DNA from: a virus
Virus record (IMG/VR): IMGVR_UViG_3300044796_000135
Coordinates: 1-62,730 of that record
Length of the DNA stretch: 62,730 bases
Direction: 5' to 3' (one strand)
Part shown: in pieces, positions 1 to 62,730 of the stretch
How positions within the stretch are numbered: the first letter of the stretch is position 1
Layout of the letters: each line of letters begins with the position of its first letter
Program-made: the position numbers and the translations under genes
Notes under the pieces: model-generated
Told to the model about the DNA's origin: nothing
What the model saw: only the letters and a program-made list of their open reading frames with translations
Databases searched by the model: none

Positions 1-222
1 GCCGCCGACGCTGGTGAGGGCGTCGAACTTGGCGCTGCTGTTGATGGACAGGTCGCCGCCGACGCTGGTGAGGGCGTCGAACTTGGCGCTGCTGTTGATG
101 GACAGGTAGCCGCCGACGCTGGTGAGGGCGTCGAGCTTGGCGCTGCTGTGGATGGACAGGTCGCCGCCGACGCTGGTGAGGGCGTCGAGCTTGGCGCTGC
201 TGTGGATGGACAGGTCGTCGGT
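1..222 (-). repeat. 54-bp tandem repeat, left part
   Basis: Four in-phase copies; the hexamer gacgct recurs at 7, 61, 115 and 169. They encode 18-residue units inside the repeat protein. Sequence variants are few (for example gtggatg versus gttgatg, gagctt versus gaactt). There are no unique spacers, so this is not a CRISPR array. Confidence 0.97.
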
Positions 223-294
223 AACTTCCGTCAGTCCTGCATATTTCTTTGCATCTGCCGCAGTGCGGATTTCAAGATTGCCGATGTATTTCAT
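1..294 (-). CDS. 54-bp-repeat protein, N-terminal part (continues at 62730)
   Basis: This is the N-terminal 98 codons of a repeat protein whose remainder lies at 61783-62730. The ATG at 294 sits just after the stop of the 65-aa gene at 296. About 25 unique residues (starting MKYIGNLEIRTAADAKKYAG) lead into near-identical 18-residue units of the type LSIHSSAKLDALTSVGGD, spaced exactly 54 bp. The pattern of hydrophobic residues, Asn/Ser and Gly-Gly turns suggests a leucine-rich-repeat-like or beta-solenoid fold, which is an inference. The frame runs open through base 1 and matches the frame at the right end, so this is one gene cut by linearisation. Function unknown; it belongs to the leftward early operon. 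Confidence 0.85.
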   Translation of the reverse strand, partial: MKYIGNLEIRTAADAKKYAGLTEVTDDLSIHSSAKLDALTSVGGDLSIHSSAKLDALTSVGGYLSINSSAKFDALTSVGGDLSINSSAKFDALTSVGG

Positions 295-295
295 G

Positions 296-493
296 TTACG
301 TCCCGTTGCTGTATTCGGTGAAGATTCTGGCCAACACGCTCGCGTCCATCCCCGCACGCTCCCGTAACGCCTCAATCGTTTTCAGCGCCTGCCCAGCCAT
401 GACGATCAGGTGCCGCTGGTGGTCACGGGCTGCGGCGAGACGGAGCACGGCGCGGTCGGTGGTATAATCCATGCTTATCCGGTTGCTACCCAC
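296..493 (-). CDS. hypothetical protein, 65 aa
   Basis: Not recognised. The chosen start is the GTG at 493, which has AGGAG at a good distance upstream; an internal ATG at 472 is possible. It overlaps the end of the DUF1643 gene by 8 bp, and its stop is followed at once by the start of the repeat protein. The middle looks like an amphipathic helix (LRLAAARDHQRHLIVMAG). Its start region (GTG to ATG, encoding MGSNRISM) is nearly duplicated at 55559-55588, where it begins a 30-codon ORF. Confidence 0.6.
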   Translation of the reverse strand: MGSNRISMDYTTDRAVLRLAAARDHQRHLIVMAGQALKTIEALRERAGMDASVLARIFTEYSNGT

Positions 494-1088
494 GGCTACA
501 ACTCCTAGGGATGTATTCTTGCAGCGGCGTTTCGTATGGCACGTAGAGCGGGTGCTTCGGGTGGCCGTGTTTTGTCAGCCCCAGGCAATGCAGATTGAAG
601 CCGAACAGCCAACCCAACATGGTTTCGTTCTGCTGTAGGTGGTCGCCGTGCGCTCCCCATGCGCAGACAATCCGGCCCGCGTCCGTGCAAATTTCCTCGA
701 CGTGTTCTTGGTTGCGAAAGCCGACAGGATCGATGCCGCCCCTTCGATCATCCATCGAAAGCAATACCTTGGGGTCAGTCGCGCGAAAGGCGAACAAGTT
801 CAGGACCGTGAGGCGCTCGAACTTCCATTGCTTTGCAAACCCGACGCACTTCCGAATTGTCGGATCATCTTTGTCAGCGTCGGCAGTCGAAGGATTGAGC
901 ATTATAAACACGCACGGCTTGGGCTCGCCCAGGTCACTCCCGATACCATCAACGGCGATCTTGCCGCGACTGTCCGTCAACCATTTCCAGTTCTCATGTT
1001 TGTGCGTGCCGCGCCATTCGCGGTCCAGCATGTAACGATACTGCCCGTCAGCCGAGAGGATGGCGTGCTTGCGAATGTACGGCGACAT
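486..1088 (-). CDS. DUF1643 domain protein
   Basis: A 200-aa protein with the DUF1643 signature: MLNPSTAD at residues 63-70, then a DPTIRKC segment, NLFAFRATDP, PVG, an AWGAHG segment and a C-terminal HCLGLTKHGHPKHPLY block. The family is common in phages and bacteria; its biochemical role is not established. ATG 1088 is preferred over TTG 1091 because it overlaps the upstream stop as TGATG. Length is near complete for the family. Confidence 0.88.
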   Translation of the reverse strand: MSPYIRKHAILSADGQYRYMLDREWRGTHKHENWKWLTDSRGKIAVDGIGSDLGEPKPCVFIMLNPSTADADKDDPTIRKCVGFAKQWKFERLTVLNLFAFRATDPKVLLSMDDRRGGIDPVGFRNQEHVEEICTDAGRIVCAWGAHGDHLQQNETMLGWLFGFNLHCLGLTKHGHPKHPLYVPYETPLQEYIPRSCSRG

Positions 1089-1267
1089 CAATTCCTAGCT
1101 CCTGTGGGCGTTAAGCGGATAGGTATGGTATAATCGTTGCTACTATCGCGCAGGTCCGCTTCCAGATCAGCAATCGCGTTTTCGCTGCGGTCCAGGTCTG
1201 CGAGGTAGCCCGCGAGGATTTCCTGCATTGTGGCGAGGGTCGCAGATGGACGTGGGATGGCATTCAT
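1088..1267 (-). CDS. small acidic helical protein, 59 aa
   Basis: Too short for usual ORF calling but well supported: the ATG at 1267 overlaps the J-domain gene stop as ATGA, and its stop overlaps the DUF1643 start as TGATG. The centre (MQEILAGYLADLDRSENAIA) is predicted helical or coiled coil. No family recognised. Confidence 0.6.
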   Translation of the reverse strand: MNAIPRPSATLATMQEILAGYLADLDRSENAIADLEADLRDSSNDYTIPIRLTPTGARN

Positions 1268-1863
1268 GTTGACAACTCCGCACGCGCCTGAACAATCGCG
1301 GCATTCAAAGCAGCCATATCTTCTGGCGATCCACCGACGTCTGGGTGTAATCGCTTTGCACGTTCACGATATTTGGCTTCTGCCATGTCGCGAGTAATCG
1401 TTCCAGTCGGCGGGAATCCAATTATTTCACGCCAGCTTTTCTTGGCATCCGGCGCGGCCAATGTGGCAAAGCCAGCAAAGGCACGTTCCATCATCGTGCC
1501 GCCGCCGTGGCGCTCAAGCTGACGCATGGCACCGATGCCCAGGCCGATTGAGCGGAGATTATCATGCGGTGTCGTATAGGCATCTCGCGCCATGACCATC
1601 TGACGATTCTTGAGCATGAAATACACGGCGACGCCAGGATCTTCCAGCCGTCTACGCGCTTGATCCGCATACGGGGTTCCGTCGTTTTTAACCGCGAGCC
1701 ACGATGAAATAACTACGCTCTTGGCTCCGAGCAGTCGCAATTCGTTCATCAATTGGTCACGGGCACGCACGAATGATGTGTTGAACTTGTTGGAACTGGT
1801 GCGCCGATAGTCTGCCGTGCGCAGCCAGCCCTCGGGCCATTGAAGCGGATAGGATTGGGTCAT
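1264..1863 (-). CDS. J-domain protein
   Basis: A 199-aa protein whose C-terminal 50 residues form a DnaJ-type J domain with the HPD tripeptide at 173-175 (RAKRLHPDVGGS). The first 145 residues are not a known chaperone domain. J domains stimulate the ATPase of DnaK (Hsp70), so the likely role is recruiting host DnaK to a phage process such as replication or assembly, which is inferred. It lies in a tight ATGA-linked operon with overlaps at both ends. A separate mini-protein with the DnaJ-type CxxCxGxG zinc motif is encoded at 8269-8382. Confidence 0.85.
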   Translation of the reverse strand: MTQSYPLQWPEGWLRTADYRRTSSNKFNTSFVRARDQLMNELRLLGAKSVVISSWLAVKNDGTPYADQARRRLEDPGVAVYFMLKNRQMVMARDAYTTPHDNLRSIGLGIGAMRQLERHGGGTMMERAFAGFATLAAPDAKKSWREIIGFPPTGTITRDMAEAKYRERAKRLHPDVGGSPEDMAALNAAIVQARAELST

Positions 1864-2069
1864 ATATCAGCACCCGGATATCTGCAACTCCGCGCCTGCC
1901 GCGCATCCGCACGGGCCTCGCGCATGAGGTACGCAATGAACGCCTCGGCCTCAGATTCGTCTGCGAACTCACCATGGATGTCCCGCCCATCCCGCACATA
2001 GTAGCCCACGGCGGGGTGTTCGGCGTCTACGTCGTCATGCGTGGCGATGTGGATGAGGGTGGGTTCCAT
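1860..2069 (-). CDS. hypothetical protein, 69 aa
   Basis: ATG at 2069; the stop overlaps the J-domain start as ATGA. Acidic, with HGEFADESEAEAFIAYLMRE near the middle. The form YYVRDGRDIHGEF resembles small phage proteins that carry a sense-and-edit-like alpha/beta fold, but no family can be named. Confidence 0.65.
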   Translation of the reverse strand: MEPTLIHIATHDDVDAEHPAVGYYVRDGRDIHGEFADESEAEAFIAYLMREARADARQARSCRYPGADI

Positions 2070-3004
2070 TACTGGACCTCCTTCTCAGCCATTGTCTCAA
2101 TATAGGCCATCGCCCAATCCTGCGGGATCGTACCAAAATTCTGCGCGGGCGACTCTGGGTGCGCTTTGTAGTGCAGCAAATTAGCGGCGCCGGCCCATCC
2201 ATACTGTTTCTTGAGTTCATAACCGCGCTCGCCTGCCATCTGCACAAGATGACCAGCCGTACACATCGGTGTGCCGCAAACATTTCGCTCAGGCACGCAT
2301 TCTTCGGGGCCAAATGTGGACTGACGATGAATTCGTTTCTTTGTTTGGATATCTGCGAGCAGATTTGTGTAGGGCTTTTCCAAGAGAGGAATGTCCGCAA
2401 GAAGATCATCCGTCCAGCCAGCGGCTCTCAGGTCGCTCGGGGTCCAGCCAGCGGCTATCAGGGCGCTCGGGGTCCAGCCAGCGGCTATCAGGGCGCTCGG
2501 GGTCCAGCCAGCGGCTCTCAGGGCCCTCGGGGTCCAGCCAGCGGCTATCAGGTCGCTCGGGGTCCAGCCAGCGGCTGTCAGGTCGCTCGGGGTCAAGCCA
2601 GCGGCTCTCAGGTCGCTCGGGGTCCAGCCAGCGGCTATCAGGTCGCTCGGGGTCCAGCCAGCGGCTCTCAGGTCGCTCGGGGTCAAGCCAGCGGCTCTCA
2701 GGTCGCTCGGGGTCCAGCCAGCGGCTATCAGGGCGCTCGGGGTCAAGCCAGCGGCTCTCAGGGCCCTCGGGGTCCAGCCAGCGGCTATCAGGTCGCTCGG
2801 GGTCCAGCCAGCGGCTATCAGGTCGCTCGGGGTCAAGCCAGCGGCTATCAGCTCGCTCGGGGTCCAGCCAGCGGCTCTCAGGTCGCTCGGGGTCAAGCCA
2901 GCGGCTCTCAGGGCCCTCGGGGTCCAGCCAGCGGCTCTCAGGGCCCTCGGGGTTGTTTGACTAGCGAGAAGAAACTTATCTTCTTTGGTGAGGGCTTTGG
3001 GCAT
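2069..3004 (-). CDS. decapeptide-repeat protein
   Basis: A 311-aa protein of three parts: about 15 N-terminal residues, 18 tandem ten-residue units of consensus [WL]TPSDLRAAG, and a C-terminal domain of about 115 residues with CGTPMCTAGHLV and a QNFGTIPQDWAMAYIE motif. The repeat should form a superhelical helical solenoid able to bind a protein partner (inference). I recall similar C-terminal domains in phage and bacterial proteins of unknown function. ATG 3004 is preferred over ATG 3010 because AGGA lies 6-7 bases before it. Near-identity between repeats indicates active copy-number change or conversion. Confidence 0.85.
   Translation of the reverse strand: MPKALTKEDKFLLASQTTPRALRAAGWTPRALRAAGLTPSDLRAAGWTPSELIAAGLTPSDLIAAGWTPSDLIAAGWTPRALRAAGLTPSALIAAGWTPSDLRAAGLTPSDLRAAGWTPSDLIAAGWTPSDLRAAGLTPSDLTAAGWTPSDLIAAGWTPRALRAAGWTPSALIAAGWTPSALIAAGWTPSDLRAAGWTDDLLADIPLLEKPYTNLLADIQTKKRIHRQSTFGPEECVPERNVCGTPMCTAGHLVQMAGERGYELKKQYGWAGAANLLHYKAHPESPAQNFGTIPQDWAMAYIETMAEKEVQ
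2412..2958 (-). repeat. 30-bp tandem repeat, 18 units
   Basis: An exact 30-bp period built on gtccagccagcggct, encoding ten residues per unit. Because 30 is a multiple of 3 and the unit has no stop in any frame, all six frames stay open here; only the minus frame with a unique N- and C-terminus is taken as real. Confidence 0.97.
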
Positions 3005-3032
3005 GTGCATTTCCTAGAAATGGATTTATGAA

Positions 3033-3296
3033 TTAGTTGGCACGAAACTGCTGACGATAACGAACAGTCTCGGCGTATTCCGTCGCCGATACGCCAGCGC
3101 GGAAAGCATCATACGCGAAGTCCATGCAGTAGCCGTCTTCGTCCTGATCACCGTCAAGTCCGCGTGCCAACGGCAGGACGAGAATCCCACAAACCTTGTC
3201 GTGCCAGCGTTCCCAGCGACTATCGCCACCGACGTTCATTTCGTGGTTGTGGAAGTCCTGCGCGGATTCGATCAGGGCATCTTGATAAGCCGACAT
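3033..3296 (-). CDS. hypothetical protein, 87 aa, first gene of leftward operon
   Basis: ATG 3296 has AGGAG seven bases upstream, so it is chosen over ATG 3302 and 3341. It contains ESAQDFHNHEMNVGGDSRW and a central LVLPLARGLDGDQDEDG segment. Not recognised. As the gene nearest the leftward promoter it is probably expressed first after infection. Confidence 0.7.
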   Translation of the reverse strand: MSAYQDALIESAQDFHNHEMNVGGDSRWERWHDKVCGILVLPLARGLDGDQDEDGYCMDFAYDAFRAGVSATEYAETVRYRQQFRAN

Positions 3297-3327
3297 CTTC
3301 ATTCTCCTAAGCCAAACACTGAAACCG

Positions 3328-3347
3328 ATGCGGGGTAACATCGGCTT
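3328..3347 (-). promoter_or_regulatory. 5'-UTR hairpin of leftward operon
   Basis: ccgatg and catcgg pair across an 8-nt loop, between the leftward promoter and the first gene. A second AGGAGG-like sequence lies just upstream (3357-3362). It could be a leader hairpin or an attenuator. Confidence 0.35.
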
Positions 3348-3382
3348 CCGTTTGTGGCCTCCTGTGTTGTTGCGATAGAGGG

Positions 3383-3411
3383 AGATTAGGCCCGGTCGAA
3401 ATGGGTGTCAA
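3383..3411 (-). promoter_or_regulatory. leftward sigma70-type promoter
   Basis: On the minus strand, TTGACA (3411-3406), a 17-bp spacer, then TAATCT (3388-3383). This is near consensus and correctly placed to drive the leftward early operon. Confidence 0.75.
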
Positions 3412-3440
3412 CGAAAATCGTCACGACTAACGAAAATAGT
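3410..3440. promoter_or_regulatory. candidate operator: two 12-bp direct repeats
   Basis: aacgaaaatcgt at 3410-3421 and aacgaaaatagt at 3429-3440 differ at one base and are 19 bp apart. They sit between and overlap the -35 boxes of two divergent promoters. They are the likely binding sites of the Cro-like protein at 3474. Confidence 0.55.
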
Positions 3441-3467
3441 TGACGGGGCCAAAATAGCCTGTATTCT
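3440..3467 (+). promoter_or_regulatory. rightward sigma70-type promoter
   Basis: TTGACG at 3440-3445, a 16-bp spacer, then TATTCT at 3462-3467, seven bases before the Cro-like start. The resulting mRNA would have almost no leader. Confidence 0.65.
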
Positions 3468-3473
3468 GACACC

Positions 3474-3677
3474 ATGGAACATCGCGAAATTATCTTACGC
3501 TTCGGCGGCGTGACCAAGATGTCAGAGGCACTTGGTATGGAAAATAGGACCACTGTTCAGTATTGGGAGCAGAAGGGCGTCATTCCAAAATGGCGTCACC
3601 ATGAGATTTTGCAGGCGGCACGCAAGTTAAGGCTTGGCCTGAAAGAAACGGACCTACAGAATGGAGCCTCAAAATGA
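3474..3677 (+). CDS. Cro/YdaS-like HTH regulator
   Basis: A 67-aa protein with one helix-turn-helix: RFGGVTKMSEALGMENRTTV then QYWEQKGVIPKWRH, the pattern of short phage Cro or YdaS-type repressors. It is the first rightward gene, next to two direct-repeat operators and divergent promoters, so it most likely represses one or both. No peptidase-type CI partner is seen. Confidence 0.75.
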   Translation: MEHREIILRFGGVTKMSEALGMENRTTVQYWEQKGVIPKWRHHEILQAARKLRLGLKETDLQNGASK

Positions 3678-4096
3678 GGGAAAGACCACATTGGCAGAAG
3701 CCGTCCTATTTCGTCTATTTGGCGGCTACGAGTGATCGGTCTGTCTGGAAGATTGGAAAATCCTTTAGGCCAGAACTTCGCGCATCTTATGTCCATCTCG
3801 GAACGCCTTTCCCGCGATTCTCATTAATCCACAAACAACGGGCTGGTCGTTTAAGAAAATCCCTTTTTGTGGAAGGCTATATTAAATGGCTTTTTAAGCA
3901 TCAATTGGTGCATGGCCATGAATATTTTCATGGATCATTCAAAGACGTTCGGGCAGCATTAAGAGCCGCCCTGGCTTGGTGTAAACGCAACCCAGAATGC
4001 CAAGAGATTTGGCCCTCAAGAGAACAGTTCTATAAGCGCATTCGCTACTCTGGCCGCTACGAATTGCGCCCGGACATTTATGGGGCTGCGCCATAA
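3674..4096 (+). CDS. GIY-YIG-like (T5orf172/MUG113-type) protein
   Basis: A 140-aa protein in ATGA overlap with the regulator. The motif order FVYLAATSDRSVWKIGKSF, R..L, a Glu in FVEGYIKWLF and GHEYFHGSF matches the T5orf172/MUG113 branch of the GIY-YIG nuclease superfamily. Nuclease activity is not certain. The 3' end overlaps the next ATG by one base. Confidence 0.6.
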   Translation: MRERPHWQKPSYFVYLAATSDRSVWKIGKSFRPELRASYVHLGTPFPRFSLIHKQRAGRLRKSLFVEGYIKWLFKHQLVHGHEYFHGSFKDVRAALRAALAWCKRNPECQEIWPSREQFYKRIRYSGRYELRPDIYGAAP

Positions 4097-4854
4097 TGGC
4101 TGAAAACTCCAAAATCGCATGGACCGATCACACGCAAAACTTCTGGGTCGGTTGCCAGAAGGTCTCGGCAGCGTGCGATTTCTGCTATGCGGAAAATTGG
4201 GCGAAGATGGCTGGCAGACCGCATCTTTGGGCTGGCACGCGCGAGCGCACCAAGGACTGGCGCAAGCCCAAAAAGTGGGACAAAGAGGCCGAATTGCGTG
4301 GCTATCCATATAAGATTTTCACTAACTCGTTAGCTGATTTCTTCGACAACCAAGCCGAACCGGACTGGCGTCATGAAGCATGGGCGGTGATCCGTTCAAC
4401 TCCTCATCTGCAATGGTTGATCCTCACAAAACGCCCGCAGAACATTGCCAAGATGCTTCCCGGAGATTGGGATGATGGATATCCAAACGTATGGCTTGGT
4501 ACGACGGCAGAAAACCAAGAAGAATACGACCGGCGTCGGATGCATCTGTTTTCCAACAAAGCGCGCGTTCATTTTTTCTCAGTCGAGCCGATGCAAAGCC
4601 CTATCATTCGCGACATTGCGAACGAGCGCGGCAAAACCGTTTGGTATATTTGCGGCGGAGAAAGTGGGCCGAATCGTCGTCCGTTTGAAATAGAATGGGC
4701 CGAGTCGCTTTGGAAATCATGTGCAGAAACACAAACGGCATTTTTCTTTAAGCAGGATTCCGCGCTCAAACCAGGACAGCAGGGCCGCGCGAGTGACGCG
4801 CTTTGGAACACGAAGCAATTTCCAGATAAGAACGCGGGGAAATCGCCCACATGA
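4096..4854 (+). CDS. phage Gp37/Gp68 family protein (DUF5131)
   Basis: A 252-aa protein with the family hallmarks: an N-terminal IAWTDHTQNFWVGCQKVSAA, a Cys cluster continuing into CDFCYAE, then FTNSLADFFD, LILTKRPQN, VWLGTTAENQ, SVEPM, WYICGGESGP and FFFKQ. The Cys cluster resembles a radical-SAM-like site. The family is common in phages of Proteobacteria; its substrate is unknown. Overlaps its neighbours by 1 and 4 bases. Confidence 0.9.
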   Translation: MAENSKIAWTDHTQNFWVGCQKVSAACDFCYAENWAKMAGRPHLWAGTRERTKDWRKPKKWDKEAELRGYPYKIFTNSLADFFDNQAEPDWRHEAWAVIRSTPHLQWLILTKRPQNIAKMLPGDWDDGYPNVWLGTTAENQEEYDRRRMHLFSNKARVHFFSVEPMQSPIIRDIANERGKTVWYICGGESGPNRRPFEIEWAESLWKSCAETQTAFFFKQDSALKPGQQGRASDALWNTKQFPDKNAGKSPT

Positions 4855-5057
4855 GCGGATGGCAACCAATAGCAACGGCACCAATGAAGAAATTCGTATT
4901 GGTAGCCTTAAAAAACAGCATTGACGACGTGCATCCCAGCAAGGTCGCTGAAGCCAAATGGGCTGGCAATCTTTACTGGCGTATTCATGGAGCGTCATTC
5001 CATCCAGATTTTATTACCCATTGGATGCCTCTACCAGAGCCGCCTCATGGACTTTAG
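4851..5057 (+). CDS. DUF551-like small protein
   Basis: A 68-aa protein beginning MSGWQPIATAPM and ending THWMPLPEPP, the typical edges of DUF551-type phage proteins. ATGA overlap with the upstream gene. Function unknown. Confidence 0.7.
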   Translation: MSGWQPIATAPMKKFVLVALKNSIDDVHPSKVAEAKWAGNLYWRIHGASFHPDFITHWMPLPEPPHGL

Positions 5058-5214
5058 CCCCACCTCCCTCACATGGCTCATAACCTCGCTCACGCCGAGT
5101 ATGCCGGGGATTGCGGCGCAGTATGTGTGGCTGGAAACGCTGCGGCTGATCGGGCTGTACCTGGGGGTTGGCGTGGGCTGCGTGCTTATGGCTGCTCCGG
5201 TTTGGAACCGCTAA
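5047..5214 (+). CDS. small single-TM protein, 55 aa
   Basis: ATG 5047 lies inside the end of the DUF551-like gene; the stop TAA overlaps the next ATG as TAATG. It has one hydrophobic helix (LRLIGLYLGVGVGCVLMAAP), so it is probably an inner-membrane peptide. Not recognised. Confidence 0.6.
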   Translation: MDFSPTSLTWLITSLTPSMPGIAAQYVWLETLRLIGLYLGVGVGCVLMAAPVWNR

Positions 5215-5804
5215 TGGGACCATACCAGATTATCTACTGCGATCCCCCATGGCGCTTCGAAGTCTGGTCCGGTGAAACTGCCGTGAAAGCGCGCGTCAAT
5301 TCCAACGGCACTAACGTTGCTGCAGGTCACCACTACAACACGATGTCACCGCAAGAATTGTCAGAACTACCCGTCGCTGAGTGGTGCGCTGACGATTGCG
5401 TTCTGTTTATCTGGATATGCTGGCCGATACTTCCGCAAGCATTGCAGCTTATCGAAGCGTGGGGCTTCACATACAAAACATGCGCTTTCTCTTGGATGAA
5501 AGCCCACGCTGGTCAGATCGAAATGTTCCGCGATGATATCGACGCCAGCATGGGAATGGGATATTGGACGCGCGCCAATTCCGAAGTCTGCTTGCTGGCA
5601 ACGCGCGGTAAACCAAAGCGCATCAATGCAGGCGTGCGCCAAGGCATCATCGAGCCACGCCGCGAGCATTCTCGCAAGCCGGATTGTGTGCCGGACCGGA
5701 TTGTCCAGTTGTGCGGGGATCTGCCACGCCTTGAAATGTTCGCACGCACCAAGCGTGATGGCTGGGACGCCTACGGAAACGAAGTTGGGAAGTTCGTCGC
5801 ATGA
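5214..5804 (+). CDS. MT-A70 family DNA adenine-N6 methyltransferase
   Basis: A 196-aa protein. The catalytic DPPW is at residues 10-13 (IIYCDPPWRF), followed by the LFIWICWPIL strand, the GF/YKT segment and the C-terminal EHSRKPD and LEMFARTKRDGW motifs characteristic of MT-A70 enzymes. It probably methylates phage DNA to escape restriction or to regulate. The start is ATG 5214 (TAATG overlap), because longer N-termini would run through the 55-aa gene. Target sequence unknown. Confidence 0.92.
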   Translation: MGPYQIIYCDPPWRFEVWSGETAVKARVNSNGTNVAAGHHYNTMSPQELSELPVAEWCADDCVLFIWICWPILPQALQLIEAWGFTYKTCAFSWMKAHAGQIEMFRDDIDASMGMGYWTRANSEVCLLATRGKPKRINAGVRQGIIEPRREHSRKPDCVPDRIVQLCGDLPRLEMFARTKRDGWDAYGNEVGKFVA

Positions 5805-5923
5805 TCCTCATGCACATTCAAGAACGCGACGTAGAAGCCTACTACAGCCAAGGTTGGACCGTCTGCCTATGCCTCGGCCATCATGGCTACTGGCGCCGTT
5901 TCATCGCGGAGTTGCGGTCATGA
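5801..5923 (+). CDS. small protein, 40 aa
   Basis: ATGA overlaps at both ends support this short ORF (starts MILMHIQERDVEAYYSQGW). It contains WTVCLCLGHHGYWRRF. Not recognised. Confidence 0.5.
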   Translation: MILMHIQERDVEAYYSQGWTVCLCLGHHGYWRRFIAELRS

Positions 5924-6279
5924 CCTCCCGCGCCTGGCACACCTCCGAAATAATGATGCTCAAGCGCATGTTCCCCGTCCTGAGCAACGCCGAACTGGCG
6001 CGGCATTTCAAACGGTCACAGGATGCGGTTGAGTCCAAAGCGTCCGCCATGGGGCTGAAAAAGTCGCCGCTGTATCTGGCCTCATGCCGGGTGCGGAAGC
6101 CGCGTGTGAAGTCGGAGCCGAAGCAGAGTGGTTATCTGGCCGGTACACCGCCCGAGAAGCCCACCACAACGCCGCAGAAGGCCATGGCTGGCGTATGGTA
6201 TGAGGATATGCCGGGACTACGCCGTGGCGTGCCTGTGTGCGGGAATAGGCTGGCGCGGCATGTGCGGCACATAGCCTAG
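5920..6279 (+). CDS. Myb/SANT-like HTH protein
   Basis: A 119-aa protein. Residues 1-50 (SRAWHTSEIMMLKRMFPVLS, then NAELARHFKRSQDAVESKA and MGLKK) form a tri-helical Myb/SANT-like DNA-binding unit often seen in phages. The tail is basic and Pro-rich. ATG 5920 overlaps the previous stop. Its 3' end overlaps the convergent VRR-NUC gene by 4 bases. Confidence 0.65.
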   Translation: MTSRAWHTSEIMMLKRMFPVLSNAELARHFKRSQDAVESKASAMGLKKSPLYLASCRVRKPRVKSEPKQSGYLAGTPPEKPTTTPQKAMAGVWYEDMPGLRRGVPVCGNRLARHVRHIA

Positions 6280-6713
6280 AACGCCGCCAGTATCGCCGCG
6301 AACTGCTCCACGCTCCGCACCACGCACTGATTGCGCCCGGTAGCGATAGCCCAGGTTTGCCAGTCTAGCTGCTCGCTCGACATGCGCCCATCCGGGGCCT
6401 TCAACTCAATGAACCAGTCTCGGCGCGCGTCGTTGTGGAATAGCAGTATCTCCTGGTGGCCAGAATTCCCGAAGATGCCGAGTTTCTTCAGCCAGTCACG
6501 CCGCTGGGGCTGCGGGTTTGTGCGCTCTGGCTGCACCACAATGTATTGCAGCGCTCCAGGGTGAGCGCGCTGATAGTCGCGGATGAGTTTGACGCATTCG
6601 ACCTGGAGCGCGTCTTCAGGCTTGATGCGGAAGCGGCGGCTGCGGTTTTTCGGCAGCACGATGTCGGCGTCGGGCACATCCCCCATGCGCTGCTCGTAGC
6701 TGATGCGGGTCAT
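6276..6713 (-). CDS. VRR-NUC domain nuclease
   Basis: A 145-aa protein. The PD-(D/E)XK-type residues fit the VRR-NUC family: Glu39 (LQVECVKLI), a GNSGHQEIL segment with Glu88, Glu103-Leu-Lys105 (WFIELKAPDG) and Gln115. These nucleases cleave branched DNA and often accompany phage replication genes. It is last in the second leftward operon, with ATGA overlap to the cytosine methyltransferase. Confidence 0.88.
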   Translation of the reverse strand: MTRISYEQRMGDVPDADIVLPKNRSRRFRIKPEDALQVECVKLIRDYQRAHPGALQYIVVQPERTNPQPQRRDWLKKLGIFGNSGHQEILLFHNDARRDWFIELKAPDGRMSSEQLDWQTWAIATGRNQCVVRSVEQFAAILAAF

Positions 6714-7480
6714 TTGAACACGCGAGCCAGGTGCCGCGACAATGGGAGCGGGATTTTGGCGATCATGGCGGAGGCGGCTTTGCGGGCCGTACTGCCTCCA
6801 CTAAACCGCCGCGGATCATATGGGCCGCCGTAGTCCGCACCGCTGCCCATTCGCATACCTTTCTTGGCCTCGCCTGCGCTGCGTGAAGTAAATCTATTAC
6901 CGCTACCGGGCGCAGTCGGACTGCGCCCGGTAGCGTGAACCTGTGCGGTCTGGAAAGACTTTCCAGACCCATCAAAGCGAAACGACGGAACTTTGGTGGC
7001 CTTAAATGTCGGCGGCATCAGCGCCGGCAGATCGCCCCAAAGATAGAAGCTGCCAAAGTTCCACCGCGCTCGACCAACCCACTCTTGCGCGCCGCGCACG
7101 TTTTCCACAATGAGCGGGATATGCTGCCCCGCAGCCTCGCAAGCCTCTCGCTGAATGCGGAAACAGGCGTCGAACAAAGTCGTCAGCCGCTTCTGCTCGG
7201 CAGGATCATCTTTGATATTGCGCCGCTTCTCCTTCGCCAGCGACCACGGCATCGCCATATAGCTGAATTCCTGGCACGGCGGCGATGCCACAATCACCGT
7301 CGCATCCTTGAACTGCGAACCATGCAACGTCAGCACATCCTGAATCGCCAGCATTCCAGGATACTTCTGGTCGCCGTACTGGTGGCGCTCGATGTCGAAC
7401 CCGATGCAGTCGTAACCTTCGGCGAGGAATCCTTCAGACCAGCCTCCTAAGCCGCAATACAAATCCACGACGAGCGCCAT
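6710..7480 (-). CDS. C5-cytosine DNA methyltransferase
   Basis: A 256-aa protein. Motif I is LVVDLYCGLGGWSEGF (residues 3-18), motif IV is SPPCQEF with catalytic Cys69, and motif VI is PLIVENVRG (126-128 ENV). Motif X is weak, as usual in compact phage enzymes. The start is ATG 7480 with GGGAGG upstream; GTG 7504 is a poorer alternative. It probably gives anti-restriction modification together with the MT-A70 enzyme. The presumed target-recognition region contains a perfect 35-bp palindrome at 6901-6935. Confidence 0.9.
   Translation of the reverse strand: MALVVDLYCGLGGWSEGFLAEGYDCIGFDIERHQYGDQKYPGMLAIQDVLTLHGSQFKDATVIVASPPCQEFSYMAMPWSLAKEKRRNIKDDPAEQKRLTTLFDACFRIQREACEAAGQHIPLIVENVRGAQEWVGRARWNFGSFYLWGDLPALMPPTFKATKVPSFRFDGSGKSFQTAQVHATGRSPTAPGSGNRFTSRSAGEAKKGMRMGSGADYGGPYDPRRFSGGSTARKAASAMIAKIPLPLSRHLARVFK
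6901..6935. repeat. perfect 17+1+17 palindrome inside the methyltransferase gene
   Basis: cgctaccgggcgcagtc, one central g, then its exact reverse complement. A 14-nt part of an arm (tgcgcccggtagcg) recurs at 6332-6345 in the neighbouring nuclease gene. Confidence 0.95.
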
Positions 7481-7519
7481 CACCCCTCCCGCCTCGCGCT
7501 CCACAGCGAAGCCGCGAGA

Positions 7520-7711
7520 TCACTCATAATGCGCACCAACCCGAAACGCATCATAGATTTCCCGCGCCAGACTCTTGCACGGCTTGCTCTCGAAGCTTGA
7601 GTTGATAGCCGATAAACACCTTTCCTCTGACATAAATCCGTCGCGGAAAAACACCAGTGCCCAATAGCAGCGTCCCTTTCCGAGAACGGGGACGTTGGAG
7701 ATGTCTCTCAC
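7520..7711 (-). CDS. hypothetical protein, 63 aa
   Basis: GTG 7711 overlaps the upstream stop as GTGA, so it is preferred to longer readings. Contains GRCYWALVFFRDGFMSEERC and ends in an acidic helix. Not recognised. Confidence 0.55.
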   Translation of the reverse strand: MRDISNVPVLGKGRCYWALVFFRDGFMSEERCLSAINSSFESKPCKSLAREIYDAFRVGAHYE

Positions 7712-7878
7712 TTCTTCTCTCCCATCTCCGGCATGGCGTCGTTCCAACTGCGCCGCACCGGCTTCTTGCGCTTATACTCCGGCTGCGCAGCATCAAGCGG
7801 GGCCTGCATGTTCAGTGCGGCTTGGATCGCTTCGCGCGTCAGCTTCGCTGGCACCTTGCGTTTCACTGGATAGGACAT
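7708..7878 (-). CDS. basic small protein, 56 aa
   Basis: ATG 7878 has GAGGA seven bases upstream, better than ATG 7962. Rich in Lys and Pro (MSYPVKRKVPAKLTREAIQA). It could bind nucleic acid; no family recognised. Confidence 0.55.
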   Translation of the reverse strand: MSYPVKRKVPAKLTREAIQAALNMQAPLDAAQPEYKRKKPVRRSWNDAMPEMGEKK

Positions 7879-8036
7879 GCGGCGTTCCTCTTCGGCAGTT
7901 TGCACCACGAAGCAATGATCGACGCTTGCCAGCCGAATATTCTGAAGCGCGTGTGTTTCCATGAGCCATCAACAGCGTAGGCGGTTGCAATTGCATCATG
8001 CCATGGTCCAGGCATGAACTGGCGCCGGGACTTCAT
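7863..8036 (-). CDS. Trp-rich small protein, 57 aa
   Basis: ATG 8036 overlaps the upstream stop as ATGA; the 3' end overlaps the 56-aa gene by 16 bases in another frame. Contains MPGPWHDAIATAYAVDGSWK and FGWQASIIASWC. Not recognised. Confidence 0.5.
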   Translation of the reverse strand: MKSRRQFMPGPWHDAIATAYAVDGSWKHTRFRIFGWQASIIASWCKLPKRNAACPIQ

Positions 8037-8272
8037 AGCGGTTTCCTATGCACGATAACCTCATTCAGATACGCGTTCGTTTCGCCTAACTCATGCGACA
8101 GCCCAGCAACCTCGTCCATCACATCACAAAGAATAAGCGCGATCTGCGCCAGTAAATAGGTCTGGTTATCGGTCGGCTTTGCCTTTGCCAGCGCGCCACG
8201 TATTGCTGCATAGCGGGCGCTCCTTAGCTGCGGCGGCGTCATGTCCGTGCCGCCGATCCCGTCCTCGCTCAT
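8033..8272 (-). CDS. hypothetical helical protein, 79 aa
   Basis: ATGA overlaps on both sides. Mostly helical, with a hydrophobic stretch QTYLLAQIALILCDVMDEVA. No family recognised. Confidence 0.65.
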   Translation of the reverse strand: MSEDGIGGTDMTPPQLRSARYAAIRGALAKAKPTDNQTYLLAQIALILCDVMDEVAGLSHELGETNAYLNEVIVHRKPL

Positions 8273-8382
8273 TTCGGCTTACCCGTTCCACCGCACGCCC
8301 GGCACAGGCCGTAGTTTTCCTCTTTGCCAGCGCGACCGGAGCCCATGCAGTGCTGACAGGTGGGGATGAAGCGGGGGGTCAT
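8269..8382 (-). CDS. mini DnaJ-type zinc-finger protein, 37 aa
   Basis: Contains CQHCMGSG and CRACGGTG, two CxxCxGxG half-sites as in the DnaJ zinc-binding region, which together could hold one zinc. ATGA overlaps at both ends. The J domain that would accompany such a finger in DnaJ is encoded separately at 1264-1863. Confidence 0.7.
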   Translation of the reverse strand: MTPRFIPTCQHCMGSGRAGKEENYGLCRACGGTGKPK

Positions 8383-8684
8383 TTACCGTCCTTTGCAGCC
8401 CAGATGAATGCAAAGAATACGTCCGACGAAACCTCACCATGAGACGCATCAGCGTATTCAAGATGCGGACCAGATGTCCTTAACTCTGTTTCACCAGCCG
8501 CCTGCATTTCTAGTGTTGGCTTCAACAGCGCATCTAAACAAGCATCCGCCACATGCAGCCGCGCTTCCCACAGGCGATACGGCATATCCTTTTGCATGAT
8601 GGCACCTTGGCCATAACCCATTGCATCTGGGTCTACGCCTTCACGGACACAGATCGCCCGCGCCATATTTTCCCGCATGGTCAT
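8379..8684 (-). CDS. hypothetical protein, 101 aa
   Basis: ATG 8684 with AGGAG six bases upstream. The N-terminus MTMRENMARAICVREGVDP resembles a group of alphaproteobacterial phage proteins of unknown function. Helical. Confidence 0.65.
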   Translation of the reverse strand: MTMRENMARAICVREGVDPDAMGYGQGAIMQKDMPYRLWEARLHVADACLDALLKPTLEMQAAGETELRTSGPHLEYADASHGEVSSDVFFAFIWAAKDGK

Positions 8685-8959
8685 ACGCCACTCCTGGTCG
8701 TTACATGAGCGCGAGGTTTGATCTCATAATTAAAGTATTTAGCCGTCCGCCGCATTGCATGAGGACCCGCGAAATACTTTCGCTCGCCGTTAGTGTGTCG
8801 AAAACACGGCTCGCATCTTTGCGCCCCGCAAGTAGGGCAGCCGCTCTCCACCACTGACTTGTGACACCGCATCCAGAGATGTTTTTGGAAGGGATGGCGG
8901 ATAAATACACGGTCTTGATCCGCTCCATACCACTCCATTGTGATTGCTGGTTCAGTCAT
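8681..8959 (-). CDS. putative zinc-binding protein, 92 aa
   Basis: ATG 8959 has AAGGA upstream and is preferred to 9055. The cluster CPTCGAQRCEPC near the centre suggests metal binding. ATGA overlap downstream. Not recognised. Confidence 0.6.
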   Translation of the reverse strand: MTEPAITMEWYGADQDRVFIRHPFQKHLWMRCHKSVVESGCPTCGAQRCEPCFRHTNGERKYFAGPHAMRRTAKYFNYEIKPRAHVTTRSGV

Positions 8960-9051
8960 TCCGATTCCTTTGGCATCAGTTTTACGCCCAGGTCCAGATA
9001 CGCTAACGCCCACGCCTTCAGAAATGCTTCGGAGGCAGTATCGCCCAGCGC
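8960..9051 (-). other. open in-frame segment after the recombinase stop
   Basis: The recombinase frame stays open for 31 codons after its TGA (containing LGDTASEAFLKAWALAYLDL) and reads like an amphipathic protein helix, with no ATG/GTG/TTG start. Either a tiny gene with an unusual start, a readthrough tail, or chance. Confidence 0.3.
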
Positions 9052-9612
9052 TCATCCCCGCAGCCTCGCAATCGTACTCCGATGCACCCCATACTCTTTC
9101 GCTAGCCCGCTTGCCGTCGCCCCTGCCTGCAGCCTAGCAAGCGCCAGCACGCGCTGTTCCGGCTTCATGACCATGTTCTCCGGCTTGCGGCCACCGAGCC
9201 GCTTGCCAGCCTCCTTGGCGCGTTTGCGGCCCTCTCCGGTGCGGGCCAGGATGAGGGACCGTTCAAAGTCCGCCAAGCCGCCCAGGATGGTCACCATCAA
9301 TTTGCCGTGGGCTGTTGTCATGTCGCACCATTGATCGGCGAGGCTGCGGAACTTTGCGCCCACATCGTCTACGCGCTTGAGGATGCCCAGCAGATCCAGC
9401 GTGCTACGGGCTAGCCTATCCAAGCGCGTCACCAGCAACGTATCGCCAGATTGCAAGGCGCCTAGGAGGTTTGCAAGTTCTGCACGGTCACTGCGGATTC
9501 CGCTGATTTTCTCCTGATATATCGTTGTCGCCCCCGCAGCCGTGAGCGCGGCAATCTGGCCGTCAAGGTCTTGGTCGGCGGTGGAGACGCGGGCATAGGC
9601 GAGGATGGCCAC
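9052..9612 (-). CDS. small serine recombinase (resolvase/invertase family)
   Basis: A 186-aa protein, typical resolvase length. The catalytic Ser10 lies in ILAYARVSTADQ; other catalytic-domain motifs are GDTLLVTRLDRLARS and GGLADFERSLI; a C-terminal HTH (GLAKEYGVHRSTIARL) binds DNA. GTG start at 9612. It is the only site-specific recombinase seen. It lacks the large C-terminal domain of serine integrases, so it more likely resolves multimers or inverts a segment than integrates the phage. Confidence 0.93.
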   Translation of the reverse strand: MAILAYARVSTADQDLDGQIAALTAAGATTIYQEKISGIRSDRAELANLLGALQSGDTLLVTRLDRLARSTLDLLGILKRVDDVGAKFRSLADQWCDMTTAHGKLMVTILGGLADFERSLILARTGEGRKRAKEAGKRLGGRKPENMVMKPEQRVLALARLQAGATASGLAKEYGVHRSTIARLRG

Positions 9613-9613
9613 G

Positions 9614-10465
9614 TCACTTCACCATTCGATCAATGCCAAAGCCAGGTTCATCCCAAACGTCGATGATGAAACGGCCCTTACCGTGAGCAACGGCGCTGTT
9701 GGGGATAACGGCCATGAGGAACGGGTCTGGATTAATGACCACATGCGGTGCGATGGTGTAGTCCGTGACGAGAAACATAACCCTGCCGGCCGTGAAGTTT
9801 TTCTCGACAAGCGCAATCTTCTTGAGCGCGTGGAGCGGCAATGTGCGCGTATAGGCTGGTGACGATGCCGAACGCCAGTCATGAGGGCGCGGCGGGATAA
9901 GAAACGGTTCATCATGGGCCGCTTGCATGAGCCGCACGTTTGATTCGACGTGCACAGAGGTTCCATTTGAATGGGAAACAAACTGACCTCCTCCCCACCT
10001 TTCCTGACTTTGGTTGTACCAACTTTGGAAGGCGTGGCTTTCATAGAAGTCGGATGCCGGCGTAATTCCGGACTGACCATTTCCCCGGTTGCGGTTATCT
10101 ACGGAAGGGCGCCCAAATGTCATCACCGCCTCCGCATCTTTCGGGCGCACCGGGCACCAATGCCAACCAAGGCCCGTCGGGTTATCCTTCGCCGCAATAT
10201 CGTCCATATAGGATACGACCTCTTGATGATTGAATATGGGGAGATCATGCTTGGCGAGGAACAGCCTAAATTCCTCCACGAGAATATCTTGCGCCGGTAG
10301 GCCAATCGCCTCAGCGGTTGCACGATAGTCCGCAATGGCTGTTTCATGCATCGTATTGGTATCAACGCGCGGTTTGATTTTCCTGGGTGCGGTTTCCAGG
10401 CGGGGCTTATCAAGGACCGCGACACTCGCGGCTGCAATCGAAGGCTTGGGGTCAAAAAAGGCCAT
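9614..10465 (-). CDS. hypothetical protein, 283 aa
   Basis: ATG 10465 has AGGAG seven bases upstream (ATG 10471 is too close). Features include PIFNHQEVVSYMDDIAAKD, a GLGWHWCPVRP segment and PHVVINPDPFLMAVIP near the end. It appears to be a conserved soluble phage protein, but I cannot name the family. It precedes the recombinase by one base. Confidence 0.75.
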   Translation of the reverse strand: MAFFDPKPSIAAASVAVLDKPRLETAPRKIKPRVDTNTMHETAIADYRATAEAIGLPAQDILVEEFRLFLAKHDLPIFNHQEVVSYMDDIAAKDNPTGLGWHWCPVRPKDAEAVMTFGRPSVDNRNRGNGQSGITPASDFYESHAFQSWYNQSQERWGGGQFVSHSNGTSVHVESNVRLMQAAHDEPFLIPPRPHDWRSASSPAYTRTLPLHALKKIALVEKNFTAGRVMFLVTDYTIAPHVVINPDPFLMAVIPNSAVAHGKGRFIIDVWDEPGFGIDRMVK

Positions 10466-10484
10466 TGTCATTCTCCTGTTAGAG

Positions 10485-10679
10485 TTAAATCTGAAACAAA
10501 CACCACTGAACCCATGCGAGGACGCACAGAACGCCGACCATGAACGAGTTGATAGCAAGACACGCAATGTGGCCAGTGTGCCAGGAAACCACAGCGAGGA
10601 CGACTCCAGCCAACGCCGCGACCGGACATGTCACGCGCGTGATCTTTACGGAGCGCCGTAGGCTTGGCGGGATTTTCAT
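10485..10679 (-). CDS. two-TM small membrane protein, 64 aa
   Basis: Two hydrophobic segments (CPVAALAGVVLAVVSW and AINSFMVGVLCVLAWVQW) follow a basic N-terminus. ATGA overlap upstream. Size and topology resemble a holin, but it is far from the lysis cassette. Confidence 0.6.
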   Translation of the reverse strand: MKIPPSLRRSVKITRVTCPVAALAGVVLAVVSWHTGHIACLAINSFMVGVLCVLAWVQWCLFQI

Positions 10680-10759
10680 CTGAAAACCGCATACATAACG
10701 AGCGCCAAGCAGAATATCTCGATGGCGGCGGAAAGTTGTGGACCTATCTCAATTGTCAT
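10676..10759 (-). CDS. single-TM peptide, 27 aa
   Basis: ATGA overlaps at both ends. One hydrophobic helix (AAIEIFCLALVMYAVF). Probably a membrane micropeptide. Confidence 0.45.
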   Translation of the reverse strand: MTIEIGPQLSAAIEIFCLALVMYAVFR

Positions 10760-10950
10760 TTCTGCTTCTCCATCATTGCAAACAACTTCGCCACCGGCAC
10801 AGGCATGGGGCGCTCGCCGTGTTCGTAATAGAGATAGGCGCGGAGGCTGATGCCCAGGGCTGTGGCGGCTTCGGGCTGTAGACGGTCGCCGCGCCATGTG
10901 CGGAGGCGGGAGGCTTGAGTCCAGAGGATGGGGGTGGTTGTGGTGGTCAC
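10756..10950 (-). CDS. HTH protein, 64 aa
   Basis: WRGDRLQPEAATALGISLRA followed by YLYYEHGERPMP fits an XRE-type helix-turn-helix that uses a tyrosine-rich recognition helix. GTG 10950 overlaps the upstream stop as GTGA. Probably a small regulator. Confidence 0.6.
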   Translation of the reverse strand: MTTTTTPILWTQASRLRTWRGDRLQPEAATALGISLRAYLYYEHGERPMPVPVAKLFAMMEKQK

Positions 10951-11246
10951 GATGTATCGCCAGCGCGCGTCATATAAGACAGAAGGTATCTCATCGCCTT
11001 TTCACGATCATCACCGAATTGTAGTTGAGCAACGGAAAGCGCGTCGACGCATAGCCACACAAATTCATCGCTCGGGGACTTCCACGTGTCGAGAGCAGCA
11101 TCAACGGCCCCCTGGGCATCAAACAAAGTCTGTGGCGGAACAATTATCTTTCCGTTCACAGCAAACGACGCGCCCATAGAACCCGGATGCCATTTTTCTA
11201 TAACGGCACGGATTAGTTTGTCGCGAATGGGATTGTTATCGCTCAC
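10947..11246 (-). CDS. hypothetical protein, 99 aa
   Basis: GTG 11246 overlaps the previous stop as GTGA. Contains LIRAVIEKWHPGSMGASFAV and a C-terminal helical region. Not recognised. Confidence 0.6.
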   Translation of the reverse strand: MSDNNPIRDKLIRAVIEKWHPGSMGASFAVNGKIIVPPQTLFDAQGAVDAALDTWKSPSDEFVWLCVDALSVAQLQFGDDREKAMRYLLSYMTRAGDTS

Positions 11247-11461
11247 GGATCGAACCTCACGCACACCGGACCACACTGGCGGCTGCACTCATCCGTGCGG
11301 TAATGCCGGTGGATCGCCACGCAGCGCAGCCGTTCCTGTTCGCGCTTGGCAAAGCCCCAGCCGCGCACCGGTTCGGCACCGGTGGACAGTTCGTCGCAGC
11401 GGGGACAGCCAGCAGTGCGCCGGCCGAATTTGGGTCCGCCGCAGGTGTGGGTGATGGTCAT
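11243..11461 (-). CDS. zinc-ribbon-like protein, 72 aa
   Basis: Cys pairs at CGGPKFGRRTAGCPRC, with further Cys at the C-terminus (CSRQCGPVC). GGAG eight bases before ATG 11461. Probably metal-binding; function unknown. Confidence 0.6.
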   Translation of the reverse strand: MTITHTCGGPKFGRRTAGCPRCDELSTGAEPVRGWGFAKREQERLRCVAIHRHYRTDECSRQCGPVCVRFDP

Positions 11462-11472
11462 GGCCTTAACTC

Positions 11473-12138
11473 CTATTCACGATACGAAATGAGAGAGGCA
11501 TGTCCAGCCAGCGGGCCACCGATCATCAGAGCCGCAAAGAGTGGCCCGAACCACCACGCCCAGCCTTCAAAGCCAGGCTGCGCGGCAATCCACTGGAAGT
11601 ATTCCGGTGACAGCCACGGAGCAGCAAACAGTAGCAATCCGAGTCCGAGAACGATGGCCGCAAGCACCAGTAAGAAGGTCTGGATGAATATCGCACCGCG
11701 TTTGGTGTACTTGTCCGCCAAGTGAGCCGCGACAACCGCCTTGAAGTCCTTGGTCAAGGTGCGATGGCTGAACACATGCGACACGCTAAAGTGCACCAAC
11801 ACCGCGCCTTCCGGGGCTGCGAAGTCATAAGCCGGATCACTGCCGCGACTGCCACCGGTGCCGGGTGAGCGACCGTAAGCCGCTGAGCCATCCGGCAGTA
11901 AGTACGAATCGACGCTGTAAGCCATGTCGATCATGCCATCGAACCGACCACCGCAGAACGGCTGAATAACCGCATCGACGGCCTTAGAGCCGGGCCCATC
12001 GGTATAGTCCACGTCGATTGAAGATCCGCCGCTATACGACTTAGAGCGGACGGAAAACTTCACGCTCGGGAACTTCGCCTTAAGCTGCTTGCGGATCAGT
12101 GCGGCGGTTTCGGTGGTGGAGATGTAGCGCTTTTCCAT
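11473..12138 (-). CDS. LPD29-like domain protein with C-terminal membrane helices
   Basis: A 221-aa protein. The N-terminal half (MEKRYISTTETAALIRKQLK, FPSVKFSVRSKSYSGGSSI, DVDYTDGPG) matches LPD29, a large-polyvalent-protein-associated domain of phages and mobile elements. Two hydrophobic helices follow (FIQTFLLVLAAIVLGLGLLL and WWFGPLFAALMIGGPLAG). ATG 12138 is chosen for its GGGAGG site and its TAATG overlap with the upstream gene. LPD29 usually rides on big polyvalent proteins; here it is on a membrane anchor. Confidence 0.65.
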   Translation of the reverse strand: MEKRYISTTETAALIRKQLKAKFPSVKFSVRSKSYSGGSSIDVDYTDGPGSKAVDAVIQPFCGGRFDGMIDMAYSVDSYLLPDGSAAYGRSPGTGGSRGSDPAYDFAAPEGAVLVHFSVSHVFSHRTLTKDFKAVVAAHLADKYTKRGAIFIQTFLLVLAAIVLGLGLLLFAAPWLSPEYFQWIAAQPGFEGWAWWFGPLFAALMIGGPLAGHASLISYRE

Positions 12139-12329
12139 TACGCAGCCCTCCCTTCGCCAAGTCGGCCCCACACCAGCAGGTTTGCCAGTTGGTTGGCGCG
12201 CACGGTGTTGACCAGGCGGTAGGTCATGCGGCAAGCGGCTGTCGTGCCCCAGCGGCATTCCTTGGTGAACCGGTAGCCAGCGGCTGCGAGGACCGGAGCG
12301 ACGATGTAGGCTGCGATTGTGCGGATCAT
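12138..12329 (-). CDS. hypothetical protein, 63 aa
   Basis: ATG 12329 with an AGGGGAA-type site; stop overlaps the LPD29 start. N-terminal hydrophobic helix (MIRTIAAYIVAPVLAAAGY), then a basic segment with two Cys. Not recognised. Confidence 0.6.
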   Translation of the reverse strand: MIRTIAAYIVAPVLAAAGYRFTKECRWGTTAACRMTYRLVNTVRANQLANLLVWGRLGEGRAA

Positions 12330-12484
12330 TTTAGTTCCCCTTGGTCTATCCCGTCCGGCACCATCGCCTGACACACAGACCATACCGAAAGCGCATACGG
12401 TGCGCAATGCATTTCGTGCACTTTGGGGAAGTTTTGTGTAACAGGATGTGGCCCCCGATCCTGCTTGAAAATTGTTCCCGACAT
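12326..12484 (-). CDS. hypothetical protein, 52 aa
   Basis: Stop overlaps the next start as ATGA. ATG 12484 is preferred because upstream sequence overlaps a divergent promoter region; an in-frame ATG at 12559 would give about 77 residues. Probably first gene of the second leftward operon. Not recognised. Confidence 0.4.
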   Translation of the reverse strand: MSGTIFKQDRGPHPVTQNFPKVHEMHCAPYALSVWSVCQAMVPDGIDQGELK

Positions 12485-12501
12485 AATGATACGGTTTTTC
12501 C

Positions 12502-12529
12502 TTGACGTACCGAAACGTGCAGGTAACAT
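12502..12529 (+). promoter_or_regulatory. rightward promoter for the RHH/replication genes
   Basis: TTGACG at 12502-12507, a 16-bp spacer, and TAACAT at 12524-12529, about 47 bases before the ribbon-helix-helix start. Confidence 0.5.
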
Positions 12530-12539
12530 GTGCGCGCAC
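12530..12539. promoter_or_regulatory. candidate operator palindrome
   Basis: gtgcgcgcac is a perfect 10-bp palindrome directly after the -10 box, in the divergent region. It is a plausible site for the adjacent ribbon-helix-helix protein. Confidence 0.4.
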
Positions 12540-12575
12540 TTCATGCAATGACTTTTCATCACTATCGGTGGGGCA

Positions 12576-12767
12576 ATGAACGAGACAAAACCACTACCCG
12601 TGGATGTCGGCGGGGATTCAACCTTTCTTCAATGCAAGATCGATGCTGACCTGGATGCACGCCTTACGGCATCTCAACAACGCCATGGGTTCACGCGAAG
12701 TGCATTTTTGCGGCTCGCGCTGGTTGAGCGGCTGGAAAAGTACGAGCAATTGGATGGGGGGCAGTAA
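12576..12767 (+). CDS. ribbon-helix-helix (CopG/Arc-like) protein
   Basis: A 63-aa protein. The pattern TFLQCKIDADLDARLTASQQ, then HGFTRSAFLRLALVERLEKY, is a beta strand plus two helices as in the RHH fold. It likely binds DNA as a dimer and controls the divergent promoters at 12.5 kb. GGTGGGG lies before the ATG. Confidence 0.75.
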   Translation: MNETKPLPVDVGGDSTFLQCKIDADLDARLTASQQRHGFTRSAFLRLALVERLEKYEQLDGGQ

Positions 12768-12769
12768 AT

Positions 12770-13102
12770 ATGAAAATCTCGAATTTTCCAGCGCTTAAGA
12801 ATCTATTAAGCCAGCGCAATGATATTTCTACACTCCGCAAGAATTTAACGTCTATTTGGAATAGTGATTGGGCTGACCCGTACAACCGATTTCAGGCCCG
12901 AATCGACTTAAGCCAACAGCGTAGTATTAAAAATATCTGTGTTATTGAATTGACAGCAAGCGAACGCGCTCCGTTTTTTGCTGCCATGGAGACGGTTCTG
13001 CAGGAAAGAGACAATAGGATTTGTCATCAGATATCTGCATTGGGAGTGGATTTAGAAGAGACTGCGGTGGTGATCCCAATCTCTATTCACGATAAGAAAT
13101 AG
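12770..13102 (+). CDS. hypothetical protein, 110 aa
   Basis: Starts 2 bases after the RHH stop, with a GGGGGG-type site. Notably AT-richer and Asn-rich near the start (LKNLLSQRNDISTLRKNLTS). Between a regulator and the primase-helicase, so possibly a replication accessory; no family seen. Confidence 0.65.
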   Translation: MKISNFPALKNLLSQRNDISTLRKNLTSIWNSDWADPYNRFQARIDLSQQRSIKNICVIELTASERAPFFAAMETVLQERDNRICHQISALGVDLEETAVVIPISIHDKK

Positions 13103-13123
13103 ACATATTAGAGAGCCGCCATT

Positions 13124-14644
13124 ATGGCGCGCAATCCTCCTGATTTGGATATTGACATCGCTGATCCTCGCAGCGATGTGCCCATATTTGGCGATCAACC
13201 CGGCATTAATTTAAATAAGCCACTTCATAAATTAAATGGCCATGCGCCTGCGGCCGATATTATTACAGTCATTGACCCGCGCGCGCCGTTAGATATAGCC
13301 CATCTCTTTGTTAATCAACACTTTACTAATGAAATTGGACGCACGCTCCAACATCAACAAAGCGTCTTTACCAGGTGGATCGGAACGGTTTATCGGGAAT
13401 ATTCGAATGAGGAAGTCAGGGCGCGGCTTTATAATTTCCTGGAAAAAATATTTATTCAGGACAAAAAGGGATTAAAGCCATTTAAACCAACATCCCGCAC
13501 CGTCAGCGACGTTCTCGACTCGTTGCGTGCCGCCTGTCAGCTTGCGGGAGAACTGCGCCAGCCTGCTTGGCTTTTATCATCGCCCGCGCCGGCTGTAGCG
13601 TCTGAAATAATCGCCTGCCAGAACGGTTTGCTGCACTTGCCATCCGGCAAGCTTTTCCGCCATACACCAGCGTTCTGGAGCAATACGGTCCTCCCCTATA
13701 ATTATGACCCCAAAGCGGGTGAACCTCAATATTGGTACGACTTTCTCACCTCGATTTGGGAAGATGACCGCGCGGCCATTGATACGCTGCAGGAAATATT
13801 TGGCTACCTCCTAGGTAGCAACACCGATCAGCAGAAAATACCCCTCGTGGTTGGCCCAAAGCGCAGCGGCAAGGGCACCATCGCCCGCACACTAACGGCC
13901 ATGGTCGGCCCTGACGCCGTGGCTTCGCCAACGCTGCCAAGCCTCGAAGGCCAGTTCGGCATAGCCCCGCTCTTGGGTAAATCCATTGCGCTTATCTCGG
14001 ACGCCAGGCTTGGCGGACGTGCCGATCAGCAGGTTGTAGCCGAACGTTTGCTCTCAATCAGCGGTGAGGATTCGCAGACCGTCAACCGCAAGCATCTGGA
14101 CGCATGGTCCGGAAAGCTGGGAACACGGTTTTTTATCATGACAAACGAACTCCCCCGCATTACCGACGCGTCCGGCGCGCTTGCTTCAAGGTTTCTCATT
14201 CTCACGATGACAAAAAGCTTTTTAGGCCAAGAAGATCACGACTTAACTAATAAACTCCTCGCAGAACTGCCCGGCATTCTAAATTGGGCCATTATCGGCT
14301 GGCGCCGTCTCAAGGATAATGGGCGCTTTATGCAGCCGGCATCCTCGAATGAAGCCATGCAAGAACTCGAGGATCTGAGCAGTCCGACCAGCGCCTTCGT
14401 GCGTGAATGCTGCGATATCGCCCCCGGCAAACTCGCCACCCCCACCGAACTCTACGCCGCATGGCAGACATGGTGCGCCGAACAGGGGCGGAAATATGAA
14501 GGCGCGAAAAGCGTGTTTTGTCGTGACCTGCGATCCGCGTTCCCGTGGCTTACCCTCACACAAACCGGTGATGACCGTTCGCGGAAGTACCAGGGCATCG
14601 CGTTGAAACCAGAGCGCGTAATATCATCGGGATTTGGTTACTAG
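13124..14644 (+). CDS. primase-helicase, D5/P4-type (SF3 helicase domain)
   Basis: A 506-aa protein. A D5_N-type segment (CQNGLLHLPSGKLF, then NTVLPYNYDPKA, residues 165-198) precedes the helicase core. Walker A is GPKRSGKGT (244-252); further core motifs are IALISDARLGG (about 290) and FFIMTNELPRI (about 335); a C-terminal region contains SPTSAFVRECCDIAP. Phage and plasmid primases of the P4 C-terminal family unwind DNA at origins. The first 130 residues lack an obvious archaeo-eukaryotic primase motif, so primase activity is unproven. The gene ends just before an inverted-repeat region. Confidence 0.88.
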   Translation: MARNPPDLDIDIADPRSDVPIFGDQPGINLNKPLHKLNGHAPAADIITVIDPRAPLDIAHLFVNQHFTNEIGRTLQHQQSVFTRWIGTVYREYSNEEVRARLYNFLEKIFIQDKKGLKPFKPTSRTVSDVLDSLRAACQLAGELRQPAWLLSSPAPAVASEIIACQNGLLHLPSGKLFRHTPAFWSNTVLPYNYDPKAGEPQYWYDFLTSIWEDDRAAIDTLQEIFGYLLGSNTDQQKIPLVVGPKRSGKGTIARTLTAMVGPDAVASPTLPSLEGQFGIAPLLGKSIALISDARLGGRADQQVVAERLLSISGEDSQTVNRKHLDAWSGKLGTRFFIMTNELPRITDASGALASRFLILTMTKSFLGQEDHDLTNKLLAELPGILNWAIIGWRRLKDNGRFMQPASSNEAMQELEDLSSPTSAFVRECCDIAPGKLATPTELYAAWQTWCAEQGRKYEGAKSVFCRDLRSAFPWLTLTQTGDDRSRKYQGIALKPERVISSGFGY

Positions 14645-14665
14645 GGTTGTGGTTTTTGTTCCAAA

Positions 14666-14778
14666 CACGGGGTAACACGCGTGTATTTCCATTGCAGGAC
14701 GAGTATTCGAAAAGGTTAATAAAAGAGATAGTATATGGTGCAGTGGTCAAACACGCGTGTTATCGCGTGTACCCCGTG
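14666..14778. repeat. inverted-repeat region after primase-helicase: candidate origin or operator
   Basis: The palindrome acacgcgtgt occurs at 14675-14684 and again at 14751-14760. cacggggta (14666-14674) is mirrored by taccccgtg (14770-14778). The 66-bp middle is AT-rich (ggttaataaaagagatagta). Symmetric iterated palindromes flanking an AT-rich core next to a helicase gene fit a replication origin; a bidirectional terminator or regulatory site is also possible. Confidence 0.5.
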
Positions 14779-14785
14779 CGTAACT

Positions 14786-15103
14786 TTATTGCGCGGACTT
14801 CTTCGGACGCCCGTTTTTCGGACGCAGTTCCGGAGGCGGATCGTAAGGCCCGGCGTTGAGACAGGACTGCAACAGCGCAGACCCAGCAGCACCGGTGTCA
14901 ATCCGATTCCCGTGGTAAGTCCGAGAGGGGAAGTTCCGTGACCAATGCTTGTGGTCCGGGATCATCGTCAGCAGCGTAGGCTGATTGAACAGCTCCCATG
15001 TGCGGTAAAGCTTAACCTGACCACGGATCAGGAATGCATACCGAACCTCACAATGCGGCGTATCAACGTAGCCAAGGGGGGTGAATAGAGGTTCTGCTGG
15101 CAT
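14786..15103 (-). CDS. hypothetical protein, 105 aa
   Basis: The only leftward gene between the primase and the NMN-transferase-like gene. ATG 15103 is chosen because a promoter at 15127-15156 would start transcription near 15120, making GTG 15121 unlikely. Contains YAFLIRGQVKLYRTWELFNQ and a basic C-terminus (RPKNGRPKKS). It may bind DNA near the inverted repeats; family unknown. Confidence 0.65.
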   Translation of the reverse strand: MPAEPLFTPLGYVDTPHCEVRYAFLIRGQVKLYRTWELFNQPTLLTMIPDHKHWSRNFPSRTYHGNRIDTGAAGSALLQSCLNAGPYDPPPELRPKNGRPKKSAQ

Positions 15104-15126
15104 TGGACTGGCTGGCTCCACGCGCG

Positions 15127-15156
15127 ACGATAGCCACCGACGTAGCCGGCTGTCAA
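15127..15156 (-). promoter_or_regulatory. leftward promoter
   Basis: Minus-strand TTGACA (15156-15151), an 18-bp spacer and TATCGT (15132-15127), just upstream of the 105-aa gene. Confidence 0.55.
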
Positions 15157-15642
15157 TCTCCGCATTGTCTATCGACTTAGTAGGGAATAGGCAAACGGCT
15201 GTGTGTTATCAATGGCTTAGCAAAGTGGCGTGGTGCTTAGTCGCTGGCGATCCGGCCCACTACATCTAGTGGCGCGCGGCACTTGGCAGTTGTGAACAAT
15301 CGGGACAGGCCGATCCGCGCAGCACACTGGAAGTGTAAGCAATATAAATGGCTTAACTATATGGCAGCAATTCTGATCCACCGGCCCGGGGTGGGACCTT
15401 GTTCGACCTGCACAGGGAGTTCCAGTATGGCTGCTAGCCCGACCGCGACTGTTTCCATCCCTAAATCCATTCAACTGCTGAAAAAATTTTACAGTTCCAA
15501 ATCAGTCTGACCCTGTGCTATAGCAAATCACCTACAGTGCAGGAGAATGATGGAATGAAGCCGGTTGCGCCCCATCTCCCGACACGGTAGATTGTCCCCA
15601 TCGCCCGAACAGACTGGCGCATTCATGGCCAAGGAGTTTGGC
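15157..15642 (+). other. mostly non-coding stretch before the moron
   Basis: About 490 bases with no convincing gene except a possible 27-codon ORF at 15427. It holds imperfect repeats (atggcttagc / atggcttaac) and no tRNA-like cloverleaf I can recognise. It presumably contains the promoter of the next gene. Confidence 0.4.
15427..15510 (+). CDS. possible 27-aa peptide
   Basis: ATG 15427 is preceded by AGGGAG at good spacing; the peptide (MAASPTATVSIPKSIQLLKK start) ends in a basic helix. Isolated, so only tentative. Confidence 0.3.
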   Translation: MAASPTATVSIPKSIQLLKKFYSSKSV

Positions 15643-16077
15643 ATGTACGATTTCGCCGTGTTCATCGGCAGGTTCCAACCTTTCCACAATGGCCACAAGG
15701 CGGTGATTGATCACGGGTTGACCGTGGCGCGTCATGTGCTGGTGCTGATCGGGTCCGCTGGTGCCGCGCGCCGGCCACGTAATCCGTGGTCTGCGTTCAA
15801 GGCGCAGATTGCCAAGACGGGTGGAACGTTGGTGGAGCGCCCAGACTCCGGCGATCCGGTACAGGTGCTGATTGATGTGATTAAGCTTCTGATGAAAGAG
15901 CACGGCCACACGGTTAACTCAAAGGGCTGCGCTGTACTGCCTGACTACATCCGCGCCATCCAGGGCGATGAAAGATTAGGTCATCAATATCAATTACTGG
16001 ATAGTCTGTGGACTGGAGCGGTGACGGAATACCTTGGCAGGATCGGACTTGTCCGATGCGTCTACCGATTTCCATAA
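15643..16077 (+). CDS. NMN adenylyltransferase-like nucleotidyltransferase
   Basis: A 144-aa protein. The nucleotidyltransferase signature GRFQPFHNGH is at residues 9-18, followed by HVLVLIGSAGAARRPRNPW, as in NadM-type enzymes that make NAD from NMN and ATP. ATG 15643 has AAGGAG at ideal spacing; ATG 15625 is less likely. After residue 60 the usual NadM sequence is lost and the C-terminal [ST]STxIR motif is not visible, so the enzyme may be divergent or inactive. It stands alone between a non-coding stretch and a strong hairpin, like a moron. Confidence 0.7.
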   Translation: MYDFAVFIGRFQPFHNGHKAVIDHGLTVARHVLVLIGSAGAARRPRNPWSAFKAQIAKTGGTLVERPDSGDPVQVLIDVIKLLMKEHGHTVNSKGCAVLPDYIRAIQGDERLGHQYQLLDSLWTGAVTEYLGRIGLVRCVYRFP

Positions 16078-16081
16078 GAAA

Positions 16082-16116
16082 CGGGCGTGTTTGGTTTTGG
16101 AAGCCAAACACGCCCG
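16082..16116 (+). terminator. strong hairpin, probable terminator of the NMN-transferase-like gene
   Basis: A perfect 13-bp stem (cgggcgtgtttgg at 16082-16094, its complement at 16104-16116) around a 9-nt loop starts four bases after the stop codon. The T-run after it is weak. Confidence 0.65.
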
Positions 16117-16212
16117 CCCTGCTTCTAGACCGCCGTACGCTCGGCTAGAAATCCTTGCCACCCGCTACGATTGCTAATCCAGGTTGACGTACAAAATCCG
16201 GCAACGCGGACT

Positions 16213-16269
16213 GATGAAACACCGGGCCGTAGCCATGGCGCTCAGGAAACTGATGGGAGTGAAGAAGTG
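16213..16269 (+). CDS. possible 18-aa leader peptide
   Basis: ATG 16213 to a TGA that overlaps the next GTG start as GTGA, giving MKHRAVAMALRKLMGVKK. The coupling makes it a plausible leader ORF, but it is very short. Confidence 0.3.
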
Positions 16270-16641
16270 AAGGCTGACCCCACACAACGCTGCATCATCC
16301 CAGTTCAAGTTGAATACGGTTTCCCGGAAGACTTCAGCGAATGGCCGTTGTGGTCTCAGGGTATTTTGGAATCCGTGCCCGGGGAATGCGGCAAGAATTG
16401 GACCTATAAGATCCATGGTAACGTTGATAATTATGACTCTAGTTATGGCGAACTTGAAAATATGGAGATTGTGATTTCCTATGACCGGCTTGAGTCTGAC
16501 GATGAAATGAACGCGCGATTGAAGTCAGAAGATGCGGCTCGGGCTCAGAAGGAAATCAATGCCGAAACTGCAGCGATAAAACGCGAACAAAAAGACCGTG
16601 AAGAATATTTTCGTCTGCGACAAAAATATGGTGATGCATGA
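16267..16641 (+). CDS. hypothetical protein, 124 aa, coiled-coil C-terminus
   Basis: GTG 16267 has GGGAG upstream. Middle part SYGELENMEIVISYDRLESD; residues 80-124 (EDAARAQKEINAETAAIKRE) are a charged coiled coil. First solid gene of the rightward run toward the terminase. Not recognised. Confidence 0.65.
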   Translation: MKADPTQRCIIPVQVEYGFPEDFSEWPLWSQGILESVPGECGKNWTYKIHGNVDNYDSSYGELENMEIVISYDRLESDDEMNARLKSEDAARAQKEINAETAAIKREQKDREEYFRLRQKYGDA

Positions 16642-16973
16642 CCAACCAAGACAAATCCGCCGTACTGCCCAGCCACGGTATGCACGCACTGAACCCCAAG
16701 CGCCTGCAATCCACGCCTGGAACCGCGCGCAAGCCGCTCACTACCGAGCAAAAGAAACTTCGCCGTCACGCACGCCGACAGCGCAACGTCGCCCATGACG
16801 CAGTGCTGGTAAACCTGCGCAGTTATCGCCACAATCAGCTTATTGCCGAGACGCGCTTTCCAGCCACACGCAAGAACCGCAAGGTTCACGCGCCGTGGCA
16901 GCCAGAGCATACAGTATGGACGAATTCCGCCACGGGACTGCGGTACAGCAAGACAGCACGGAAGGCAGCCTAA
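16638..16973 (+). CDS. basic hypothetical protein, 111 aa
   Basis: ATGA overlap. Strongly basic (TEQKKLRRHARRQRN), probably nucleic-acid binding. No family recognised. Confidence 0.6.
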   Translation: MTNQDKSAVLPSHGMHALNPKRLQSTPGTARKPLTTEQKKLRRHARRQRNVAHDAVLVNLRSYRHNQLIAETRFPATRKNRKVHAPWQPEHTVWTNSATGLRYSKTARKAA

Positions 16974-16976
16974 ACT

Positions 16977-17438
16977 GTGCTCCGTAACACCAGCCCCTTC
17001 TGGAAACTCCCCGAGAACGCCGAGATGCTGAATCGATTATATCTCACGGCGTCTTGGCAGGAACTGCTCGCCGCCTTCCCAGGCAAGAGCAAGGTCGCGA
17101 TCCACAACGCGGCCAAGCGGCTCGGGTATCGTCGCATCGCCGTGTGCGTGGACAATGTTGCCAAAGACCCGTTGATGAAGGCATTGCAACAGCGCCGTAT
17201 TGCACTGGGTCTTTCACAAGTCGCGCTGAGTGTGCAGTTAGGATATGCGCGGAAGTTCGTGCAGGAGTGCGAATCGGGCCATAAAAATCTTAGTATCACG
17301 GCGCTCCGAAAATGGGCGAAGGCGCTTGGTATGGTGCTGGTAGCTGCCGTGCCGCAGACGCGGGCTGCCGTGGTGAGCGCGATGCAGGAGCAGGCGCGGT
17401 TGGATATGGCGGAGTGGCAGCGGCGGAGGGTGGCGTGA
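16977..17438 (+). CDS. double-HTH DNA-binding protein
   Basis: A 153-aa protein starting at GTG 16977. Residues 15-55 look Myb-like (LTASWQELLAAFPGKSKVAI, then HNAAKRLGYRR); residues 65-120 are an XRE-type HTH (LQQRRIALGLSQVALSVQLG, then KFVQECESGHKN). Probably a regulator of the downstream rightward genes. Confidence 0.75.
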   Translation: MLRNTSPFWKLPENAEMLNRLYLTASWQELLAAFPGKSKVAIHNAAKRLGYRRIAVCVDNVAKDPLMKALQQRRIALGLSQVALSVQLGYARKFVQECESGHKNLSITALRKWAKALGMVLVAAVPQTRAAVVSAMQEQARLDMAEWQRRRVA

Positions 17439-17791
17439 CAAAAATTGAAATCACGGCGGATATGGTGATTCGCGCACGTGAATATATGAAGCGGGTTGGC
17501 ATGTGCGCGGTCGGCCCGGGTGGATTGGATAAGTTGCTTGACGCCGCCCTCAACCCTCCGCCAGAACCCGAGATTGTGGTGACGAATGAGATGTTTGAAT
17601 CTGGCATGCGGGCGTCCTTTGATTCTACTAACTGGATTGTTGCCATCTACAGAGCCATGCGCGTGCTGGAGCCACAACCGATGCAATACAAGGCCCGCAT
17701 GGTAGTTGATGGAGGAACCGCGCACTGCCGCAAAGAAGATCGTCGTGAATGTCAGCCCAACCACGTCCACTGCCGCAAGGATGATTCGTAA
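17435..17791 (+). CDS. hypothetical protein, 118 aa
   Basis: GTG 17435 overlaps the HTH stop as GTGA. Contains ITADMVIRAREYMKRVGMCA and a His/Cys-containing C-terminus. Not recognised. Confidence 0.6.
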   Translation: MTKIEITADMVIRAREYMKRVGMCAVGPGGLDKLLDAALNPPPEPEIVVTNEMFESGMRASFDSTNWIVAIYRAMRVLEPQPMQYKARMVVDGGTAHCRKEDRRECQPNHVHCRKDDS

Positions 17792-17952
17792 TGACCGACG
17801 AACCCATGACGTTCAAGCAACAATCTGAGAACCTTCTCCAGATGCTGGAAAAGACGAGCGATGAACACGTGCGCCACATCCTTGTCGAAGAAACGCTGAA
17901 AATTATGTACGCATGGGGCAAGAACGGCGTGCCTGTGAAGGGTGGGCCATGA
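17791..17952 (+). CDS. small helical protein, 53 aa
   Basis: TAATG junction upstream and ATGA junction downstream. Acidic and helical (QQSENLLQMLEKTSDEHVRH). No family recognised. Confidence 0.55.
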   Translation: MTDEPMTFKQQSENLLQMLEKTSDEHVRHILVEETLKIMYAWGKNGVPVKGGP

Positions 17953-18152
17953 CAATCGCCACGTGCCCGAAATGCTACGTACAATATGATACTGCGCCCG
18001 GAACACTCATCCATTGTTTGATGGAAGACGTGCGCGATTGTGGGATTCGTAGTGAGGCAAAAATGAGCGACGAAGAGCCACTTCCCGAAGAACTCGCCGA
18101 ACGCATAGCCAAGACGCCTCGCTGGAAGACGGAGAAGCCCTGCGCCAGTTGA
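17949..18152 (+). CDS. zinc-ribbon-like protein, 67 aa
   Basis: Starts MTIATCPKCYVQYDTAPGT; one CxxC plus later Cys residues. ATGA and TGATG junctions fix its ends. The C-terminal half is acidic. Confidence 0.55.
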   Translation: MTIATCPKCYVQYDTAPGTLIHCLMEDVRDCGIRSEAKMSDEEPLPEELAERIAKTPRWKTEKPCAS

Positions 18153-18250
18153 TGGTGCTTCTTCTCAAAGAGATGAGTTTCCTTGGCAACGTCCTCATCA
18201 GCATTGACGAGAAGCTTGAGGGCGTCCCGGATGGGGAGCGGATACATTGA
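18152..18250 (+). CDS. small peptide, 32 aa
   Basis: TGATG upstream and TTGA downstream. Amphipathic (MVLLLKEMSFLGNVLISIDE start). Not recognised. Confidence 0.45.
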   Translation: MVLLLKEMSFLGNVLISIDEKLEGVPDGERIH

Positions 18251-18435
18251 CCGAGCCCATACACACCGAACACCGGCTTACGGCCACTCAATACCCCGAA
18301 TCCAAATGGGGCGTTGTCCACGTCTGCGAATGCCCCGTTCCCGGCAGGCCGATGATCATGTCCTATAAGATCGGGACCGGTGTATTCGAGGGTACGGCGC
18401 TGGCTTGTAGTGCCTGTGGAAAATGGCAGCGGTAG
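18247..18435 (+). CDS. zinc-ribbon-like protein, 62 aa
   Basis: TTG start overlapping the previous stop as TTGA. Contains VHVCECPVPG and a C-terminal CSACGKW, likely one zinc site. Confidence 0.55.
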   Translation: MTEPIHTEHRLTATQYPESKWGVVHVCECPVPGRPMIMSYKIGTGVFEGTALACSACGKWQR

Positions 18436-18451
18436 GGAGTATGCTGGCGAC

Positions 18452-18694
18452 ATGAAGCCGCAAGTCCAAGTCGTCTACGATGAGAATATCCCCGACGGGG
18501 CCATGGTCGGGCATGATGAGTATGACGACGTGATTGTGGCTGTGGAATACGCGCCGATATTCCGCTACGTGACTGGCTGCGCTGCCGACGAAGACTTCGT
18601 GCGCACATGGCATGTCTCGGCTGGCTACGTGCGTAGGCTCGCGGCGTTGCAGGCTTGGGCGCGACTGGGCTGGGCGTGTGGAGGAAATGCGTGA
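18452..18694 (+). CDS. hypothetical protein, 80 aa
   Basis: ATG 18452. Acidic first half (VVYDENIPDGAMVGHDEYDD), C-terminal helix rich in Ala and Trp. Not recognised. Confidence 0.55.
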   Translation: MKPQVQVVYDENIPDGAMVGHDEYDDVIVAVEYAPIFRYVTGCAADEDFVRTWHVSAGYVRRLAALQAWARLGWACGGNA

Positions 18695-18969
18695 TGGATA
18701 GCTATGCTGACGCGCCCACTTCGATCACTGAAGCAAAATCCTGTAAACTACATGATGGCAGTTTGTGGACGCCGCGCGATGCCATAATCTCTGTATTGCG
18801 AGACATCGACGCGGGTAAAATCAAAGTTAAGAATGTGGCGATTTGTTTGACGGTTGAAGACGATGATGGCGATGTAGCAACGGAGCACGTTGCTGCTTAT
18901 AAGACGCGCCTTGAACTTCTGGGAACCATCATCAAAACCATGAACTGGGTTAGCGGTAAGGAGCCGTGA
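18694..18969 (+). CDS. hypothetical protein, 91 aa
   Basis: ATG 18694 with GAGGA upstream and a TGATG junction. The block WTPRDAIISVLRDIDAGKIK is typical of small phage proteins of unknown role. Confidence 0.6.
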   Translation: MDSYADAPTSITEAKSCKLHDGSLWTPRDAIISVLRDIDAGKIKVKNVAICLTVEDDDGDVATEHVAAYKTRLELLGTIIKTMNWVSGKEP

Positions 18970-19181
18970 TGGAACGTCTCGTTGAAACGACATCCATCGG
19001 CGATGAACTTTATCTCGGAGAGTGGTCATCCTGGTATGCGTGGTATCCGGTCATGATTGAGGACAAGTTAGTTTGGCTCAGTCATATTGAGCGGCGGCAC
19101 TATCGTATCAGAATGTTTCCGTTCATCCATGCCATGTGTCATTTCAGTGGCTGGCACCATCGGGAGATCGCCAGTGGTTAA
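18969..19181 (+). CDS. hypothetical protein, 70 aa
   Basis: TGATG junction. Trp/Tyr-rich (LGEWSSWYAWYPVMIEDKLV). Not recognised. Confidence 0.6.
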   Translation: MERLVETTSIGDELYLGEWSSWYAWYPVMIEDKLVWLSHIERRHYRIRMFPFIHAMCHFSGWHHREIASG

Positions 19182-19641
19182 CTTCCCCACCGATCCACTC
19201 GACCCCAACTCCGACGCCATCTTCGCCGCAACCTACCTCAAAACCGGTGATGCCGCCGAAGCCTGCCAACGCGCGGGCCTCGCCAACTTCATGCAGGATA
19301 TCCGCGTCACGGCTGAGGAACAATTGCATCGCCCTGAGATTCAGGCGCTCCTGAAAACCATGGGCGAACTGATGCCGGTCGGCGACGTGGAAATAACACG
19401 CGAGTATGTGGTCACGTCGCTTGAGCGCATCCACAAGTCCGCTACCAATGATAAGCAATACCAGAGCGCCATCGCTGCGTTGAAGGTTCTGGCGCAGGTC
19501 AATGGCTATCTGGACACCACCGTGAACGTGAACCACCGCCTTGATCTCACCAACATGACCGATGCCCAACTTGCCAAGATCGCGGCGGGAAAGGCGATTG
19601 AGGGTGAGTTCAAGCAGATCACACAGGAGACGCGCGCATGA
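19174..19641 (+). CDS. terminase small subunit
   Basis: A 155-aa protein. The N-terminal AATYLKTGDAAEACQRAGLA has the helix-turn-helix pattern of small terminases that recognise packaging sites, followed by EQLHRPEIQALLKTMGELMP and an oligomerisation region. GTG 19174 has GGGAG seven bases upstream. Its position before the large subunit supports the call, although six small ORFs lie between them. Confidence 0.75.
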   Translation: MVNFPTDPLDPNSDAIFAATYLKTGDAAEACQRAGLANFMQDIRVTAEEQLHRPEIQALLKTMGELMPVGDVEITREYVVTSLERIHKSATNDKQYQSAIAALKVLAQVNGYLDTTVNVNHRLDLTNMTDAQLAKIAAGKAIEGEFKQITQETRA

Positions 19642-20084
19642 AATCCGCCACCTTCGCCGCACCCCGTAAGCCACCGGAGCAGCCCGCTGCTAAAGCCGCG
19701 CGCCCCAAGCCGCTGATGGGCCAAGTCCGGGAGCACCTAAACCAACGCCGCGATGTTCGCATCCTGGCTGACGGTGACGGTACGACTGGCCCGCGCATTG
19801 TTGGCGTCCAACTCAAACGCACCTGGCGCAAACAGATACACAACCCGAACTCCATGTCGCCGCACGAGCGCGAATACTGGGAATACTATGGACAGGCGTT
19901 CCTGATCGAGGAGGCGCTGCTGAACAAACACTTCGAACTGGACCCTGAGCAAGTGTTGCTGCAAGAGGACATGGGCGAAGTCGGCACGGTGGTTGTCATG
20001 GCGACGAAGTTTCAGGATGTGCTGGAAGCGATGGGGCGCGAGCCAGACGACGTGCAGGATTATTTGGATCGGGTAGAGAAATGA
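19638..20084 (+). CDS. hypothetical protein, 148 aa
   Basis: ATGA overlap with the small terminase. Basic Pro/Ala-rich N-terminus, then LKRTWRKQIHNPNSMSPHER and an acidic C-terminus. Possibly a packaging accessory; no family recognised. Confidence 0.6.
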   Translation: MKSATFAAPRKPPEQPAAKAARPKPLMGQVREHLNQRRDVRILADGDGTTGPRIVGVQLKRTWRKQIHNPNSMSPHEREYWEYYGQAFLIEEALLNKHFELDPEQVLLQEDMGEVGTVVVMATKFQDVLEAMGREPDDVQDYLDRVEK

Positions 20085-20530
20085 CGCTTGTCCCGATTGA
20101 GGCGGATGAACTTGAGGCGCTTGTAATGGCGGCTGCGTTGGTTCGCGATATCCGCAATGTTGTCACGGCGCATAAAAGCGATGCGGCGATCCAGCGAACC
20201 GAACAGCGGGTTGCCGACGCAATGAACATTGCCATGCGGGCTGTGAATGAATCCCGACGCATCAAAGACCCAATGGAAGATGAACCCGCGACGAAGTTTG
20301 AAATTGATATCTTGAATCGGATTTCCAATGGCGAACACGAAGCGCTTAATCCTCTCATCGCCAATGATATGCGACGAAAGCGTCTCGTCGTCATGGGCCA
20401 TATGTTCGCAACGATTGAATGGGGCGATAAGACGAAAGAGGTTCAGCCAAGTGACCGCGTTCTTTGGAAATTGACTGAGAAGGGTGCATTGGCCTGTATC
20501 AGTTCTGGCGAGCAGAAGAAGATTGCATGA
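20081..20530 (+). CDS. hypothetical helical protein, 149 aa
   Basis: ATGA overlap. Long N-terminal helices (ELEALVMAAALVRDIRNVVT) and a C-terminal RVLWKLTEKGALAC that resembles a winged-helix edge. Not recognised. Confidence 0.6.
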   Translation: MTLVPIEADELEALVMAAALVRDIRNVVTAHKSDAAIQRTEQRVADAMNIAMRAVNESRRIKDPMEDEPATKFEIDILNRISNGEHEALNPLIANDMRRKRLVVMGHMFATIEWGDKTKEVQPSDRVLWKLTEKGALACISSGEQKKIA

Positions 20531-20736
20531 CTATGGACAAACCCATCTCCGTCTCCCAGGAACAAATCTTCGCTGGCTGCCAAACGCTGAAAGCCTGTGG
20601 GGTGCTGCCGCCGAACTTCGACCACGTGCAGGTCATGATTGCGGTGTCGCGTGCGTATAACGCGATGCGGCGGTTGGAGCAGCCGAGTGTGCCGGAGAAG
20701 GAAGTCTTTGCGCCGGGTCGGGTGGTGATGAAATGA
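20527..20736 (+). CDS. hypothetical protein, 69 aa
   Basis: ATGA overlaps on both sides. VSQEQIFAGCQTLKACGVLP at the start. Helical; not recognised. Confidence 0.6.
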   Translation: MTMDKPISVSQEQIFAGCQTLKACGVLPPNFDHVQVMIAVSRAYNAMRRLEQPSVPEKEVFAPGRVVMK

Positions 20737-20984
20737 CGATCCCGGCAACAATCACTGAGGCTATGATTGTCCACGCAGCCGACATAAGATTTCGTCGCAA
20801 CATGTTGGGACTGGCTGACATTCATCGGAAGATGCTCTTGAATACGGCAAAGCCCCACCCGCGATGGAAGACTACTTTAAAACAAGCGGCGGCACTTGCT
20901 GAAGATTGGACATTGGAACCGCGCGAATCTCGCGAAAGATTGATTGCTGAGGTGCGCCAAATCCTGGAGGATGTGTTTGCATGA
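20733..20984 (+). CDS. hypothetical helical protein, 83 aa
   Basis: ATGA overlaps on both sides. Contains ITEAMIVHAADIRFRRNMLG, an amphipathic helix, and a C-terminal helix. Not recognised. Confidence 0.6.
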   Translation: MTIPATITEAMIVHAADIRFRRNMLGLADIHRKMLLNTAKPHPRWKTTLKQAAALAEDWTLEPRESRERLIAEVRQILEDVFA

Positions 20985-21205
20985 CCGTCCCCCTTTGCGC
21001 CGACTGCGCCCACTGCACCATCCCAGCAGCAAACCCAGTCACCAATCCATCACCGAATATAAACCATGGCCTTTGCTATGCCGTCGTGGACCCGTTCAGC
21101 GGCGCGCCGTTTGCGGTGAAGGTGGCGCGGTTGGATAAGCACCCGGAGATGGGTTGGGTGTTGCCGTGCCAATACGCGGGGAATTTGTTTAAGGCTAAGT
21201 CGTGA
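20981..21205 (+). CDS. zinc-ribbon-like protein, 74 aa
   Basis: Starts MTVPLCADCAHCTIP, with later single Cys residues that could complete a zinc site. ATGA junction; the terminase ATG follows its stop directly. Confidence 0.6.
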   Translation: MTVPLCADCAHCTIPAANPVTNPSPNINHGLCYAVVDPFSGAPFAVKVARLDKHPEMGWVLPCQYAGNLFKAKS

Positions 21206-22741
21206 ATGGCTATCGCGCCTACTCCAGAACAGGCTGCATCTGAACTCCTGCGCCGCCGCCGCGCGCGGGAATCTCTCGCTGAATATATGTGGTACGTGAG
21301 CGGGAAAGAGCCGCCACGGCATATGCGATTTACGTGCGATGGTATCCATCGTGTGATGGAGCGAAAGATACCGCGCCTCACTGTGGCAGAGCCGCCTGGG
21401 CACGGAAAAACCACGGTCATATCTCATCACTTTCCCGCATACTATCTTTCCAAATTTCCAGATCACTGCATCATTGCGGTTACCCATACTCAAGACTTAG
21501 CCAAGTCGAACGGTCGGCGTGCGCGGAATATTCTGGCATCTGACGAACACAGAAATCTATTTCCAGACATTGCGGTATCAGATGACAGTGCGGCAGCGGA
21601 TTCATGGGAAACAAACAAAGGCGGAATTTACTTAGGATTTGGTGTCGGCGCGACAGTGGTCGGACGTAGGGCCGATGCGGTAATAATCGATGATGCATTG
21701 AAGGGAATGGAAGACGCGGACTCGCAGTTGGTTCGCGACAAATTATGGACGTGGTATGGCGCCGATCTTCTGACTCGTCTCAAGCCGAACGGCGTAATTA
21801 TCGTCGTGGCAACGCGTTATAATTTAGATGATTTGACAGGACGCTTACTTGCCGCATCGAAACAGCCGGGGGGTGAACATTGGTATCAACTCATTTTGCC
21901 AGCTCTCGCTGAAAAGAAAGACCCGCTTGGACGCAAAGAGGGAGATGCTTTGTGGCCAGAATGGATGGATAGAGATTCTCTCCAACGTATCAAAGCGCAG
22001 CCTGCCATGACCGCGCGCATGTGGAGCGCTCTTTATCAGCAGCGACCCGTTGTTGAGGGAGGCAACATTTTGAAACGCGACTGGTTTCGCATCTGGAACC
22101 AGCCGTCACCACCCCGCTGCGAATACATCCTACAGAGCTGGGACACCGCAACTAGTACCCGGGCAAAATCTGCTTATTCTGCGTGCATTACCCTCGGTGT
22201 ATTCCGCGAGGACAAAACCGATCTTCCATCAATCATATTGCTCTCTGCTTTCCGTAAACGCATGGCGTATCCTGACCTTCGCAAGATGGCGCAGCGTTTG
22301 TTCAACGACTACTTGGATACAAACTTCGACGCGCCACTAGGCAACGGCGCAGTTCGTCAGCCCGATGTCTTATTAGTCGAGGATCAAAGCAGCGGATCGA
22401 GTTTGATCCCGGACCTACGCAAAGCCGGAGTAATGGCGACCGCAGTTCGCCCTGCTGCGTACGGAAACAAAGATCAACGCATATTGCTGGCGTCTGATCT
22501 TTTGGAAAATGGCCGTTTCTGGGTTCCAGGACTGGCGCCATCTTTCACGATGCCGAAACGGTGGGCGGAAGAATTTATAATTTCATGCATCAGCTATCCT
22601 GCCAGCGATAGCCGCGATTGGGTCGATACACTTTCTCAAGGGATTCTCCGGATAAAGAAAACCGGACTCGTCCACAACACCGAGGACCCGGTTGTTGAGG
22701 AACAGTGGAAAGACTCCGGCCGCACCGGGGCCATTTACTAA
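21206..22741 (+). CDS. terL: terminase large subunit
   Basis: A 511-aa protein. The ATPase Walker A is EPPGHGKTT (62-70) and Walker B is AVIIDDALK (158-166), with a coupling-motif region VVATRYN. The RNase-H-like nuclease domain follows (QSWDTATSTRAKSAYS near 313, then VLLVEDQSSGSSLI and an SYP..D.RDW.D segment). It drives DNA into the prohead and cuts it. Full length for the family. ATG follows the previous stop without a gap. Confidence 0.96.
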   Translation: MAIAPTPEQAASELLRRRRARESLAEYMWYVSGKEPPRHMRFTCDGIHRVMERKIPRLTVAEPPGHGKTTVISHHFPAYYLSKFPDHCIIAVTHTQDLAKSNGRRARNILASDEHRNLFPDIAVSDDSAAADSWETNKGGIYLGFGVGATVVGRRADAVIIDDALKGMEDADSQLVRDKLWTWYGADLLTRLKPNGVIIVVATRYNLDDLTGRLLAASKQPGGEHWYQLILPALAEKKDPLGRKEGDALWPEWMDRDSLQRIKAQPAMTARMWSALYQQRPVVEGGNILKRDWFRIWNQPSPPRCEYILQSWDTATSTRAKSAYSACITLGVFREDKTDLPSIILLSAFRKRMAYPDLRKMAQRLFNDYLDTNFDAPLGNGAVRQPDVLLVEDQSSGSSLIPDLRKAGVMATAVRPAAYGNKDQRILLASDLLENGRFWVPGLAPSFTMPKRWAEEFIISCISYPASDSRDWVDTLSQGILRIKKTGLVHNTEDPVVEEQWKDSGRTGAIY

Positions 22742-22742
22742 A

Positions 22743-22931
22743 ATGGAAATCCGGTGGGAATGCCCGCTCTGTCATGAGAATAAAATATGGGATGTTGGAT
22801 TACGGATTGGGTGCATCAAGGCCGATTGTCCCGGGGTGCCGCTTTACTCCACCGCTCACAAGCCGGGCCAGTTGGAGCAAGTTGTGGCGGGGCTGTTCAA
22901 GAGGCCCGTACCGGTTGCCGATCCCGAGTAG
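22743..22931 (+). CDS. zinc-finger-like protein, 62 aa
   Basis: Starts MEIRWECPLCHENKIWDVG and has a second Cys pair (GCIKADC). Lies between terminase and portal. Function unknown. Confidence 0.6.
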   Translation: MEIRWECPLCHENKIWDVGLRIGCIKADCPGVPLYSTAHKPGQLEQVVAGLFKRPVPVADPE

Positions 22932-22999
22932 TCCGCAACTTCCTTGCCCTGTCCGCTAGGTGGTGGTAATAATCCCCCGTCCTACACCATGGGCGGTAA

Positions 23000-25447
23000 G
23001 TGTCGAACCTCAGTTCGCAAACTCTTGATTCAGTGCTCAACGGCGCTCCTCATCCATCAATGGACGAGGACCCATCTGACGTTGAGATTACCCCCGACGA
23101 GCAGCCCCAAGACGCCGCCGACATGGAGAAGGACGCGGACGGCAACATCGTCCTGGACCTGTCGCAGCCGGTTGAGGGCGACCCCACCGTCCACGACGCC
23201 AACCTTGCCGAACACATTGACGAGACAACGTTAAATACGATTGCGCAGCAGCTTATCGACGCTGTTGCCGAGGATAAGCGGTCCCGGGCGGAATGGGAAC
23301 AGGGCCTGACCACTGGCCTGGAATACCTGGGGCTCAAAACAGACCTCCGCACTTACCCCTTCGACGGTGCCAGCGGCGTATTCGACCCGCTCATGCTGGA
23401 AGCCGTGATCCGCGACTTAGCCAATTCATCGGGCGAACTTCTGCCGGCAGGCGGACCCGTCAAAACCCAGATCATCGGCATCCCGAATGCCGACACCGAA
23501 GCCCAAGCATCGCGGGTTAAGGAGTTCATGAACTTCTACCTGACCGAGGGTGCCCCCGAGTGGCAGGAACAGACCACCCAGATGCTGCTGTGGCGGGCAA
23601 TCGCTGGGTCGGTGTTCAAGAAAACCTACCAGGACCCGATCCTGAACCGCCCCGTTTCCCCATTCATCACGCCAGACAAGTTCATCGTTAGCTACTACGC
23701 CGATTCCGAGATGGAGACGTGCACCCGGGCGACTCACATCCTGGAAATGCCATACAAGTCCATCCGGCAACTGCAACTGAGCGGGTTTTACCGCGACATC
23801 GAACTTGGCGACCCCGATACGGCAAACTCGGGTACCAGCGATACCATCCGTCAGGCGATTGACAGCATTGTCGGTCTTTCCAAGTCACAGGGCAGCAACC
23901 TCAACGATGCGGACAAGCAATACCAACTCTTTGAATGCCACGTCGATTGGGACCTGGACGGCTTTGAGCACGAAATAGATGAGAAGCCTACTGGCCTCCC
24001 GCTGCCCTACATCATCACGATTGATACGGCCACGATGAAGGTGCTAGCCATCCGCCGCAACTGGCGCGATGGAGACGACGCATTCTCGAAGATTCAATAT
24101 TTCACCCACTTCCGCTTCATCCCTGGCCTCGGCTTCTACGGCATTGGTTACGCGCACATTCTCGGGAACCAGGCGCAGTCGGCAACGGGTCTGTTACGCC
24201 AGATGACGGACGCCGAGACGCTCTCGATGTTCCCGGGCGGCCTCCGGGTCAAGGGGATGCGGATTGACGACAACAATATCCTGATTGGCCCGTGTGAGTT
24301 CCGCGAGATTGATACGGGCGGCTTGCCGATCAATCAGGCTGTGGCCCCAATGCCCTATAAGGGCGCATCCGAGGTATCGTTTCAGCTCTGGACCACCATG
24401 CGGGAGAATGCGCGCGGACTAGGGTCTACTACGGAACTATCTGTTGGCGATGGCCGCCAAGACGCTCCGGTCGGCACTACGCTAGCGTTGCTTGAAGCCG
24501 CGAACAAGATCATGTCGTCAACGATAAAGACGGCACATCGCGCTTTCCGGCGTGAGTTCAAGATATTCCACGCGTTATTCGGCCAATATTTGCCGGAGAA
24601 GCCATATCCGTTCCCAGTCGCTGGCGGTGCCATGTCGATCATGAAAACGGACTTCTCATCGTCCATCAACGTTATCCCGGTTTCTGACCCCAATATCACG
24701 TCCTATGCCCAGCGCGTCACCCGCGCCGAAGCGATCATGCGCTTCATGCAACAGGACCAGAAAAACCTGTTCGATGGCTATCAGACATACCGCCAAGCAT
24801 TGATCGAGATGGGCGTGGACGAAGGCCGCATCAACGCTGTGTTGCCACCGCCGAAGCAGGCCGTACCGTCAGATCCGCTAAGCGAGAACGAAAACGCGCT
24901 GCAAGGCGTCCCGCTGAAGGCCGCTGAGTACCAGGACCACAAGGCTCATATTGCCGCGCACCAACCGCTGGCACAGTCCATTCCGGCCATGCAGGCGCAC
25001 GTCGCCGAACACATGGCCATGCAGATGCGCGTCAACGTGCAGAAACAGTTGGGCATCGAACTTCCGCCTGCTGGCACAAAGCTTCCGCCGCAGATCGAGA
25101 ACCATATTGCGATGCTGACGGCCAAGGCCATGACGGCGCTCAACCAGCCGCAGGGTGCGCAACCCACCGATGCCGAGATTGCTATGAAGCAGATTGAGGT
25201 TGAGGCGTCTAAGGTCCAAGCCGACATGGCGGAAACCGAGGCGAAGAAGCAAATCGCCGCATACAACGCCCACATGAAGTTCGTGGACGGCGAGAAAAAC
25301 CGCCAGAACCGAATCACCGTGGAACTGCTCAAAGGCCAGAACCAGCGTATGGCCGACCAACGTAAGAACGCGGCTGGGTTGGCCGCGAAACAGTTTGGCG
25401 GTGGGACTGCACGTCCGACCGCACCGACAACCAAAACCGTCCAATAG
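23000..25447 (+). CDS. portal protein, P22-like
   Basis: An 815-aa protein. The core matches P22-type portal proteins of environmental podoviruses: DKRSRAEWEQGLTTGLEYLG, GASGVFDPLMLEAVIRDLAN, KTYQDPILNRPVSPFI, GFYGIGYAHILGNQAQSATG, TDAETLSMFPGGLRVKG and RENARGLGSTTELSVGDG. A long C-terminal barrel/coiled-coil tail with Gln/Ala-rich repeats follows. It forms the dodecameric DNA entry ring. GTG 23000 start with a weak ribosome site. Confidence 0.92.
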   Translation: MSNLSSQTLDSVLNGAPHPSMDEDPSDVEITPDEQPQDAADMEKDADGNIVLDLSQPVEGDPTVHDANLAEHIDETTLNTIAQQLIDAVAEDKRSRAEWEQGLTTGLEYLGLKTDLRTYPFDGASGVFDPLMLEAVIRDLANSSGELLPAGGPVKTQIIGIPNADTEAQASRVKEFMNFYLTEGAPEWQEQTTQMLLWRAIAGSVFKKTYQDPILNRPVSPFITPDKFIVSYYADSEMETCTRATHILEMPYKSIRQLQLSGFYRDIELGDPDTANSGTSDTIRQAIDSIVGLSKSQGSNLNDADKQYQLFECHVDWDLDGFEHEIDEKPTGLPLPYIITIDTATMKVLAIRRNWRDGDDAFSKIQYFTHFRFIPGLGFYGIGYAHILGNQAQSATGLLRQMTDAETLSMFPGGLRVKGMRIDDNNILIGPCEFREIDTGGLPINQAVAPMPYKGASEVSFQLWTTMRENARGLGSTTELSVGDGRQDAPVGTTLALLEAANKIMSSTIKTAHRAFRREFKIFHALFGQYLPEKPYPFPVAGGAMSIMKTDFSSSINVIPVSDPNITSYAQRVTRAEAIMRFMQQDQKNLFDGYQTYRQALIEMGVDEGRINAVLPPPKQAVPSDPLSENENALQGVPLKAAEYQDHKAHIAAHQPLAQSIPAMQAHVAEHMAMQMRVNVQKQLGIELPPAGTKLPPQIENHIAMLTAKAMTALNQPQGAQPTDAEIAMKQIEVEASKVQADMAETEAKKQIAAYNAHMKFVDGEKNRQNRITVELLKGQNQRMADQRKNAAGLAAKQFGGGTARPTAPTTKTVQ

Positions 25448-25456
25448 GAGGACGCC

Positions 25457-26254
25457 GTGGCAAAAAACGACAGTTACTCTAGCGGGTACGCAAACGCTCA
25501 GAAGCTGGCCAAAGACATCGGCTATGCTCACGGCGGCAAGCCAAAAGCCCCCGAAAAGTTGGCGGTTGGCGGCAAACTCCATGTCCGACTCCCCCATGCG
25601 CGCCTCAGTATGCATCCGAAGAAAACCGTCGTGCGCGGCGAAAAGGGCGGCATGAAATCGCTCATGGCAAGCCCGCTCGGTGCGATGGCTGGTCCCGGAC
25701 CTGGCGCAATGCCGGAAGCCGCATCCATGCCGATGCCCGCACAAGGCTCACCGATGGCAACGCCGCCCCCCACGCTTGGCGGTGGTGGGATGAAGAAGGG
25801 CGGCCATCCGCGCAACAAGACCGCGAAATATGCCAAGGGTGGTCCTGTGAAGAAAGAGGGCGATAACGCAGGCAAGCCTACGGGCACGCTGAAGAAAGGC
25901 CCGGCAGTTGGTGCCATCCCACTGGAATCCCACGGCAAGAAACGCGCCGTCGGCGTCCCCGGCGATCAGATCAATCCCGGCATGGACGGCAAAGAAAAAC
26001 TCCATGGCCACACTGGCAAAGACAACATTGCGATGGCCAAGGGTGGGGGCGTGAAGTCAGAGCGCCATGTCCACGTTCACCATCATCACTATAAAGCCGG
26101 CGGTGGCGTGAAGGGTTATGCGGCCGGCGGCGCTGGCAAGATCAACCACGGCGCCATGAGCGAAGATGGTTCTATATCAAAGCCGCATATTCCAAGCGCG
26201 AAAGAGCCAATTAAGGTTAGATCGCGGGGCAAGAATGCTATTCGCGGGGGCTAA
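25457..26254 (+). CDS. Gly/Lys/His-rich virion-module protein with AKGG motifs
   Basis: A 265-aa low-complexity protein. GTG start with AGGAGG at good spacing. It contains KYAKGGPVKKEG, AMAKGGGVKSERHVH, MKKGGHPRN and a His cluster (HVHVHHHH). Similar AKGG motifs recur in at least three other virion-module proteins here. The region is likely disordered, basic and possibly metal- or DNA-binding. Function unknown. Confidence 0.75.
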   Translation: MAKNDSYSSGYANAQKLAKDIGYAHGGKPKAPEKLAVGGKLHVRLPHARLSMHPKKTVVRGEKGGMKSLMASPLGAMAGPGPGAMPEAASMPMPAQGSPMATPPPTLGGGGMKKGGHPRNKTAKYAKGGPVKKEGDNAGKPTGTLKKGPAVGAIPLESHGKKRAVGVPGDQINPGMDGKEKLHGHTGKDNIAMAKGGGVKSERHVHVHHHHYKAGGGVKGYAAGGAGKINHGAMSEDGSISKPHIPSAKEPIKVRSRGKNAIRGG

Positions 26255-26256
26255 CC

Positions 26257-26526
26257 ATGGCGCTCACCATGAGCCAAATCGACGCGATCCGGATGCAGGC
26301 AGTTATCGACTATCTCGGTACCTATCCGACATGGAAGGTAGCGGTCGAACCGCACCAGACGAAGGCCCACATCTTCCAGGATGGCCAAGAATGGCAGTTA
26401 GGGTTTTCGCACCAGAAGGCTAATCCCGGAACGTTTGAATACGAGAAACTTCTATCGGCTCTGAATAAATCCATGGCGCATTTTTTGGCGCTCCCGGTTG
26501 AAGAACGCAGAAAACACGCCGCATGA
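26257..26526 (+). CDS. hypothetical protein, 89 aa
   Basis: Starts MALTMSQIDAIRMQAVIDYL and ends in a basic helix. The WKVAVEPHQTKAHIF stretch suggests a small beta fold. In the head gene cluster; not recognised. Confidence 0.65.
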   Translation: MALTMSQIDAIRMQAVIDYLGTYPTWKVAVEPHQTKAHIFQDGQEWQLGFSHQKANPGTFEYEKLLSALNKSMAHFLALPVEERRKHAA

Positions 26527-26536
26527 GCAATCAAGC

Positions 26537-26815
26537 ATGAGCCTCGACGCATTCCGCAAACTTATCTCCGAAGAACTGCAAAACCGCGCCGATGCCCGCG
26601 TATCGCAAGCTGTGAATGTGCGCGCTCGCCCAGCAACGAAGGATTTGCCAGCATCCTCGGTTGAGGAAATCGCGCTGGTGACCATTGAAAACCTTGCTGA
26701 AGCCCGCGCTTATGGCGAGGCAATCCGGGTGGTCACGGCGGCATATAAGAAGCTTACCGATCCTCAGCCGGAAGAAGCGGCTCAGACTCAACGCAAAATC
26801 GTAAAGGCGTACTAA
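26537..26815 (+). CDS. hypothetical helical protein, 92 aa
   Basis: ATG 26537 is preferred over longer readings, which overlap the previous gene. Fully helical (LDAFRKLISEELQNRADARV). Head module; not recognised. Confidence 0.65.
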   Translation: MSLDAFRKLISEELQNRADARVSQAVNVRARPATKDLPASSVEEIALVTIENLAEARAYGEAIRVVTAAYKKLTDPQPEEAAQTQRKIVKAY

Positions 26816-27336
26816 TGAACGAGATCAACCCCGAAGAACTTACCGCGATTGATTTGTCTGCGCTGCAAAGTACGGCTACTGCAAAGCCAATCAGCTTCAT
26901 TGAGTCGCACGAAGAAGCCGAAGTCCAAAAGATTATCGACCAACAGTTTGTCGAGATGTGCGGCAAGCGATATGCGGGCCGTCCGTGCGGCTACCATATC
27001 GTCCTCAAAATCTATGTGCGCCCCGAGGAACTGAAAACCGTCATGGGTGCGGACGGCAAAGAGGTTACGCTTTACCTGCCACCATCCGTCACCGCCGAAG
27101 ACAAATACCGCTCCGGCACGGGCCTCGTGGTTGCCATGGGTTCGCAGTGCTACGAGAAGCCGCGCTTCCCGGCGCCGTGGTGCAAGGTTGGCGATTGGGT
27201 GCGCATCTCACGCGGCAATCTCATCCGCACCACCTATCGCGGTGTGGCTCTGGCCCTGGTTGCCGATGACAACATCCTGGAAGTCATTGACGAGCCGTCC
27301 GACTGGATCGACGGACACCCCGATTACAAAACCTGA
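26815..27336 (+). CDS. GroES-fold-like protein
   Basis: A 173-aa protein. Residues 60-160 resemble phage GroES-like folds: YHIVLKIYVRPEE at the start, TGLVVAMGSQCYE, APWCKVGDWVRISRG and VADDNILEVID, the order of beta strands in Cpn10. If so, it could help capsid folding with host GroEL. The mobile-loop sequence is not obvious. TAATG junction with the preceding gene. Confidence 0.6.
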   Translation: MNEINPEELTAIDLSALQSTATAKPISFIESHEEAEVQKIIDQQFVEMCGKRYAGRPCGYHIVLKIYVRPEELKTVMGADGKEVTLYLPPSVTAEDKYRSGTGLVVAMGSQCYEKPRFPAPWCKVGDWVRISRGNLIRTTYRGVALALVADDNILEVIDEPSDWIDGHPDYKT

Positions 27337-27359
27337 TTTTACTACGCATGAGGTAGCCC

Positions 27360-28487
27360 ATGAGCGATACATCAATTCAACTTGATCCGGACATTCTTAC
27401 GCCGCCTCTCCCGCCAACCGAGCAAGAAGTGGAAGTCGGCCAAGACGACGGTTTGCCACCGGTAGAGATTGGCGAGGATGGCGGTGAACCGGAACCGGTT
27501 GTCGCCACCGAGCCTAAACCCAGAAAAACCTCGCGCCGTGATGCCCGCATTGAATCGGCCACCCACGCCGCCGCTGCCGCAACGCAGCGTGCTGAAGAAG
27601 CCGAACGCCGCGCGATTGCTGCCGAAGCGCGCGCCGTCGAGGCTGAAAAGCAGCGCGCAACGGCTGACGAAGCCACAATCAAGAACCACGAGGCGTGGCT
27701 GAAGTCTGAACGCGATAAGGCCCGCTCTGCCAAGGTCGCGGCCCGTCAAAGCCAAGACGTAACCGCCGAAATGCAGGCCGATGAACTGATCGCGGTCACG
27801 TCATCGCGGCTGGCTGACCTGGAAGCCCTGAAGGAATCGCAGAAAGCCGCCCCGGAACAGCCACGCCAGCAGCAACCGCAGCAGCAAGCCCCACAATTTG
27901 CACCGCTTTCCGAGCCGGTCCAAGAATGGATGGCCGAAAACTCGTGGTTCCACCCGTTCAAGATGGGCAACAACGGAACCCCCCTGATCGTCAATGGTAA
28001 GCCCGTCGCCAACCCTGATTTCGATGCTGAAATGCACGACGCCGCGATGCTGGTTCACAAAAAACTATCCCATGGCATCAAAGCCGGGCGCTATGATTTC
28101 AAAGTTGAATCGCCGGAATACTTTGAAGCCATCACCGACGAACTGAACGGCATCTTCGGCGATGAGCAGGATGAAGAACCCGTCGTTATCGAACAGCCCC
28201 AACCGCAACGGAGAATCCCCATGTCCACCACGCGGCAGCCTGTCGCACCGGCCACCCGTACCGGGGTTCCCGGCCAAGGCAACGGCACCAAGAATCCCAA
28301 CAAAGTCACCATCCCAGGCGAGCACGCAGCCGTCGCGTTGTCACTCCGGGACGCTGGCGTTTTGGCCTACCGATATCCTCAAGGCCATGCCAAGGCTGGC
28401 CAGAAGATGTCTGATCGCGACACGCTGCTCCGCTATAACCAGGACTTTCAGCGCGAAACCGAAAACGAAAAACAGAGGAGAGCCTAA
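27360..28487 (+). CDS. scaffolding-type head assembly protein
   Basis: A 375-aa protein. Acidic Pro-rich N-terminus, then a long Ala/Glu/Arg coiled coil (residues 60-130, AATQRAEEAERRAIAAEARA) and a folded C-terminal part with EWMAENSWFHPF and a PQGHAKAGQKMSDRDTLLRY tail. Position after the portal and composition fit a scaffold; sequence alone does not prove it. Confidence 0.65.
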   Translation: MSDTSIQLDPDILTPPLPPTEQEVEVGQDDGLPPVEIGEDGGEPEPVVATEPKPRKTSRRDARIESATHAAAAATQRAEEAERRAIAAEARAVEAEKQRATADEATIKNHEAWLKSERDKARSAKVAARQSQDVTAEMQADELIAVTSSRLADLEALKESQKAAPEQPRQQQPQQQAPQFAPLSEPVQEWMAENSWFHPFKMGNNGTPLIVNGKPVANPDFDAEMHDAAMLVHKKLSHGIKAGRYDFKVESPEYFEAITDELNGIFGDEQDEEPVVIEQPQPQRRIPMSTTRQPVAPATRTGVPGQGNGTKNPNKVTIPGEHAAVALSLRDAGVLAYRYPQGHAKAGQKMSDRDTLLRYNQDFQRETENEKQRRA

Positions 28488-28490
28488 ATC

Positions 28491-29045
28491 ATGGCCCAAC
28501 GTGGACGCCCGCGTAAAATCCGCGACGAGGAATCGCCGCAGGACAGCCGCACCCCGCGCGTTGCCGCAACCCGCGCCCGCTCTGCCCGAGAAGTTGCCGC
28601 CGACTATCAGCGTTCGGCGCTGTATGTGCCCAAGGGCCGTTGGCCTCCTGGCATGACCCTGCGCTGGGTTGCGTTTGAGGTTGAGGGTGCCGTCAATAAC
28701 ATGAATTGGTCGAAGCGCATCCGTGACGGCTGGGTGCCATGCAAACGTGCGGATTACGGCGATTTGTTCCCGTCTCTGCCGATTCCTGGACATTCCGCAG
28801 CAAACGACGAATCCATTATTTTCGGCGGTCTGTGTCTCTGCCAGCGTCAAACTCGCGACGTGATCCGCGACCGCAAATACATCGAATCCGAAACGGCGGC
28901 GCAAATGAGTTCATTTAAGGACTACGTAGAGGAACGCGGCGTCGGTACGGCTCGTGTCCTGCAGAACGATACGGATGTAACGCTTGGCGGCGTGAACCGC
29001 GACAAATCTGCGGAGTTCAAGGAAGATTCCGTAGCGGAGGCTTAG
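28491..29045 (+). CDS. hypothetical head-module protein, 184 aa
   Basis: Basic start MAQRGRPRKIRDEESPQDSR, then YVPKGRWPPGMTLRWVAFEV and SWSKR-like DNA-facing residues. It resembles conserved proteins found between scaffold and capsid in related podoviruses, of unknown function. Confidence 0.65.
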   Translation: MAQRGRPRKIRDEESPQDSRTPRVAATRARSAREVAADYQRSALYVPKGRWPPGMTLRWVAFEVEGAVNNMNWSKRIRDGWVPCKRADYGDLFPSLPIPGHSAANDESIIFGGLCLCQRQTRDVIRDRKYIESETAAQMSSFKDYVEERGVGTARVLQNDTDVTLGGVNRDKSAEFKEDSVAEA

Positions 29046-29462
29046 GTGACTTATCCAACAACGCCAGATGAACTGAGGGCTATGATTGATGCACGGTGGC
29101 CGGTGGTTCGCGAAAGCTATAATTCGCGTGAAAAATATGAAGATTATGGGAATGTTGAGTTAAGGCACCGCGTTCTCAGACCGTGCGGCTTTGAAGTCGA
29201 GGGTTTGAATTGTGACAAACATCCTCTGATATTCACTGAGGAACATGCAATTCGGGCGCTCTGGTTCCGCTATATGGAGTTAACGCCTCCGAGCGATTTT
29301 GAGGTTGATACAAAGCCAGTATTGTTTGTGTGGAGAGAGTTCCCAGAAACAAACTTAATGCACGGCATTTGGTCAGCGCGGATGCGATATAGCTGTCTTT
29401 GGCGTGATCGCTTCAACGAATTGACGCCACTGGAGAGGGTCGGAATGACGATTGCCGCATAA
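29046..29462 (+). CDS. hypothetical protein, 138 aa
   Basis: GTG 29046 directly follows the upstream stop. Contains TTPDELRAMIDARWPVVRES and many aromatic residues. It is the last gene before a terminator. Not recognised. Confidence 0.65.
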   Translation: MTYPTTPDELRAMIDARWPVVRESYNSREKYEDYGNVELRHRVLRPCGFEVEGLNCDKHPLIFTEEHAIRALWFRYMELTPPSDFEVDTKPVLFVWREFPETNLMHGIWSARMRYSCLWRDRFNELTPLERVGMTIAA

Positions 29463-29784
29463 GGCTTGACGAACCCTGGATTTGCGAGCATCCTTTCGTC
29501 CGTGGCATTCCCCGTGCCGCATCGATTGGTCCATCTTCCCGTCTCTGATCCCGCCGCAGACCCCTGCGGCGGGATTTGCTTTTTCCTCTTGCACGCAACG
29601 GAATTGTGTGACAACCATAAGCAGTCGCTACCTGTAGTATTCAGCGACACGCTCTCCGATGGTTGTTAACGTATCAACCAACCGGCTCCTTCCGGCGATC
29701 AGGGTCTACGTATCCCTGCCGTTCACCGCCCGGACACGCGGAACAACGACACACAGTCGCTTTGTTCAACGCAGGAGCTATCAC
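29463..29784 (+). other. intergenic stretch before capsid genes
   Basis: About 320 bases without a convincing gene. It holds the terminator at 29548 and then about 200 bases that must contain the capsid-operon promoter; no consensus -35/-10 pair stands out. No tRNA-like fold seen. Confidence 0.5.
29548..29586 (+). terminator. rho-independent terminator before capsid genes
   Basis: A perfect 12-bp stem (atcccgccgcag / ctgcggcgggat) with a 4-nt loop is followed by ttgctttttcc. It ends the terminase-portal-scaffold transcript. Confidence 0.92.
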
Positions 29785-30429
29785 ATGACATATGGCGTCA
29801 ATCAGCCGCGCGGGTTCCAAGTCGCACGGTCCTCCATTAGCGCGCCCTGGAACGGGCAGACGACGGAGTACCCGATCACCGCGACGGACGCGAATACGAT
29901 CTTTACCGGCGACCCGGTAACGTTTTCCACACTCGGCACCGTGACCCGGGCCACCGCATCCAGCGCGTGGCTTGGCGTGTTCATGGGCACCAAGTATCAG
30001 ATCGCGAACAACATCTCGCAGATCAGCTTCCCGTTCTGGCCCGGCAATCCCGGTGTCATTGCCGGCACAACCCCGGTCGCCATGGTCATTGACGATCCCT
30101 GGCAGACCTACACCATCCAGGAAACGTCCAACACCGGCGCGTCGGGCACTCCGCTCACCCAGGGCGCTGTCGGCCTGAATGCGAACTTCCTGTTCACGGC
30201 GGGCAGCACGGTCACTGGCCTATCGGGCACGTCACTGGACAACACCACGACGGCCACCACGCTGGTTGGTTCCGTCAAAATCCTCGCGGTCGATCCAACC
30301 ATCGAACTCGGCGTTCCTGCGGTCACTCCGACCCTCAACGGCGGTCAAGGTACGGTCGGCGCTTTCGCAAACTGGCTAGTCCAGATGGACAACGGCGTGA
30401 TGCGCGCCGGCTCCATCCGGGCCGTGTAA
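29785..30429 (+). CDS. putative capsid decoration/structural protein, 214 aa
   Basis: ATG 29785 with AGGAG seven bases upstream. Beta-rich, Thr/Gly-rich (GDPVTFSTLGTVTRATASSA, PFWPGNPGVIAGTTP). It lies immediately before the major capsid gene behind its own terminator-promoter region, so it is probably an abundant virion protein. Exact role unknown. Confidence 0.65.
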   Translation: MTYGVNQPRGFQVARSSISAPWNGQTTEYPITATDANTIFTGDPVTFSTLGTVTRATASSAWLGVFMGTKYQIANNISQISFPFWPGNPGVIAGTTPVAMVIDDPWQTYTIQETSNTGASGTPLTQGAVGLNANFLFTAGSTVTGLSGTSLDNTTTATTLVGSVKILAVDPTIELGVPAVTPTLNGGQGTVGAFANWLVQMDNGVMRAGSIRAV

Positions 30430-30442
30430 GGAGCACAGAACA

Positions 30443-31348
30443 ATGGTCATCAACACAACCGCCATTGCCAACCTGCTCCGTCCAGGTTTGGCGTCCGTAT
30501 TCGCGGATACCGAAATGTATCCGCCGCAGTGGTCCGAAATCTTCGAGAAACACACTTCGGACAAATCAGTGGAAATCGAAGTCGAAGTCCGCCTGATGGG
30601 CCTCGGCGCGATCCGGCAGGAAGGTTCGCCGACTCAGTTCCAAGACATGGGACAGATGTTCGTCACCCAGTACGTCAACAAATACGTCTCGGCCGGCTTC
30701 GTCGTCACGCGCCAGGCGATCAAGGACAACCTCTACAAAAAGGACTTCCCGCAGCAGGCTATCGCGCTCAAGGACTCCCTGGACCAATCCAAGGAAGTTC
30801 TCGGTGCCAGCGTGCTGAACAACGGGTTTTCCACCAGCTTCCCGATTGGTGACGGCGCGGCGATTTACTCAACGTCTCACCCGATCCTGTCCGGCACCGT
30901 GGCGAATACGCCGACCGTTCAGACCGACCTCAACGAAACCTCTCTGCAAGACGGACTCGTCACGATCCAGCAGTTCAAGAATGCCGCTGGCCTGCGTGTC
31001 ATGGTTCAGCCGCAGAAGATGATTGTCCCGCCGCAGCTTCAGTGGACGGCCAACCGGCTGCTGAACTCGCAGTTCCGTACCGGCACCGCCAACAACGACA
31101 TCTCGGCTGTCTACAACGTCAACGCCGTGCCCATGGGTTACCGGGTCAATCAGTTCCTGTCCGATACGTCGGCGTGGTTCCTGCTCACGAATGCGAAGAA
31201 CGGTTTCAAATACTATGATCGTGAGCCGTACGAGACGAGCATTTTTTCGGACTTCCCTACCGACAACCTACTCGCTAAGGCCATCGCTCGCTACAGCTTC
31301 GGCATTAGCAACTTCCGCGCCACCTACGCCTCGTCCGGTACTCTGTAA
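30443..31348 (+). CDS. major capsid protein
   Basis: A 301-aa protein resembling the Mu gpT-like group of HK97-fold capsid proteins: N-arm ADTEMYPPQWSEIFEKHTSD, GAIRQEGSPTQFQDMGQMF, an E-loop-like basic segment, LKDSLDQSKEVLGASVLNNG, SHPILSGTV and VQPQKMIVPPQLQWTANRLL. Strong site GGAG upstream and a short gap behind the presumed decoration gene. Confidence 0.88.
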   Translation: MVINTTAIANLLRPGLASVFADTEMYPPQWSEIFEKHTSDKSVEIEVEVRLMGLGAIRQEGSPTQFQDMGQMFVTQYVNKYVSAGFVVTRQAIKDNLYKKDFPQQAIALKDSLDQSKEVLGASVLNNGFSTSFPIGDGAAIYSTSHPILSGTVANTPTVQTDLNETSLQDGLVTIQQFKNAAGLRVMVQPQKMIVPPQLQWTANRLLNSQFRTGTANNDISAVYNVNAVPMGYRVNQFLSDTSAWFLLTNAKNGFKYYDREPYETSIFSDFPTDNLLAKAIARYSFGISNFRATYASSGTL

Positions 31349-31359
31349 GGAGTCGCCAC

Positions 31360-32163
31360 ATGACCAACTTCGGCGACATTATTTCCCAAGGCGGTGCAAC
31401 CTATAACCGCGTTCAGATGCCCACGGGCGGCTCTGCACGCGATACCGAGAACATGGGTGCGGTTGTTACGCCCATCTTCGCATACATCCCCACGTCGGCC
31501 TCTGGCGGCGCGCCTGCTACGGCGCTTCCGTCTGGCATCGTAGCTTCCCAGCAGGCGACTGGCGGCGGCACGCTGTCCATGTCCGGCTCGCTGGTCTCTG
31601 GCGGCGTGGCAACCCTGGACGTGCCACGCGGCATCGCCATCTCATCGACGGCCACGACTACTCTGGCGACCTGTGTCTTCACGTTGCGAGGTACTGACTT
31701 CTATGGCGCTCCGATGACGTGGAGCGGCATTGGTCCGGGCATTGCCGCGACGGTTCTATCTAACCAGTGCTTCAAAACGATTACGACCGCCTCTGTCGTG
31801 GGGTTAGTCACGGCCAATACCTCAATCGGCACCAGCGACGTTTATGACGTGCCGTACCGCATTCCCAACGCTGGCTTTATCGCGAGCATGGCTTTTGGTG
31901 GTGCCGATGCCACTGCGTCCACGGCTTCGGGTGCTGCCGCCGTTATCACCGCTGGCCAGTTGCCAACATTCGTTATGACGGCCTCTGCGAGCGGTCCGCG
32001 CGGTACCGTTCAGCTGCCGACCGGCAACTTAGCGAACGGCACCACCTTCTTCACCATCTTGCAGGTCAACCCGATTTTCTCGGCAACGACGCCTCGGAAC
32101 ATGATCGTGCCCGGTAACGATACCACCGCGAATACCTATGGTCCGCTTCCATTCAGCAATTAA
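31360..32163 (+). CDS. structural protein, 267 aa
   Basis: Ala/Thr/Gly-rich beta-type sequence (VASQQATGGGTLSMSGSLVS, then FTLRGTDFYGAPMTWSGIG). Low in charge, as in virion beta-sandwich proteins. Directly follows the capsid gene. Likely a decoration or neck protein; no family recognised. Confidence 0.65.
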   Translation: MTNFGDIISQGGATYNRVQMPTGGSARDTENMGAVVTPIFAYIPTSASGGAPATALPSGIVASQQATGGGTLSMSGSLVSGGVATLDVPRGIAISSTATTTLATCVFTLRGTDFYGAPMTWSGIGPGIAATVLSNQCFKTITTASVVGLVTANTSIGTSDVYDVPYRIPNAGFIASMAFGGADATASTASGAAAVITAGQLPTFVMTASASGPRGTVQLPTGNLANGTTFFTILQVNPIFSATTPRNMIVPGNDTTANTYGPLPFSN

Positions 32164-32170
32164 TATGATA

Positions 32171-32207
32171 CCTTGGGTGGGTAGCCATTTTGGCCGAACC
32201 CCCAAGG
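32171..32207 (+). promoter_or_regulatory. intercistronic hairpin
   Basis: ccttggg (32171-32177) pairs with cccaagg (32201-32207), with additional inner pairing (gggtagcca / tggccgaaccc). No T-run follows, so it may be an mRNA processing or stabilising hairpin that separates capsid mRNA from downstream genes. Confidence 0.4.
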
Positions 32208-32220
32208 ATAGGAATATCGC

Positions 32221-33147
32221 GTGGTAGAACCGCATCAATCCGCCCAGCCGTCGCCTGTTACTCTCGGGTCCAACCGCAAGGCTGTGAACATCATTGCCAT
32301 GGGTTCGAGCCGGAACGACTTCTTCACGGCGCAGCTTGTTGAGAATCGCCCGGACATCCTGAAAGACGCGGAAATCTGGACCATCAACTACATGGGTGCG
32401 GTCATCCGCTGCAACCGCATCATCCACATAGATCCGGTTCACGCCTACCTTGGCATCCCGACCGTCAAGGATATGTGCGACAACGCGCTGAAAGATAATA
32501 TCCCGTTCTACACGTCGCATCCGCATCCGCATTACCCGAACCATGTGGTCTACCCCATGGATAGGGTCGTGGCGTGGGGCGGCATCTCTTATTTCAATAC
32601 GTCAGTGTCCTACGCAATCGCGCTGGCCATGGCTGAGGGTTACAACGAAATCGGCCTTTTCGGCTGCGATTTCTCGTACCCGGATGTCCACCTTGCTGAA
32701 TCTGGCCGCGCTTGCTGCGAGTTCTGGATGGGCCTTGGCTCTGAGCGCGGCATCAAGTTCTCCATTGGGCAGCATTCTACCTTGATGGACATGCACTGCG
32801 GTCAGCATCCCTATGGCTGGTTCCAGCACCCACTCGCGCCCCCGGTTAATGGCGGCAAGCTGATGAACACGACCGAGATTCTTGCGCACATCGAGCGCGT
32901 GCGGAATCCGACGCCGCAGGTGAATATTGTGGAGTTGAAGATCGCGAGCCCAGCGCAGGTGGAATCGCAATCGGCATTTCAGAACAATGCGCTGGCCGGA
33001 CAATTCATCCCGGCAAATCAGCAGGCTTGGGACAACCACACGCAAAACCAAGCGCCGCTTGGGCATGTCGGCCCTCAATATCACCAACTTTCTGGGCTAC
33101 AGGCTGTACCCGGGGCAAAGCCGAACGGTTCTCTGCTGTCCCAATGA
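32221..33147 (+). CDS. MptE/DUF115-like Rossmann-fold protein
   Basis: A 308-aa protein with GTG start. It has KAVNIIAMGSSRNDFF, then AEIWTINYMGAVIRCNRIIH-type strands and IGLFGCDFSYPDVH. These recall the MptE-like/DUF115 group, related to glycosyltransferase-like and pterin-phosphokinase proteins. It is embedded in the structural operon, where an enzyme is unexpected. The C-terminal 80 residues are Gln/Pro-rich and may anchor it to the virion (inference). Confidence 0.45.
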   Translation: MVEPHQSAQPSPVTLGSNRKAVNIIAMGSSRNDFFTAQLVENRPDILKDAEIWTINYMGAVIRCNRIIHIDPVHAYLGIPTVKDMCDNALKDNIPFYTSHPHPHYPNHVVYPMDRVVAWGGISYFNTSVSYAIALAMAEGYNEIGLFGCDFSYPDVHLAESGRACCEFWMGLGSERGIKFSIGQHSTLMDMHCGQHPYGWFQHPLAPPVNGGKLMNTTEILAHIERVRNPTPQVNIVELKIASPAQVESQSAFQNNALAGQFIPANQQAWDNHTQNQAPLGHVGPQYHQLSGLQAVPGAKPNGSLLSQ

Positions 33148-33157
33148 GGAGACTTAG

Positions 33158-33871
33158 TTGCGCGAGATCACGTTCAGTTTCCCGGCAGCGTCCGTTAATG
33201 CCATCGCCGCAACCCAGTCCATTACGGCATCGGCTGGCGGCGGTGTTATTCTCAACGGCAGCCTTGCGCCGATTGGGAACCTGACGCCATCTGCCACGAC
33301 GGCCACCTCTGGCAGCTATCTCACCAATAAGCCTTTCACGCTCTCCGGCATTGCGCGTCCCGTGACGATTAGCGCAACTTCGTCTGCGACTGGTGTAGTG
33401 TTTACCGTTGTCGGATTCGATGCGCGCGGAATTGCGCAGACAGCATCCTTTCTCGGTGCGTCTGGTGGAAGTTCAACTGCAAGCGATTTCACGGCCACCG
33501 GCAGCGGGACGGATTTCACCATTATCACGGCTGTTCAAACGTCGGCCTCGATGGGCAACTTTACGGTTGGCATCGGCGCTACTGGGAGCAGCCGCTGGAT
33601 CGAAACCCAAATTTTTTCCAACCCGTTCAATATCGCTATCTCGGTCAATCCAGCAACATCCGGCCCGATTACGATCCAGGATACCCCGGACGATGCCAAT
33701 GCTGCGGCACCGGTAAATATCTTCAACCACGCCACGCTTGTTGCGGTTGTCGCGGCTCAGCAATCCAACTATGCAATGCCAGTGCGTTTCACGCGCGCGA
33801 TTTGCGTGCCGACACAGATTGCTGGCGCAACGGCGGTATCCACAGTGAACTACATCCAGACGGGGGTGTAG
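33158..33871 (+). CDS. structural protein, 237 aa
   Basis: TTG start behind GAGGAG. Beta-rich Ser/Thr/Ala/Gly composition (SGIARPVTISATSSATGVVF). Its last codons read ACG GGG GTG TAG, and the next ORF lies in the -1 frame with no standard start, so the two could be joined by frameshifting. Tail or neck component by position. Confidence 0.65.
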   Translation: MREITFSFPAASVNAIAATQSITASAGGGVILNGSLAPIGNLTPSATTATSGSYLTNKPFTLSGIARPVTISATSSATGVVFTVVGFDARGIAQTASFLGASGGSSTASDFTATGSGTDFTIITAVQTSASMGNFTVGIGATGSSRWIETQIFSNPFNIAISVNPATSGPITIQDTPDDANAAAPVNIFNHATLVAVVAAQQSNYAMPVRFTRAICVPTQIAGATAVSTVNYIQTGV

Positions 33872-33873
33872 CC

Positions 33874-34410
33874 ATATCTAATTTATTCTTCTCTGGCGTA
33901 TCGGCGGTAGCACCATCAGCAGCGGCGTTGACGGGCACGCTTCCTGTTGCCAATGGTGGTACGGGACTGACCACGATTGGCGCAAACCAAACGCTGATTG
34001 GAACATCGGGCGGATTGTTCAACGCGGGCGATGTTCCGACGCGGCTGATCGCGTACTCAACAGCACTCGCGTTGACGGCTTCGGGAGACCAGCTCCTGAC
34101 GATGAATAACAGCGTGAACCTTGGCAATTATATCGTGCGCCGGGTGACATGGGGCTTACCGCTTACGTCGGCTCTTGCGACCGTCATAACAGTGGCCACG
34201 CTGCGCACGGCGATCAACGGCGGTGGTTCTGCGATCACAGGGGCGCTTGTTGTTACGGGGCTTTCCGCAACGACTGCATTCCTGGATCAGGTCGTGACAC
34301 TGGCGAGTGGGATTTCAACTTCGACACAGCTTGTGGTCCAGGTGACTACGCTGGCCAGCACTGCACCAAATTCGCAAATTTTCGTCTACGCGGATCTTCT
34401 GGGCGTTTAA
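33874..34410 (+). CDS. tail-fibre-like structural protein with apparent ATA start
   Basis: About 178 residues. Contains the fibre-type motif GTLPVANGGTG and a beta-rich body. Upstream of that motif there is no in-frame ATG or GTG; TTG 33802 lies deep in the previous gene and TTG 33931 would remove the start of the conserved region. ATA 33874 gives a natural N-terminus (MSNLFFSGVSAVAP) and is preceded by a G-rich site. A -1 shift on GGGGG at 33862-33866 is the alternative. Confidence 0.6.
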   Translation: MSNLFFSGVSAVAPSAAALTGTLPVANGGTGLTTIGANQTLIGTSGGLFNAGDVPTRLIAYSTALALTASGDQLLTMNNSVNLGNYIVRRVTWGLPLTSALATVITVATLRTAINGGGSAITGALVVTGLSATTAFLDQVVTLASGISTSTQLVVQVTTLASTAPNSQIFVYADLLGV

Positions 34411-34428
34411 CATGAAAGGAACTGCACT

Positions 34429-34725
34429 ATGAAAAAGAGCATTGGCGGAGCGGCCCACGAAGGCGACGGCTTCCGTGGCGACGGCTTTGAGTCCGGTGGT
34501 CACACCGCGAAGCACAAGCATGACCATTCGCACAAGACTTCCTCGCTGATGGGATTTGGTCCCGGCAACGGTTACGCCAAGGGTGGCCATCCCCATGCCG
34601 AAGATGAGGACATGGAATCGCATGAGGAAGACGGCGAAATGGGCGATGCGTTGGCCCACGGCGGAGGTGTTCATCATGCCAAGAAGCACCACACCCACGG
34701 CAGCAAGCACCATAAGGGCAAGTAG
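34429..34725 (+). CDS. His-rich protein with AKGG motif, 98 aa
   Basis: AAGGA before ATG 34429. Many His (HTAKHKHDHSHKT, HHAKKHHTHGSKHHKGK) plus GNGYAKGGHPHAEDED. Disordered, probably metal-binding. It shares motifs with the protein at 25457. Function unknown. Confidence 0.65.
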   Translation: MKKSIGGAAHEGDGFRGDGFESGGHTAKHKHDHSHKTSSLMGFGPGNGYAKGGHPHAEDEDMESHEEDGEMGDALAHGGGVHHAKKHHTHGSKHHKGK

Positions 34726-34727
34726 CC

Positions 34728-34961
34728 ATGGGCCGCGAACGCAAGATGGAAATGCGCGGCGAGGACAGCGGGATTAAGTGCGCTGAGGGTGGTTGGATCG
34801 CTAAGGCCACCGAAAACAAAGGCGCACTTCACCGCAAACTGCATGTTCCGGAAGGCGAAAAGATTCCGGAGAAGAAACTTGCCAAGGCAGAACATTCGAA
34901 AAACTCTACCGAGCGCAAGGAAGCAAACTTGGCGAAGACGTTGCGTGGATTTAAGAAGTAG
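34728..34961 (+). CDS. conserved small basic protein, 77 aa
   Basis: Contains GALHRKLHVPEGEKIPEKKL and ends NLAKTLRGFKK, a sequence pattern I recall from many phages of Proteobacteria, function unknown. It lies two bases after the His-rich gene. Confidence 0.65.
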   Translation: MGRERKMEMRGEDSGIKCAEGGWIAKATENKGALHRKLHVPEGEKIPEKKLAKAEHSKNSTERKEANLAKTLRGFKK

Positions 34962-34969
34962 GTGTCACT

Positions 34970-35668
34970 ATCGTTTCGTCTGGAACATATAATTTTGGTG
35001 TTACCACCGGAATTGACGAAGTTTTCACCGAGGCCTTTGAACGCATAGGCCGAGATGCCAGCACCTTGTCTGCGAATGACTTGGACTCTGCACGGCGGAC
35101 GGCTGGATATGTGATATCAGATTGGGCAAATCGCCCCGTAAATTTGTGGACTGTCGTGCTGAATATTCAGCCGCTGACGACTGGACTACAAAGCTTTGCG
35201 ATGACATCCCAGCAGCTTTTCATCCTGCAGGCCGCCACCCGCACCACAGATTCGAGCGGCGTTAATACCGACTTGGTTATTTCGCCAATCTCGCGTGCTG
35301 AATATTTGGCATTGCCAAACAAAGCGCAGCAAGGTTCGCGACCAGTACAATTCTATCTTGAAAGAACTATAGTTCCAAATTGCTACGTTTGGCCGACATG
35401 CCAAGATAATACAGTCTCTATTGTCTACTACAGCGCCAACATGGTTCAAGACCCAGGCGCTTATACGAACACCATGAACATTCCGCAGCGTTGGATGGAT
35501 GCGCTTGCTTCGGCTTGTGCGTATCGCTTGGCTGTAAAGTTCGCCCCTGAGCGCGCCATTGCTTTGAAAACACTTTCTGATGAAGCTTACGGAGCCGCCG
35601 CGACTGAAGACACCGAGAACGTTCCGATGCGTATCGTGCCGGATACAATGGGACGGAGATTCGGATAA
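34970..35668 (+). CDS. head-to-tail connector-like protein, P22 gp4 type, apparent ATC start
   Basis: About 232 residues. The N-terminal VSSGTYNFGVTTGIDEVFTE, then FERIGRDASTLSANDLDSAR and DWANRPVNLWTV, fits the P22 gp4-like adaptor family, which normally begins MxxSGTxxF. No ATG, GTG or TTG lies in frame before TTG 35066, which would delete 32 residues of the conserved N-terminus. ATC 34970, with AGGTG five bases upstream, restores the expected start. Confidence 0.65.
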   Translation: MVSSGTYNFGVTTGIDEVFTEAFERIGRDASTLSANDLDSARRTAGYVISDWANRPVNLWTVVLNIQPLTTGLQSFAMTSQQLFILQAATRTTDSSGVNTDLVISPISRAEYLALPNKAQQGSRPVQFYLERTIVPNCYVWPTCQDNTVSIVYYSANMVQDPGAYTNTMNIPQRWMDALASACAYRLAVKFAPERAIALKTLSDEAYGAAATEDTENVPMRIVPDTMGRRFG

Positions 35669-36069
35669 TGGTCTACGGTAACGCAAATCCACTGCGCCGC
35701 AAGGTGCGCAAGCCTTACAAGATTGACGTAAACAACCCGCAGGCCGCTGCAGTTTGCGATGGGTGTGGATTCCAAGTTAATAGGTCATCCCTCACCAAAC
35801 ACATGCAGTACAAAGGCGGCATGACGCCTCAGTGGGATGGTCTGCTCGTCTGCGGAACCTGCGATGACGTGCCGCAGCCATACTTCAAACGTCTCGTCCT
35901 ATTCCCAGACCCCGTTCCCGTGGTTAACCCACGCCCCGAAGCCATCGGCGCAACCTATAGCGGTTACGGCTACCTCGTGACTGAGAACGGGCAATACCTC
36001 GCGGACGGCCCCGACTTCTGGCTGGCCCACAACATCGTCTCGTTCAAAAACCCGGAGCCGGTGCCGTGA
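35668..36069 (+). CDS. CxxC-containing neck/tail protein, 133 aa
   Basis: TAATG junction. A zinc-like cluster (AAVCDGCGFQVNRSSLTKHM and VCGTCDDVPQPY) binds the middle; related proteins sit next to the connector in other podoviruses. The end overlaps the next GTG as GTGA. Confidence 0.65.
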   Translation: MVYGNANPLRRKVRKPYKIDVNNPQAAAVCDGCGFQVNRSSLTKHMQYKGGMTPQWDGLLVCGTCDDVPQPYFKRLVLFPDPVPVVNPRPEAIGATYSGYGYLVTENGQYLADGPDFWLAHNIVSFKNPEPVP

Positions 36070-37001
36070 GCAACCAACTCACCACGCCGAATGTGACGAT
36101 TGTCCAACTGCCAACGCAAAACGCGGTTTTGGCCGGCGATTCCTTTGCCGCATGGTCCGCAACTGCAAGTCAAACCTACAGGCCGCTTTCGACTCAGATA
36201 GCGGCATTCGTGAATACGAATCTCGGTCTTGGAAATATGTCGCTGCAGAATGCCGCGACCGTTGCGATCACGGGCGGCTCAATAGCAGACACGACGATCA
36301 GCATTACTGCGGCTGCGAATGTTAATCTATCTCCGAGTGGCCTGGGCTCCGTTACAATATCGCCGAATACGACCGGTGCGATCAACAATATGACCATTGG
36401 CGCCACAACTCGTGGATCAATCGCCGGAACGACCGGAGACTTCAACAGCACACTCTCCGTCACCGGCCTCTCCACCCTCACCGGCGGCTTCTCTGCCGGG
36501 GCGAATAGCTCGGTGACGGGGACGTTCGGGGTTAGCGGGACAGCATCGCTCGGTACCGGCTCTACTCACTCTATCACCGTCAGCGGCTCTAGCACCAACC
36601 CGACGATTGGGGCAAGCGGCGGCGGTCTTAATTTCGTTGCGCCAAACAGCCGATATGCTTTCTCAGCGGCAGCTAATCCAGACTTGCAGCTAGTTGCAAC
36701 AGCATCGGGGACTGACCTCAAGACCTGGGATGCCGTTCTCGTCTCCAATAACTACCAAATCCAAGCGACAAAAGACGATCTGTCAGCCGCGACGACGGCC
36801 TACTCCATCACACGCGGCACCACCTATAACGTCGCCTCCCATACTTGGTACACCAGCACGACGGCGGGAACGCCGGTCGCCACGATGGCGCTCTCGATGC
36901 AATCGGCAAAAACCAACCTGACTATCACCCCGCCAACATCTTCGGCAGGTCTCGCAACAGGCACGCTCTACAGCAACGCTGGCGTTGCCACATTCGCATA
37001 G
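36066..37001 (+). CDS. tail fibre-like protein, 311 aa
   Basis: GTG start. Beta-helix-like repeats (NVNLSPSGLGSVTISPNTTG, then TIGATTRGSIAGTTGDF) typical of fibre shafts, and a C-terminal knob region. Probably part of the receptor-binding apparatus. Confidence 0.7.
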   Translation: MSNQLTTPNVTIVQLPTQNAVLAGDSFAAWSATASQTYRPLSTQIAAFVNTNLGLGNMSLQNAATVAITGGSIADTTISITAAANVNLSPSGLGSVTISPNTTGAINNMTIGATTRGSIAGTTGDFNSTLSVTGLSTLTGGFSAGANSSVTGTFGVSGTASLGTGSTHSITVSGSSTNPTIGASGGGLNFVAPNSRYAFSAAANPDLQLVATASGTDLKTWDAVLVSNNYQIQATKDDLSAATTAYSITRGTTYNVASHTWYTSTTAGTPVATMALSMQSAKTNLTITPPTSSAGLATGTLYSNAGVATFA

Positions 37002-37010
37002 GAAACCAAC

Positions 37011-37517
37011 ATGGCTCTCGTTAAATCTTTCACGATCCCCATTCCCGGCGCTGGCGACTTTGCGATCCCAGCCGCCTACTGCATGATCGTTGCGCCCGTA
37101 TTCGATAAGCTGGCACTCGCTGGCGGCTTTGGTGTTGCGATCTGGAAAGATCAGGCCACGCGGGCGGCGTTCGCTACCGCGCAGGCGGATTTCGTCGCCA
37201 AGTCCACAGCATTCCAAGCCGCTGATGCCGCGCTGAAAGCATTCTTGCCATCTGTCGGCGACACAGACGATAAGATTAAGGCCAAGGAAGCCGCGAGCAT
37301 CGGACCACGCGCCACGCTGCAACTCGCGCAGATTGATCTTCAAAACGCGGTCAACGCCTGCAACGCACTTCAGCAAGTCAAAATCGGAGATGGTCTACGC
37401 TATTCATTCGATGCGTTGACTTCATCGGCGATCACCACCAACGGCGAGATTGACGTGGTGAAGTGCTATGCGTGGCTAAAGACACAGCCGGATTGGGTTG
37501 AAGCGCAGGACGTATAA
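37011..37517 (+). CDS. hypothetical tail-module protein, 168 aa
   Basis: Starts MALVKSFTIPIPGAGDFAIP; the middle is an Ala-rich helix (AQADFVAKSTAFQAADAALK). Not recognised. Confidence 0.6.
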   Translation: MALVKSFTIPIPGAGDFAIPAAYCMIVAPVFDKLALAGGFGVAIWKDQATRAAFATAQADFVAKSTAFQAADAALKAFLPSVGDTDDKIKAKEAASIGPRATLQLAQIDLQNAVNACNALQQVKIGDGLRYSFDALTSSAITTNGEIDVVKCYAWLKTQPDWVEAQDV

Positions 37518-37585
37518 TGGCAATCACAGGCCGCCACCACGGCCAGTTCGGCGTGGACAGCAATTTTAACAGCGAGCTGATATGA
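37517..37585 (+). CDS. 22-aa peptide in tail operon
   Basis: TAATG junction with the upstream gene and ATGA junction downstream, so the ORF is exactly tiled between neighbours (starts MAITGRHHGQFGVDSNFNSE). It may be a translational-coupling ORF rather than a functional peptide. Confidence 0.4.
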   Translation: MAITGRHHGQFGVDSNFNSELI

Positions 37586-37938
37586 CAATTACAGCAACGC
37601 AGTATGTTTTCAAAGCATCCGCGCTTACGGCGACCACGACTGCGACCGTAGGTGCGTACATCGTCCCATCCGCTGTAACGACCCGAGCGCAGATGGTAGC
37701 GATGACGGTTGCGAATACATCCACCACCGCCGGGGTGCGCAACTGGGTAGATGTTCAGATTTGGGACGGCACGACCGCGTGGGATATAGCAGGTAAACGG
37801 ACGCCGATTGATCCAGGCGGTAGCTTTGTCGTGATTGGTATCGAGAAGCATATGCTGCCGACTGGGGGCGGTATCTACGTCACGCCGTATGCGACAACTG
37901 GTCTCACAGCCGCAATCAGCGTGGTGGAACTGACATGA
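37582..37938 (+). CDS. tail-module beta protein, 118 aa
   Basis: Beta-rich (ATVGAYIVPSAVTTRAQMVA, WVDVQIWDGTTAWDIAG). Small fibre or baseplate-like subunit by position. ATGA junctions at both ends. Confidence 0.6.
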   Translation: MTITATQYVFKASALTATTTATVGAYIVPSAVTTRAQMVAMTVANTSTTAGVRNWVDVQIWDGTTAWDIAGKRTPIDPGGSFVVIGIEKHMLPTGGGIYVTPYATTGLTAAISVVELT

Positions 37939-38339
37939 CGAATAACTTAGGCCGCGATATCGGCGCGAGCCCGTCAACTGAATTTTATCCGTTCAGTGCT
38001 GCGACGGCATCAAGTCCCGTCATTCTGATTACAGCGACAACGGCCACGGGTGGCGGCACGAATATCCATACGGCGAACGTCGATAAAAATCAGGACGTTC
38101 TGTTCGTTACAGTGGCCAACAACTCTCTCACGGCCCTTGTCGCATATGGCCAACTCGGCACGACCGCGACCACGCTGAGTATGCCTTATTCGATTAGCGC
38201 CGGATCGGTGCAGGTCATCTATAGCGGAAATGCCTCTGTTGCAAATGGTGGTCAATTCGGAATCTGGACGACAGCCACGACAGGGTTAGCCGTTACTGGA
38301 TTTATTGCACGTACATATACAAGCACAGGAAGTTTTTAA
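37935..38339 (+). CDS. tail-module beta protein, 134 aa
   Basis: Thr/Ser-rich beta sequence (VILITATTATGGGTNIHTAN). Similar style to the upstream 118-aa protein; no family name. Confidence 0.6.
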   Translation: MTNNLGRDIGASPSTEFYPFSAATASSPVILITATTATGGGTNIHTANVDKNQDVLFVTVANNSLTALVAYGQLGTTATTLSMPYSISAGSVQVIYSGNASVANGGQFGIWTTATTGLAVTGFIARTYTSTGSF

Positions 38340-39527
38340 GTGAGTTTCCCGTTTAGTCCTGGATTAACAGCAGCGCCACTATCGCCATCGGCGCGGGCTG
38401 GCCTTATAAATTTTCTGGGCACACAAACCGTTGTCATTACGGTTCCGACATGGGCTAAGCGTGTGTGGCTTGGGGGAATGGGTGCTGGTGGTGGCGGTGG
38501 CGGATCAACAACGGCGACCGATAAGGGCGTTGGTGGTGGTGGCGGCGGCTATAGCGAAGATGTTCACGCTGTTATCCCCGGCGAGACAATCACCTTTACC
38601 ATCGGCGCAGGTGGTCCTGGTGGCGTCAACGGGAGTGGATCGGCAGGTGGGAATACTACTATAGTTTCATCTGCGTCTGGAATTTCGATGATTTCTAATG
38701 GCGGTGCCGCAGGAACCAAGGGTGCCGGCACGCAAGCCGGTGTTGCTGGTGGGACCGCGACTGGTGGTTCCATAAATTCTTCAGGCGGCGCATCGGGAAC
38801 AGCGACGACAGGAAACCCAGGGGCCACCGGGGGTGGTGCTCCAGGCCATCCGCTCGGCACAGGCGCGGCCTCGGGCGGTGTATCGGGTATCCTCGGCGCG
38901 TCGGGCGGTGCTGGCCTGCGCGGCGCATCTGGTACGATTACAGGCGGCACAACCTCATGCGCGTCTGGTGGTGGCGGCGTTAATTTTGCGTCGGGGGCAA
39001 TAAGCGCGGGTACGATTGCTTCGGGCGGCGGCGGCGCGGCCTCGGCTGGTGTAGTGAATGCTACGACAGCGGGCTTAGGATTCTTTCTGGGCCAAGCGCA
39101 GCCAGATGCTGCGGCTGCTATATCTACAACGGCGACGGCGACCGCGCAGATTGGATTCGGGAATGTCCCGCTTATTTATCAAGCCCTAAGCGGAGTAGGT
39201 TTTGGTACTACGGGGGGGAGTAATAGATTTTATGCCCCTGCCGGCGGCGGCGGCGGTGGTATCCGTGAAACAAATAATTCTGCCAGCATGGGCGGACTCG
39301 GTGCTGGTAGCGGCGGTGCTGCTTCGTCATCTACTGCGGCCGGCGTTGGCAACCCATTGTCTACCAACCTGCCGCCGCCGTTTGGTGGTGGTGGTGCGGC
39401 TGTGTCGAACGGCGTTGCGACAGCGTCTCCAGGCGGCCTTGGCGGTGGCGGTGGTGCGGCGATAGGCACCACAGGCACCGCCGGTACGGGCGGTGACGGC
39501 TACGCGTTCTATCAGTTCTTCGGGTGA
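38340..39527 (+). CDS. glycine-rich tail adhesin
   Basis: A 395-aa protein with GTG start. WAKRVWLGGMGAGGGGGGS, then GGGGGGYSEDVHAVIPGETI and TFTIGAGGPGG match the glycine-rich domain found in phage adhesins and fibres; long poly-Gly loops may form a polyglycine-II sandwich. Probably a receptor-binding tip that can vary by Gly-loop changes. The following 169-aa gene could be its chaperone. Confidence 0.8.
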   Translation: MSFPFSPGLTAAPLSPSARAGLINFLGTQTVVITVPTWAKRVWLGGMGAGGGGGGSTTATDKGVGGGGGGYSEDVHAVIPGETITFTIGAGGPGGVNGSGSAGGNTTIVSSASGISMISNGGAAGTKGAGTQAGVAGGTATGGSINSSGGASGTATTGNPGATGGGAPGHPLGTGAASGGVSGILGASGGAGLRGASGTITGGTTSCASGGGGVNFASGAISAGTIASGGGGAASAGVVNATTAGLGFFLGQAQPDAAAAISTTATATAQIGFGNVPLIYQALSGVGFGTTGGSNRFYAPAGGGGGGIRETNNSASMGGLGAGSGGAASSSTAAGVGNPLSTNLPPPFGGGGAAVSNGVATASPGGLGGGGGAAIGTTGTAGTGGDGYAFYQFFG

Positions 39528-39530
39528 TTC

Positions 39531-40040
39531 ATGACGACATTCGCTCACACTGAAACAGGGCGCGCGCTTGATCCTTGGCCTAACGATACGCCAGCCCATT
39601 ATCTTGCGCGTTTTCCCGGCGTTGATACGTCGGCATGGGCGGTAACGCAGGTCGAGGACGGTACAACGCAAGGCGCTACCCCGGACGGCCAAGGTGGATG
39701 GGCAAACGCGGCGGCACCAATTACACCTGTGCCGCAGCCCAATAATGCAAACAACCCATATTGGCCAAAGAAAATACTTGAGACCAAGGACTTCTATGCC
39801 CTAGTGGGCCAAGTCTTAGGTGCGCGCTATCCGCGACTGCGGAAAGACGACGCATTCCTATGGGTCTATGACTCGTTGAATAAGATTGATCTCGTCAATA
39901 CCGATGACCATGCAGGACAGTTTCTCGAGATGCTGGCCTATCTTGAAAAAACGAATGCGGCCGATGCGCAACCGCTGATGAGCGCGCAGGACGTTGCGGT
40001 TATCATGGCGTCGTGGCCTCCCGCTACGATTACGGGGTAA
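39531..40040 (+). CDS. putative tail-fibre accessory protein, 169 aa
   Basis: Follows the adhesin by three bases. The N-terminal half resembles fibre-assembly-type sequences (WAVTQVEDGTTQGATPDGQG, GWANAAAPI); the C-terminal half is helical (DDAFLWVYDSLNKIDLVNTD). A chaperone role is inferred from position. Confidence 0.5.
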   Translation: MTTFAHTETGRALDPWPNDTPAHYLARFPGVDTSAWAVTQVEDGTTQGATPDGQGGWANAAAPITPVPQPNNANNPYWPKKILETKDFYALVGQVLGARYPRLRKDDAFLWVYDSLNKIDLVNTDDHAGQFLEMLAYLEKTNAADAQPLMSAQDVAVIMASWPPATITG

Positions 40041-40043
40041 TAC

Positions 40044-40694
40044 ATGCCCGTCAATATGACATTCACATCTCTGCAAACCGACTTGCAGAATTATATCGAA
40101 CGCGGGCAAGCTGTATCAGATCCGACCGTCAACGCGCAGATTCCGTCGATCATCAATCTCACCGAACGGAAGATTGCCCGTGAGTTAAAAATTCAGGGGT
40201 TCCAGCGGTTCGCGATTTCTGCAATGCAGGCGAATCTATCCGTTTACCAGAAGCCGACAGGATGGCGTGAAAATATTTCCATGAGTATTGGAACCGGCGT
40301 TGGTTTCAACACGTGGGTTCCTATCTACACGCGGGATTTTGAATATGTCCGCGCCTATTGGCCGGATGCGACACAGGTTGCGCAGCCCAAGTACTACGCG
40401 GATATGGGCTATAGCGATTGGTGGTTTTCTCCAACACCGGATCAGGCTTATCCATTTCAGGCCGTCTACTGGGAATTGCCGCCACAACTCGATGCGGCGA
40501 ATGTCACCAACTGGCTCACGACATATGCTCCGAATGCTCTATTGCATGGATGCCTTGTCGAGCTTTACGGGTTCCTGAAGAACGCAACGGAACTTGCGGT
40601 ATGGCAGCCGATTTATGACCGGGACATGGCGGCTTTGTCGGGAGAGGATTTGCAGAAAATCCTTGATCGCACGCAGCAAAGGAAAACGTCGTGA
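40044..40694 (+). CDS. neck/adaptor-like protein (SU10-type)
   Basis: A 216-aa protein. FTSLQTDLQNYIERGQAVSD, then IINLTERKIARELKIQGFQR and YSDWWFSPTPDQAYPFQAVY fit a conserved adaptor family of podoviruses that joins the portal to the tail. The last base pairs overlap the next GTG. Confidence 0.65.
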   Translation: MPVNMTFTSLQTDLQNYIERGQAVSDPTVNAQIPSIINLTERKIARELKIQGFQRFAISAMQANLSVYQKPTGWRENISMSIGTGVGFNTWVPIYTRDFEYVRAYWPDATQVAQPKYYADMGYSDWWFSPTPDQAYPFQAVYWELPPQLDAANVTNWLTTYAPNALLHGCLVELYGFLKNATELAVWQPIYDRDMAALSGEDLQKILDRTQQRKTS

Positions 40695-41836
40695 CCAGTT
40701 ATACAGACACCTTTAATGCTGGCACGATCAATCCGGGGTTTGTTGCGTACAAACTCTACAACATCGTTGCTAACACCGCGCTGTCATGGCCGGTTGACAC
40801 GAACATCGGCGCTAACATTGTCGCCGGGTTCAACGAGTGTCAGACCACGGCTGGCCTGTCCTTCACGATGCCGCCTGCGAACCAAGGCAGCATTGGTGTC
40901 GCGTGCATTTTCGACAATACGGGTGCCAATCAATTCACCGTTCTGAATAATGGTGGGGGTGTAATTCTCACTGTAGCGGCCGGTACGGCATGGGTACTTG
41001 TGCTTTCCGGCAATGGGACGATCAACGGCACGTGGCTGACATTCCAACTGGGCAGCGGAACATCTTCCGCCATTGCCGCATCACTAGCCGGTCTTGGCAT
41101 CAAGGCCATCACGACAACGCTGAACCAAGAATATCCGGTTACCAGCTACAACACGAACCAAGTCATTGTTGCAGGATCGCGTGCCGCCCTTGCGGTCTGG
41201 ACGGGCGGTGGCGGATCGTTCTCGTTAACGAGCGCAGCAACTCTAGGCGCAAACTGGTTCTTCAATATATCGAATCAAGGTACGGGCGCGCTGGTTATAA
41301 CCGATGCCGGGGGTGCGCTCTTAAACGGCGCGGTATCGCTGACCCTTAACCCTCAGGATAGCTGCATTCTTATCACGGACGGCGTGTCGTGGTATACGGT
41401 CGGCATCGGAAAGAACGCGACGTTCACGTTCAATTTCATCGCCATTAGTCTCACCGGTGCAGGACTCACTTACACGCTGACGGGTGGCCAGCTCAATCAG
41501 TACAGCTATCGCTTTACCGGGGTTCTTTCGCAGAATGTGATGGTGATCGTTCCGAACACCGTGCAGTTCTATTTTTTCGATAACGAAACCACAGGCGCGT
41601 TCACCCTTTCGTTTGGAACTGCAGGTCAAATATCCCCACCCGTTTTGACGCAAGGTGCGCGGGGTATTTACAACTGTGACAGCGTTAATTTGCTGCTGTC
41701 CGATACGATGGGGCTTTCAACTCCGATTCCGATCACAGGTGGCGGGACTGGCGCGATAACGGCAACGGGCGCGCAGGCTAACCTCGATGTTCCGAGCAAT
41801 CTTACCGCATTCTCTTATGCGATTATGTTTGGGTGA
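40691..41836 (+). CDS. tail fibre/structural protein, 381 aa
   Basis: GTG start in GTGA overlap. Long beta-type sequence with repeated small domains (FTMPPANQGSIGVACIFDNT, GTWLTFQLGSGTSSAI), ending in the fibre motif PIPITGGGTGA. Probably a second fibre or collar protein. Confidence 0.65.
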   Translation: MTSYTDTFNAGTINPGFVAYKLYNIVANTALSWPVDTNIGANIVAGFNECQTTAGLSFTMPPANQGSIGVACIFDNTGANQFTVLNNGGGVILTVAAGTAWVLVLSGNGTINGTWLTFQLGSGTSSAIAASLAGLGIKAITTTLNQEYPVTSYNTNQVIVAGSRAALAVWTGGGGSFSLTSAATLGANWFFNISNQGTGALVITDAGGALLNGAVSLTLNPQDSCILITDGVSWYTVGIGKNATFTFNFIAISLTGAGLTYTLTGGQLNQYSYRFTGVLSQNVMVIVPNTVQFYFFDNETTGAFTLSFGTAGQISPPVLTQGARGIYNCDSVNLLLSDTMGLSTPIPITGGGTGAITATGAQANLDVPSNLTAFSYAIMFG

Positions 41837-41839
41837 TCG

Positions 41840-43084
41840 ATGGAAACGACACCTATCAGTCTTAACTCTCAGCCAGGCATACGTCGCGATGGAACGGCAC
41901 TTGGTGGCACTAATTACGTTGACGGTTTGTGGAGCCGTTTCCAACGCGGGATGCCGCGCAAGATCGGTGGCTATCGTCGGCTGACCAACAATCTCAGCGG
42001 CGTTTCGCGTGGTGTGTCTGTTTTAGATCAATCTTCCTATAGCTACATTGCGAGCGGTTGGTCGGGTGGATTGGACCAACTGCAGATCAATATCAACGCC
42101 GTCCCCAGCATTGTCAGCAATCGTACGCCAGTGGGATTTGTTGCAGATCCAAATAACTGCTGGCAGTTCGACAGTTTATTCGATGCGACAAGTGCGACCG
42201 TTGTCCTCGTGGCACATGCCGCACCGAACCTCACGGATATCGGCAATACAACGGCTCAAGCCGTGTGGGCTGGCGACTTTACGTCAACGGCACCGCTCAC
42301 CAGCACCGGCAGCATGGTGTCGGGCGGCGCGTGTGTCGTGCAACCATATCTAACGACGTTTGGAACAGCGGGCACTATCAACTGGTCTGTCCCGAATAAG
42401 CCCTACGATTTTGCCGGAAGTGGAAGCGGCACAGCGCGTATCAGTGGCCAGAAAATCGTGCGCGGGTTGCCAATCCGTGGCGGAGCCGGAAACGCTCCCG
42501 CTGCGATATACTGGTCCTTGGATATGCTTCTCCGCATGTCGTTCATTGGTGGCACGGCGTTCTTCCAGTTCGACACCCTCAGCAGCCAGTCCACCATTCT
42601 CTCGCCTATGAGTGCGCTGGAATATGACGGTATTTATTACTGGGCAGGCGCGGACCGATTCCTGATGTTCAATGGCGTGATGCAGGAAGTGCCGAACAAC
42701 ATGAACATCAACTGGTTCTTCGACAACCTCAACAACAACGCGGCGCAGAAGGTATTCGCCTTCAAGAACACGCGTTGGGGTGAAATCTGGTGGTGCTTCC
42801 CGTTCGGGAACGCGACCGAATGCACGAATGCCCTGATCTACAACGTGCGTGAAAACTCATGGTATGACACCTTATTGCCGAGCAATTTCCGCACGGCAGC
42901 ACACGAATCAACGACATTCCGCTCTCCGATCATGACCAGCGCGGACGTAGACGTTATCACCAAGAGTTATAAGCTTTGGCAGCACGAATACGGCGTGGAT
43001 GCTATAGACGGCAACAGCGTAACCGCGATCAATTCCTATTTTGAAACCGCCGTCATTTCAGCCCCTGGCGGGAGTCTTGGCTGA
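41840..43084 (+). CDS. P22 gp10-like tail/DNA-stabilisation protein, N-terminal part
   Basis: A 414-aa protein. The conserved blocks DGLWSRFQRGMPRKIGGYRR, KIVRGLPIRGGAGNAPAAIY, YDGIYYWAGADRFLMFNGVM, FFDNLNNNAAQKVFAF and YNVRENSWYDT belong to a beta-propeller-like family that seals the head after packaging in P22-like phages. In homologues as I remember them, the C-terminal part is in the same chain; here it is a separate gene (43084). Confidence 0.75.
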   Translation: METTPISLNSQPGIRRDGTALGGTNYVDGLWSRFQRGMPRKIGGYRRLTNNLSGVSRGVSVLDQSSYSYIASGWSGGLDQLQININAVPSIVSNRTPVGFVADPNNCWQFDSLFDATSATVVLVAHAAPNLTDIGNTTAQAVWAGDFTSTAPLTSTGSMVSGGACVVQPYLTTFGTAGTINWSVPNKPYDFAGSGSGTARISGQKIVRGLPIRGGAGNAPAAIYWSLDMLLRMSFIGGTAFFQFDTLSSQSTILSPMSALEYDGIYYWAGADRFLMFNGVMQEVPNNMNINWFFDNLNNNAAQKVFAFKNTRWGEIWWCFPFGNATECTNALIYNVRENSWYDTLLPSNFRTAAHESTTFRSPIMTSADVDVITKSYKLWQHEYGVDAIDGNSVTAINSYFETAVISAPGGSLG

Positions 43085-43407
43085 TGCCTATCAACAAAAG
43101 CCTCTATCTGGATTCGGTTGAGCCTGATTTCATTCAGACCGGTGCTATGTACGTGCAGATGTGGGGCCGCATCAATGCCGCCGCGCCGGACACTGGCGGT
43201 GCCGTGCAGTCTTTTCCAGCGCCGGGAAATACGGCTGGCGCTCCGAGTTCACAAACCGGCGCGCCTCAAGCGCAGCAGGTTGTCTATTTCCGGGAAGGTC
43301 GGCGTGAAATGCGCATCCGGTTTGGCAGCAACGTCCAGGGCGGCAACTACCAGTGCGGCCAACTCATCGGCATCATCGGCATCGGTGACGGGAGAATGCG
43401 GACATGA
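43084..43407 (+). CDS. gp10-like C-terminal domain as a separate gene, 107 aa
   Basis: TGATG junction with the upstream gene. DSVEPDFIQTGAMYVQMWGR and REGRREMRIRFGSNVQGGNY match the usual C-terminal end of the gp10-like family. It is in the -1 frame with no slippery site, so it is probably translated by reinitiation. Confidence 0.6.
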   Translation: MPINKSLYLDSVEPDFIQTGAMYVQMWGRINAAAPDTGGAVQSFPAPGNTAGAPSSQTGAPQAQQVVYFREGRREMRIRFGSNVQGGNYQCGQLIGIIGIGDGRMRT

Positions 43408-43643
43408 TTATTCCCGGCCCGCGCGGTTTTACGCTCAAACAATGGGCGGATCAGATTTGCCTGACGATGGATAAATTCGGACCCATGCCGGTCCTGGCCA
43501 GCGATCTCTGGAAACCATGGGCTGCAGTCATTGTTGGCTTACCCACAATTACGGGTGTAGTATGCCCAAATCCTTACCAATTCGATGACTGGCGTGCATG
43601 GGGTGAACAGTTCTGCGGCATTTTGGCCGGGAGTTCACTATGA
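43404..43643 (+). CDS. small tail protein, 79 aa
   Basis: ATGA junctions at both ends. Contains GPRGFTLKQWADQICLTMDK and a Trp-rich C-terminal half. A short gene at this place is usual in related podoviruses; role unknown. Confidence 0.6.
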   Translation: MIIPGPRGFTLKQWADQICLTMDKFGPMPVLASDLWKPWAAVIVGLPTITGVVCPNPYQFDDWRAWGEQFCGILAGSSL

Positions 43644-45328
43644 GCGGTATCGCCGACGCTGTTACGCAAGTCCAGGGCCTTGGCCGTGGGACCGATACTA
43701 TGCTCGCGCACGTCTCCCCGGACGAAGCGCATCTGATGGATTATCTACAGGGTGGCACGCGGGTTAATCCGCATACCGGACTGCCGGAATATGGGCTATT
43801 CGGGAACATCCTGAAGGCTGTGGCGCGTGCAGCGGCGGCCATAGCCGGATTTACTTACGGCGGTCCGCTTGGTGCCGCTGCCGCCTCTGCTGCTGCGACA
43901 AAATTAACCGGGGGCAGTTGGAATGATGCACTAAAAGCCGCAGCTTTATCTGGTGCGGGCAGCGAATTGGGCCAGGGCATAAGTGGTGCAGGATGGAATG
44001 TTGCTGGATATAGCAATGGCTTAAACAGTGCGGCATCGTCCCTTGATGCCGCTGGGAGTATAGGCCCAGATACTGGGAGCGCCGTTGCTACAGGCGGAAC
44101 AACCTCAGGAACCACAGGCGGTGCGGCTGGTATCCCGAGCGTGACGGCATCTGTACCTGATACCAGCGAGGCACTGAGCACGCCTCTTGGTGGCACGCCG
44201 GCGGCCACGGCAGGCAGTGTTGCCGCCCCGACCGGGTTATCCAGTGTACTTTCCCACATCGGCGGTTATGGCGGCCTTGGTGCGGGCATGGGCTCACTTG
44301 CGGTTCCACTCCCGATTCCTGGCGCTGCCCCCGCTCCGCAACAGTCACAATTCAGCCTGCCGCCCGTGACCCCGAACGCGGAAAGCTACATTCCGTATAC
44401 CGGCAATCCACTCACCTATGGCGAGACGGGCGGACAGCATACGTTCCTGAGCAATGTGAACCCACTGACGCCGCCGCCGAACTACATGGCTGCTGGCGGC
44501 CAGCCTCAGGGTCTTGGTGCGATGGCATCCAGCACACTGCCGCCGATGCAGATACCGTTCGATATTCAGGGTTTTGCAAGTGGTGGCGCATCAACGCCTG
44601 CAACGACAACCCCGGACAACACATCCACGGCTGACGACACACTGAACCTGCCGCTCGTGACGCCGTTCGTGCGGAAGTACATCCCGTACACGGGCGACCC
44701 GCTCCACTATGCAGAGACGGGCGGTGTTCATCAGTTTCTGGACAACGTGAACCCATTGACTGCGGCGATCCCTGCAGGGGTTGCGGCTACGACCGCTGCG
44801 CAAGGTGCGGCAGGAACTGGAAACGGCGTGTATATTCCGGGCGTTGGAATGGTCAATATTCCTACCAGCGCCTTGAACGGAACCTCTACGACGAAAGCCG
44901 CGCCGTCAGCACCTGCGCCCGTGGGTAACTATGCGGATTACCTGACGCATGGTGCTGGGTGGACGCCTAACGCAGCCACGCCTGCCGCAACCCCCGCCGC
45001 TGCGCCACAACAGCAGACGCCATCTACGCCCGCTGGCCTTGCGCAGTTGTCGCCACAGTATGCCGCTCTGTTGAAGGGCTTTAATGCGATGGCCAAGGGC
45101 GGCGCACCGCATGAAGGACAGGTGAGTGGGCCGGGTGGGCCGCGCGAAGATTTGGTCCCAGCTCAACTCTCGAATGGTGAGCACGTGGCGACCGCAGCAG
45201 AAATTAATCGTCTAGGTGGTGGCAACAACGAGCGCGGTCAAAAGCGCATGTATAAACTTCGCCGTATCATCAAGAAAAATCCGCAGAAGATTATCAAGGC
45301 CATCAACAAGACGGCGGCGCACGCATGA
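43640..45328 (+). CDS. virion/ejection-type protein with internal duplication, 562 aa
   Basis: N-terminal GTDTMLAHVSPDEAHLMDYL, then NPHTGLPEYGLFGNILKAVA and a helical AAAAIAGFTYGGPLGAAAAS hairpin that could insert in membranes. A 32-residue motif is duplicated (YIPYTGNPLTYGETGGQHTF and YIPYTGDPLHYAETGGVHQF). The C-terminus has AMAKGGAPHEGQVSGPGGP and LVPAQLSNGEHVATAAEI, typical of these virion proteins. Confidence 0.7.
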   Translation: MSGIADAVTQVQGLGRGTDTMLAHVSPDEAHLMDYLQGGTRVNPHTGLPEYGLFGNILKAVARAAAAIAGFTYGGPLGAAAASAAATKLTGGSWNDALKAAALSGAGSELGQGISGAGWNVAGYSNGLNSAASSLDAAGSIGPDTGSAVATGGTTSGTTGGAAGIPSVTASVPDTSEALSTPLGGTPAATAGSVAAPTGLSSVLSHIGGYGGLGAGMGSLAVPLPIPGAAPAPQQSQFSLPPVTPNAESYIPYTGNPLTYGETGGQHTFLSNVNPLTPPPNYMAAGGQPQGLGAMASSTLPPMQIPFDIQGFASGGASTPATTTPDNTSTADDTLNLPLVTPFVRKYIPYTGDPLHYAETGGVHQFLDNVNPLTAAIPAGVAATTAAQGAAGTGNGVYIPGVGMVNIPTSALNGTSTTKAAPSAPAPVGNYADYLTHGAGWTPNAATPAATPAAAPQQQTPSTPAGLAQLSPQYAALLKGFNAMAKGGAPHEGQVSGPGGPREDLVPAQLSNGEHVATAAEINRLGGGNNERGQKRMYKLRRIIKKNPQKIIKAINKTAAHA

Positions 45329-45789
45329 ATGCCATCGCCCAACATCTTTTTGCGAGCCCAGCCGCGTCACCAAAACGCTTCGCAATGTGGTGGCTGAAGA
45401 ATCGCCCGATCATGCCGCCGCAGGATGGGTTAAGACATGTCGGGAATTTCGCAGGGCTTGTGCTTTATCGCGAAGGTCAGTTTCAGGTTCAGCTTTTCAT
45501 TGCCAAGCCCGAAACCACCGTCCCACATCACATGCACCGCAACGTGGAATCTTATGAACTACAAATTTGTGGAGACATTGCGTTCTGCACCACGAACCAG
45601 GAATATTCGCATGGGATGCTGCACATAGATTCCTGCGAAGACCACGCGGCTTTTGGTACAGGAAAATCAGGCGTTGCGTTCTATTCGTTTCAGAAGTGGC
45701 TAAATGGCATCGCTCCTTCCAGCGTTGATCTCGATTGGATTGGCGACCCCATGACATCTGAGCATGTTTCGGAGATCAGAACGTCGTGA
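45325..45789 (+). CDS. cupin-like protein A, 154 aa
   Basis: ATGA junction. FQVQLFIAKPETTVPHHMHR has the His-x-His arrangement of a cupin metal site, and a second His lies near GMLHIDSCEDH. It is paralogous to the protein at 46199: both share FQVQLFI and end SFQKWLN plus LDWIG-P-M. A structural-operon location suggests a virion or host-takeover role; substrate unknown. Confidence 0.6.
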   Translation: MNAIAQHLFASPAASPKRFAMWWLKNRPIMPPQDGLRHVGNFAGLVLYREGQFQVQLFIAKPETTVPHHMHRNVESYELQICGDIAFCTTNQEYSHGMLHIDSCEDHAAFGTGKSGVAFYSFQKWLNGIAPSSVDLDWIGDPMTSEHVSEIRTS

Positions 45790-46196
45790 ATATGATTTCT
45801 GCAACAGACGCATTGATGCAGCCAGTTCAGTTCACGATTGAACGATGGATCAGCGTCCGTGAGGCGCTGTTGCCGTCGATTGAGCGACTTGGCGGTACCT
45901 ATACCGAAACCGATGTTGTTGCAGCCTTGATGGCTGGGCAGATGGGTTTGTGGATTTACCGAGGCAGTGCGCTTGTGACTAATCTCAATATTTACCCACG
46001 ATTGAAGGAACTAAATATTTTCATCGCCGGTGGCCATATGGAAGACGTCATGGCTTTCGTGCCAAGTCTCGAGGCTCATGCGAGAGAAATTGGGTGCCAG
46101 AGATTTAAGCAAGACGGTCGGTGGGGGTGGCGCAAGTGGGAAAAAGACTATCCGGGATTTAGGTTTCATAACGTTTCGCTCGTGAAGGATTTGTAG
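45786..46196 (+). CDS. GNAT-like protein, 136 aa
   Basis: GTG 45786 (GTGA overlap) or ATG 45792. ETDVVAALMAGQMGLWIYRG, then ALVTNLNIYPRLKELNIFIA and HAREIGCQRFKQDGRWGWRK recall small phage acyltransferase-fold proteins found among tail genes. The acetyl-CoA loop is not clear. Confidence 0.5.
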   Translation: MNMISATDALMQPVQFTIERWISVREALLPSIERLGGTYTETDVVAALMAGQMGLWIYRGSALVTNLNIYPRLKELNIFIAGGHMEDVMAFVPSLEAHAREIGCQRFKQDGRWGWRKWEKDYPGFRFHNVSLVKDL

Positions 46197-46198
46197 GG

Positions 46199-46621
46199 TT
46201 GGTTTCAAGCGCTGCGACCGTCAAGGAATTTGCCGATTGGTGGATGGACCAAAAACCATTTGATCCACCACGGCAACCTATGTGTTTTTTGCCAAACATT
46301 GCAGGCGTTACGCTCTACTCAAAATCGCCGTTTCAGGTTCAGTTATTTATCTCTGCGCCCGGATTGAATATACCTTCGCACGCACATCCGAATGTCGATG
46401 TGTTGAATGTTACAATCTCTATTCCGAAAGCATTTAGGCAGAAATCAGAAGTAAGTGTTCCGCCAGGGACGGTTCACGAATTGCATACCATGAAGCGCGG
46501 CGGATCATACCTATCTTTTCAAAAGTGGCTGAATGACGTGCCCATAAAAAGTCTCAATCTCGATTGGATTGGCGAGCCGATGGACGAAAACCACGCAGTT
46601 GAACTTGCAGGAGCAAGATAG
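46199..46621 (+). CDS. cupin-like protein B, 140 aa
   Basis: TTG start. FQVQLFISAPGLNIPSHAHP gives the His-x-His cupin pattern, with VPPGTVHELHT as second half. It is clearly related to 45325 and separated from it only by the GNAT-like gene, so the pair arose by duplication. Confidence 0.6.
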   Translation: MVSSAATVKEFADWWMDQKPFDPPRQPMCFLPNIAGVTLYSKSPFQVQLFISAPGLNIPSHAHPNVDVLNVTISIPKAFRQKSEVSVPPGTVHELHTMKRGGSYLSFQKWLNDVPIKSLNLDWIGEPMDENHAVELAGAR

Positions 46622-46623
46622 CT

Positions 46624-48108
46624 ATGGGCAGCGGCGACACAAACACCCCAGCAACACAAACCGTTGTCCAACAACAGGACCTGCCGCAGTGGTATCAGCA
46701 GTACCTGCAGCAGCTCATTCCAGCTGCGCAATCGGCTGCGGCAACGCCGTATCAGGCATACGGTGGGCAGCGCATTGCTCCGTTGACGCAGGACCAGCAA
46801 CAGGCGCAGGCGCAGATACAGAACCTGCAAGGCGACCAGACCGCCAACTTGACGAGCGCTTACGGCACCGCCGCCGCTGCCGCCGATCCAAGCATCGCTG
46901 GGTCCGGAATCGCTGCCGCGTCTCCCTACTTTGGCAGCGCAACGGATCAATTCGGGAACGCCGCGAACACAAACGTTGTCGGCGCCGGTGCGGGGCTTGT
47001 TGGACAGGGGGCGCGGACTATCGGTCAGGGTGCGGGTACAATCGACCAAGGTATTCAGCAGGCCGATCAGGGTGGCGGCTTAGCTGCAGCGGCTCCATTT
47101 CTTGGCGCGGCCTCACAGTCGCTGCCGCAAGCCACACAGGCCAACGTCAGTCCGTACCTTAACGGCGCGCTACAGTCGCTCGCCAATCAGTCGAACCTGC
47201 AACTGCAACAGCAAATCCTGCCAGCGGTGCAGGGCCAGTTCATCTCGGCGGGTCAGTTCGGTTCCACACGTCAAGGCGATGTGACGGATCAGGCCATCAA
47301 CAACCAAGAACAGACGCTGCAAAACTCTCAGGCCAGCTTGCTCAATCAGGGCTACCAGAACGCCGGCCAGTTGGCGGAGTCGAACCTTGGGCTTCAGGGC
47401 CAGTTGGGTGCGACAGCCGGTGGCCTGGAAAACACGAATATCGGTCAGTTGACCTCAGCGGGTCAGGGGCTTGGTTCACTTGGTCAGGGCTATGGGTCGC
47501 TTGGCCAAGGGCTGTCTGCCGCAGCCGCACAGCAGGGCCAGTTGCAACTTGGTGCGGGGCAGGGCTTGGCTGGTGTCGGCTCATCGGCTGGGCAACTTGG
47601 GTTGTCCGGTGCCCAAGCGCAGTCCGCAGCCGATATTGCATCTGCACAGGCCCAGGCTGGGATATCACAACAGGCTCAGAATATGGGTATCCAAGATTCA
47701 GCGGCATTGCAGGCCGTCGGCCAGCAGCAACAGCAGCAGGGCCAGTCCAACCTGGATACGGCCTATCAGGACTTCCAGAATCAGGTCAATTACCCATGGA
47801 CCCAGATCGGAAACCTGTCGAACGTCATCCACGGGCTCCCGGTCAATACGACCCAGAATACGACCAGCACGGCGCCCGCCACGACAAGCCAACTGGCCCC
47901 GTCACCATTGGGACAGTTGGCAGGCGCGGGCACTGCAATCGCCGGGCTGTCCAATTCCGGGGTGTTCGCAGCCAAGGGCGGCGCGATCACGAAACGCCGC
48001 GTTGTCAAAAAAGCGAAGGGTGGCCGCATATCCGACAAGCCGGGCCGCAACGCCAGCTATGGCCACATTGAACGTGCCGGATTGGGCTTTGCCATGGGGT
48101 TGAGGTAA
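46624..48108 (+). CDS. Gln/Ala-rich ejection-type virion protein, 494 aa
   Basis: Opens with QQDLPQWYQQYLQQLIPAAQ; long helical Gln/Ala/Gly repeats (LGQGYGSLGQGLSAAAAQQG) fill the centre, and FAAKGGAITKRRVVKKAKGG closes it. Composition and position fit the internal proteins that leave the head with DNA in P22-like phages. Confidence 0.7.
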   Translation: MGSGDTNTPATQTVVQQQDLPQWYQQYLQQLIPAAQSAAATPYQAYGGQRIAPLTQDQQQAQAQIQNLQGDQTANLTSAYGTAAAAADPSIAGSGIAAASPYFGSATDQFGNAANTNVVGAGAGLVGQGARTIGQGAGTIDQGIQQADQGGGLAAAAPFLGAASQSLPQATQANVSPYLNGALQSLANQSNLQLQQQILPAVQGQFISAGQFGSTRQGDVTDQAINNQEQTLQNSQASLLNQGYQNAGQLAESNLGLQGQLGATAGGLENTNIGQLTSAGQGLGSLGQGYGSLGQGLSAAAAQQGQLQLGAGQGLAGVGSSAGQLGLSGAQAQSAADIASAQAQAGISQQAQNMGIQDSAALQAVGQQQQQQGQSNLDTAYQDFQNQVNYPWTQIGNLSNVIHGLPVNTTQNTTSTAPATTSQLAPSPLGQLAGAGTAIAGLSNSGVFAAKGGAITKRRVVKKAKGGRISDKPGRNASYGHIERAGLGFAMGLR

Positions 48109-49947
48109 ATGGTCGCTCCGGTAACACTTGCTGGGCTCGGCGGTGGCGACTCATCGCAGATTCTGGCCGCCCTGTCGTCCAACGCGCCGGCTACGCTGAA
48201 GGCTGCCGCCATGCGCGCCGCAGGGCCACAGACCCCCTCCATGGGCCAGCAACAGGCACCCCAGCCGACACCGACGATTGCCCCACGCCCGGTTAACGCC
48301 AGCGGTGGGCCGAACGATGCTTTCCGGATCGGGTCGGATTCGGCCAAGCAGTCCGTGGCCGACGAAACCGACGATGATGACCAGCCACCCGCGCCGGCTG
48401 GCCTCGGCAGCTTTGCTGGGTTCAGCCCTGTGCTGTTGGCAGCCACCAAGAAGCAGATGCAGGCCATGGGGGGCGCTGGGGGCGGCGACAATGCTCAGGA
48501 CAAGGCGCTGGCTATCGCACAGGCCGGGTTTGGTATGATGGGCTCTGGCAGCCCCTATGCAGGCGAAGCGGTCGGCAAGGGAGGGATGGCTGGCATAGAG
48601 GCGCTACTGGCCATGCGGAAACAGCGTGCGCTCATGGGGCTGCAGCAGGCCGAAGCCTCGCGGAACCAGATCGCGGCCATTGCGCCGTTCGTGCCGTACA
48701 TGACCAAGGACCAGATCAACAGCACGATGGGCGGCCTGGGCATGGGCAGCCAAGGTGCGCCTGGTGGGCAACCACCTGGTGGTCAGACTGCGCCGGGTGG
48801 TGGGGCAACCGCAGCGCCCATGGGTGGTGGCAGTATGCCTCCGAGCGGCGGCGGTACAGGCGCGCCCGCTGGTGGTGGCGTATCATCCTCGGTCATTCCG
48901 CCGACTGCGATCAATCAGGCCATGGCGGACCTAAACCAATACCCGGCTGGGTCGCCGCGATTCAATGCGGCCATGGATGTTTTGAAAACCGCCGCTCAGT
49001 ACGACCCGTCACTGCAGGCGCGGCTTGAGGGCGCTAAAACCGGAGCGTCTGAGGGCGTAAGGTCTCACTACACGATGGTGGACGCCTTCGATCCGGCTAC
49101 GAACACTACGAAAAAGGTACCGCTTAGTTCCATTGTAGGCGGCGGTGGCGGTGGTGGATTTGGCGCGGCGACGGGGACGCAATCTGGTGGTGGTGGTGGG
49201 TCAACAACCACCCAGCCTAGCGGTGGTGTCGGCGTTCAAACTGAGCCTACGCCCGTTCAAAAAACCCAGGCCGCAATTGCTGCAAAATATGCCGAGACGG
49301 TTCCCAACGCGAATGTTGGCATGGCTCAACAGGAACAGCGGCTCGGCATTCTTGAGGATACGCTCGGAAAGTTGCAGACCGGCGCGTGGGCCGAGGATAA
49401 GGGCGACGTGATTGCCGGACTGCGGTCTATCGGCCTCGATGTCCCAAATATGGATACGGCCAATCCCGCCGCTGTTCAAATCATGGTCAAAAACTCCCTC
49501 AAGGATGTGTTCGACCAGATCAAGGCCATCGGTGGACGGCCACTCGTCACGGAAATCACCGGATTGAGCAAAGCTACGCAGAACCCAGATTTGCAGCCCG
49601 AAGCAAACAAGGAAATCATTGCTCAGGCGCATGGGCTTATTGATTGGCAGAAGCAGTATAACAACGACTTCTCGAATCAGTATGCAGCGGGTCCTATGGA
49701 TCTAGCCAAGTTCTCCCAGCAATGGACCGCCGACCATCCCCTTTCCGGGTATGTCCAGAACCGGCTGAAATCATTCGGCGTCAAAGGCGTTGATTTCCCG
49801 GATGTGCCGATTGGTGGCGTTGGTGTTGCGGACAAAGATCAGTTCGACAGGAAAGGCAACGTTGTCCTGCGTGCGGGCGACAAATACATGAAGGATTCGG
49901 CTAAGCATTTCATCCCGCTCAATAGCTATCTGACCGGTTCGCAGTAA
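48109..49947 (+). CDS. ejection-type virion protein, 612 aa
   Basis: Low-complexity Gly/Pro/Ala N-terminal half with helical LAIAQAGFGMMGSGSPYAGE, then a folded C-terminal half (QEQRLGILEDTLGKLQTGAW, VFDQIKAIGGRPLVTEITGL) conserved in related phages. Follows the 494-aa gene with no gap. Likely part of the injection set. Confidence 0.7.
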   Translation: MVAPVTLAGLGGGDSSQILAALSSNAPATLKAAAMRAAGPQTPSMGQQQAPQPTPTIAPRPVNASGGPNDAFRIGSDSAKQSVADETDDDDQPPAPAGLGSFAGFSPVLLAATKKQMQAMGGAGGGDNAQDKALAIAQAGFGMMGSGSPYAGEAVGKGGMAGIEALLAMRKQRALMGLQQAEASRNQIAAIAPFVPYMTKDQINSTMGGLGMGSQGAPGGQPPGGQTAPGGGATAAPMGGGSMPPSGGGTGAPAGGGVSSSVIPPTAINQAMADLNQYPAGSPRFNAAMDVLKTAAQYDPSLQARLEGAKTGASEGVRSHYTMVDAFDPATNTTKKVPLSSIVGGGGGGGFGAATGTQSGGGGGSTTTQPSGGVGVQTEPTPVQKTQAAIAAKYAETVPNANVGMAQQEQRLGILEDTLGKLQTGAWAEDKGDVIAGLRSIGLDVPNMDTANPAAVQIMVKNSLKDVFDQIKAIGGRPLVTEITGLSKATQNPDLQPEANKEIIAQAHGLIDWQKQYNNDFSNQYAAGPMDLAKFSQQWTADHPLSGYVQNRLKSFGVKGVDFPDVPIGGVGVADKDQFDRKGNVVLRAGDKYMKDSAKHFIPLNSYLTGSQ

Positions 49948-52139
49948 TGGCTGATCCGACCTACGAGTGGAATGACAACGGGAGTGCATCCCCGACAGTT
50001 CCGGGCGATGAGCCCGTCGCCGCGCCTACCACTGCGTCTACGGGTGACACGTCCTATGAGTGGAACGGAAGCGGCAACACGTCTGGCACCGGAGCGCCTA
50101 CGTCTGTTAAGAAACTGCTTCTGCACAAGGCTACGGATTCGTTTCTGCCGCCTCCGCCGTCCGTTCCCCTGTCATCTGACAAAACTCTGGCCCTCCTGCT
50201 TCGTGGAATGACGGGTGGTGGTTCTGATTATGTTGGCGCGGCTGGACAGGTCGCAGGTGATCGCGTCGGCAATATGCTTAACCCAAGCAGCGCTACACCA
50301 TTGTCTTTCAATGATGCCTTAAAGCAACAGGGTCAAAGCGCGGACGCTTCTATGCAGCAAAACCCCATTATGGGGCATGGTGCTGAGATGGCCGGCGGCC
50401 TCACATCCCCTATATTCAATGGAATTAGCTCTGGCGTTAGCAGCGTTCTCGGATCACTCCCGCGTTATCTTAAGTATGGATTGCAGGGCGGAACGATGGG
50501 CATGGCGACTGGTCTCACCTCCGCGCGTGATCAATCTGGCGGCCTGCCGACTGGGCAAGACGTTCAGTCAAGCATGGAAAAGCAGGGCGGAATCGGCTCC
50601 GCACTTGGCGTTGCAATTCCAGGTGCCACCGAATTGGGAATCAAGGCTATAAATCTTTTGCGTGGTGCGCCGCAGATTTTGGATAGTGCCGGAAATGCTA
50701 TCGGAGACGTTACGCAGTCGGCAATACAGAGAATAACAAAAGCACTTGGTCGCGATGATTTGAGCACCCCCGGAACTGCGCAAACAGTTCTCTCAAATTT
50801 AGGTCCGCAGGGTGTGTTGGGTGATGTTGGGGCAAATACGTCGCTTGCTGTTGAGCGCGCTGCTTCCCGTCCAGGCGCACCATTAACCGCCGTTTCTAAA
50901 TTCGCAGCGGCTAGACAGGCTGGTGCGCCAGAGCGCGTGGCCGGTTCAATTACGGACAATCTGGCTGATCCCAATTTCTACGAAATGATTGACGCTCTGC
51001 GCACTCAACGGAACACCATTGCCGCCCCGTTGCGACAGCAGGCGCTTGATGAATCTGCCGGCGTGCCTGTCAAAAGCGACTTGGTACAACGGCTACAGGG
51101 AACGCCTGAATTTCAAAGTGCGATGGCGACTGGTAAGTCGATTGCTCGCATGGAAGCCGCTCGCACTGGTAAAGAAATCCCGCAAACAGAACAGTGGTTT
51201 CATGGCGATAGCTTTGATGATCCTGACATCGAGTCTCGGACTGTTCCTACGCTCCGTATGCTGGATGCTGCGAAACAGGGATACAATGAGCTGTTAAAAC
51301 CATACCGCAATCCGTTCACTGGCGCGCTGGAAAACCTTCCACCAAAAGGGGTGGAGATTGCAAAGACGGCTGACGCGTTGACACAGGAACTTCGCGCAAA
51401 TTCGGATACTTATGGCCAGTATCTTGATAATTGGGCTGATCCGTCTCAATCCATGCAAGCCGTGAAAACTGGCAAAAATTTCCTGACCATGAAACCGCAG
51501 GAAGCATCGCGGATTTGGGACGGAATGTCTGATTCGGAAAAACAATTTGCCAAGGTTGGATTTGCAAAGGCACAGGTCGATAAAGTTGGCGATGTGAGTA
51601 AGGGCGGCAATCCAGCCGGACGACTGCTTGCGACACCAAATCAGACATCTGTCGCCCAAATGATCTACGGTGATGACTTTCCGGCATTTCAGCAAGATAT
51701 GCAGAACGAAGCGACGTTCGCGCAAAATAACTCGAATTGGTTACGTGGATCTCGTACCGGCATCCGCACCAATCCTGAAGAAGACGAAGAAGGTGCTGGC
51801 GGTTCTTTGATTGGTGCGGCCGGCCATGCCGTAAGTGGAAATTGGAAAGGTGCCGCCACCCACGCCGTTGGACCCGCAATTGAGCGCGCCAAAAACATGA
51901 TTATTGGCATGTTTGGTCCCGGCGAAGCGGTTTCAACCGAAATGACAAACAGGCTGCTTTCGCAAGATCCTGCCGTTCAATCTGAAACATTGGATTTGGT
52001 TAATAAGATGGCTGCGGCTCGGGCGCAAAGAATAGCGATGCCGTCTGATCTCGCGGCAAAATCAATATCGTCAATTCCTGGGATTCTTGCGCCTGAACAG
52101 CGCGCCCGCATGAATTTACAAATGCCAGAGGCACAATAG
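49947..52139 (+). CDS. ejection-type virion protein, 730 aa
   Basis: TAATG junction. It begins with a short duplicated motif (YEWNDNGS / YEWNGSGN). The middle has Gly-rich helices (GLQGGTMGMATGLTSARDQS) and the C-terminal 400 residues are mainly helical. Last of three large proteins before lysis genes, as in P22-type injectosomes. Confidence 0.7.
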   Translation: MADPTYEWNDNGSASPTVPGDEPVAAPTTASTGDTSYEWNGSGNTSGTGAPTSVKKLLLHKATDSFLPPPPSVPLSSDKTLALLLRGMTGGGSDYVGAAGQVAGDRVGNMLNPSSATPLSFNDALKQQGQSADASMQQNPIMGHGAEMAGGLTSPIFNGISSGVSSVLGSLPRYLKYGLQGGTMGMATGLTSARDQSGGLPTGQDVQSSMEKQGGIGSALGVAIPGATELGIKAINLLRGAPQILDSAGNAIGDVTQSAIQRITKALGRDDLSTPGTAQTVLSNLGPQGVLGDVGANTSLAVERAASRPGAPLTAVSKFAAARQAGAPERVAGSITDNLADPNFYEMIDALRTQRNTIAAPLRQQALDESAGVPVKSDLVQRLQGTPEFQSAMATGKSIARMEAARTGKEIPQTEQWFHGDSFDDPDIESRTVPTLRMLDAAKQGYNELLKPYRNPFTGALENLPPKGVEIAKTADALTQELRANSDTYGQYLDNWADPSQSMQAVKTGKNFLTMKPQEASRIWDGMSDSEKQFAKVGFAKAQVDKVGDVSKGGNPAGRLLATPNQTSVAQMIYGDDFPAFQQDMQNEATFAQNNSNWLRGSRTGIRTNPEEDEEGAGGSLIGAAGHAVSGNWKGAATHAVGPAIERAKNMIIGMFGPGEAVSTEMTNRLLSQDPAVQSETLDLVNKMAAARAQRIAMPSDLAAKSISSIPGILAPEQRARMNLQMPEAQ

Positions 52140-52146
52140 TCCGCAC

Positions 52147-52503
52147 ATGACCGATAGTTCCGAATCGATTGCCTCGTTGCGCGCCTGGAAAGAAGCGCAC
52201 GAGGACCGCTGCAAAGAGCGGTTCGATGCTAATGCGCGCGACCTGGGCGAGATCAAAGCCGCGATCCAGTATATGAGCGCAGACCTGAAAGAAACGGTTA
52301 AGCGCATCCATGAGCGGAATGAAATCACCGCTACGGCTATCTCGGACACGCGCAGCATGGCCGCAACGGAAATTGTCAAAGTCAATCAACGCATTGATAG
52401 CCACTCTATTAAAACGCTATTGGCTATCCTCGCTGGAATCGGAGGGTTTGCAACTGCGATCAGCGAATGGATATTATCGCATATAGGCGTGGTGCCGAAA
52501 TGA
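52147..52503 (+). CDS. coiled-coil protein with C-terminal TM (XhlA-like)
   Basis: A 118-aa protein. The N-terminal coiled coil (ARDLGEIKAAIQYMSADLKE) and C-terminal hydrophobic helix (TLLAILAGIGGFATAISEWI) match the layout of XhlA-type lysis-associated proteins. It is directly before the endolysin (ATGA overlap), so a lysis role is likely. Confidence 0.6.
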   Translation: MTDSSESIASLRAWKEAHEDRCKERFDANARDLGEIKAAIQYMSADLKETVKRIHERNEITATAISDTRSMAATEIVKVNQRIDSHSIKTLLAILAGIGGFATAISEWILSHIGVVPK

Positions 52504-52943
52504 GCCTCGATCCCATCCGCCGCGCTGTATTGATAGACATGGCTTTTGAGTTGGGGCGCTCTGGCCTCGCTGGATTCCCGCACTTCCTCGCAGCCATGCG
52601 TCAGGGCCAATGGGCCACCGCAGCCGTCGAGTTGAAAAACAGCCTCTTATTCTCTCAGGTCCCGCAGCGTGAGCAGGAAAACATCGCGTGCCTCGTCACG
52701 GGCCAGTTCCCGGCTGGGGTAACCTGCGCTGAGGATTTGGTGAAACGCCATGAGGGGCTGACGCAGGTCGCCAAGCCGGACGCCAAGGGCTTCTGGGTTC
52801 TGGGATGGGGCCACGATATTCCCGCGCCGACGGATGGCGTGCCTCCGATCTGCACCTATGAGCAGGCCGAGACGTGGTTTGAGCAGGACATGGCCTTTGC
52901 GGCGGCCCATGCGGAGATTGATCTTGGAACGGAATATTGGTGA
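52500..52943 (+). CDS. circularly permuted T4-type lysozyme (GH24) endolysin
   Basis: A 147-aa protein with lobes in reversed order. Residues 2-70 (SLDPIRRAVLIDMAFELGRS, AGFPHFLAAMRQGQW) align with the C-terminal lobe of T4 lysozyme ([20 protein letters not shown]). Residues 77-136 then match the catalytic N-terminal lobe: KRHEGL with Glu85 (T4 Glu11), Asp94 in PDAKGF (T4 Asp20, same nine-residue spacing) and LGWGH. The T4 Thr26 position is Val100. Start and stop are fixed by ATGA and TGATG overlaps, and total length equals one normal lysozyme. It is expected to cleave peptidoglycan; no signal peptide. Confidence 0.88.
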   Translation: MSLDPIRRAVLIDMAFELGRSGLAGFPHFLAAMRQGQWATAAVELKNSLLFSQVPQREQENIACLVTGQFPAGVTCAEDLVKRHEGLTQVAKPDAKGFWVLGWGHDIPAPTDGVPPICTYEQAETWFEQDMAFAAAHAEIDLGTEYW

Positions 52944-53179
52944 TGGATAAACCGGCATCCGCTGGCAAAACAGCCGCTATTGCAGGCATGGCCGCGACCC
53001 AAAGCGTCACATTGCTGCTTTACATCGTCCACAAATTCGGCATTGACGACATGACACCAGAGGTTGCGGCTGCTATTATAGGCGTTGCAACAACGATAGC
53101 GGGAGCCATCATGCATGGCTTCCAGCGCAGCGAAGAAAAGAAAGCTTCCATAGCCATAACCCAAGGATCAGTCACATGA
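52943..53179 (+). CDS. two-TM holin
   Basis: A 78-aa protein with two hydrophobic segments (AAIAGMAATQSVTLLLYIVH and VAAAIIGVATTIAGAIMHGF) and a charged C-terminus (QRSEEKKAS), next to the endolysin. It probably forms the membrane hole that releases it. TGATG junction upstream. Confidence 0.8.
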   Translation: MDKPASAGKTAAIAGMAATQSVTLLLYIVHKFGIDDMTPEVAAAIIGVATTIAGAIMHGFQRSEEKKASIAITQGSVT

Positions 53180-53532
53180 GCATTTTCGCCGACTTTGAGA
53201 ATTTCATCACCACCAAAGCGTGGCCGTTCCTGCGCAATATCGGCAAAGCGACCGTGACCGCTGAAATCACGGCGCTGACGCCCATCGCCACAACCTTGGC
53301 GGCAGAGGCTCAAACCGACATCGTGACGGCAGCGGCTTCCGGCTCGCTCAGCAATCTGGGTGCTGTCCTGGGTGCGCTTGTGACTAAGACGGCGGCGCAG
53401 GCAGAGGCGCAGGCGATTACCGCTGGCGCAACATCGCTGCTAGCCTCGGTCGGTACGGCGCTGGCGACCAATACGACCACGGCGACTTCGCTGACGCCTG
53501 CGGCTCCGGTCGCGGCGGTCCAGGGCAGCTAA
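53176..53532 (+). CDS. Ala/Thr-rich hypothetical protein, 118 aa
   Basis: ATGA junction. Helical Ala-rich centre (TVTAEITALTPIATTLAAEA). It appears in the lysis cassette of related phages as I recall, role unknown. Confidence 0.6.
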   Translation: MSIFADFENFITTKAWPFLRNIGKATVTAEITALTPIATTLAAEAQTDIVTAAASGSLSNLGAVLGALVTKTAAQAEAQAITAGATSLLASVGTALATNTTTATSLTPAAPVAAVQGS

Positions 53533-53562
53533 TTTTCTCAACCAAAATCAAAGGAGATTAAG

Positions 53563-53841
53563 ATGTCATCTTTTAAGTCTCAGTCTGCCAATCAAGCCAC
53601 TAATGATCTACCGCGCCCGCAGACAATTACTGAGAGAACATCCGTCGTTCTTTCCAGACTTCACACATTAAATGCCACTCTGGAAAATGTTCTCTCCAGA
53701 GTTCGCGGCGCACAGCCATCGCCTATTGATGGCGGCTTAAAACCAGAACCCGTGCCGAATCTCGAATTGATGCTGACTCGCCTGGAAAACACTCTTTGCG
53801 AAACTGAAAGCCATATTTCAGAGTTTGATCGCAGCATCTAA
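53563..53841 (+). CDS. hypothetical coiled-coil protein, 92 aa
   Basis: AAGGAG before ATG 53563. Two helical segments (VVLSRLHTLNATLENVLSRV and NLELMLTRLENTLCETESHI). Between holin and spanin genes; not recognised. Confidence 0.65.
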   Translation: MSSFKSQSANQATNDLPRPQTITERTSVVLSRLHTLNATLENVLSRVRGAQPSPIDGGLKPEPVPNLELMLTRLENTLCETESHISEFDRSI

Positions 53842-54056
53842 TGTTCTCCTGGCTCTCCATCATCAGCGGCGCGCTCTCGGCTATTGGGAAGGCTCTTGGG
53901 CTGATCCATGACGCCAACGAGCGCGCTGCTGGTGCTAACGCCGTGATCGCCAAAGACAACGCCGCAACTGCAAAGGCCGATGAAAATGCTGCGCAAAGTA
54001 TGGTGGATACCACTGACGCTTCTGTGTCTGACAGCCTGCGCAACGGTAAGTTCTGA
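53841..54056 (+). CDS. inner-membrane spanin (i-spanin)-like, 71 aa
   Basis: TAATG junction. An N-terminal hydrophobic helix (FSWLSIISGALSAIGKALGL) and a periplasmic coiled-coil stretch (AKDNAATAKADENAAQSM) match short i-spanins. The o-spanin gene starts inside it in another frame. Confidence 0.65.
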   Translation: MFSWLSIISGALSAIGKALGLIHDANERAAGANAVIAKDNAATAKADENAAQSMVDTTDASVSDSLRNGKF

Positions 54057-54216
54057 GGCTCCGGCGCTTCATTGCCCGCCGCTCAAGGATTACACCTTGG
54101 CAGACCAGCAGCGCGTCGCCCTTGAGCGTGGCGGCTTGGCGCTGGATGATCCCATGCGGACCATGATTGACGACTACGGGGCGCTTAGGAACGGTTGCCG
54201 GGCGGCTGGGAAATGA
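53980..54216 (+). CDS. outer-membrane spanin (o-spanin) lipoprotein
   Basis: A 78-aa protein whose lipobox LTAC ends at Cys20 after a basic, hydrophobic signal (RKVWWIPLTLLCLTAC). The gene overlaps the i-spanin by 77 bases, the nested arrangement known for Rz/Rz1. With the i-spanin it bridges the envelope and fuses membranes at lysis. Confidence 0.78.
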   Translation: MKMLRKVWWIPLTLLCLTACATVSSEAPALHCPPLKDYTLADQQRVALERGGLALDDPMRTMIDDYGALRNGCRAAGK

Positions 54217-54965
54217 AACGCCTCCTCATCGCCGCCACGCTGGCCCTAGCAGCCTGTGGCTCATCCCCGGCACCTACGCCAGTACCAAGTCCGCAGCCAA
54301 TCGTAGCCTACCCGAACGTCCACCCAGGTAACTCGCAATGGGTCATGGCTCCGGGTACATGGGCCGAATACGACTTCGATTCCTACACCGGAACGTTCAA
54401 CCCATTGAACGGCATGATTACCGTCGATCCAACGTCCGTGAAGGTGGTTCAGCAGGAGCGGCAGACCAATCTCGCGTACCACATGCCGCTGGATGCCTCA
54501 CAGCTTGCCATGGCGCGCGTCCAGACGAACGCGGGCTACGCGGCCACGACGGTTGACCCGACCCTGGCCTACACGCTGGTAGAGCGTCAGAGCGCCACGC
54601 TAATAGGGGAGGCGGCGAACCCAGGCGCGGCGTCTCAGGACCCACCAGAGCCGTACACCACGGTGAGCCCCGTTGTCGGCGAAGTCGTCAACACCATGAG
54701 CCTGGTCACGAAATTTGACGGAACCACGTTCTATTTCACGACGCGGTACACCACGATTGCTGTGGGTGTTACCTTTGATGGATTCCCCAACGCCACGGTC
54801 ACCACGCTCACCGAGAACCCCGGCGATGCTGGCAACAACGAGATGGCCTACGTGTGGGTCTTTTCTGGCGGCGAAATCGCGGAAGAGATAATCGGCTGGG
54901 TGGCGGCTGATGGTAGCCTCACGAATGGCGCTTTATTGCGACGGACGGGGATGGGGCGGAATTAG
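54213..54965 (+). CDS. secreted lipoprotein, 250 aa
   Basis: ATGA overlap with the o-spanin. Signal and lipobox MKRLLIAATLALAAC with Cys15, then a Pro-rich linker (PAPTPVPSPQPIVAYP) and a beta-rich domain. Phage lipoproteins of this kind can act in superinfection exclusion, but no family is recognised. Last gene of the late operon; its end overlaps the convergent early operon by four bases. Confidence 0.65.
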   Translation: MKRLLIAATLALAACGSSPAPTPVPSPQPIVAYPNVHPGNSQWVMAPGTWAEYDFDSYTGTFNPLNGMITVDPTSVKVVQQERQTNLAYHMPLDASQLAMARVQTNAGYAATTVDPTLAYTLVERQSATLIGEAANPGAASQDPPEPYTTVSPVVGEVVNTMSLVTKFDGTTFYFTTRYTTIAVGVTFDGFPNATVTTLTENPGDAGNNEMAYVWVFSGGEIAEEIIGWVAADGSLTNGALLRRTGMGRN

Positions 54966-55282
54966 AACGGGATATCATCGTCGCTTGATCTTGCCCGAAC
55001 ATCACGGCCAATCATCCAATCGTGAAGTCTCGCACGTTGTAGCCCAATAAAATCCCAGAACCGCTCGCGCCACGTTGGCGGACGATGCGCCCTATCATAG
55101 GATTCATAATACGCAGTCATCTCATCGCTGCTCAAATACCATCGCTCGCCGCAGTAATTGCATTGTGCCGCGCCGTCCCAATCAAGCTCGTAGTCTTCAT
55201 GGCAGCAATCGCCGTATGATTCTTCCTGATACCGGAACTGATCGTCGTCAATCTCGTCTTGGGTCCATTTGTGGTCGCTCAT
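54962..55282 (-). CDS. zinc-ribbon protein with SSB-like C-terminal tip
   Basis: A 106-aa protein. ATG 55282 (ATGA overlap). A Cys/His cluster (ESYGDCCHEDYELDWDGAAQ, CNYCGERW) suggests zinc binding. The C-terminus ends ARSSDDDIPF, identical in its last six residues to the protein-binding tip of bacterial SSB. The body shows no OB fold. It may recruit or block SSB-binding host proteins (for example exonuclease I, PriA, RecO); this is inference. Last gene of the leftward early operon. Confidence 0.7.
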   Translation of the reverse strand: MSDHKWTQDEIDDDQFRYQEESYGDCCHEDYELDWDGAAQCNYCGERWYLSSDEMTAYYESYDRAHRPPTWRERFWDFIGLQRARLHDWMIGRDVRARSSDDDIPF

Positions 55283-55518
55283 TCCTTCCCCCTCACCGCA
55301 GCGGCGGCGCGGCTCAATACGCACGTAATAGAATGCACTAACTTATCACGGTCTGGCAGTCGGCATTCTTCACCACAGATGTTGCACTCGCGAAACCATC
55401 CGTCCGAATCTTGTCCCTGCGTATAGGCGCGATCTGCCAACGCCTCCCTGCACGCGTCCAACTCGGCGCGGAGGGCGTCACGCTCTGCGATTAGTGTCCT
55501 GCTGTCAAAAACTGCCAT
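55279..55518 (-). CDS. coiled-coil zinc-finger protein, 79 aa
   Basis: N-terminal coiled coil (ERDALRAELDACREALADRA), then CNICGEEC and a later His/Cys pair that can complete a zinc finger. ATGA overlap downstream. Confidence 0.65.
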   Translation of the reverse strand: MAVFDSRTLIAERDALRAELDACREALADRAYTQGQDSDGWFRECNICGEECRLPDRDKLVHSITCVLSRAAAAVRGKE

Positions 55519-55583
55519 CGTCTACGTCCTGGGTGGGTTGGTGGGGGTGTTGGGCGCACCATGCTTATCCGGTTGTTAGCCAC
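55491..55583 (-). CDS. possible 30-aa ORF from a duplicated gene start
   Basis: GTG 55583 begins MANNRISM, matching MGSNRISM of the 65-aa gene at 493 because a 30-bp block is nearly repeated. It then continues with a Pro-rich tail and stops. Probably a remnant or a coupling ORF. Confidence 0.3.
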   Translation of the reverse strand: MANNRISMVRPTPPPTHPGRRRWQFLTAGH

Positions 55584-55588
55584 GGGTA
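55559..55588 (-). repeat. 30-bp near repeat of 469-498
   Basis: The first 17 bases (ccatgcttatccggttg) are identical; in total 27 of 30 match. In both places it spans a GTG start and an ATG seven codons later. Confidence 0.8.
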
Positions 55589-55843
55589 CTATCGCTTGGT
55601 GCCGATGCGTTTGTAGGCGGCTTCGGTTTCGTCACGCAGCACATCCGCGCAAGCCAAGTTCTCGAATGTAATGACCGTCCCTCCGGGAACGCATTCCGTC
55701 TTTCTGAGGCCGCTTTTAGAAGCGCCCTCTCCAATTTCACCAGGCATCGATGCTGGCTCGATGAAAAGCGCTGCCTTATTGCCAAAATAGCCATGATTGA
55801 TAACGAAACGGCCAGCACCGAGTTCAATTACGTTTATGCTCAT
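55589..55843 (-). CDS. hypothetical protein, 84 aa
   Basis: AGGAG before ATG 55843. Beta-rich first half (INVIELGAGRFVINHGYFGN) and a C-terminal ADVLRDETEAAYKRI helix. Not recognised. Confidence 0.65.
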   Translation of the reverse strand: MSINVIELGAGRFVINHGYFGNKAALFIEPASMPGEIGEGASKSGLRKTECVPGGTVITFENLACADVLRDETEAAYKRIGTKR

Positions 55844-55920
55844 GATATTCTCCTAGATTTAGCTCCCATAGGCATTAAACACACCGCATCCATCCTATGC
55901 CGCTCGATCTCGGGGATCAT
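55840..55920 (-). CDS. 26-aa peptide
   Basis: ATGA overlaps at both ends tile it between two genes (starts MIPEIERHRMDAVCLMPMGA). It also carries the ribosome site of the next gene. Confidence 0.4.
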   Translation of the reverse strand: MIPEIERHRMDAVCLMPMGAKSRRIS

Positions 55921-56069
55921 TGTTTACGACTCTCCCACTCATAATTGGCTACGCCGATTGCAAACAAAATGGCGGGGCCGAACAACAGTGACCACATTGG
56001 CTCCGCCATAGACGTTTTAATCACCGCTGTTGCAAACAATGCGCCAACCATCATCGACATAATGTTCAT
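55917..56069 (-). CDS. two-TM small membrane protein, 50 aa
   Basis: Two hydrophobic segments (MMVGALFATAVI and WSLLFGPAILFAIGVA). ATGA overlap downstream. Not recognised. Confidence 0.55.
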   Translation of the reverse strand: MNIMSMMVGALFATAVIKTSMAEPMWSLLFGPAILFAIGVANYEWESRKQ

Positions 56070-56071
56070 CT

Positions 56072-56671
56072 CTATTCCCCCTCCGCGCTCACGGGATTGG
56101 CGGGGGTGCTACGGATGGCTGCCGCAACATGTTGACCGTCGCGAAAGCGGGGAACTGCCATACCGCTATAATCTGCGCCGACGCGGTGTTCCGCAATCGC
56201 CGCACACCGCTCGCGTTCAGCCTTCTTCGCCGCCTCGGATGCGGAGGCGCGGACTTGGGCAAACTCAGCGGCAATCATTTCGATGCAGGCGGCGTCATCC
56301 GCGACACATGACATTCTTTCAAAGAGGTCGGTGGCCGTAACTGCATCCTCCCCCGACACCGGCGCCATCGCGGAGGAGAGGAGGGCAACTGCAATGTCGC
56401 GATAGTACGCCGGGCAATCGTTATGATGTTCGAGCCGTTCCTTCGGGTTCATCCCGCAAGTACACGGTAAAGCCTGCCGCGCCATCGCCTCGTCGCCAGC
56501 GGTGGTAGGGGGCGATAGCCTGTCGATATAGGTGAGCAATTCGCGCCTATCGCAATGTGTTCGCCATTCTGCAGTCGCGTGGTCAATGTCTCGCAGCGTT
56601 GAGTCTTTGAGATGGCGTGCACGTATCTTTTCCAACTTCTCCGCGTCGATGATCTGCGTGGGGTGGGTCAT
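56072..56671 (-). CDS. Ea22-type accessory protein, 199 aa
   Basis: ATG 56671 (MTHPTQIIDAEKLEKIRARH) overlaps the previous stop. A CTCGMNPKERLEHHNDCPAY segment could bind zinc, and EAAKKAERERCAAIAEHRV is the typical ending of ead/Ea22-like accessory proteins. Its first codons (ATGACCCACCCC) are echoed in the junctions of the upstream cassette array. Confidence 0.6.
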   Translation of the reverse strand: MTHPTQIIDAEKLEKIRARHLKDSTLRDIDHATAEWRTHCDRRELLTYIDRLSPPTTAGDEAMARQALPCTCGMNPKERLEHHNDCPAYYRDIAVALLSSAMAPVSGEDAVTATDLFERMSCVADDAACIEMIAAEFAQVRASASEAAKKAERERCAAIAEHRVGADYSGMAVPRFRDGQHVAAAIRSTPANPVSAEGE

Positions 56672-56943
56672 GGCTTGGTTTTCTTTCTTGCGTGGAACAA
56701 ATCGTAGGAAGCCTGTAACGCCATCCACATTTCTGGCTTCATGCACGGCTTCAAAACCTTAGAAAATCGCAACGCGTATGGAGCAGTCAGCGGGGCTTTA
56801 TGGTTGATAATCTCGCTGACGTGCTTCGGTGTCATCTTCGCTCGGCGCGCAAACTCAGCCTGTGACCAACCACGGATTTCAAGATATTCTTGTAAGTGAT
56901 CGCCGGGGTGGGTAGTCCAGTTTGGGTTAAATGCGTCGCTCAT
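56668..56943 (-). CDS. HigA-type HTH antitoxin-like protein (cassette A)
   Basis: A 91-aa protein. HPGDHLQEYLEIRGWSQAEF then ARRAKMTPKHVSEIINHKAP is the XRE/HigA pattern. No HigB-type toxin is adjacent. Ends KTKP with stop in ATGA overlap. Start follows the shared junction AAGGAGTAGCGGAGAATG. Confidence 0.75.
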   Translation of the reverse strand: MSDAFNPNWTTHPGDHLQEYLEIRGWSQAEFARRAKMTPKHVSEIINHKAPLTAPYALRFSKVLKPCMKPEMWMALQASYDLFHARKKTKP

Positions 56944-56982
56944 TCTCCGCTACTCCTTGTCCGGGGATGGGGTGGGTCATGG
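56941..56982 (-). repeat. cassette junction 1
   Basis: Contains GGACAAGGAGTAGCGGAG then ATG of cassette A, and on its other side AAGCCATGACCCACCCC from the end of cassette B. Thirty bases (56941-56970) are identical to 57348-57377. Confidence 0.9.
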
Positions 56983-57177
56983 CTTTGCTGTCCTTGTATA
57001 AAAATAAATGTAATCCTGAAACTTCATTAAAGCCGCGCCTGCAATACCGCCCCATTCAAATTCCGTAATATGGAAGCTGCCGTCCAGCATCCATCGGATA
57101 CAGCCCATAGTCGCAATCCATCCCAGCACCAATATCGTCATCCAGCCAACGATTTTGAGAAAAATATCAAAGCTCAT
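56977..57177 (-). CDS. small membrane protein, 66 aa (cassette B)
   Basis: Hydrophobic N-terminus (IFLKIVGWMTILVLGWIATM) and a second weaker segment (WGGIAGAALMKF). Ends TAKP. Framed by the same junction sequences as its neighbours. Confidence 0.65.
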   Translation of the reverse strand: MSFDIFLKIVGWMTILVLGWIATMGCIRWMLDGSFHITEFEWGGIAGAALMKFQDYIYFYTRTAKP

Positions 57178-57214
57178 GCTCCGCTACTCCTTGTCCGTCG
57201 AGTTGGTCATGGCT
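57175..57214 (-). repeat. cassette junction 2
   Basis: CGGACAAGGAGTAGCGGAGC then ATG of cassette B; the part before it reads ATGACCAACTCGACGGACAA, an eight-codon ORF (MTNSTDKE) that ends with the same GACAAGGAGTAG as the 261-aa gene. Confidence 0.9.
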
Positions 57215-57350
57215 TGCTCCAGAATGTTTTGCCGCATGTCGTTCCGATCCAAACGGTGCCTTCACCTTTCGCGGTCGCATACATGATGCAACAGCCGGTC
57301 CAGAGATGCCAAAGACAGTGACACCAGCATTTAATCCACCCGAGAATCAT
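57207..57350 (-). CDS. Cys/Trp-rich small protein, 47 aa (cassette C)
   Basis: ATG 57350 follows the shared junction. Sequence begins MILGWIKCWCHCLWHLWTGC, with possible metal-binding or membrane-interface character. Ends WSKP with a TGA in ATGA overlap. Confidence 0.6.
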   Translation of the reverse strand: MILGWIKCWCHCLWHLWTGCCIMYATAKGEGTVWIGTTCGKTFWSKP

Positions 57351-57377
57351 TCTCCGCTACTCCTTGTCCGGGGATGG
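57348..57377 (-). repeat. cassette junction 3 = 3' end of 261-aa gene
   Basis: These 30 bases are identical to 56941-56970. Here they encode the last residues (SPDKE) and stop of the 261-aa gene, then the start of cassette C. Confidence 0.9.
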
Positions 57378-58142
57378 TGGCGAGGGCTCTTGCGGTACGT
57401 CTGGCAGTACAAAATATCTCGTGCCAAGTCTAGAATCCCACAGGCGTTCAACAATCACATCTTGGCATCTGCCGTCTCCGTGAACTAATAGCGCGAGACA
57501 ATTGGCGGACCTTTCAAGATGCGTTCGCATGTGGAACGAAGCGTTAGGACCAAGATCACTCATCAACCTCCACCCGGCTTGCGGAGGGAAGGCGGCGAGG
57601 ATACGTAGGATGCGGTCAGGGGAACAGGCGGCGATGTAGTTCGTGTTAATTTGCGCCTGTGAAAGTCCATTTTTGTGCCAATCTTTATGCGGGTTTACTA
57701 CATCAACAATCCAGCCAGAGCCCTCAACGAAGATGTGAGAAGCGATGGTGTTGTGTTCAGCCACCCACGGCCCCGGCGTTGCTTTCCGCGCTAGTTCTTC
57801 CAACGCAGCAATTTCCCTCCCCACCCCCGAGCCCGGCTGTGTGGGACGGCGGTAGCCTGCGTGAATAAGCGCCTCGGCAATCTCGCGGTGCTGGCTCATT
57901 CTCAATTCAACATGTCCGATGCGGTCGTAAGCCACGCGGAGAAAATCACGCAGTTCGTCTTTATCTACATCCCCCACCTTCTCCGCTTCGGGCGCGGGGC
58001 GTTCCGCTCGCAAGGACTCAACTGTGGCAATGAGACGATCAACGAGCGGCATTTGATACGGGCGGTACTCGTTATTTCCTGCCCAGTACTCAAATTCCTG
58101 ATCCGTCAGCGGTTCTGCGGCTGGCGTGGGCGTGCGGGTCAT
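57357..58142 (-). CDS. Ea22-like protein, 261 aa
   Basis: Start region QEFEYWAGNNEYRP, then REIAALEELARKATPGPWVA and INTNYIAACSPDRILRILAA, the core of Ea22-like/EAD phage proteins; C-terminus DVPQEPSPPSPDKE. The role of the family is unclear. ATGA overlap upstream. Its 3' end is the source of the junction repeats. Confidence 0.75.
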   Translation of the reverse strand: MTRTPTPAAEPLTDQEFEYWAGNNEYRPYQMPLVDRLIATVESLRAERPAPEAEKVGDVDKDELRDFLRVAYDRIGHVELRMSQHREIAEALIHAGYRRPTQPGSGVGREIAALEELARKATPGPWVAEHNTIASHIFVEGSGWIVDVVNPHKDWHKNGLSQAQINTNYIAACSPDRILRILAAFPPQAGWRLMSDLGPNASFHMRTHLERSANCLALLVHGDGRCQDVIVERLWDSRLGTRYFVLPDVPQEPSPPSPDKE

Positions 58143-58399
58143 GGTGTGCTCCGAAGTGGGCAGTCAGAAACTTTGCGGAAACATTCGGCCGATATGCCAC
58201 CGTGATCAGGATTATCTGGACATTCTACGTTGCAGTAATCTGGACATACTTCGATACGGCCACCGCCGATGGCGCGCTCTGCATTGGCTTGGAGGAGCGC
58301 CTTGAAAATCACGCTCATAGAAGGCTGTGCATTAGGCGGAATTCGCTCTGCTGCCGTCGCCACATCTATTGCAAATTGATACTCTTCTTTGGTCAGCAT
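58139..58399 (-). CDS. hypothetical protein, 86 aa
   Basis: MLTKEEYQFAIDVATAAERI start, and a C-terminal Cys-rich part (VCPDYCNVECPDNPDHGG) that may bind zinc. ATGA overlap downstream. Confidence 0.6.
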   Translation of the reverse strand: MLTKEEYQFAIDVATAAERIPPNAQPSMSVIFKALLQANAERAIGGGRIEVCPDYCNVECPDNPDHGGISAECFRKVSDCPLRSTP

Positions 58400-58406
58400 C
58401 CCGCAC

Positions 58407-58646
58407 CTACTTCTTCAGAAACGCCGGAATCGCGGCGGTCTTGTCAGTCGCGGCTTCGTTGATGGTCTTGGCGCGGACGTTCACAGGGCGAGCATCCTCA
58501 ACCAGAATCTCCGCACCCGTTGCTTTGAGCGCCGCAAGTTTGGCCTCGTATTTCTCAAGCGCGAGCGCGTAGTCTTTGGCGCTGCCGTCGTAGGGGATAT
58601 CGCCTGCATCGTGCGCGGTGAGGCGATAGCGGAGGACGTTTGTCAT
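58407..58646 (-). CDS. hypothetical protein, 79 aa
   Basis: Starts MTNVLRYRLTAHDAGDIPYD, followed by a helix (ALEKYEAKLAALKATGAEIL). Conserved-looking small partner next to the exonuclease (4-base overlap). Not recognised. Confidence 0.6.
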   Translation of the reverse strand: MTNVLRYRLTAHDAGDIPYDGSAKDYALALEKYEAKLAALKATGAEILVEDARPVNVRAKTINEAATDKTAAIPAFLKK

Positions 58647-59299
58647 GAGGCAGTTCCTTCTGTTGCATCCGGGATGTGAGTTTGCTTATGGCGCATGGAA
58701 GCTAGGGCGGCATCGCGCTCGGCCAGAACGTCCGCAATGCCCTTGATGAGCGCGCCATGCATTTCCTTGTCGGGGAAATGCCGAATCGTCAGCGGCGGCA
58801 ATTCGGGGTGGAAAAAGCTGAGATCCCACCACGCGCGGCCTGTAATGAGCAGCGAGCCCTGGACCTGCTGGATGTAATCGGTCGGGGCTTTGCCGTACTT
58901 CTGGTAGTAGAGCCGGGCTGCAATATGCCGCTCTGCCTTGAGGCATTTAATCTCAAGCCCCCCATCGTCGCCCACCAGGGCATCTGGCGAGCACCCGGCC
59001 AGTCCAGCATCATTGGTGACAAATCCCACGCGCTGCACGTCTGCATCTGTTGTGAAGGCATATAGATCCACCGCAGCCGCCTCCATGTCCTTGCCCCGGT
59101 TCATCCAGACGTTACCCTCGAAGGCGTCCAGGGTTTGGCCGGCAAATAGTTCCGCCGCCAGTTCGTTGGCATAGCCGCTGAGTGACTTGCTCGCCGCTCC
59201 GGTGCTGGTGACAAGGCGCGAGAACTCGCTAGCCGTGGGGATGCCGATGCGCGCTGCGGCCCATTCTGGCGTGCCCTGGACGCAATCTATGATTTTCAT
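58643..59299 (-). CDS. YqaJ-type viral recombinase/exonuclease
   Basis: A 218-aa protein. GTPEWAAARIGIPTASEFSR starts the fold; catalytic residues fit the lambda-exonuclease-like PD-(D/E)XK site: Asp106 in GCSPDALVG and Glu116-Lys118 in GGLEIKCL, with Gln near YIQQVQGSLLITG. It digests dsDNA ends to give ssDNA for the ERF protein. ATG 59299 is fixed by ATGA overlap with the 46-aa gene. Confidence 0.9.
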   Translation of the reverse strand: MKIIDCVQGTPEWAAARIGIPTASEFSRLVTSTGAASKSLSGYANELAAELFAGQTLDAFEGNVWMNRGKDMEAAAVDLYAFTTDADVQRVGFVTNDAGLAGCSPDALVGDDGGLEIKCLKAERHIAARLYYQKYGKAPTDYIQQVQGSLLITGRAWWDLSFFHPELPPLTIRHFPDKEMHGALIKGIADVLAERDAALASMRHKQTHIPDATEGTAS

Positions 59300-59436
59300 T
59301 TGCGAGATTCCATCCATATAGGCGGCTTTCCAATAAAGTTTGGATGCGGCTTTTTGACACAATCAATCTTGCAAGGACGCCACTTCTTGGTCCCGTGATG
59401 GCGTCTCATTCGGCGTCCGCACTTTTTACACTTCAC
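59296..59436 (-). CDS. basic zinc-ribbon protein, 46 aa
   Basis: GTG 59436 has GGAG eight bases upstream. MKCKKCGRRMRRHHGTKKWR then C..DC gives a CxxC-x-CxxxC zinc-ribbon. The ATGA overlap couples it to the exonuclease. Confidence 0.65.
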   Translation of the reverse strand: MKCKKCGRRMRRHHGTKKWRPCKIDCVKKPHPNFIGKPPIWMESRK

Positions 59437-59484
59437 TTTCTCATCTCCGAAAAGGTAGCAGGGGAAGACCTACGTCCATGTGCC

Positions 59485-59598
59485 CTACGGCATCCCCATA
59501 CGACCTTTGTTTGCTGACTTGGCAGCAAACATACTTAGATTGTGCATACAATCTAAGTGCCAGTAACCACTCCTGTAGGGCTTAGGACACCAGGTCAT
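59485..59598 (-). CDS. possible 37-aa ORF
   Basis: ATG 59598, MTWCPKPYRSGYWHLDCMHN start, no ribosome site. It overlaps two strong hairpins, so it may be chance. Confidence 0.2.
   Translation of the reverse strand: MTWCPKPYRSGYWHLDCMHNLSMFAAKSANKGRMGMP
59509..59557. promoter_or_regulatory. two adjacent intercistronic hairpins
   Basis: gtttgctg/cagcaaac (59509-59530, 8-bp stem) and cttagattgt/acaatctaag (59534-59557, 10-bp stem, 4-nt loop) lie between the 168-aa gene and the exonuclease unit. They could be a terminator, processing signal or protein-binding site. Confidence 0.5.
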
Positions 59599-59616
59599 AG
59601 TTACTAATCCGAATCT

Positions 59617-60123
59617 TTAGACTGTTTGCGGTTGCGGAGCAGGGTCAGCGCTTGCCACCTGTTCTGGCGCTGCATCCAGCAACTTCACACCACCGTTGAC
59701 ATGAACTTGCGTAATGATCGGCAGATTGTTGAGCGTATCTCCGAAGTCGCCAAGCATCGTCTTCTTGAGATCATGGCGCTCCTTCTTCAGTTCCGCGTCC
59801 TTCACCGCCGCAACCGCTTCATCCTCGAACGCTTTCAGCTTCTCATAGGACGACGTATCAACCTTCGTGATAATCCATCGCGCCTGCTCGTTGCTCGTGA
59901 AAGACGGCGGTGCGTCGGCCTTGACGATTTTGACCACGCTAACGCGATGACGTGTGCCAGTTTCGACGGCGACAAGATCGCCCTCTTTGATAGATGGATC
60001 AAGCGTTTTGAAAAACTCGCGTTTGGCTGTCGGCTTGTCGCCATCATCCGCCTCAAAAATTCCGAGCATTCCACGTGCCTTATCGTGGAGCAAGAAAACG
60101 GCGAGGCTATAGTTCTGCATCAT
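59617..60123 (-). CDS. hypothetical protein between ERF and exonuclease, 168 aa
   Basis: AAGGA before ATG 60123. Beta-rich first half (VFLLHDKARGMLGIFEADDG, EGDLVAVETGTRHRVSVVKI), then a coiled coil (FEDEAVAAVKDAELKKERHD). It sits inside the recombination module, so it may bind ssDNA or regulate; no family recognised. Confidence 0.65.
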   Translation of the reverse strand: MMQNYSLAVFLLHDKARGMLGIFEADDGDKPTAKREFFKTLDPSIKEGDLVAVETGTRHRVSVVKIVKADAPPSFTSNEQARWIITKVDTSSYEKLKAFEDEAVAAVKDAELKKERHDLKKTMLGDFGDTLNNLPIITQVHVNGGVKLLDAAPEQVASADPAPQPQTV

Positions 60124-60150
60124 AGGTTTATTCCTTCTTTTGGGTTGATG

Positions 60151-60879
60151 TTACTTCTTACGTGCTTCCAGGGCCATCTTGGCCTTGTTGAACTGGCTGG
60201 CGGGGATCGCCGCGAGGTTTTCCACCCCCATGAACTTCAGCGTCTTTTCGAGGCTGGCTTTCGTTTCAGTGATGAGGGTTACTAAGATCGTGACTTGTTC
60301 TTCAGTGATATTGCTAACCGGGCCACTACCGCCCGCACCGTTTCCATCATCGTCGTATTCGCCCTCGGCGATGTTGAAAACCATCTTCAACAATCCGCGA
60401 CGGGCATAGGATATTGCCGACATGGTGGCGTGGGTTTTGGTCATTACATCGCCGCCTTTCGCCCCCTTGCCGTCGTTCGGCATATCCAGATGGCGCTTTT
60501 CCTCGTGGCCGTTTGCGTGCGTGACTTTGCAGACAACGCGGACGTGACCTTCCGGTGCGCCGTCCTCCGTGTCGAAACTGGGCGCAAACCCATGCCTTGA
60601 ATAGATTGGCCGGATTGCATTGTCGAGCGCGGCATAGGATGCATACTTGCTGCGGGTTTGCGGGTTTGCGGCGTCCTGCGAGACGGGCCGCAACTCGGCC
60701 TGCGTTTTGTTCATGGCGTCCGAGTAGGCCAGCTTGGCACGGCGTATTTCGATGCGCTCAGCAAGGTCATAAAGGCGCGTCATCTTTTCGGCATCCACAT
60801 TAGGATCTGTGGCGGCGCGGGAGATGACCTGCATCAGCGTGGCGGCCTCGGATTGCACAGATGGAAGTTGCTCGTTCAT
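60151..60879 (-). CDS. erf: ERF family ssDNA-annealing recombinase
   Basis: A 242-aa protein. Contains AKLAYSDAMNKTQAELRPVS, then KYASYAALDNAIRPIYSRHG and THATMSAISYARRGLLKMVF, the ERF core. It anneals complementary strands made by the exonuclease, and supports circularisation and recombination. C-terminal part is a helical tail. Confidence 0.93.
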   Translation of the reverse strand: MNEQLPSVQSEAATLMQVISRAATDPNVDAEKMTRLYDLAERIEIRRAKLAYSDAMNKTQAELRPVSQDAANPQTRSKYASYAALDNAIRPIYSRHGFAPSFDTEDGAPEGHVRVVCKVTHANGHEEKRHLDMPNDGKGAKGGDVMTKTHATMSAISYARRGLLKMVFNIAEGEYDDDGNGAGGSGPVSNITEEQVTILVTLITETKASLEKTLKFMGVENLAAIPASQFNKAKMALEARKK

Positions 60880-61064
60880 AACTCTACTCCTTCACGCTTC
60901 GATTTCTCAGCAATCATTTCCAGATGCTTCCGCGCCATCTGCGGCTCGTTCCACACGCGGCGGTCTTTAGCTGCAGCATCCGCGAACCCATGTATCCACG
61001 CCAGCAGGTTGCGGGCTCGGAGGAGTTCGGCGCGGCAGAGGTTGATGTCGGTCCAGGGGGACAT
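60876..61064 (-). CDS. hypothetical helical protein, 62 aa
   Basis: ATGA overlap with ERF. MSPWTDINLCRAELLRARNL start; all helical. Not recognised. Confidence 0.6.
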   Translation of the reverse strand: MSPWTDINLCRAELLRARNLLAWIHGFADAAAKDRRVWNEPQMARKHLEMIAEKSKREGVEL

Positions 61065-61067
61065 GTG

Positions 61068-61322
61068 TCACCAATACCTGCTAAACCACGTTGCCTTAAC
61101 GGACTTATGCCCGCGAGCCTCTTTCCAACCGCGCTCGTAAGCTTCGCGCCGGATAGCTTCAATCGCTTCGTGCATGGTTTCGTCCATTTTAGATGCGAGA
61201 AAACCTGCATAATATTCATTCCCTGCACTGTAAAACAGATTGAAGTCTACAAGTCCGACAGTGGGAACGTGAATCTTAACGATGGCGCGCACGTTGGATT
61301 CATTGCGTCTAAATTCGATCAT
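61068..61322 (-). CDS. hypothetical protein, 84 aa
   Basis: ATG 61322 overlaps the upstream stop. Beta-rich centre (AIVKIHVPTVGLVDFNLFYS) and a basic C-terminal helix. Not recognised. Confidence 0.6.
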   Translation of the reverse strand: MIEFRRNESNVRAIVKIHVPTVGLVDFNLFYSAGNEYYAGFLASKMDETMHEAIEAIRREAYERGWKEARGHKSVKATWFSRYW

Positions 61323-61456
61323 ATCACCCACCAGAAAAACCACGGCACAACCCGATTCCGCCAGCGCAACAGCCACCGCAACCACCCCGGCCGCCGCGCA
61401 TAATCCGTGGTCGCGATCACGCCCATGCGGGTGATGTGCCAGGAGGTCGTGGTCAT
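61319..61456 (-). CDS. Trp-rich small protein, 45 aa
   Basis: ATG 61456 to a TGA in ATGA overlap. Basic, Trp-rich end (RPGWLRWLLRWRNRVVPWFF), likely membrane-associated. Confidence 0.5.
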   Translation of the reverse strand: MTTTSWHITRMGVIATTDYARRPGWLRWLLRWRNRVVPWFFWWVI

Positions 61457-61457
61457 A

Positions 61458-61691
61458 TCAGTTATTCCCAAAATCTGAGTAACTCATTCCGCCATATTCA
61501 TCGGGCTCGTCGTCATCATCGTTGTCCCAATTGTTCCAGCCCATGCGTGGTTTCGGAAGATCAGCCTGAGCCTTGTCCTTGCATTCAACGTGCTGGACGC
61601 GCCAAGACCGATTGTGCCGCTCGAAAAATCCTGCACCAGGATCGACGTTCTTGCCGCATTTATAGCAAGGGCCAGCATACTTGTTTCTCAC
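61458..61691 (-). CDS. zinc-binding protein with acidic tail, 77 aa
   Basis: GTG 61691 (GTGA overlap). MRNKYAGPCYKCGKNVDPGA and HVECKD make a zinc ribbon; the end is strongly acidic (NNWDNDDDDEPDEYGG). Possibly an interaction or DNA-mimic tail. Confidence 0.6.
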   Translation of the reverse strand: MRNKYAGPCYKCGKNVDPGAGFFERHNRSWRVQHVECKDKAQADLPKPRMGWNNWDNDDDDEPDEYGGMSYSDFGNN

Positions 61692-61786
61692 CACTTCAAC
61701 TCCACGCAGGCACCATACAAAAGCAGCATGAACAGCGCGCCGGCAATGAAGGTCAGAACGCGTTCGGTGGTCGGGATGGGGGTCAT
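61688..61786 (-). CDS. single-TM peptide, 32 aa
   Basis: ATG 61786 overlaps the stop of the repeat protein as ATGA. One hydrophobic helix (VLTFIAGALFMLLLYGACVE). Confidence 0.5.
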   Translation of the reverse strand: MTPIPTTERVLTFIAGALFMLLLYGACVELKW

Positions 61787-62730
61787 GGCGCAACCACTTC
61801 CACAAACTTCTCATGCCCATACGCGCCCTTGGTTTCTTTCAGTATCTCCGCGAGCGTATATGTTTTCTTCAACGCACCCTTGCGCGCCATGAAATCCTGC
61901 GTCCCGTACTGACACGCGCCAGTGACCATGCGGTACACAAACGCCCAGTCCTCGGGGGATTTGCGCGTCGTCTTGGCCATGTTTCGGTATTGCTCGATAT
62001 CACGCGTGCCAGTCTTGAATTGCAGTTCGCGGACGGCTTCTTCGATGGTCTTGCCATGCGCGTTATGCTGACCCGACTGAGCCACATAGAACTTATCGCC
62101 GATGACCTTTTGGTTTTTGATCTTGGAGTGACGACAGGCGAGGACCGTAACGCCGTGTGCCTGCTTCGAGGACAGCACGACGCAGCCAATGCCGTCCAGG
62201 ATCGTGAATTTGCTGTAGCCGCCTGTGTAGAGTTTGCCAGCGATTAGGGAGGCGTCTTTGTAGATGGACAGGTAGCCGCCGACGCTGGTGAGGGCGTCGA
62301 GCTTGGCGCTGGTGTTGATGTACAGGTAGCCGCCGACGCTGGTGAGGGCCGGGGCGTCGAACTTGGCGCTGCTGTTGATGGACAGGTAGCCGCCGACGCT
62401 GGTGAGGGCGTCGAGCTTGGCGCTGCTGTGGATGGACAGGTCGCCGCCGACGCTGGTGAGGGCGTCGAGCTTGGCGCTGCTGTTGATGTACAGGTCGCCG
62501 CCGACGCTGGTGAGGGCCGGGGCGTCGAGCTTGGCGCTGCTGTGGATGGACAGGTCGCCGCCGACGCTGGTGAGGGCGTCGAGCTTGGCGCTGCTGTTGA
62601 TGTACAGGTCGCCGCCGACGCTGGTGAGGGCCGGGGCGTCGAACTTGGCGCTGCTGTTGATGGACAGGTAGCCGCCGACGCTGGTGAGGGCGTCGAGCTT
62701 GGCGCTGGTGTTGATGTACAGGTAGCCGCC
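61783..62730 (-). CDS. 54-bp-repeat protein, C-terminal part (continued from base 1)
   Basis: About eight more 18- or 20-residue units (some carry an extra Ala-Pro, DAPALTSV) are followed by a unique C-terminal domain of about 150 residues from near 62260. That domain contains segments such as GCVVLSSKQAHGVTVLACRH and HNAHGKTIEEAVRELQF, and I recall it from phage proteins of unknown function that often follow similar repeat tracts. If the ends share the 6-nt overlap described in the findings, the whole protein is about 411 residues. The stop at 61783 overlaps the next start by ATGA. The repeat units are nearly identical, which points to recent expansion or gene conversion. Confidence 0.85.
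   Translation of the reverse strand, partial: GGYLYINTSAKLDALTSVGGYLSINSSAKFDAPALTSVGGDLYINSSAKLDALTSVGGDLSIHSSAKLDAPALTSVGGDLYINSSAKLDALTSVGGDLSIHSSAKLDALTSVGGYLSINSSAKFDAPALTSVGGYLYINTSAKLDALTSVGGYLSIYKDASLIAGKLYTGGYSKFTILDGIGCVVLSSKQAHGVTVLACRHSKIKNQKVIGDKFYVAQSGQHNAHGKTIEEAVRELQFKTGTRDIEQYRNMAKTTRKSPEDWAFVYRMVTGACQYGTQDFMARKGALKKTYTLAEILKETKGAYGHEKFVEVVAP
62258..62730 (-). repeat. 54/60-bp tandem repeat, right part
   Basis: The hexamer gacgct recurs at 62281, 62335, 62395, 62449, 62503, 62563, 62617 and 62677, giving periods of 54 or 60 bp; the 60-bp units carry a 6-bp Ala-Pro insertion. Period and reading frame continue into the left end of the window. Confidence 0.97.

Follow-up and report, generated by a model that had tools for sequence, protein, structure and literature searches.

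The window, that is the whole 62,730-nucleotide stretch of viral DNA that was analysed, contains on its minus strand an open reading frame (54962..55282) with a 106-residue product whose C-terminus reads RARSSDDDIPF. A ribosome-binding site, gagggggaagga (55283..55294, minus strand), adjoins the ATG of this gene, and the ATG overlaps the stop codon of the upstream gene by four bases (ATGA). Because of this strong ribosome-binding site and the overlap, the frame is very likely a real gene, and it was also matched by a profile devoid of the C-terminal tip (see below). The upstream gene (55279..55518, minus strand) encodes 79 residues, for which family searches gave nothing above cut-off. The same leftward run includes a YqaJ-type exonuclease (58643..59362, minus strand; Pfam PF09588, E 1e-23), an Erf-type single-strand annealing protein (60151..60879, minus strand; phrog_155, E 9e-40) and, between the two, a 168-residue protein with PHROG matches of unknown function (59617..60123, minus strand). 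The presence of Erf and YqaJ bears out the assignment of the gene to a recombination or early operon in the first-pass annotation. Within this early run the tip gene is the most distal member and stands tail to tail with convergent rightward genes.

Three repeat structures were seen elsewhere in the window. The same 31-nt spacer, which carries a ribosome-binding site, precedes each of three small genes (56940-57377), and a 30-base repeat, present in about 18 copies, forms an array within an open reading frame (2412-2953). The two ends of the record (1-217 and 62259-62730) carry an identical 54-base tandem repeat, within one open repeat-bearing gene, and for this reason the record probably represents a circular or permuted genome that was broken inside a repeat.

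The last six residues of the tip protein, DDDIPF (residues 101-106; 54965..54982, minus strand), are those of the acidic C-terminal tip of bacterial SSB, as had been claimed on first reading and as the translation confirmed. Using the C-terminal composition of 738 open reading frames, the chance of such an end was estimated at about 6e-8 per frame for DDDIPF and about 2e-6 for [DE]3[ILV]PF. No second SSB-like C-terminus was found among the 1246 stop-to-stop frames of at least 30 residues in the window.

The body of the protein is of a different kind. In an alignment of ten members, residues 26-49 (55136..55207, minus strand) form a zinc ribbon with invariant C26, H28, D30, Y31, G37, C41, C44 and W48, modelled by AlphaFold2 as three short strands with a pLDDT of about 91-92. 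The Cys pairs described in the first-pass annotation were thereby corrected in part: C41-x-x-C44 is conserved, whereas the other pair is C26-x-H28, C27 being variable. From this ligand pattern we infer that C26, H28, C41 and C44 would bind zinc. Two helices follow (residues 52-66 and 70-102; 54977..55129, minus strand) with a net positive and poorly conserved sequence. The N-terminus is strongly acidic and the middle region net positive, the protein being acidic overall with a pI of 4.4-5.2. The whole model had a mean pLDDT of 79 and a pTM of 0.41, with lower confidence at the C-terminal end. It consists of a zinc ribbon and helices, and no match to PF00436 was found in the window, in agreement with the earlier statement that the protein has no OB-fold pattern; a canonical SSB could be ruled out on the same two grounds. 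A fold search with the model against the PDB and BFVD gave nothing significant, only a weak resemblance to zinc-ribbon fragments, and PDB chains searched with a sequence profile showed no convincing match.

Direct searches with the window protein detected no relatives in phages, plasmids, viral contigs, genome contigs or 385 alphaproteobacterial genomes, all matches lying in the noise (E 0.02-0.1), and a zinc-domain profile matched nothing in 398 genomes of the phylum. The virus record as a whole has no close relatives. One clear relative of the protein, L176, came from scanning DNA for a pattern that places Cys-Gly some 55 residues ahead of DDDIPF. The resulting two-member profile then gave L271 and L273, both ending in HDDEIPF; it was the zinc motif that led to these two proteins, since the tip pattern in use does not allow such an end. 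With the L273 protein as query we retrieved WAX24380.1 of the Bradyrhizobium phage ppBeUSDA76-2, which ends in DDDIPF and whose gene sits in an Erf-YqaJ-NinB operon. Searches of Pfam, PHROGs and NCBIfam with family members gave no significant match, the best E-values being 0.015 to 0.027 and confined to single members. Two candidate domains were rejected: the CapR homology domain (PF21817) reached 15.8 bits against a curated cut-off of 24.2 in one of ten members, and DUF7296, a Pfam hint, scored below its cut-off and was not common to the relatives.

Profiles ending well short of the tip were run on the viral contigs and retrieved 11 distinct loci in all, ten of which end in DDDIPF or DDEIPF. 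The exception, L288 (about 7932-8225), joins the zinc domain of the family to an unrelated C-terminus and represents a natural tip-less variant. A relative in Rhizobium phage RHph_I3_18 (88 residues) likewise has the zinc domain without the tip, and no tip was seen in the reading frames just downstream of these two tip-less genes. Conservation of the tip in homologues, the check proposed by the first-pass annotation, thus came out mostly in its favour. A tip-less profile of ten relatives found the window protein at E 3e-9, with the next match among 737 window frames at 0.5, and the homology of the window protein is therefore independent of the tip. An acidic C-terminal tip ending in Ile-Pro-Phe, like that of bacterial SSB, was present in the window protein as DDDIPF and in ten relatives as DD[DE]IPF. 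The zinc-ribbon/helix proteins with an SSB-type tip are a new phage family, one missing from Pfam, PHROGs and NCBIfam.

Among ten aligned members the mean pairwise identity was 91% for the tip, 55% for the zinc domain and 33% for the segment between them, and the codons of the tip varied synonymously. When the tip residues were left out of tree building, the D/E site required five changes on the resulting tree, at least three of them being forced by well-supported branches, while the other five tip residues were unchanged. The window member kept all six tip residues along a branch of 2.46 changes per column. By identity per segment and by the tree, conservation of the tip is independent of that of the remaining protein, as expected of an SSB-tip mimic, and these sequence comparisons show that it is under selection.

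The phage relatives from Bradyrhizobium, Rhizobium and Sphingopyxis suggested alphaproteobacterial hosts as the comparison group for the window virus. In a survey of SSB tips, 31 loci were read, of which 30 were counted as alphaproteobacterial SSB and one was a phage SSB. DDEIPF (19/30) and DDDIPF (7/30) were the two commonest host tips, and the phage family uses the same two, with six and five occurrences, respectively. To judge from these data, the phage family and the host SSBs vary at the same tip site in the same manner. The match to SSB is limited to the last six residues, since the preceding hydrophobic residue that is common in SSBs is mostly absent in the family.

In the pockets that receive the C-terminus of SSB (SSB-Ct), the terminal Phe is buried, its carboxyl group is held by basic residues and the Asp side chains are contacted; the terminal Phe is needed for binding (PMC10164576). 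Because the family keeps exactly these elements, Phe, carboxyl and Asp, at a free C-terminus, docking into SSB-Ct pockets would be the simplest reading. We consider it likely that the phage makes a mimic of the SSB tip which docks into the SSB-tip pockets of host DNA-maintenance enzymes. Sequence and evolution lend mimicry partial support. The near-uniqueness of the tip protein within its genomes, the scarcity of canonical SSB, the placing of the gene on the strand of Erf and the use of an SSB tail by phage annealases (all described below) also speak for it, and the tip-less zinc-domain relatives L288 and RHph_I3_18 count against it, as does the restriction of the match to six residues. In the proposed mechanism, a small body made of the CHCC zinc ribbon and the long helix would present, on a flexible C-terminus, the last six residues of the host SSB. 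The tip would dock into the pocket, composed of a hydrophobic hole, a basic lip and a basic ridge, of PriA, RecO, RecQ, RecG or exonuclease I. The SSB tetramer offers four tips, against which one weak tip would be a poor competitor unless a further contact helped. Since a single tip would be weak against abundant SSB, such a contact is probably made by the zinc ribbon and helix and would select one partner or one place. The outcome, which we infer together with the docking, would be either capture, with recruitment to phage replication or recombination, or competitive blocking of one host enzyme. Recruitment is slightly preferred because of the recombination operon, whereas the position among accessory genes favours blocking.

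The genome context of the family also bears on two other explanations. Erf occurs in the window and likewise in 6 of 13 other records, on the strand of the tip gene every time, and YqaJ in 5 of the 13; the tip gene is last or nearly last of the early run, ahead of oppositely oriented genes, in L176 and L300 as in the window. The tip may be read by a phage partner, Erf or another recombination protein, with the zinc protein serving phage recombination as loader or mediator. The annealases Sak4 and Sak80alpha use an SSB tail, Sak4 and Sak acting together with it (PMC5928155, PMC11846896), and for this reason an Erf-type partner is to be regarded as the main rival to docking into host pockets. 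The scarcity of canonical SSB also points this way: the window and 11 of the 12 other records searched gave none, a count that covers the PF00436 type only and in which some records may be incomplete. However, several members' records have no Erf or YqaJ matches and the tip matches the variants of the host SSB, and we regard a phage partner as unlikely overall. The same scarcity of canonical SSB, combined with the net positive middle region, would suit an unusual ssDNA-binding protein that replaces SSB, its zinc ribbon and helix coating or capping DNA and its tip acting as in SSB. This is improbable for a protein that is acidic overall and for which no OB fold is predicted, and one phage (G402), in which a canonical SSB adjoins Erf, carries the tip protein and SSB together. 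In seven relatives' records that were read almost whole, a loose tip pattern matched only the family protein, save for the canonical SSB of G402; an eighth record, G403, was left out of this count as its gene-bearing part was not covered.

The C-terminus might also be a signal for degradation, folding or oligomerisation that merely resembles the SSB tip. C-terminal motifs can presumably have such roles, and the binding of the tip to a pocket is itself predicted from sequence, but on this view it is hard to see why the ends should be identical to both common variants of the host SSB and show the same D/E interchange, which makes a signal very improbable. Least credible of all, to the point of being nearly negligible, is chance or shared ancestry without selection on the tip. 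The members are homologous and hence not independent draws, yet this explanation is contradicted by a tip still 91% identical where the preceding segment has fallen to 33%, by the synonymous codon variation and by the retention of the tip on long branches.

DDDIPF ends also occur on other viral proteins. Among the 120 matches listed, which comprised 116 open reading frames of at least 60 residues, the canonical SSB cluster accounted for just 30 of the 116, and the notion that any DDDIPF end marks a canonical SSB was ruled out. The listed frames further included 18 in a small-protein cluster, whose tested member is SSB according to PHROGs too, six zinc-ribbon helicases, four in a 77-residue family and many singletons. 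The helicase-like proteins (L049, L072, L077, L124, L128 and L085) have about 560-630 residues, zinc ribbons and DDDIPF ends, while L018, L037, L045 and L083 form a family of 76-79 residues with a DDDIPF end, of which L018 matches phrog_1811 (unknown function). L201 and L239 encode a small probable zinc protein of about 145 residues (CGHC ... C.DCGATGDIGQ ... FYKYWEQ) ending in DDDDIPF or EDDDIPF. A 79-residue protein near a YqaJ gene (L007, 9536-9775) has the C-terminus ADDEIPF and a weak match to a PHROG family named SSB, and the C-terminal part of a phage primase/helicase (L117, 3-464; phrog_239) ends in DDDIPF. Phages thus seem to use the SSB tip as a portable module, with the zinc-ribbon/helix family as one well-documented case.

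Some twenty host DNA enzymes are organised through the SSB tip as a hub, and E. coli does not survive its loss (PMC10164576). If the family acts as a mimic, this hub would be open to tapping by mimicry, the protein would point to the SSB partner that matters most in infection, and it would be a natural starting point for compounds directed against SSB-tip pockets. We see about even chances that the family represents a dedicated class of phage host-takeover proteins, in which a copied SSB tip on a non-SSB body captures or blocks a chosen SSB-interacting host enzyme; such a class would be the natural counterpart of synthetic SSB-tip inhibitors. The family is directly testable, as its member WAX24380.1 is encoded by a named prophage, Bradyrhizobium phage ppBeUSDA76-2. 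In the open-licence full texts searched, use of the SSB tip by a phage protein other than SSB was not reported. Docking of the SSB tip is a known principle of interaction, and what appears to be new, as far as sequences indicate, is the family and the non-SSB phage body.

Compared with known systems, the family shares with bacterial SSB and with phage SSBs such as that of HK620 the final residues DDDIPF or DDEIPF, which follow a variable stretch and end in a free C-terminus. In SSB a long disordered linker joins this tip to an OB-fold tetramer, whereas in the family it follows a zinc ribbon and a helix. The zinc-ribbon helicases of phages (e.g. L049, 566 residues, ResIII/Helicase_C) likewise combine a zinc ribbon with a terminal DDDIPF, but they are large and a relationship to the small tip proteins was undetectable. 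DdrB of Deinococcus also has an SSB-like C-terminus on a protein other than a classical SSB; unlike what is proposed here, it binds and anneals ssDNA and has no phage context, and its purported SSB-like motif was reported to be dispensable for radioresistance (PMC3834827), which counts against mimicry. Finally, gp5.9 and Abc2, which target RecBCD, are small proteins with which phages act on DNA-maintenance enzymes of the host, as the tip family would; they are a functional parallel only, not being described as users of the SSB tip in the part of that source consulted (PMC9836394).
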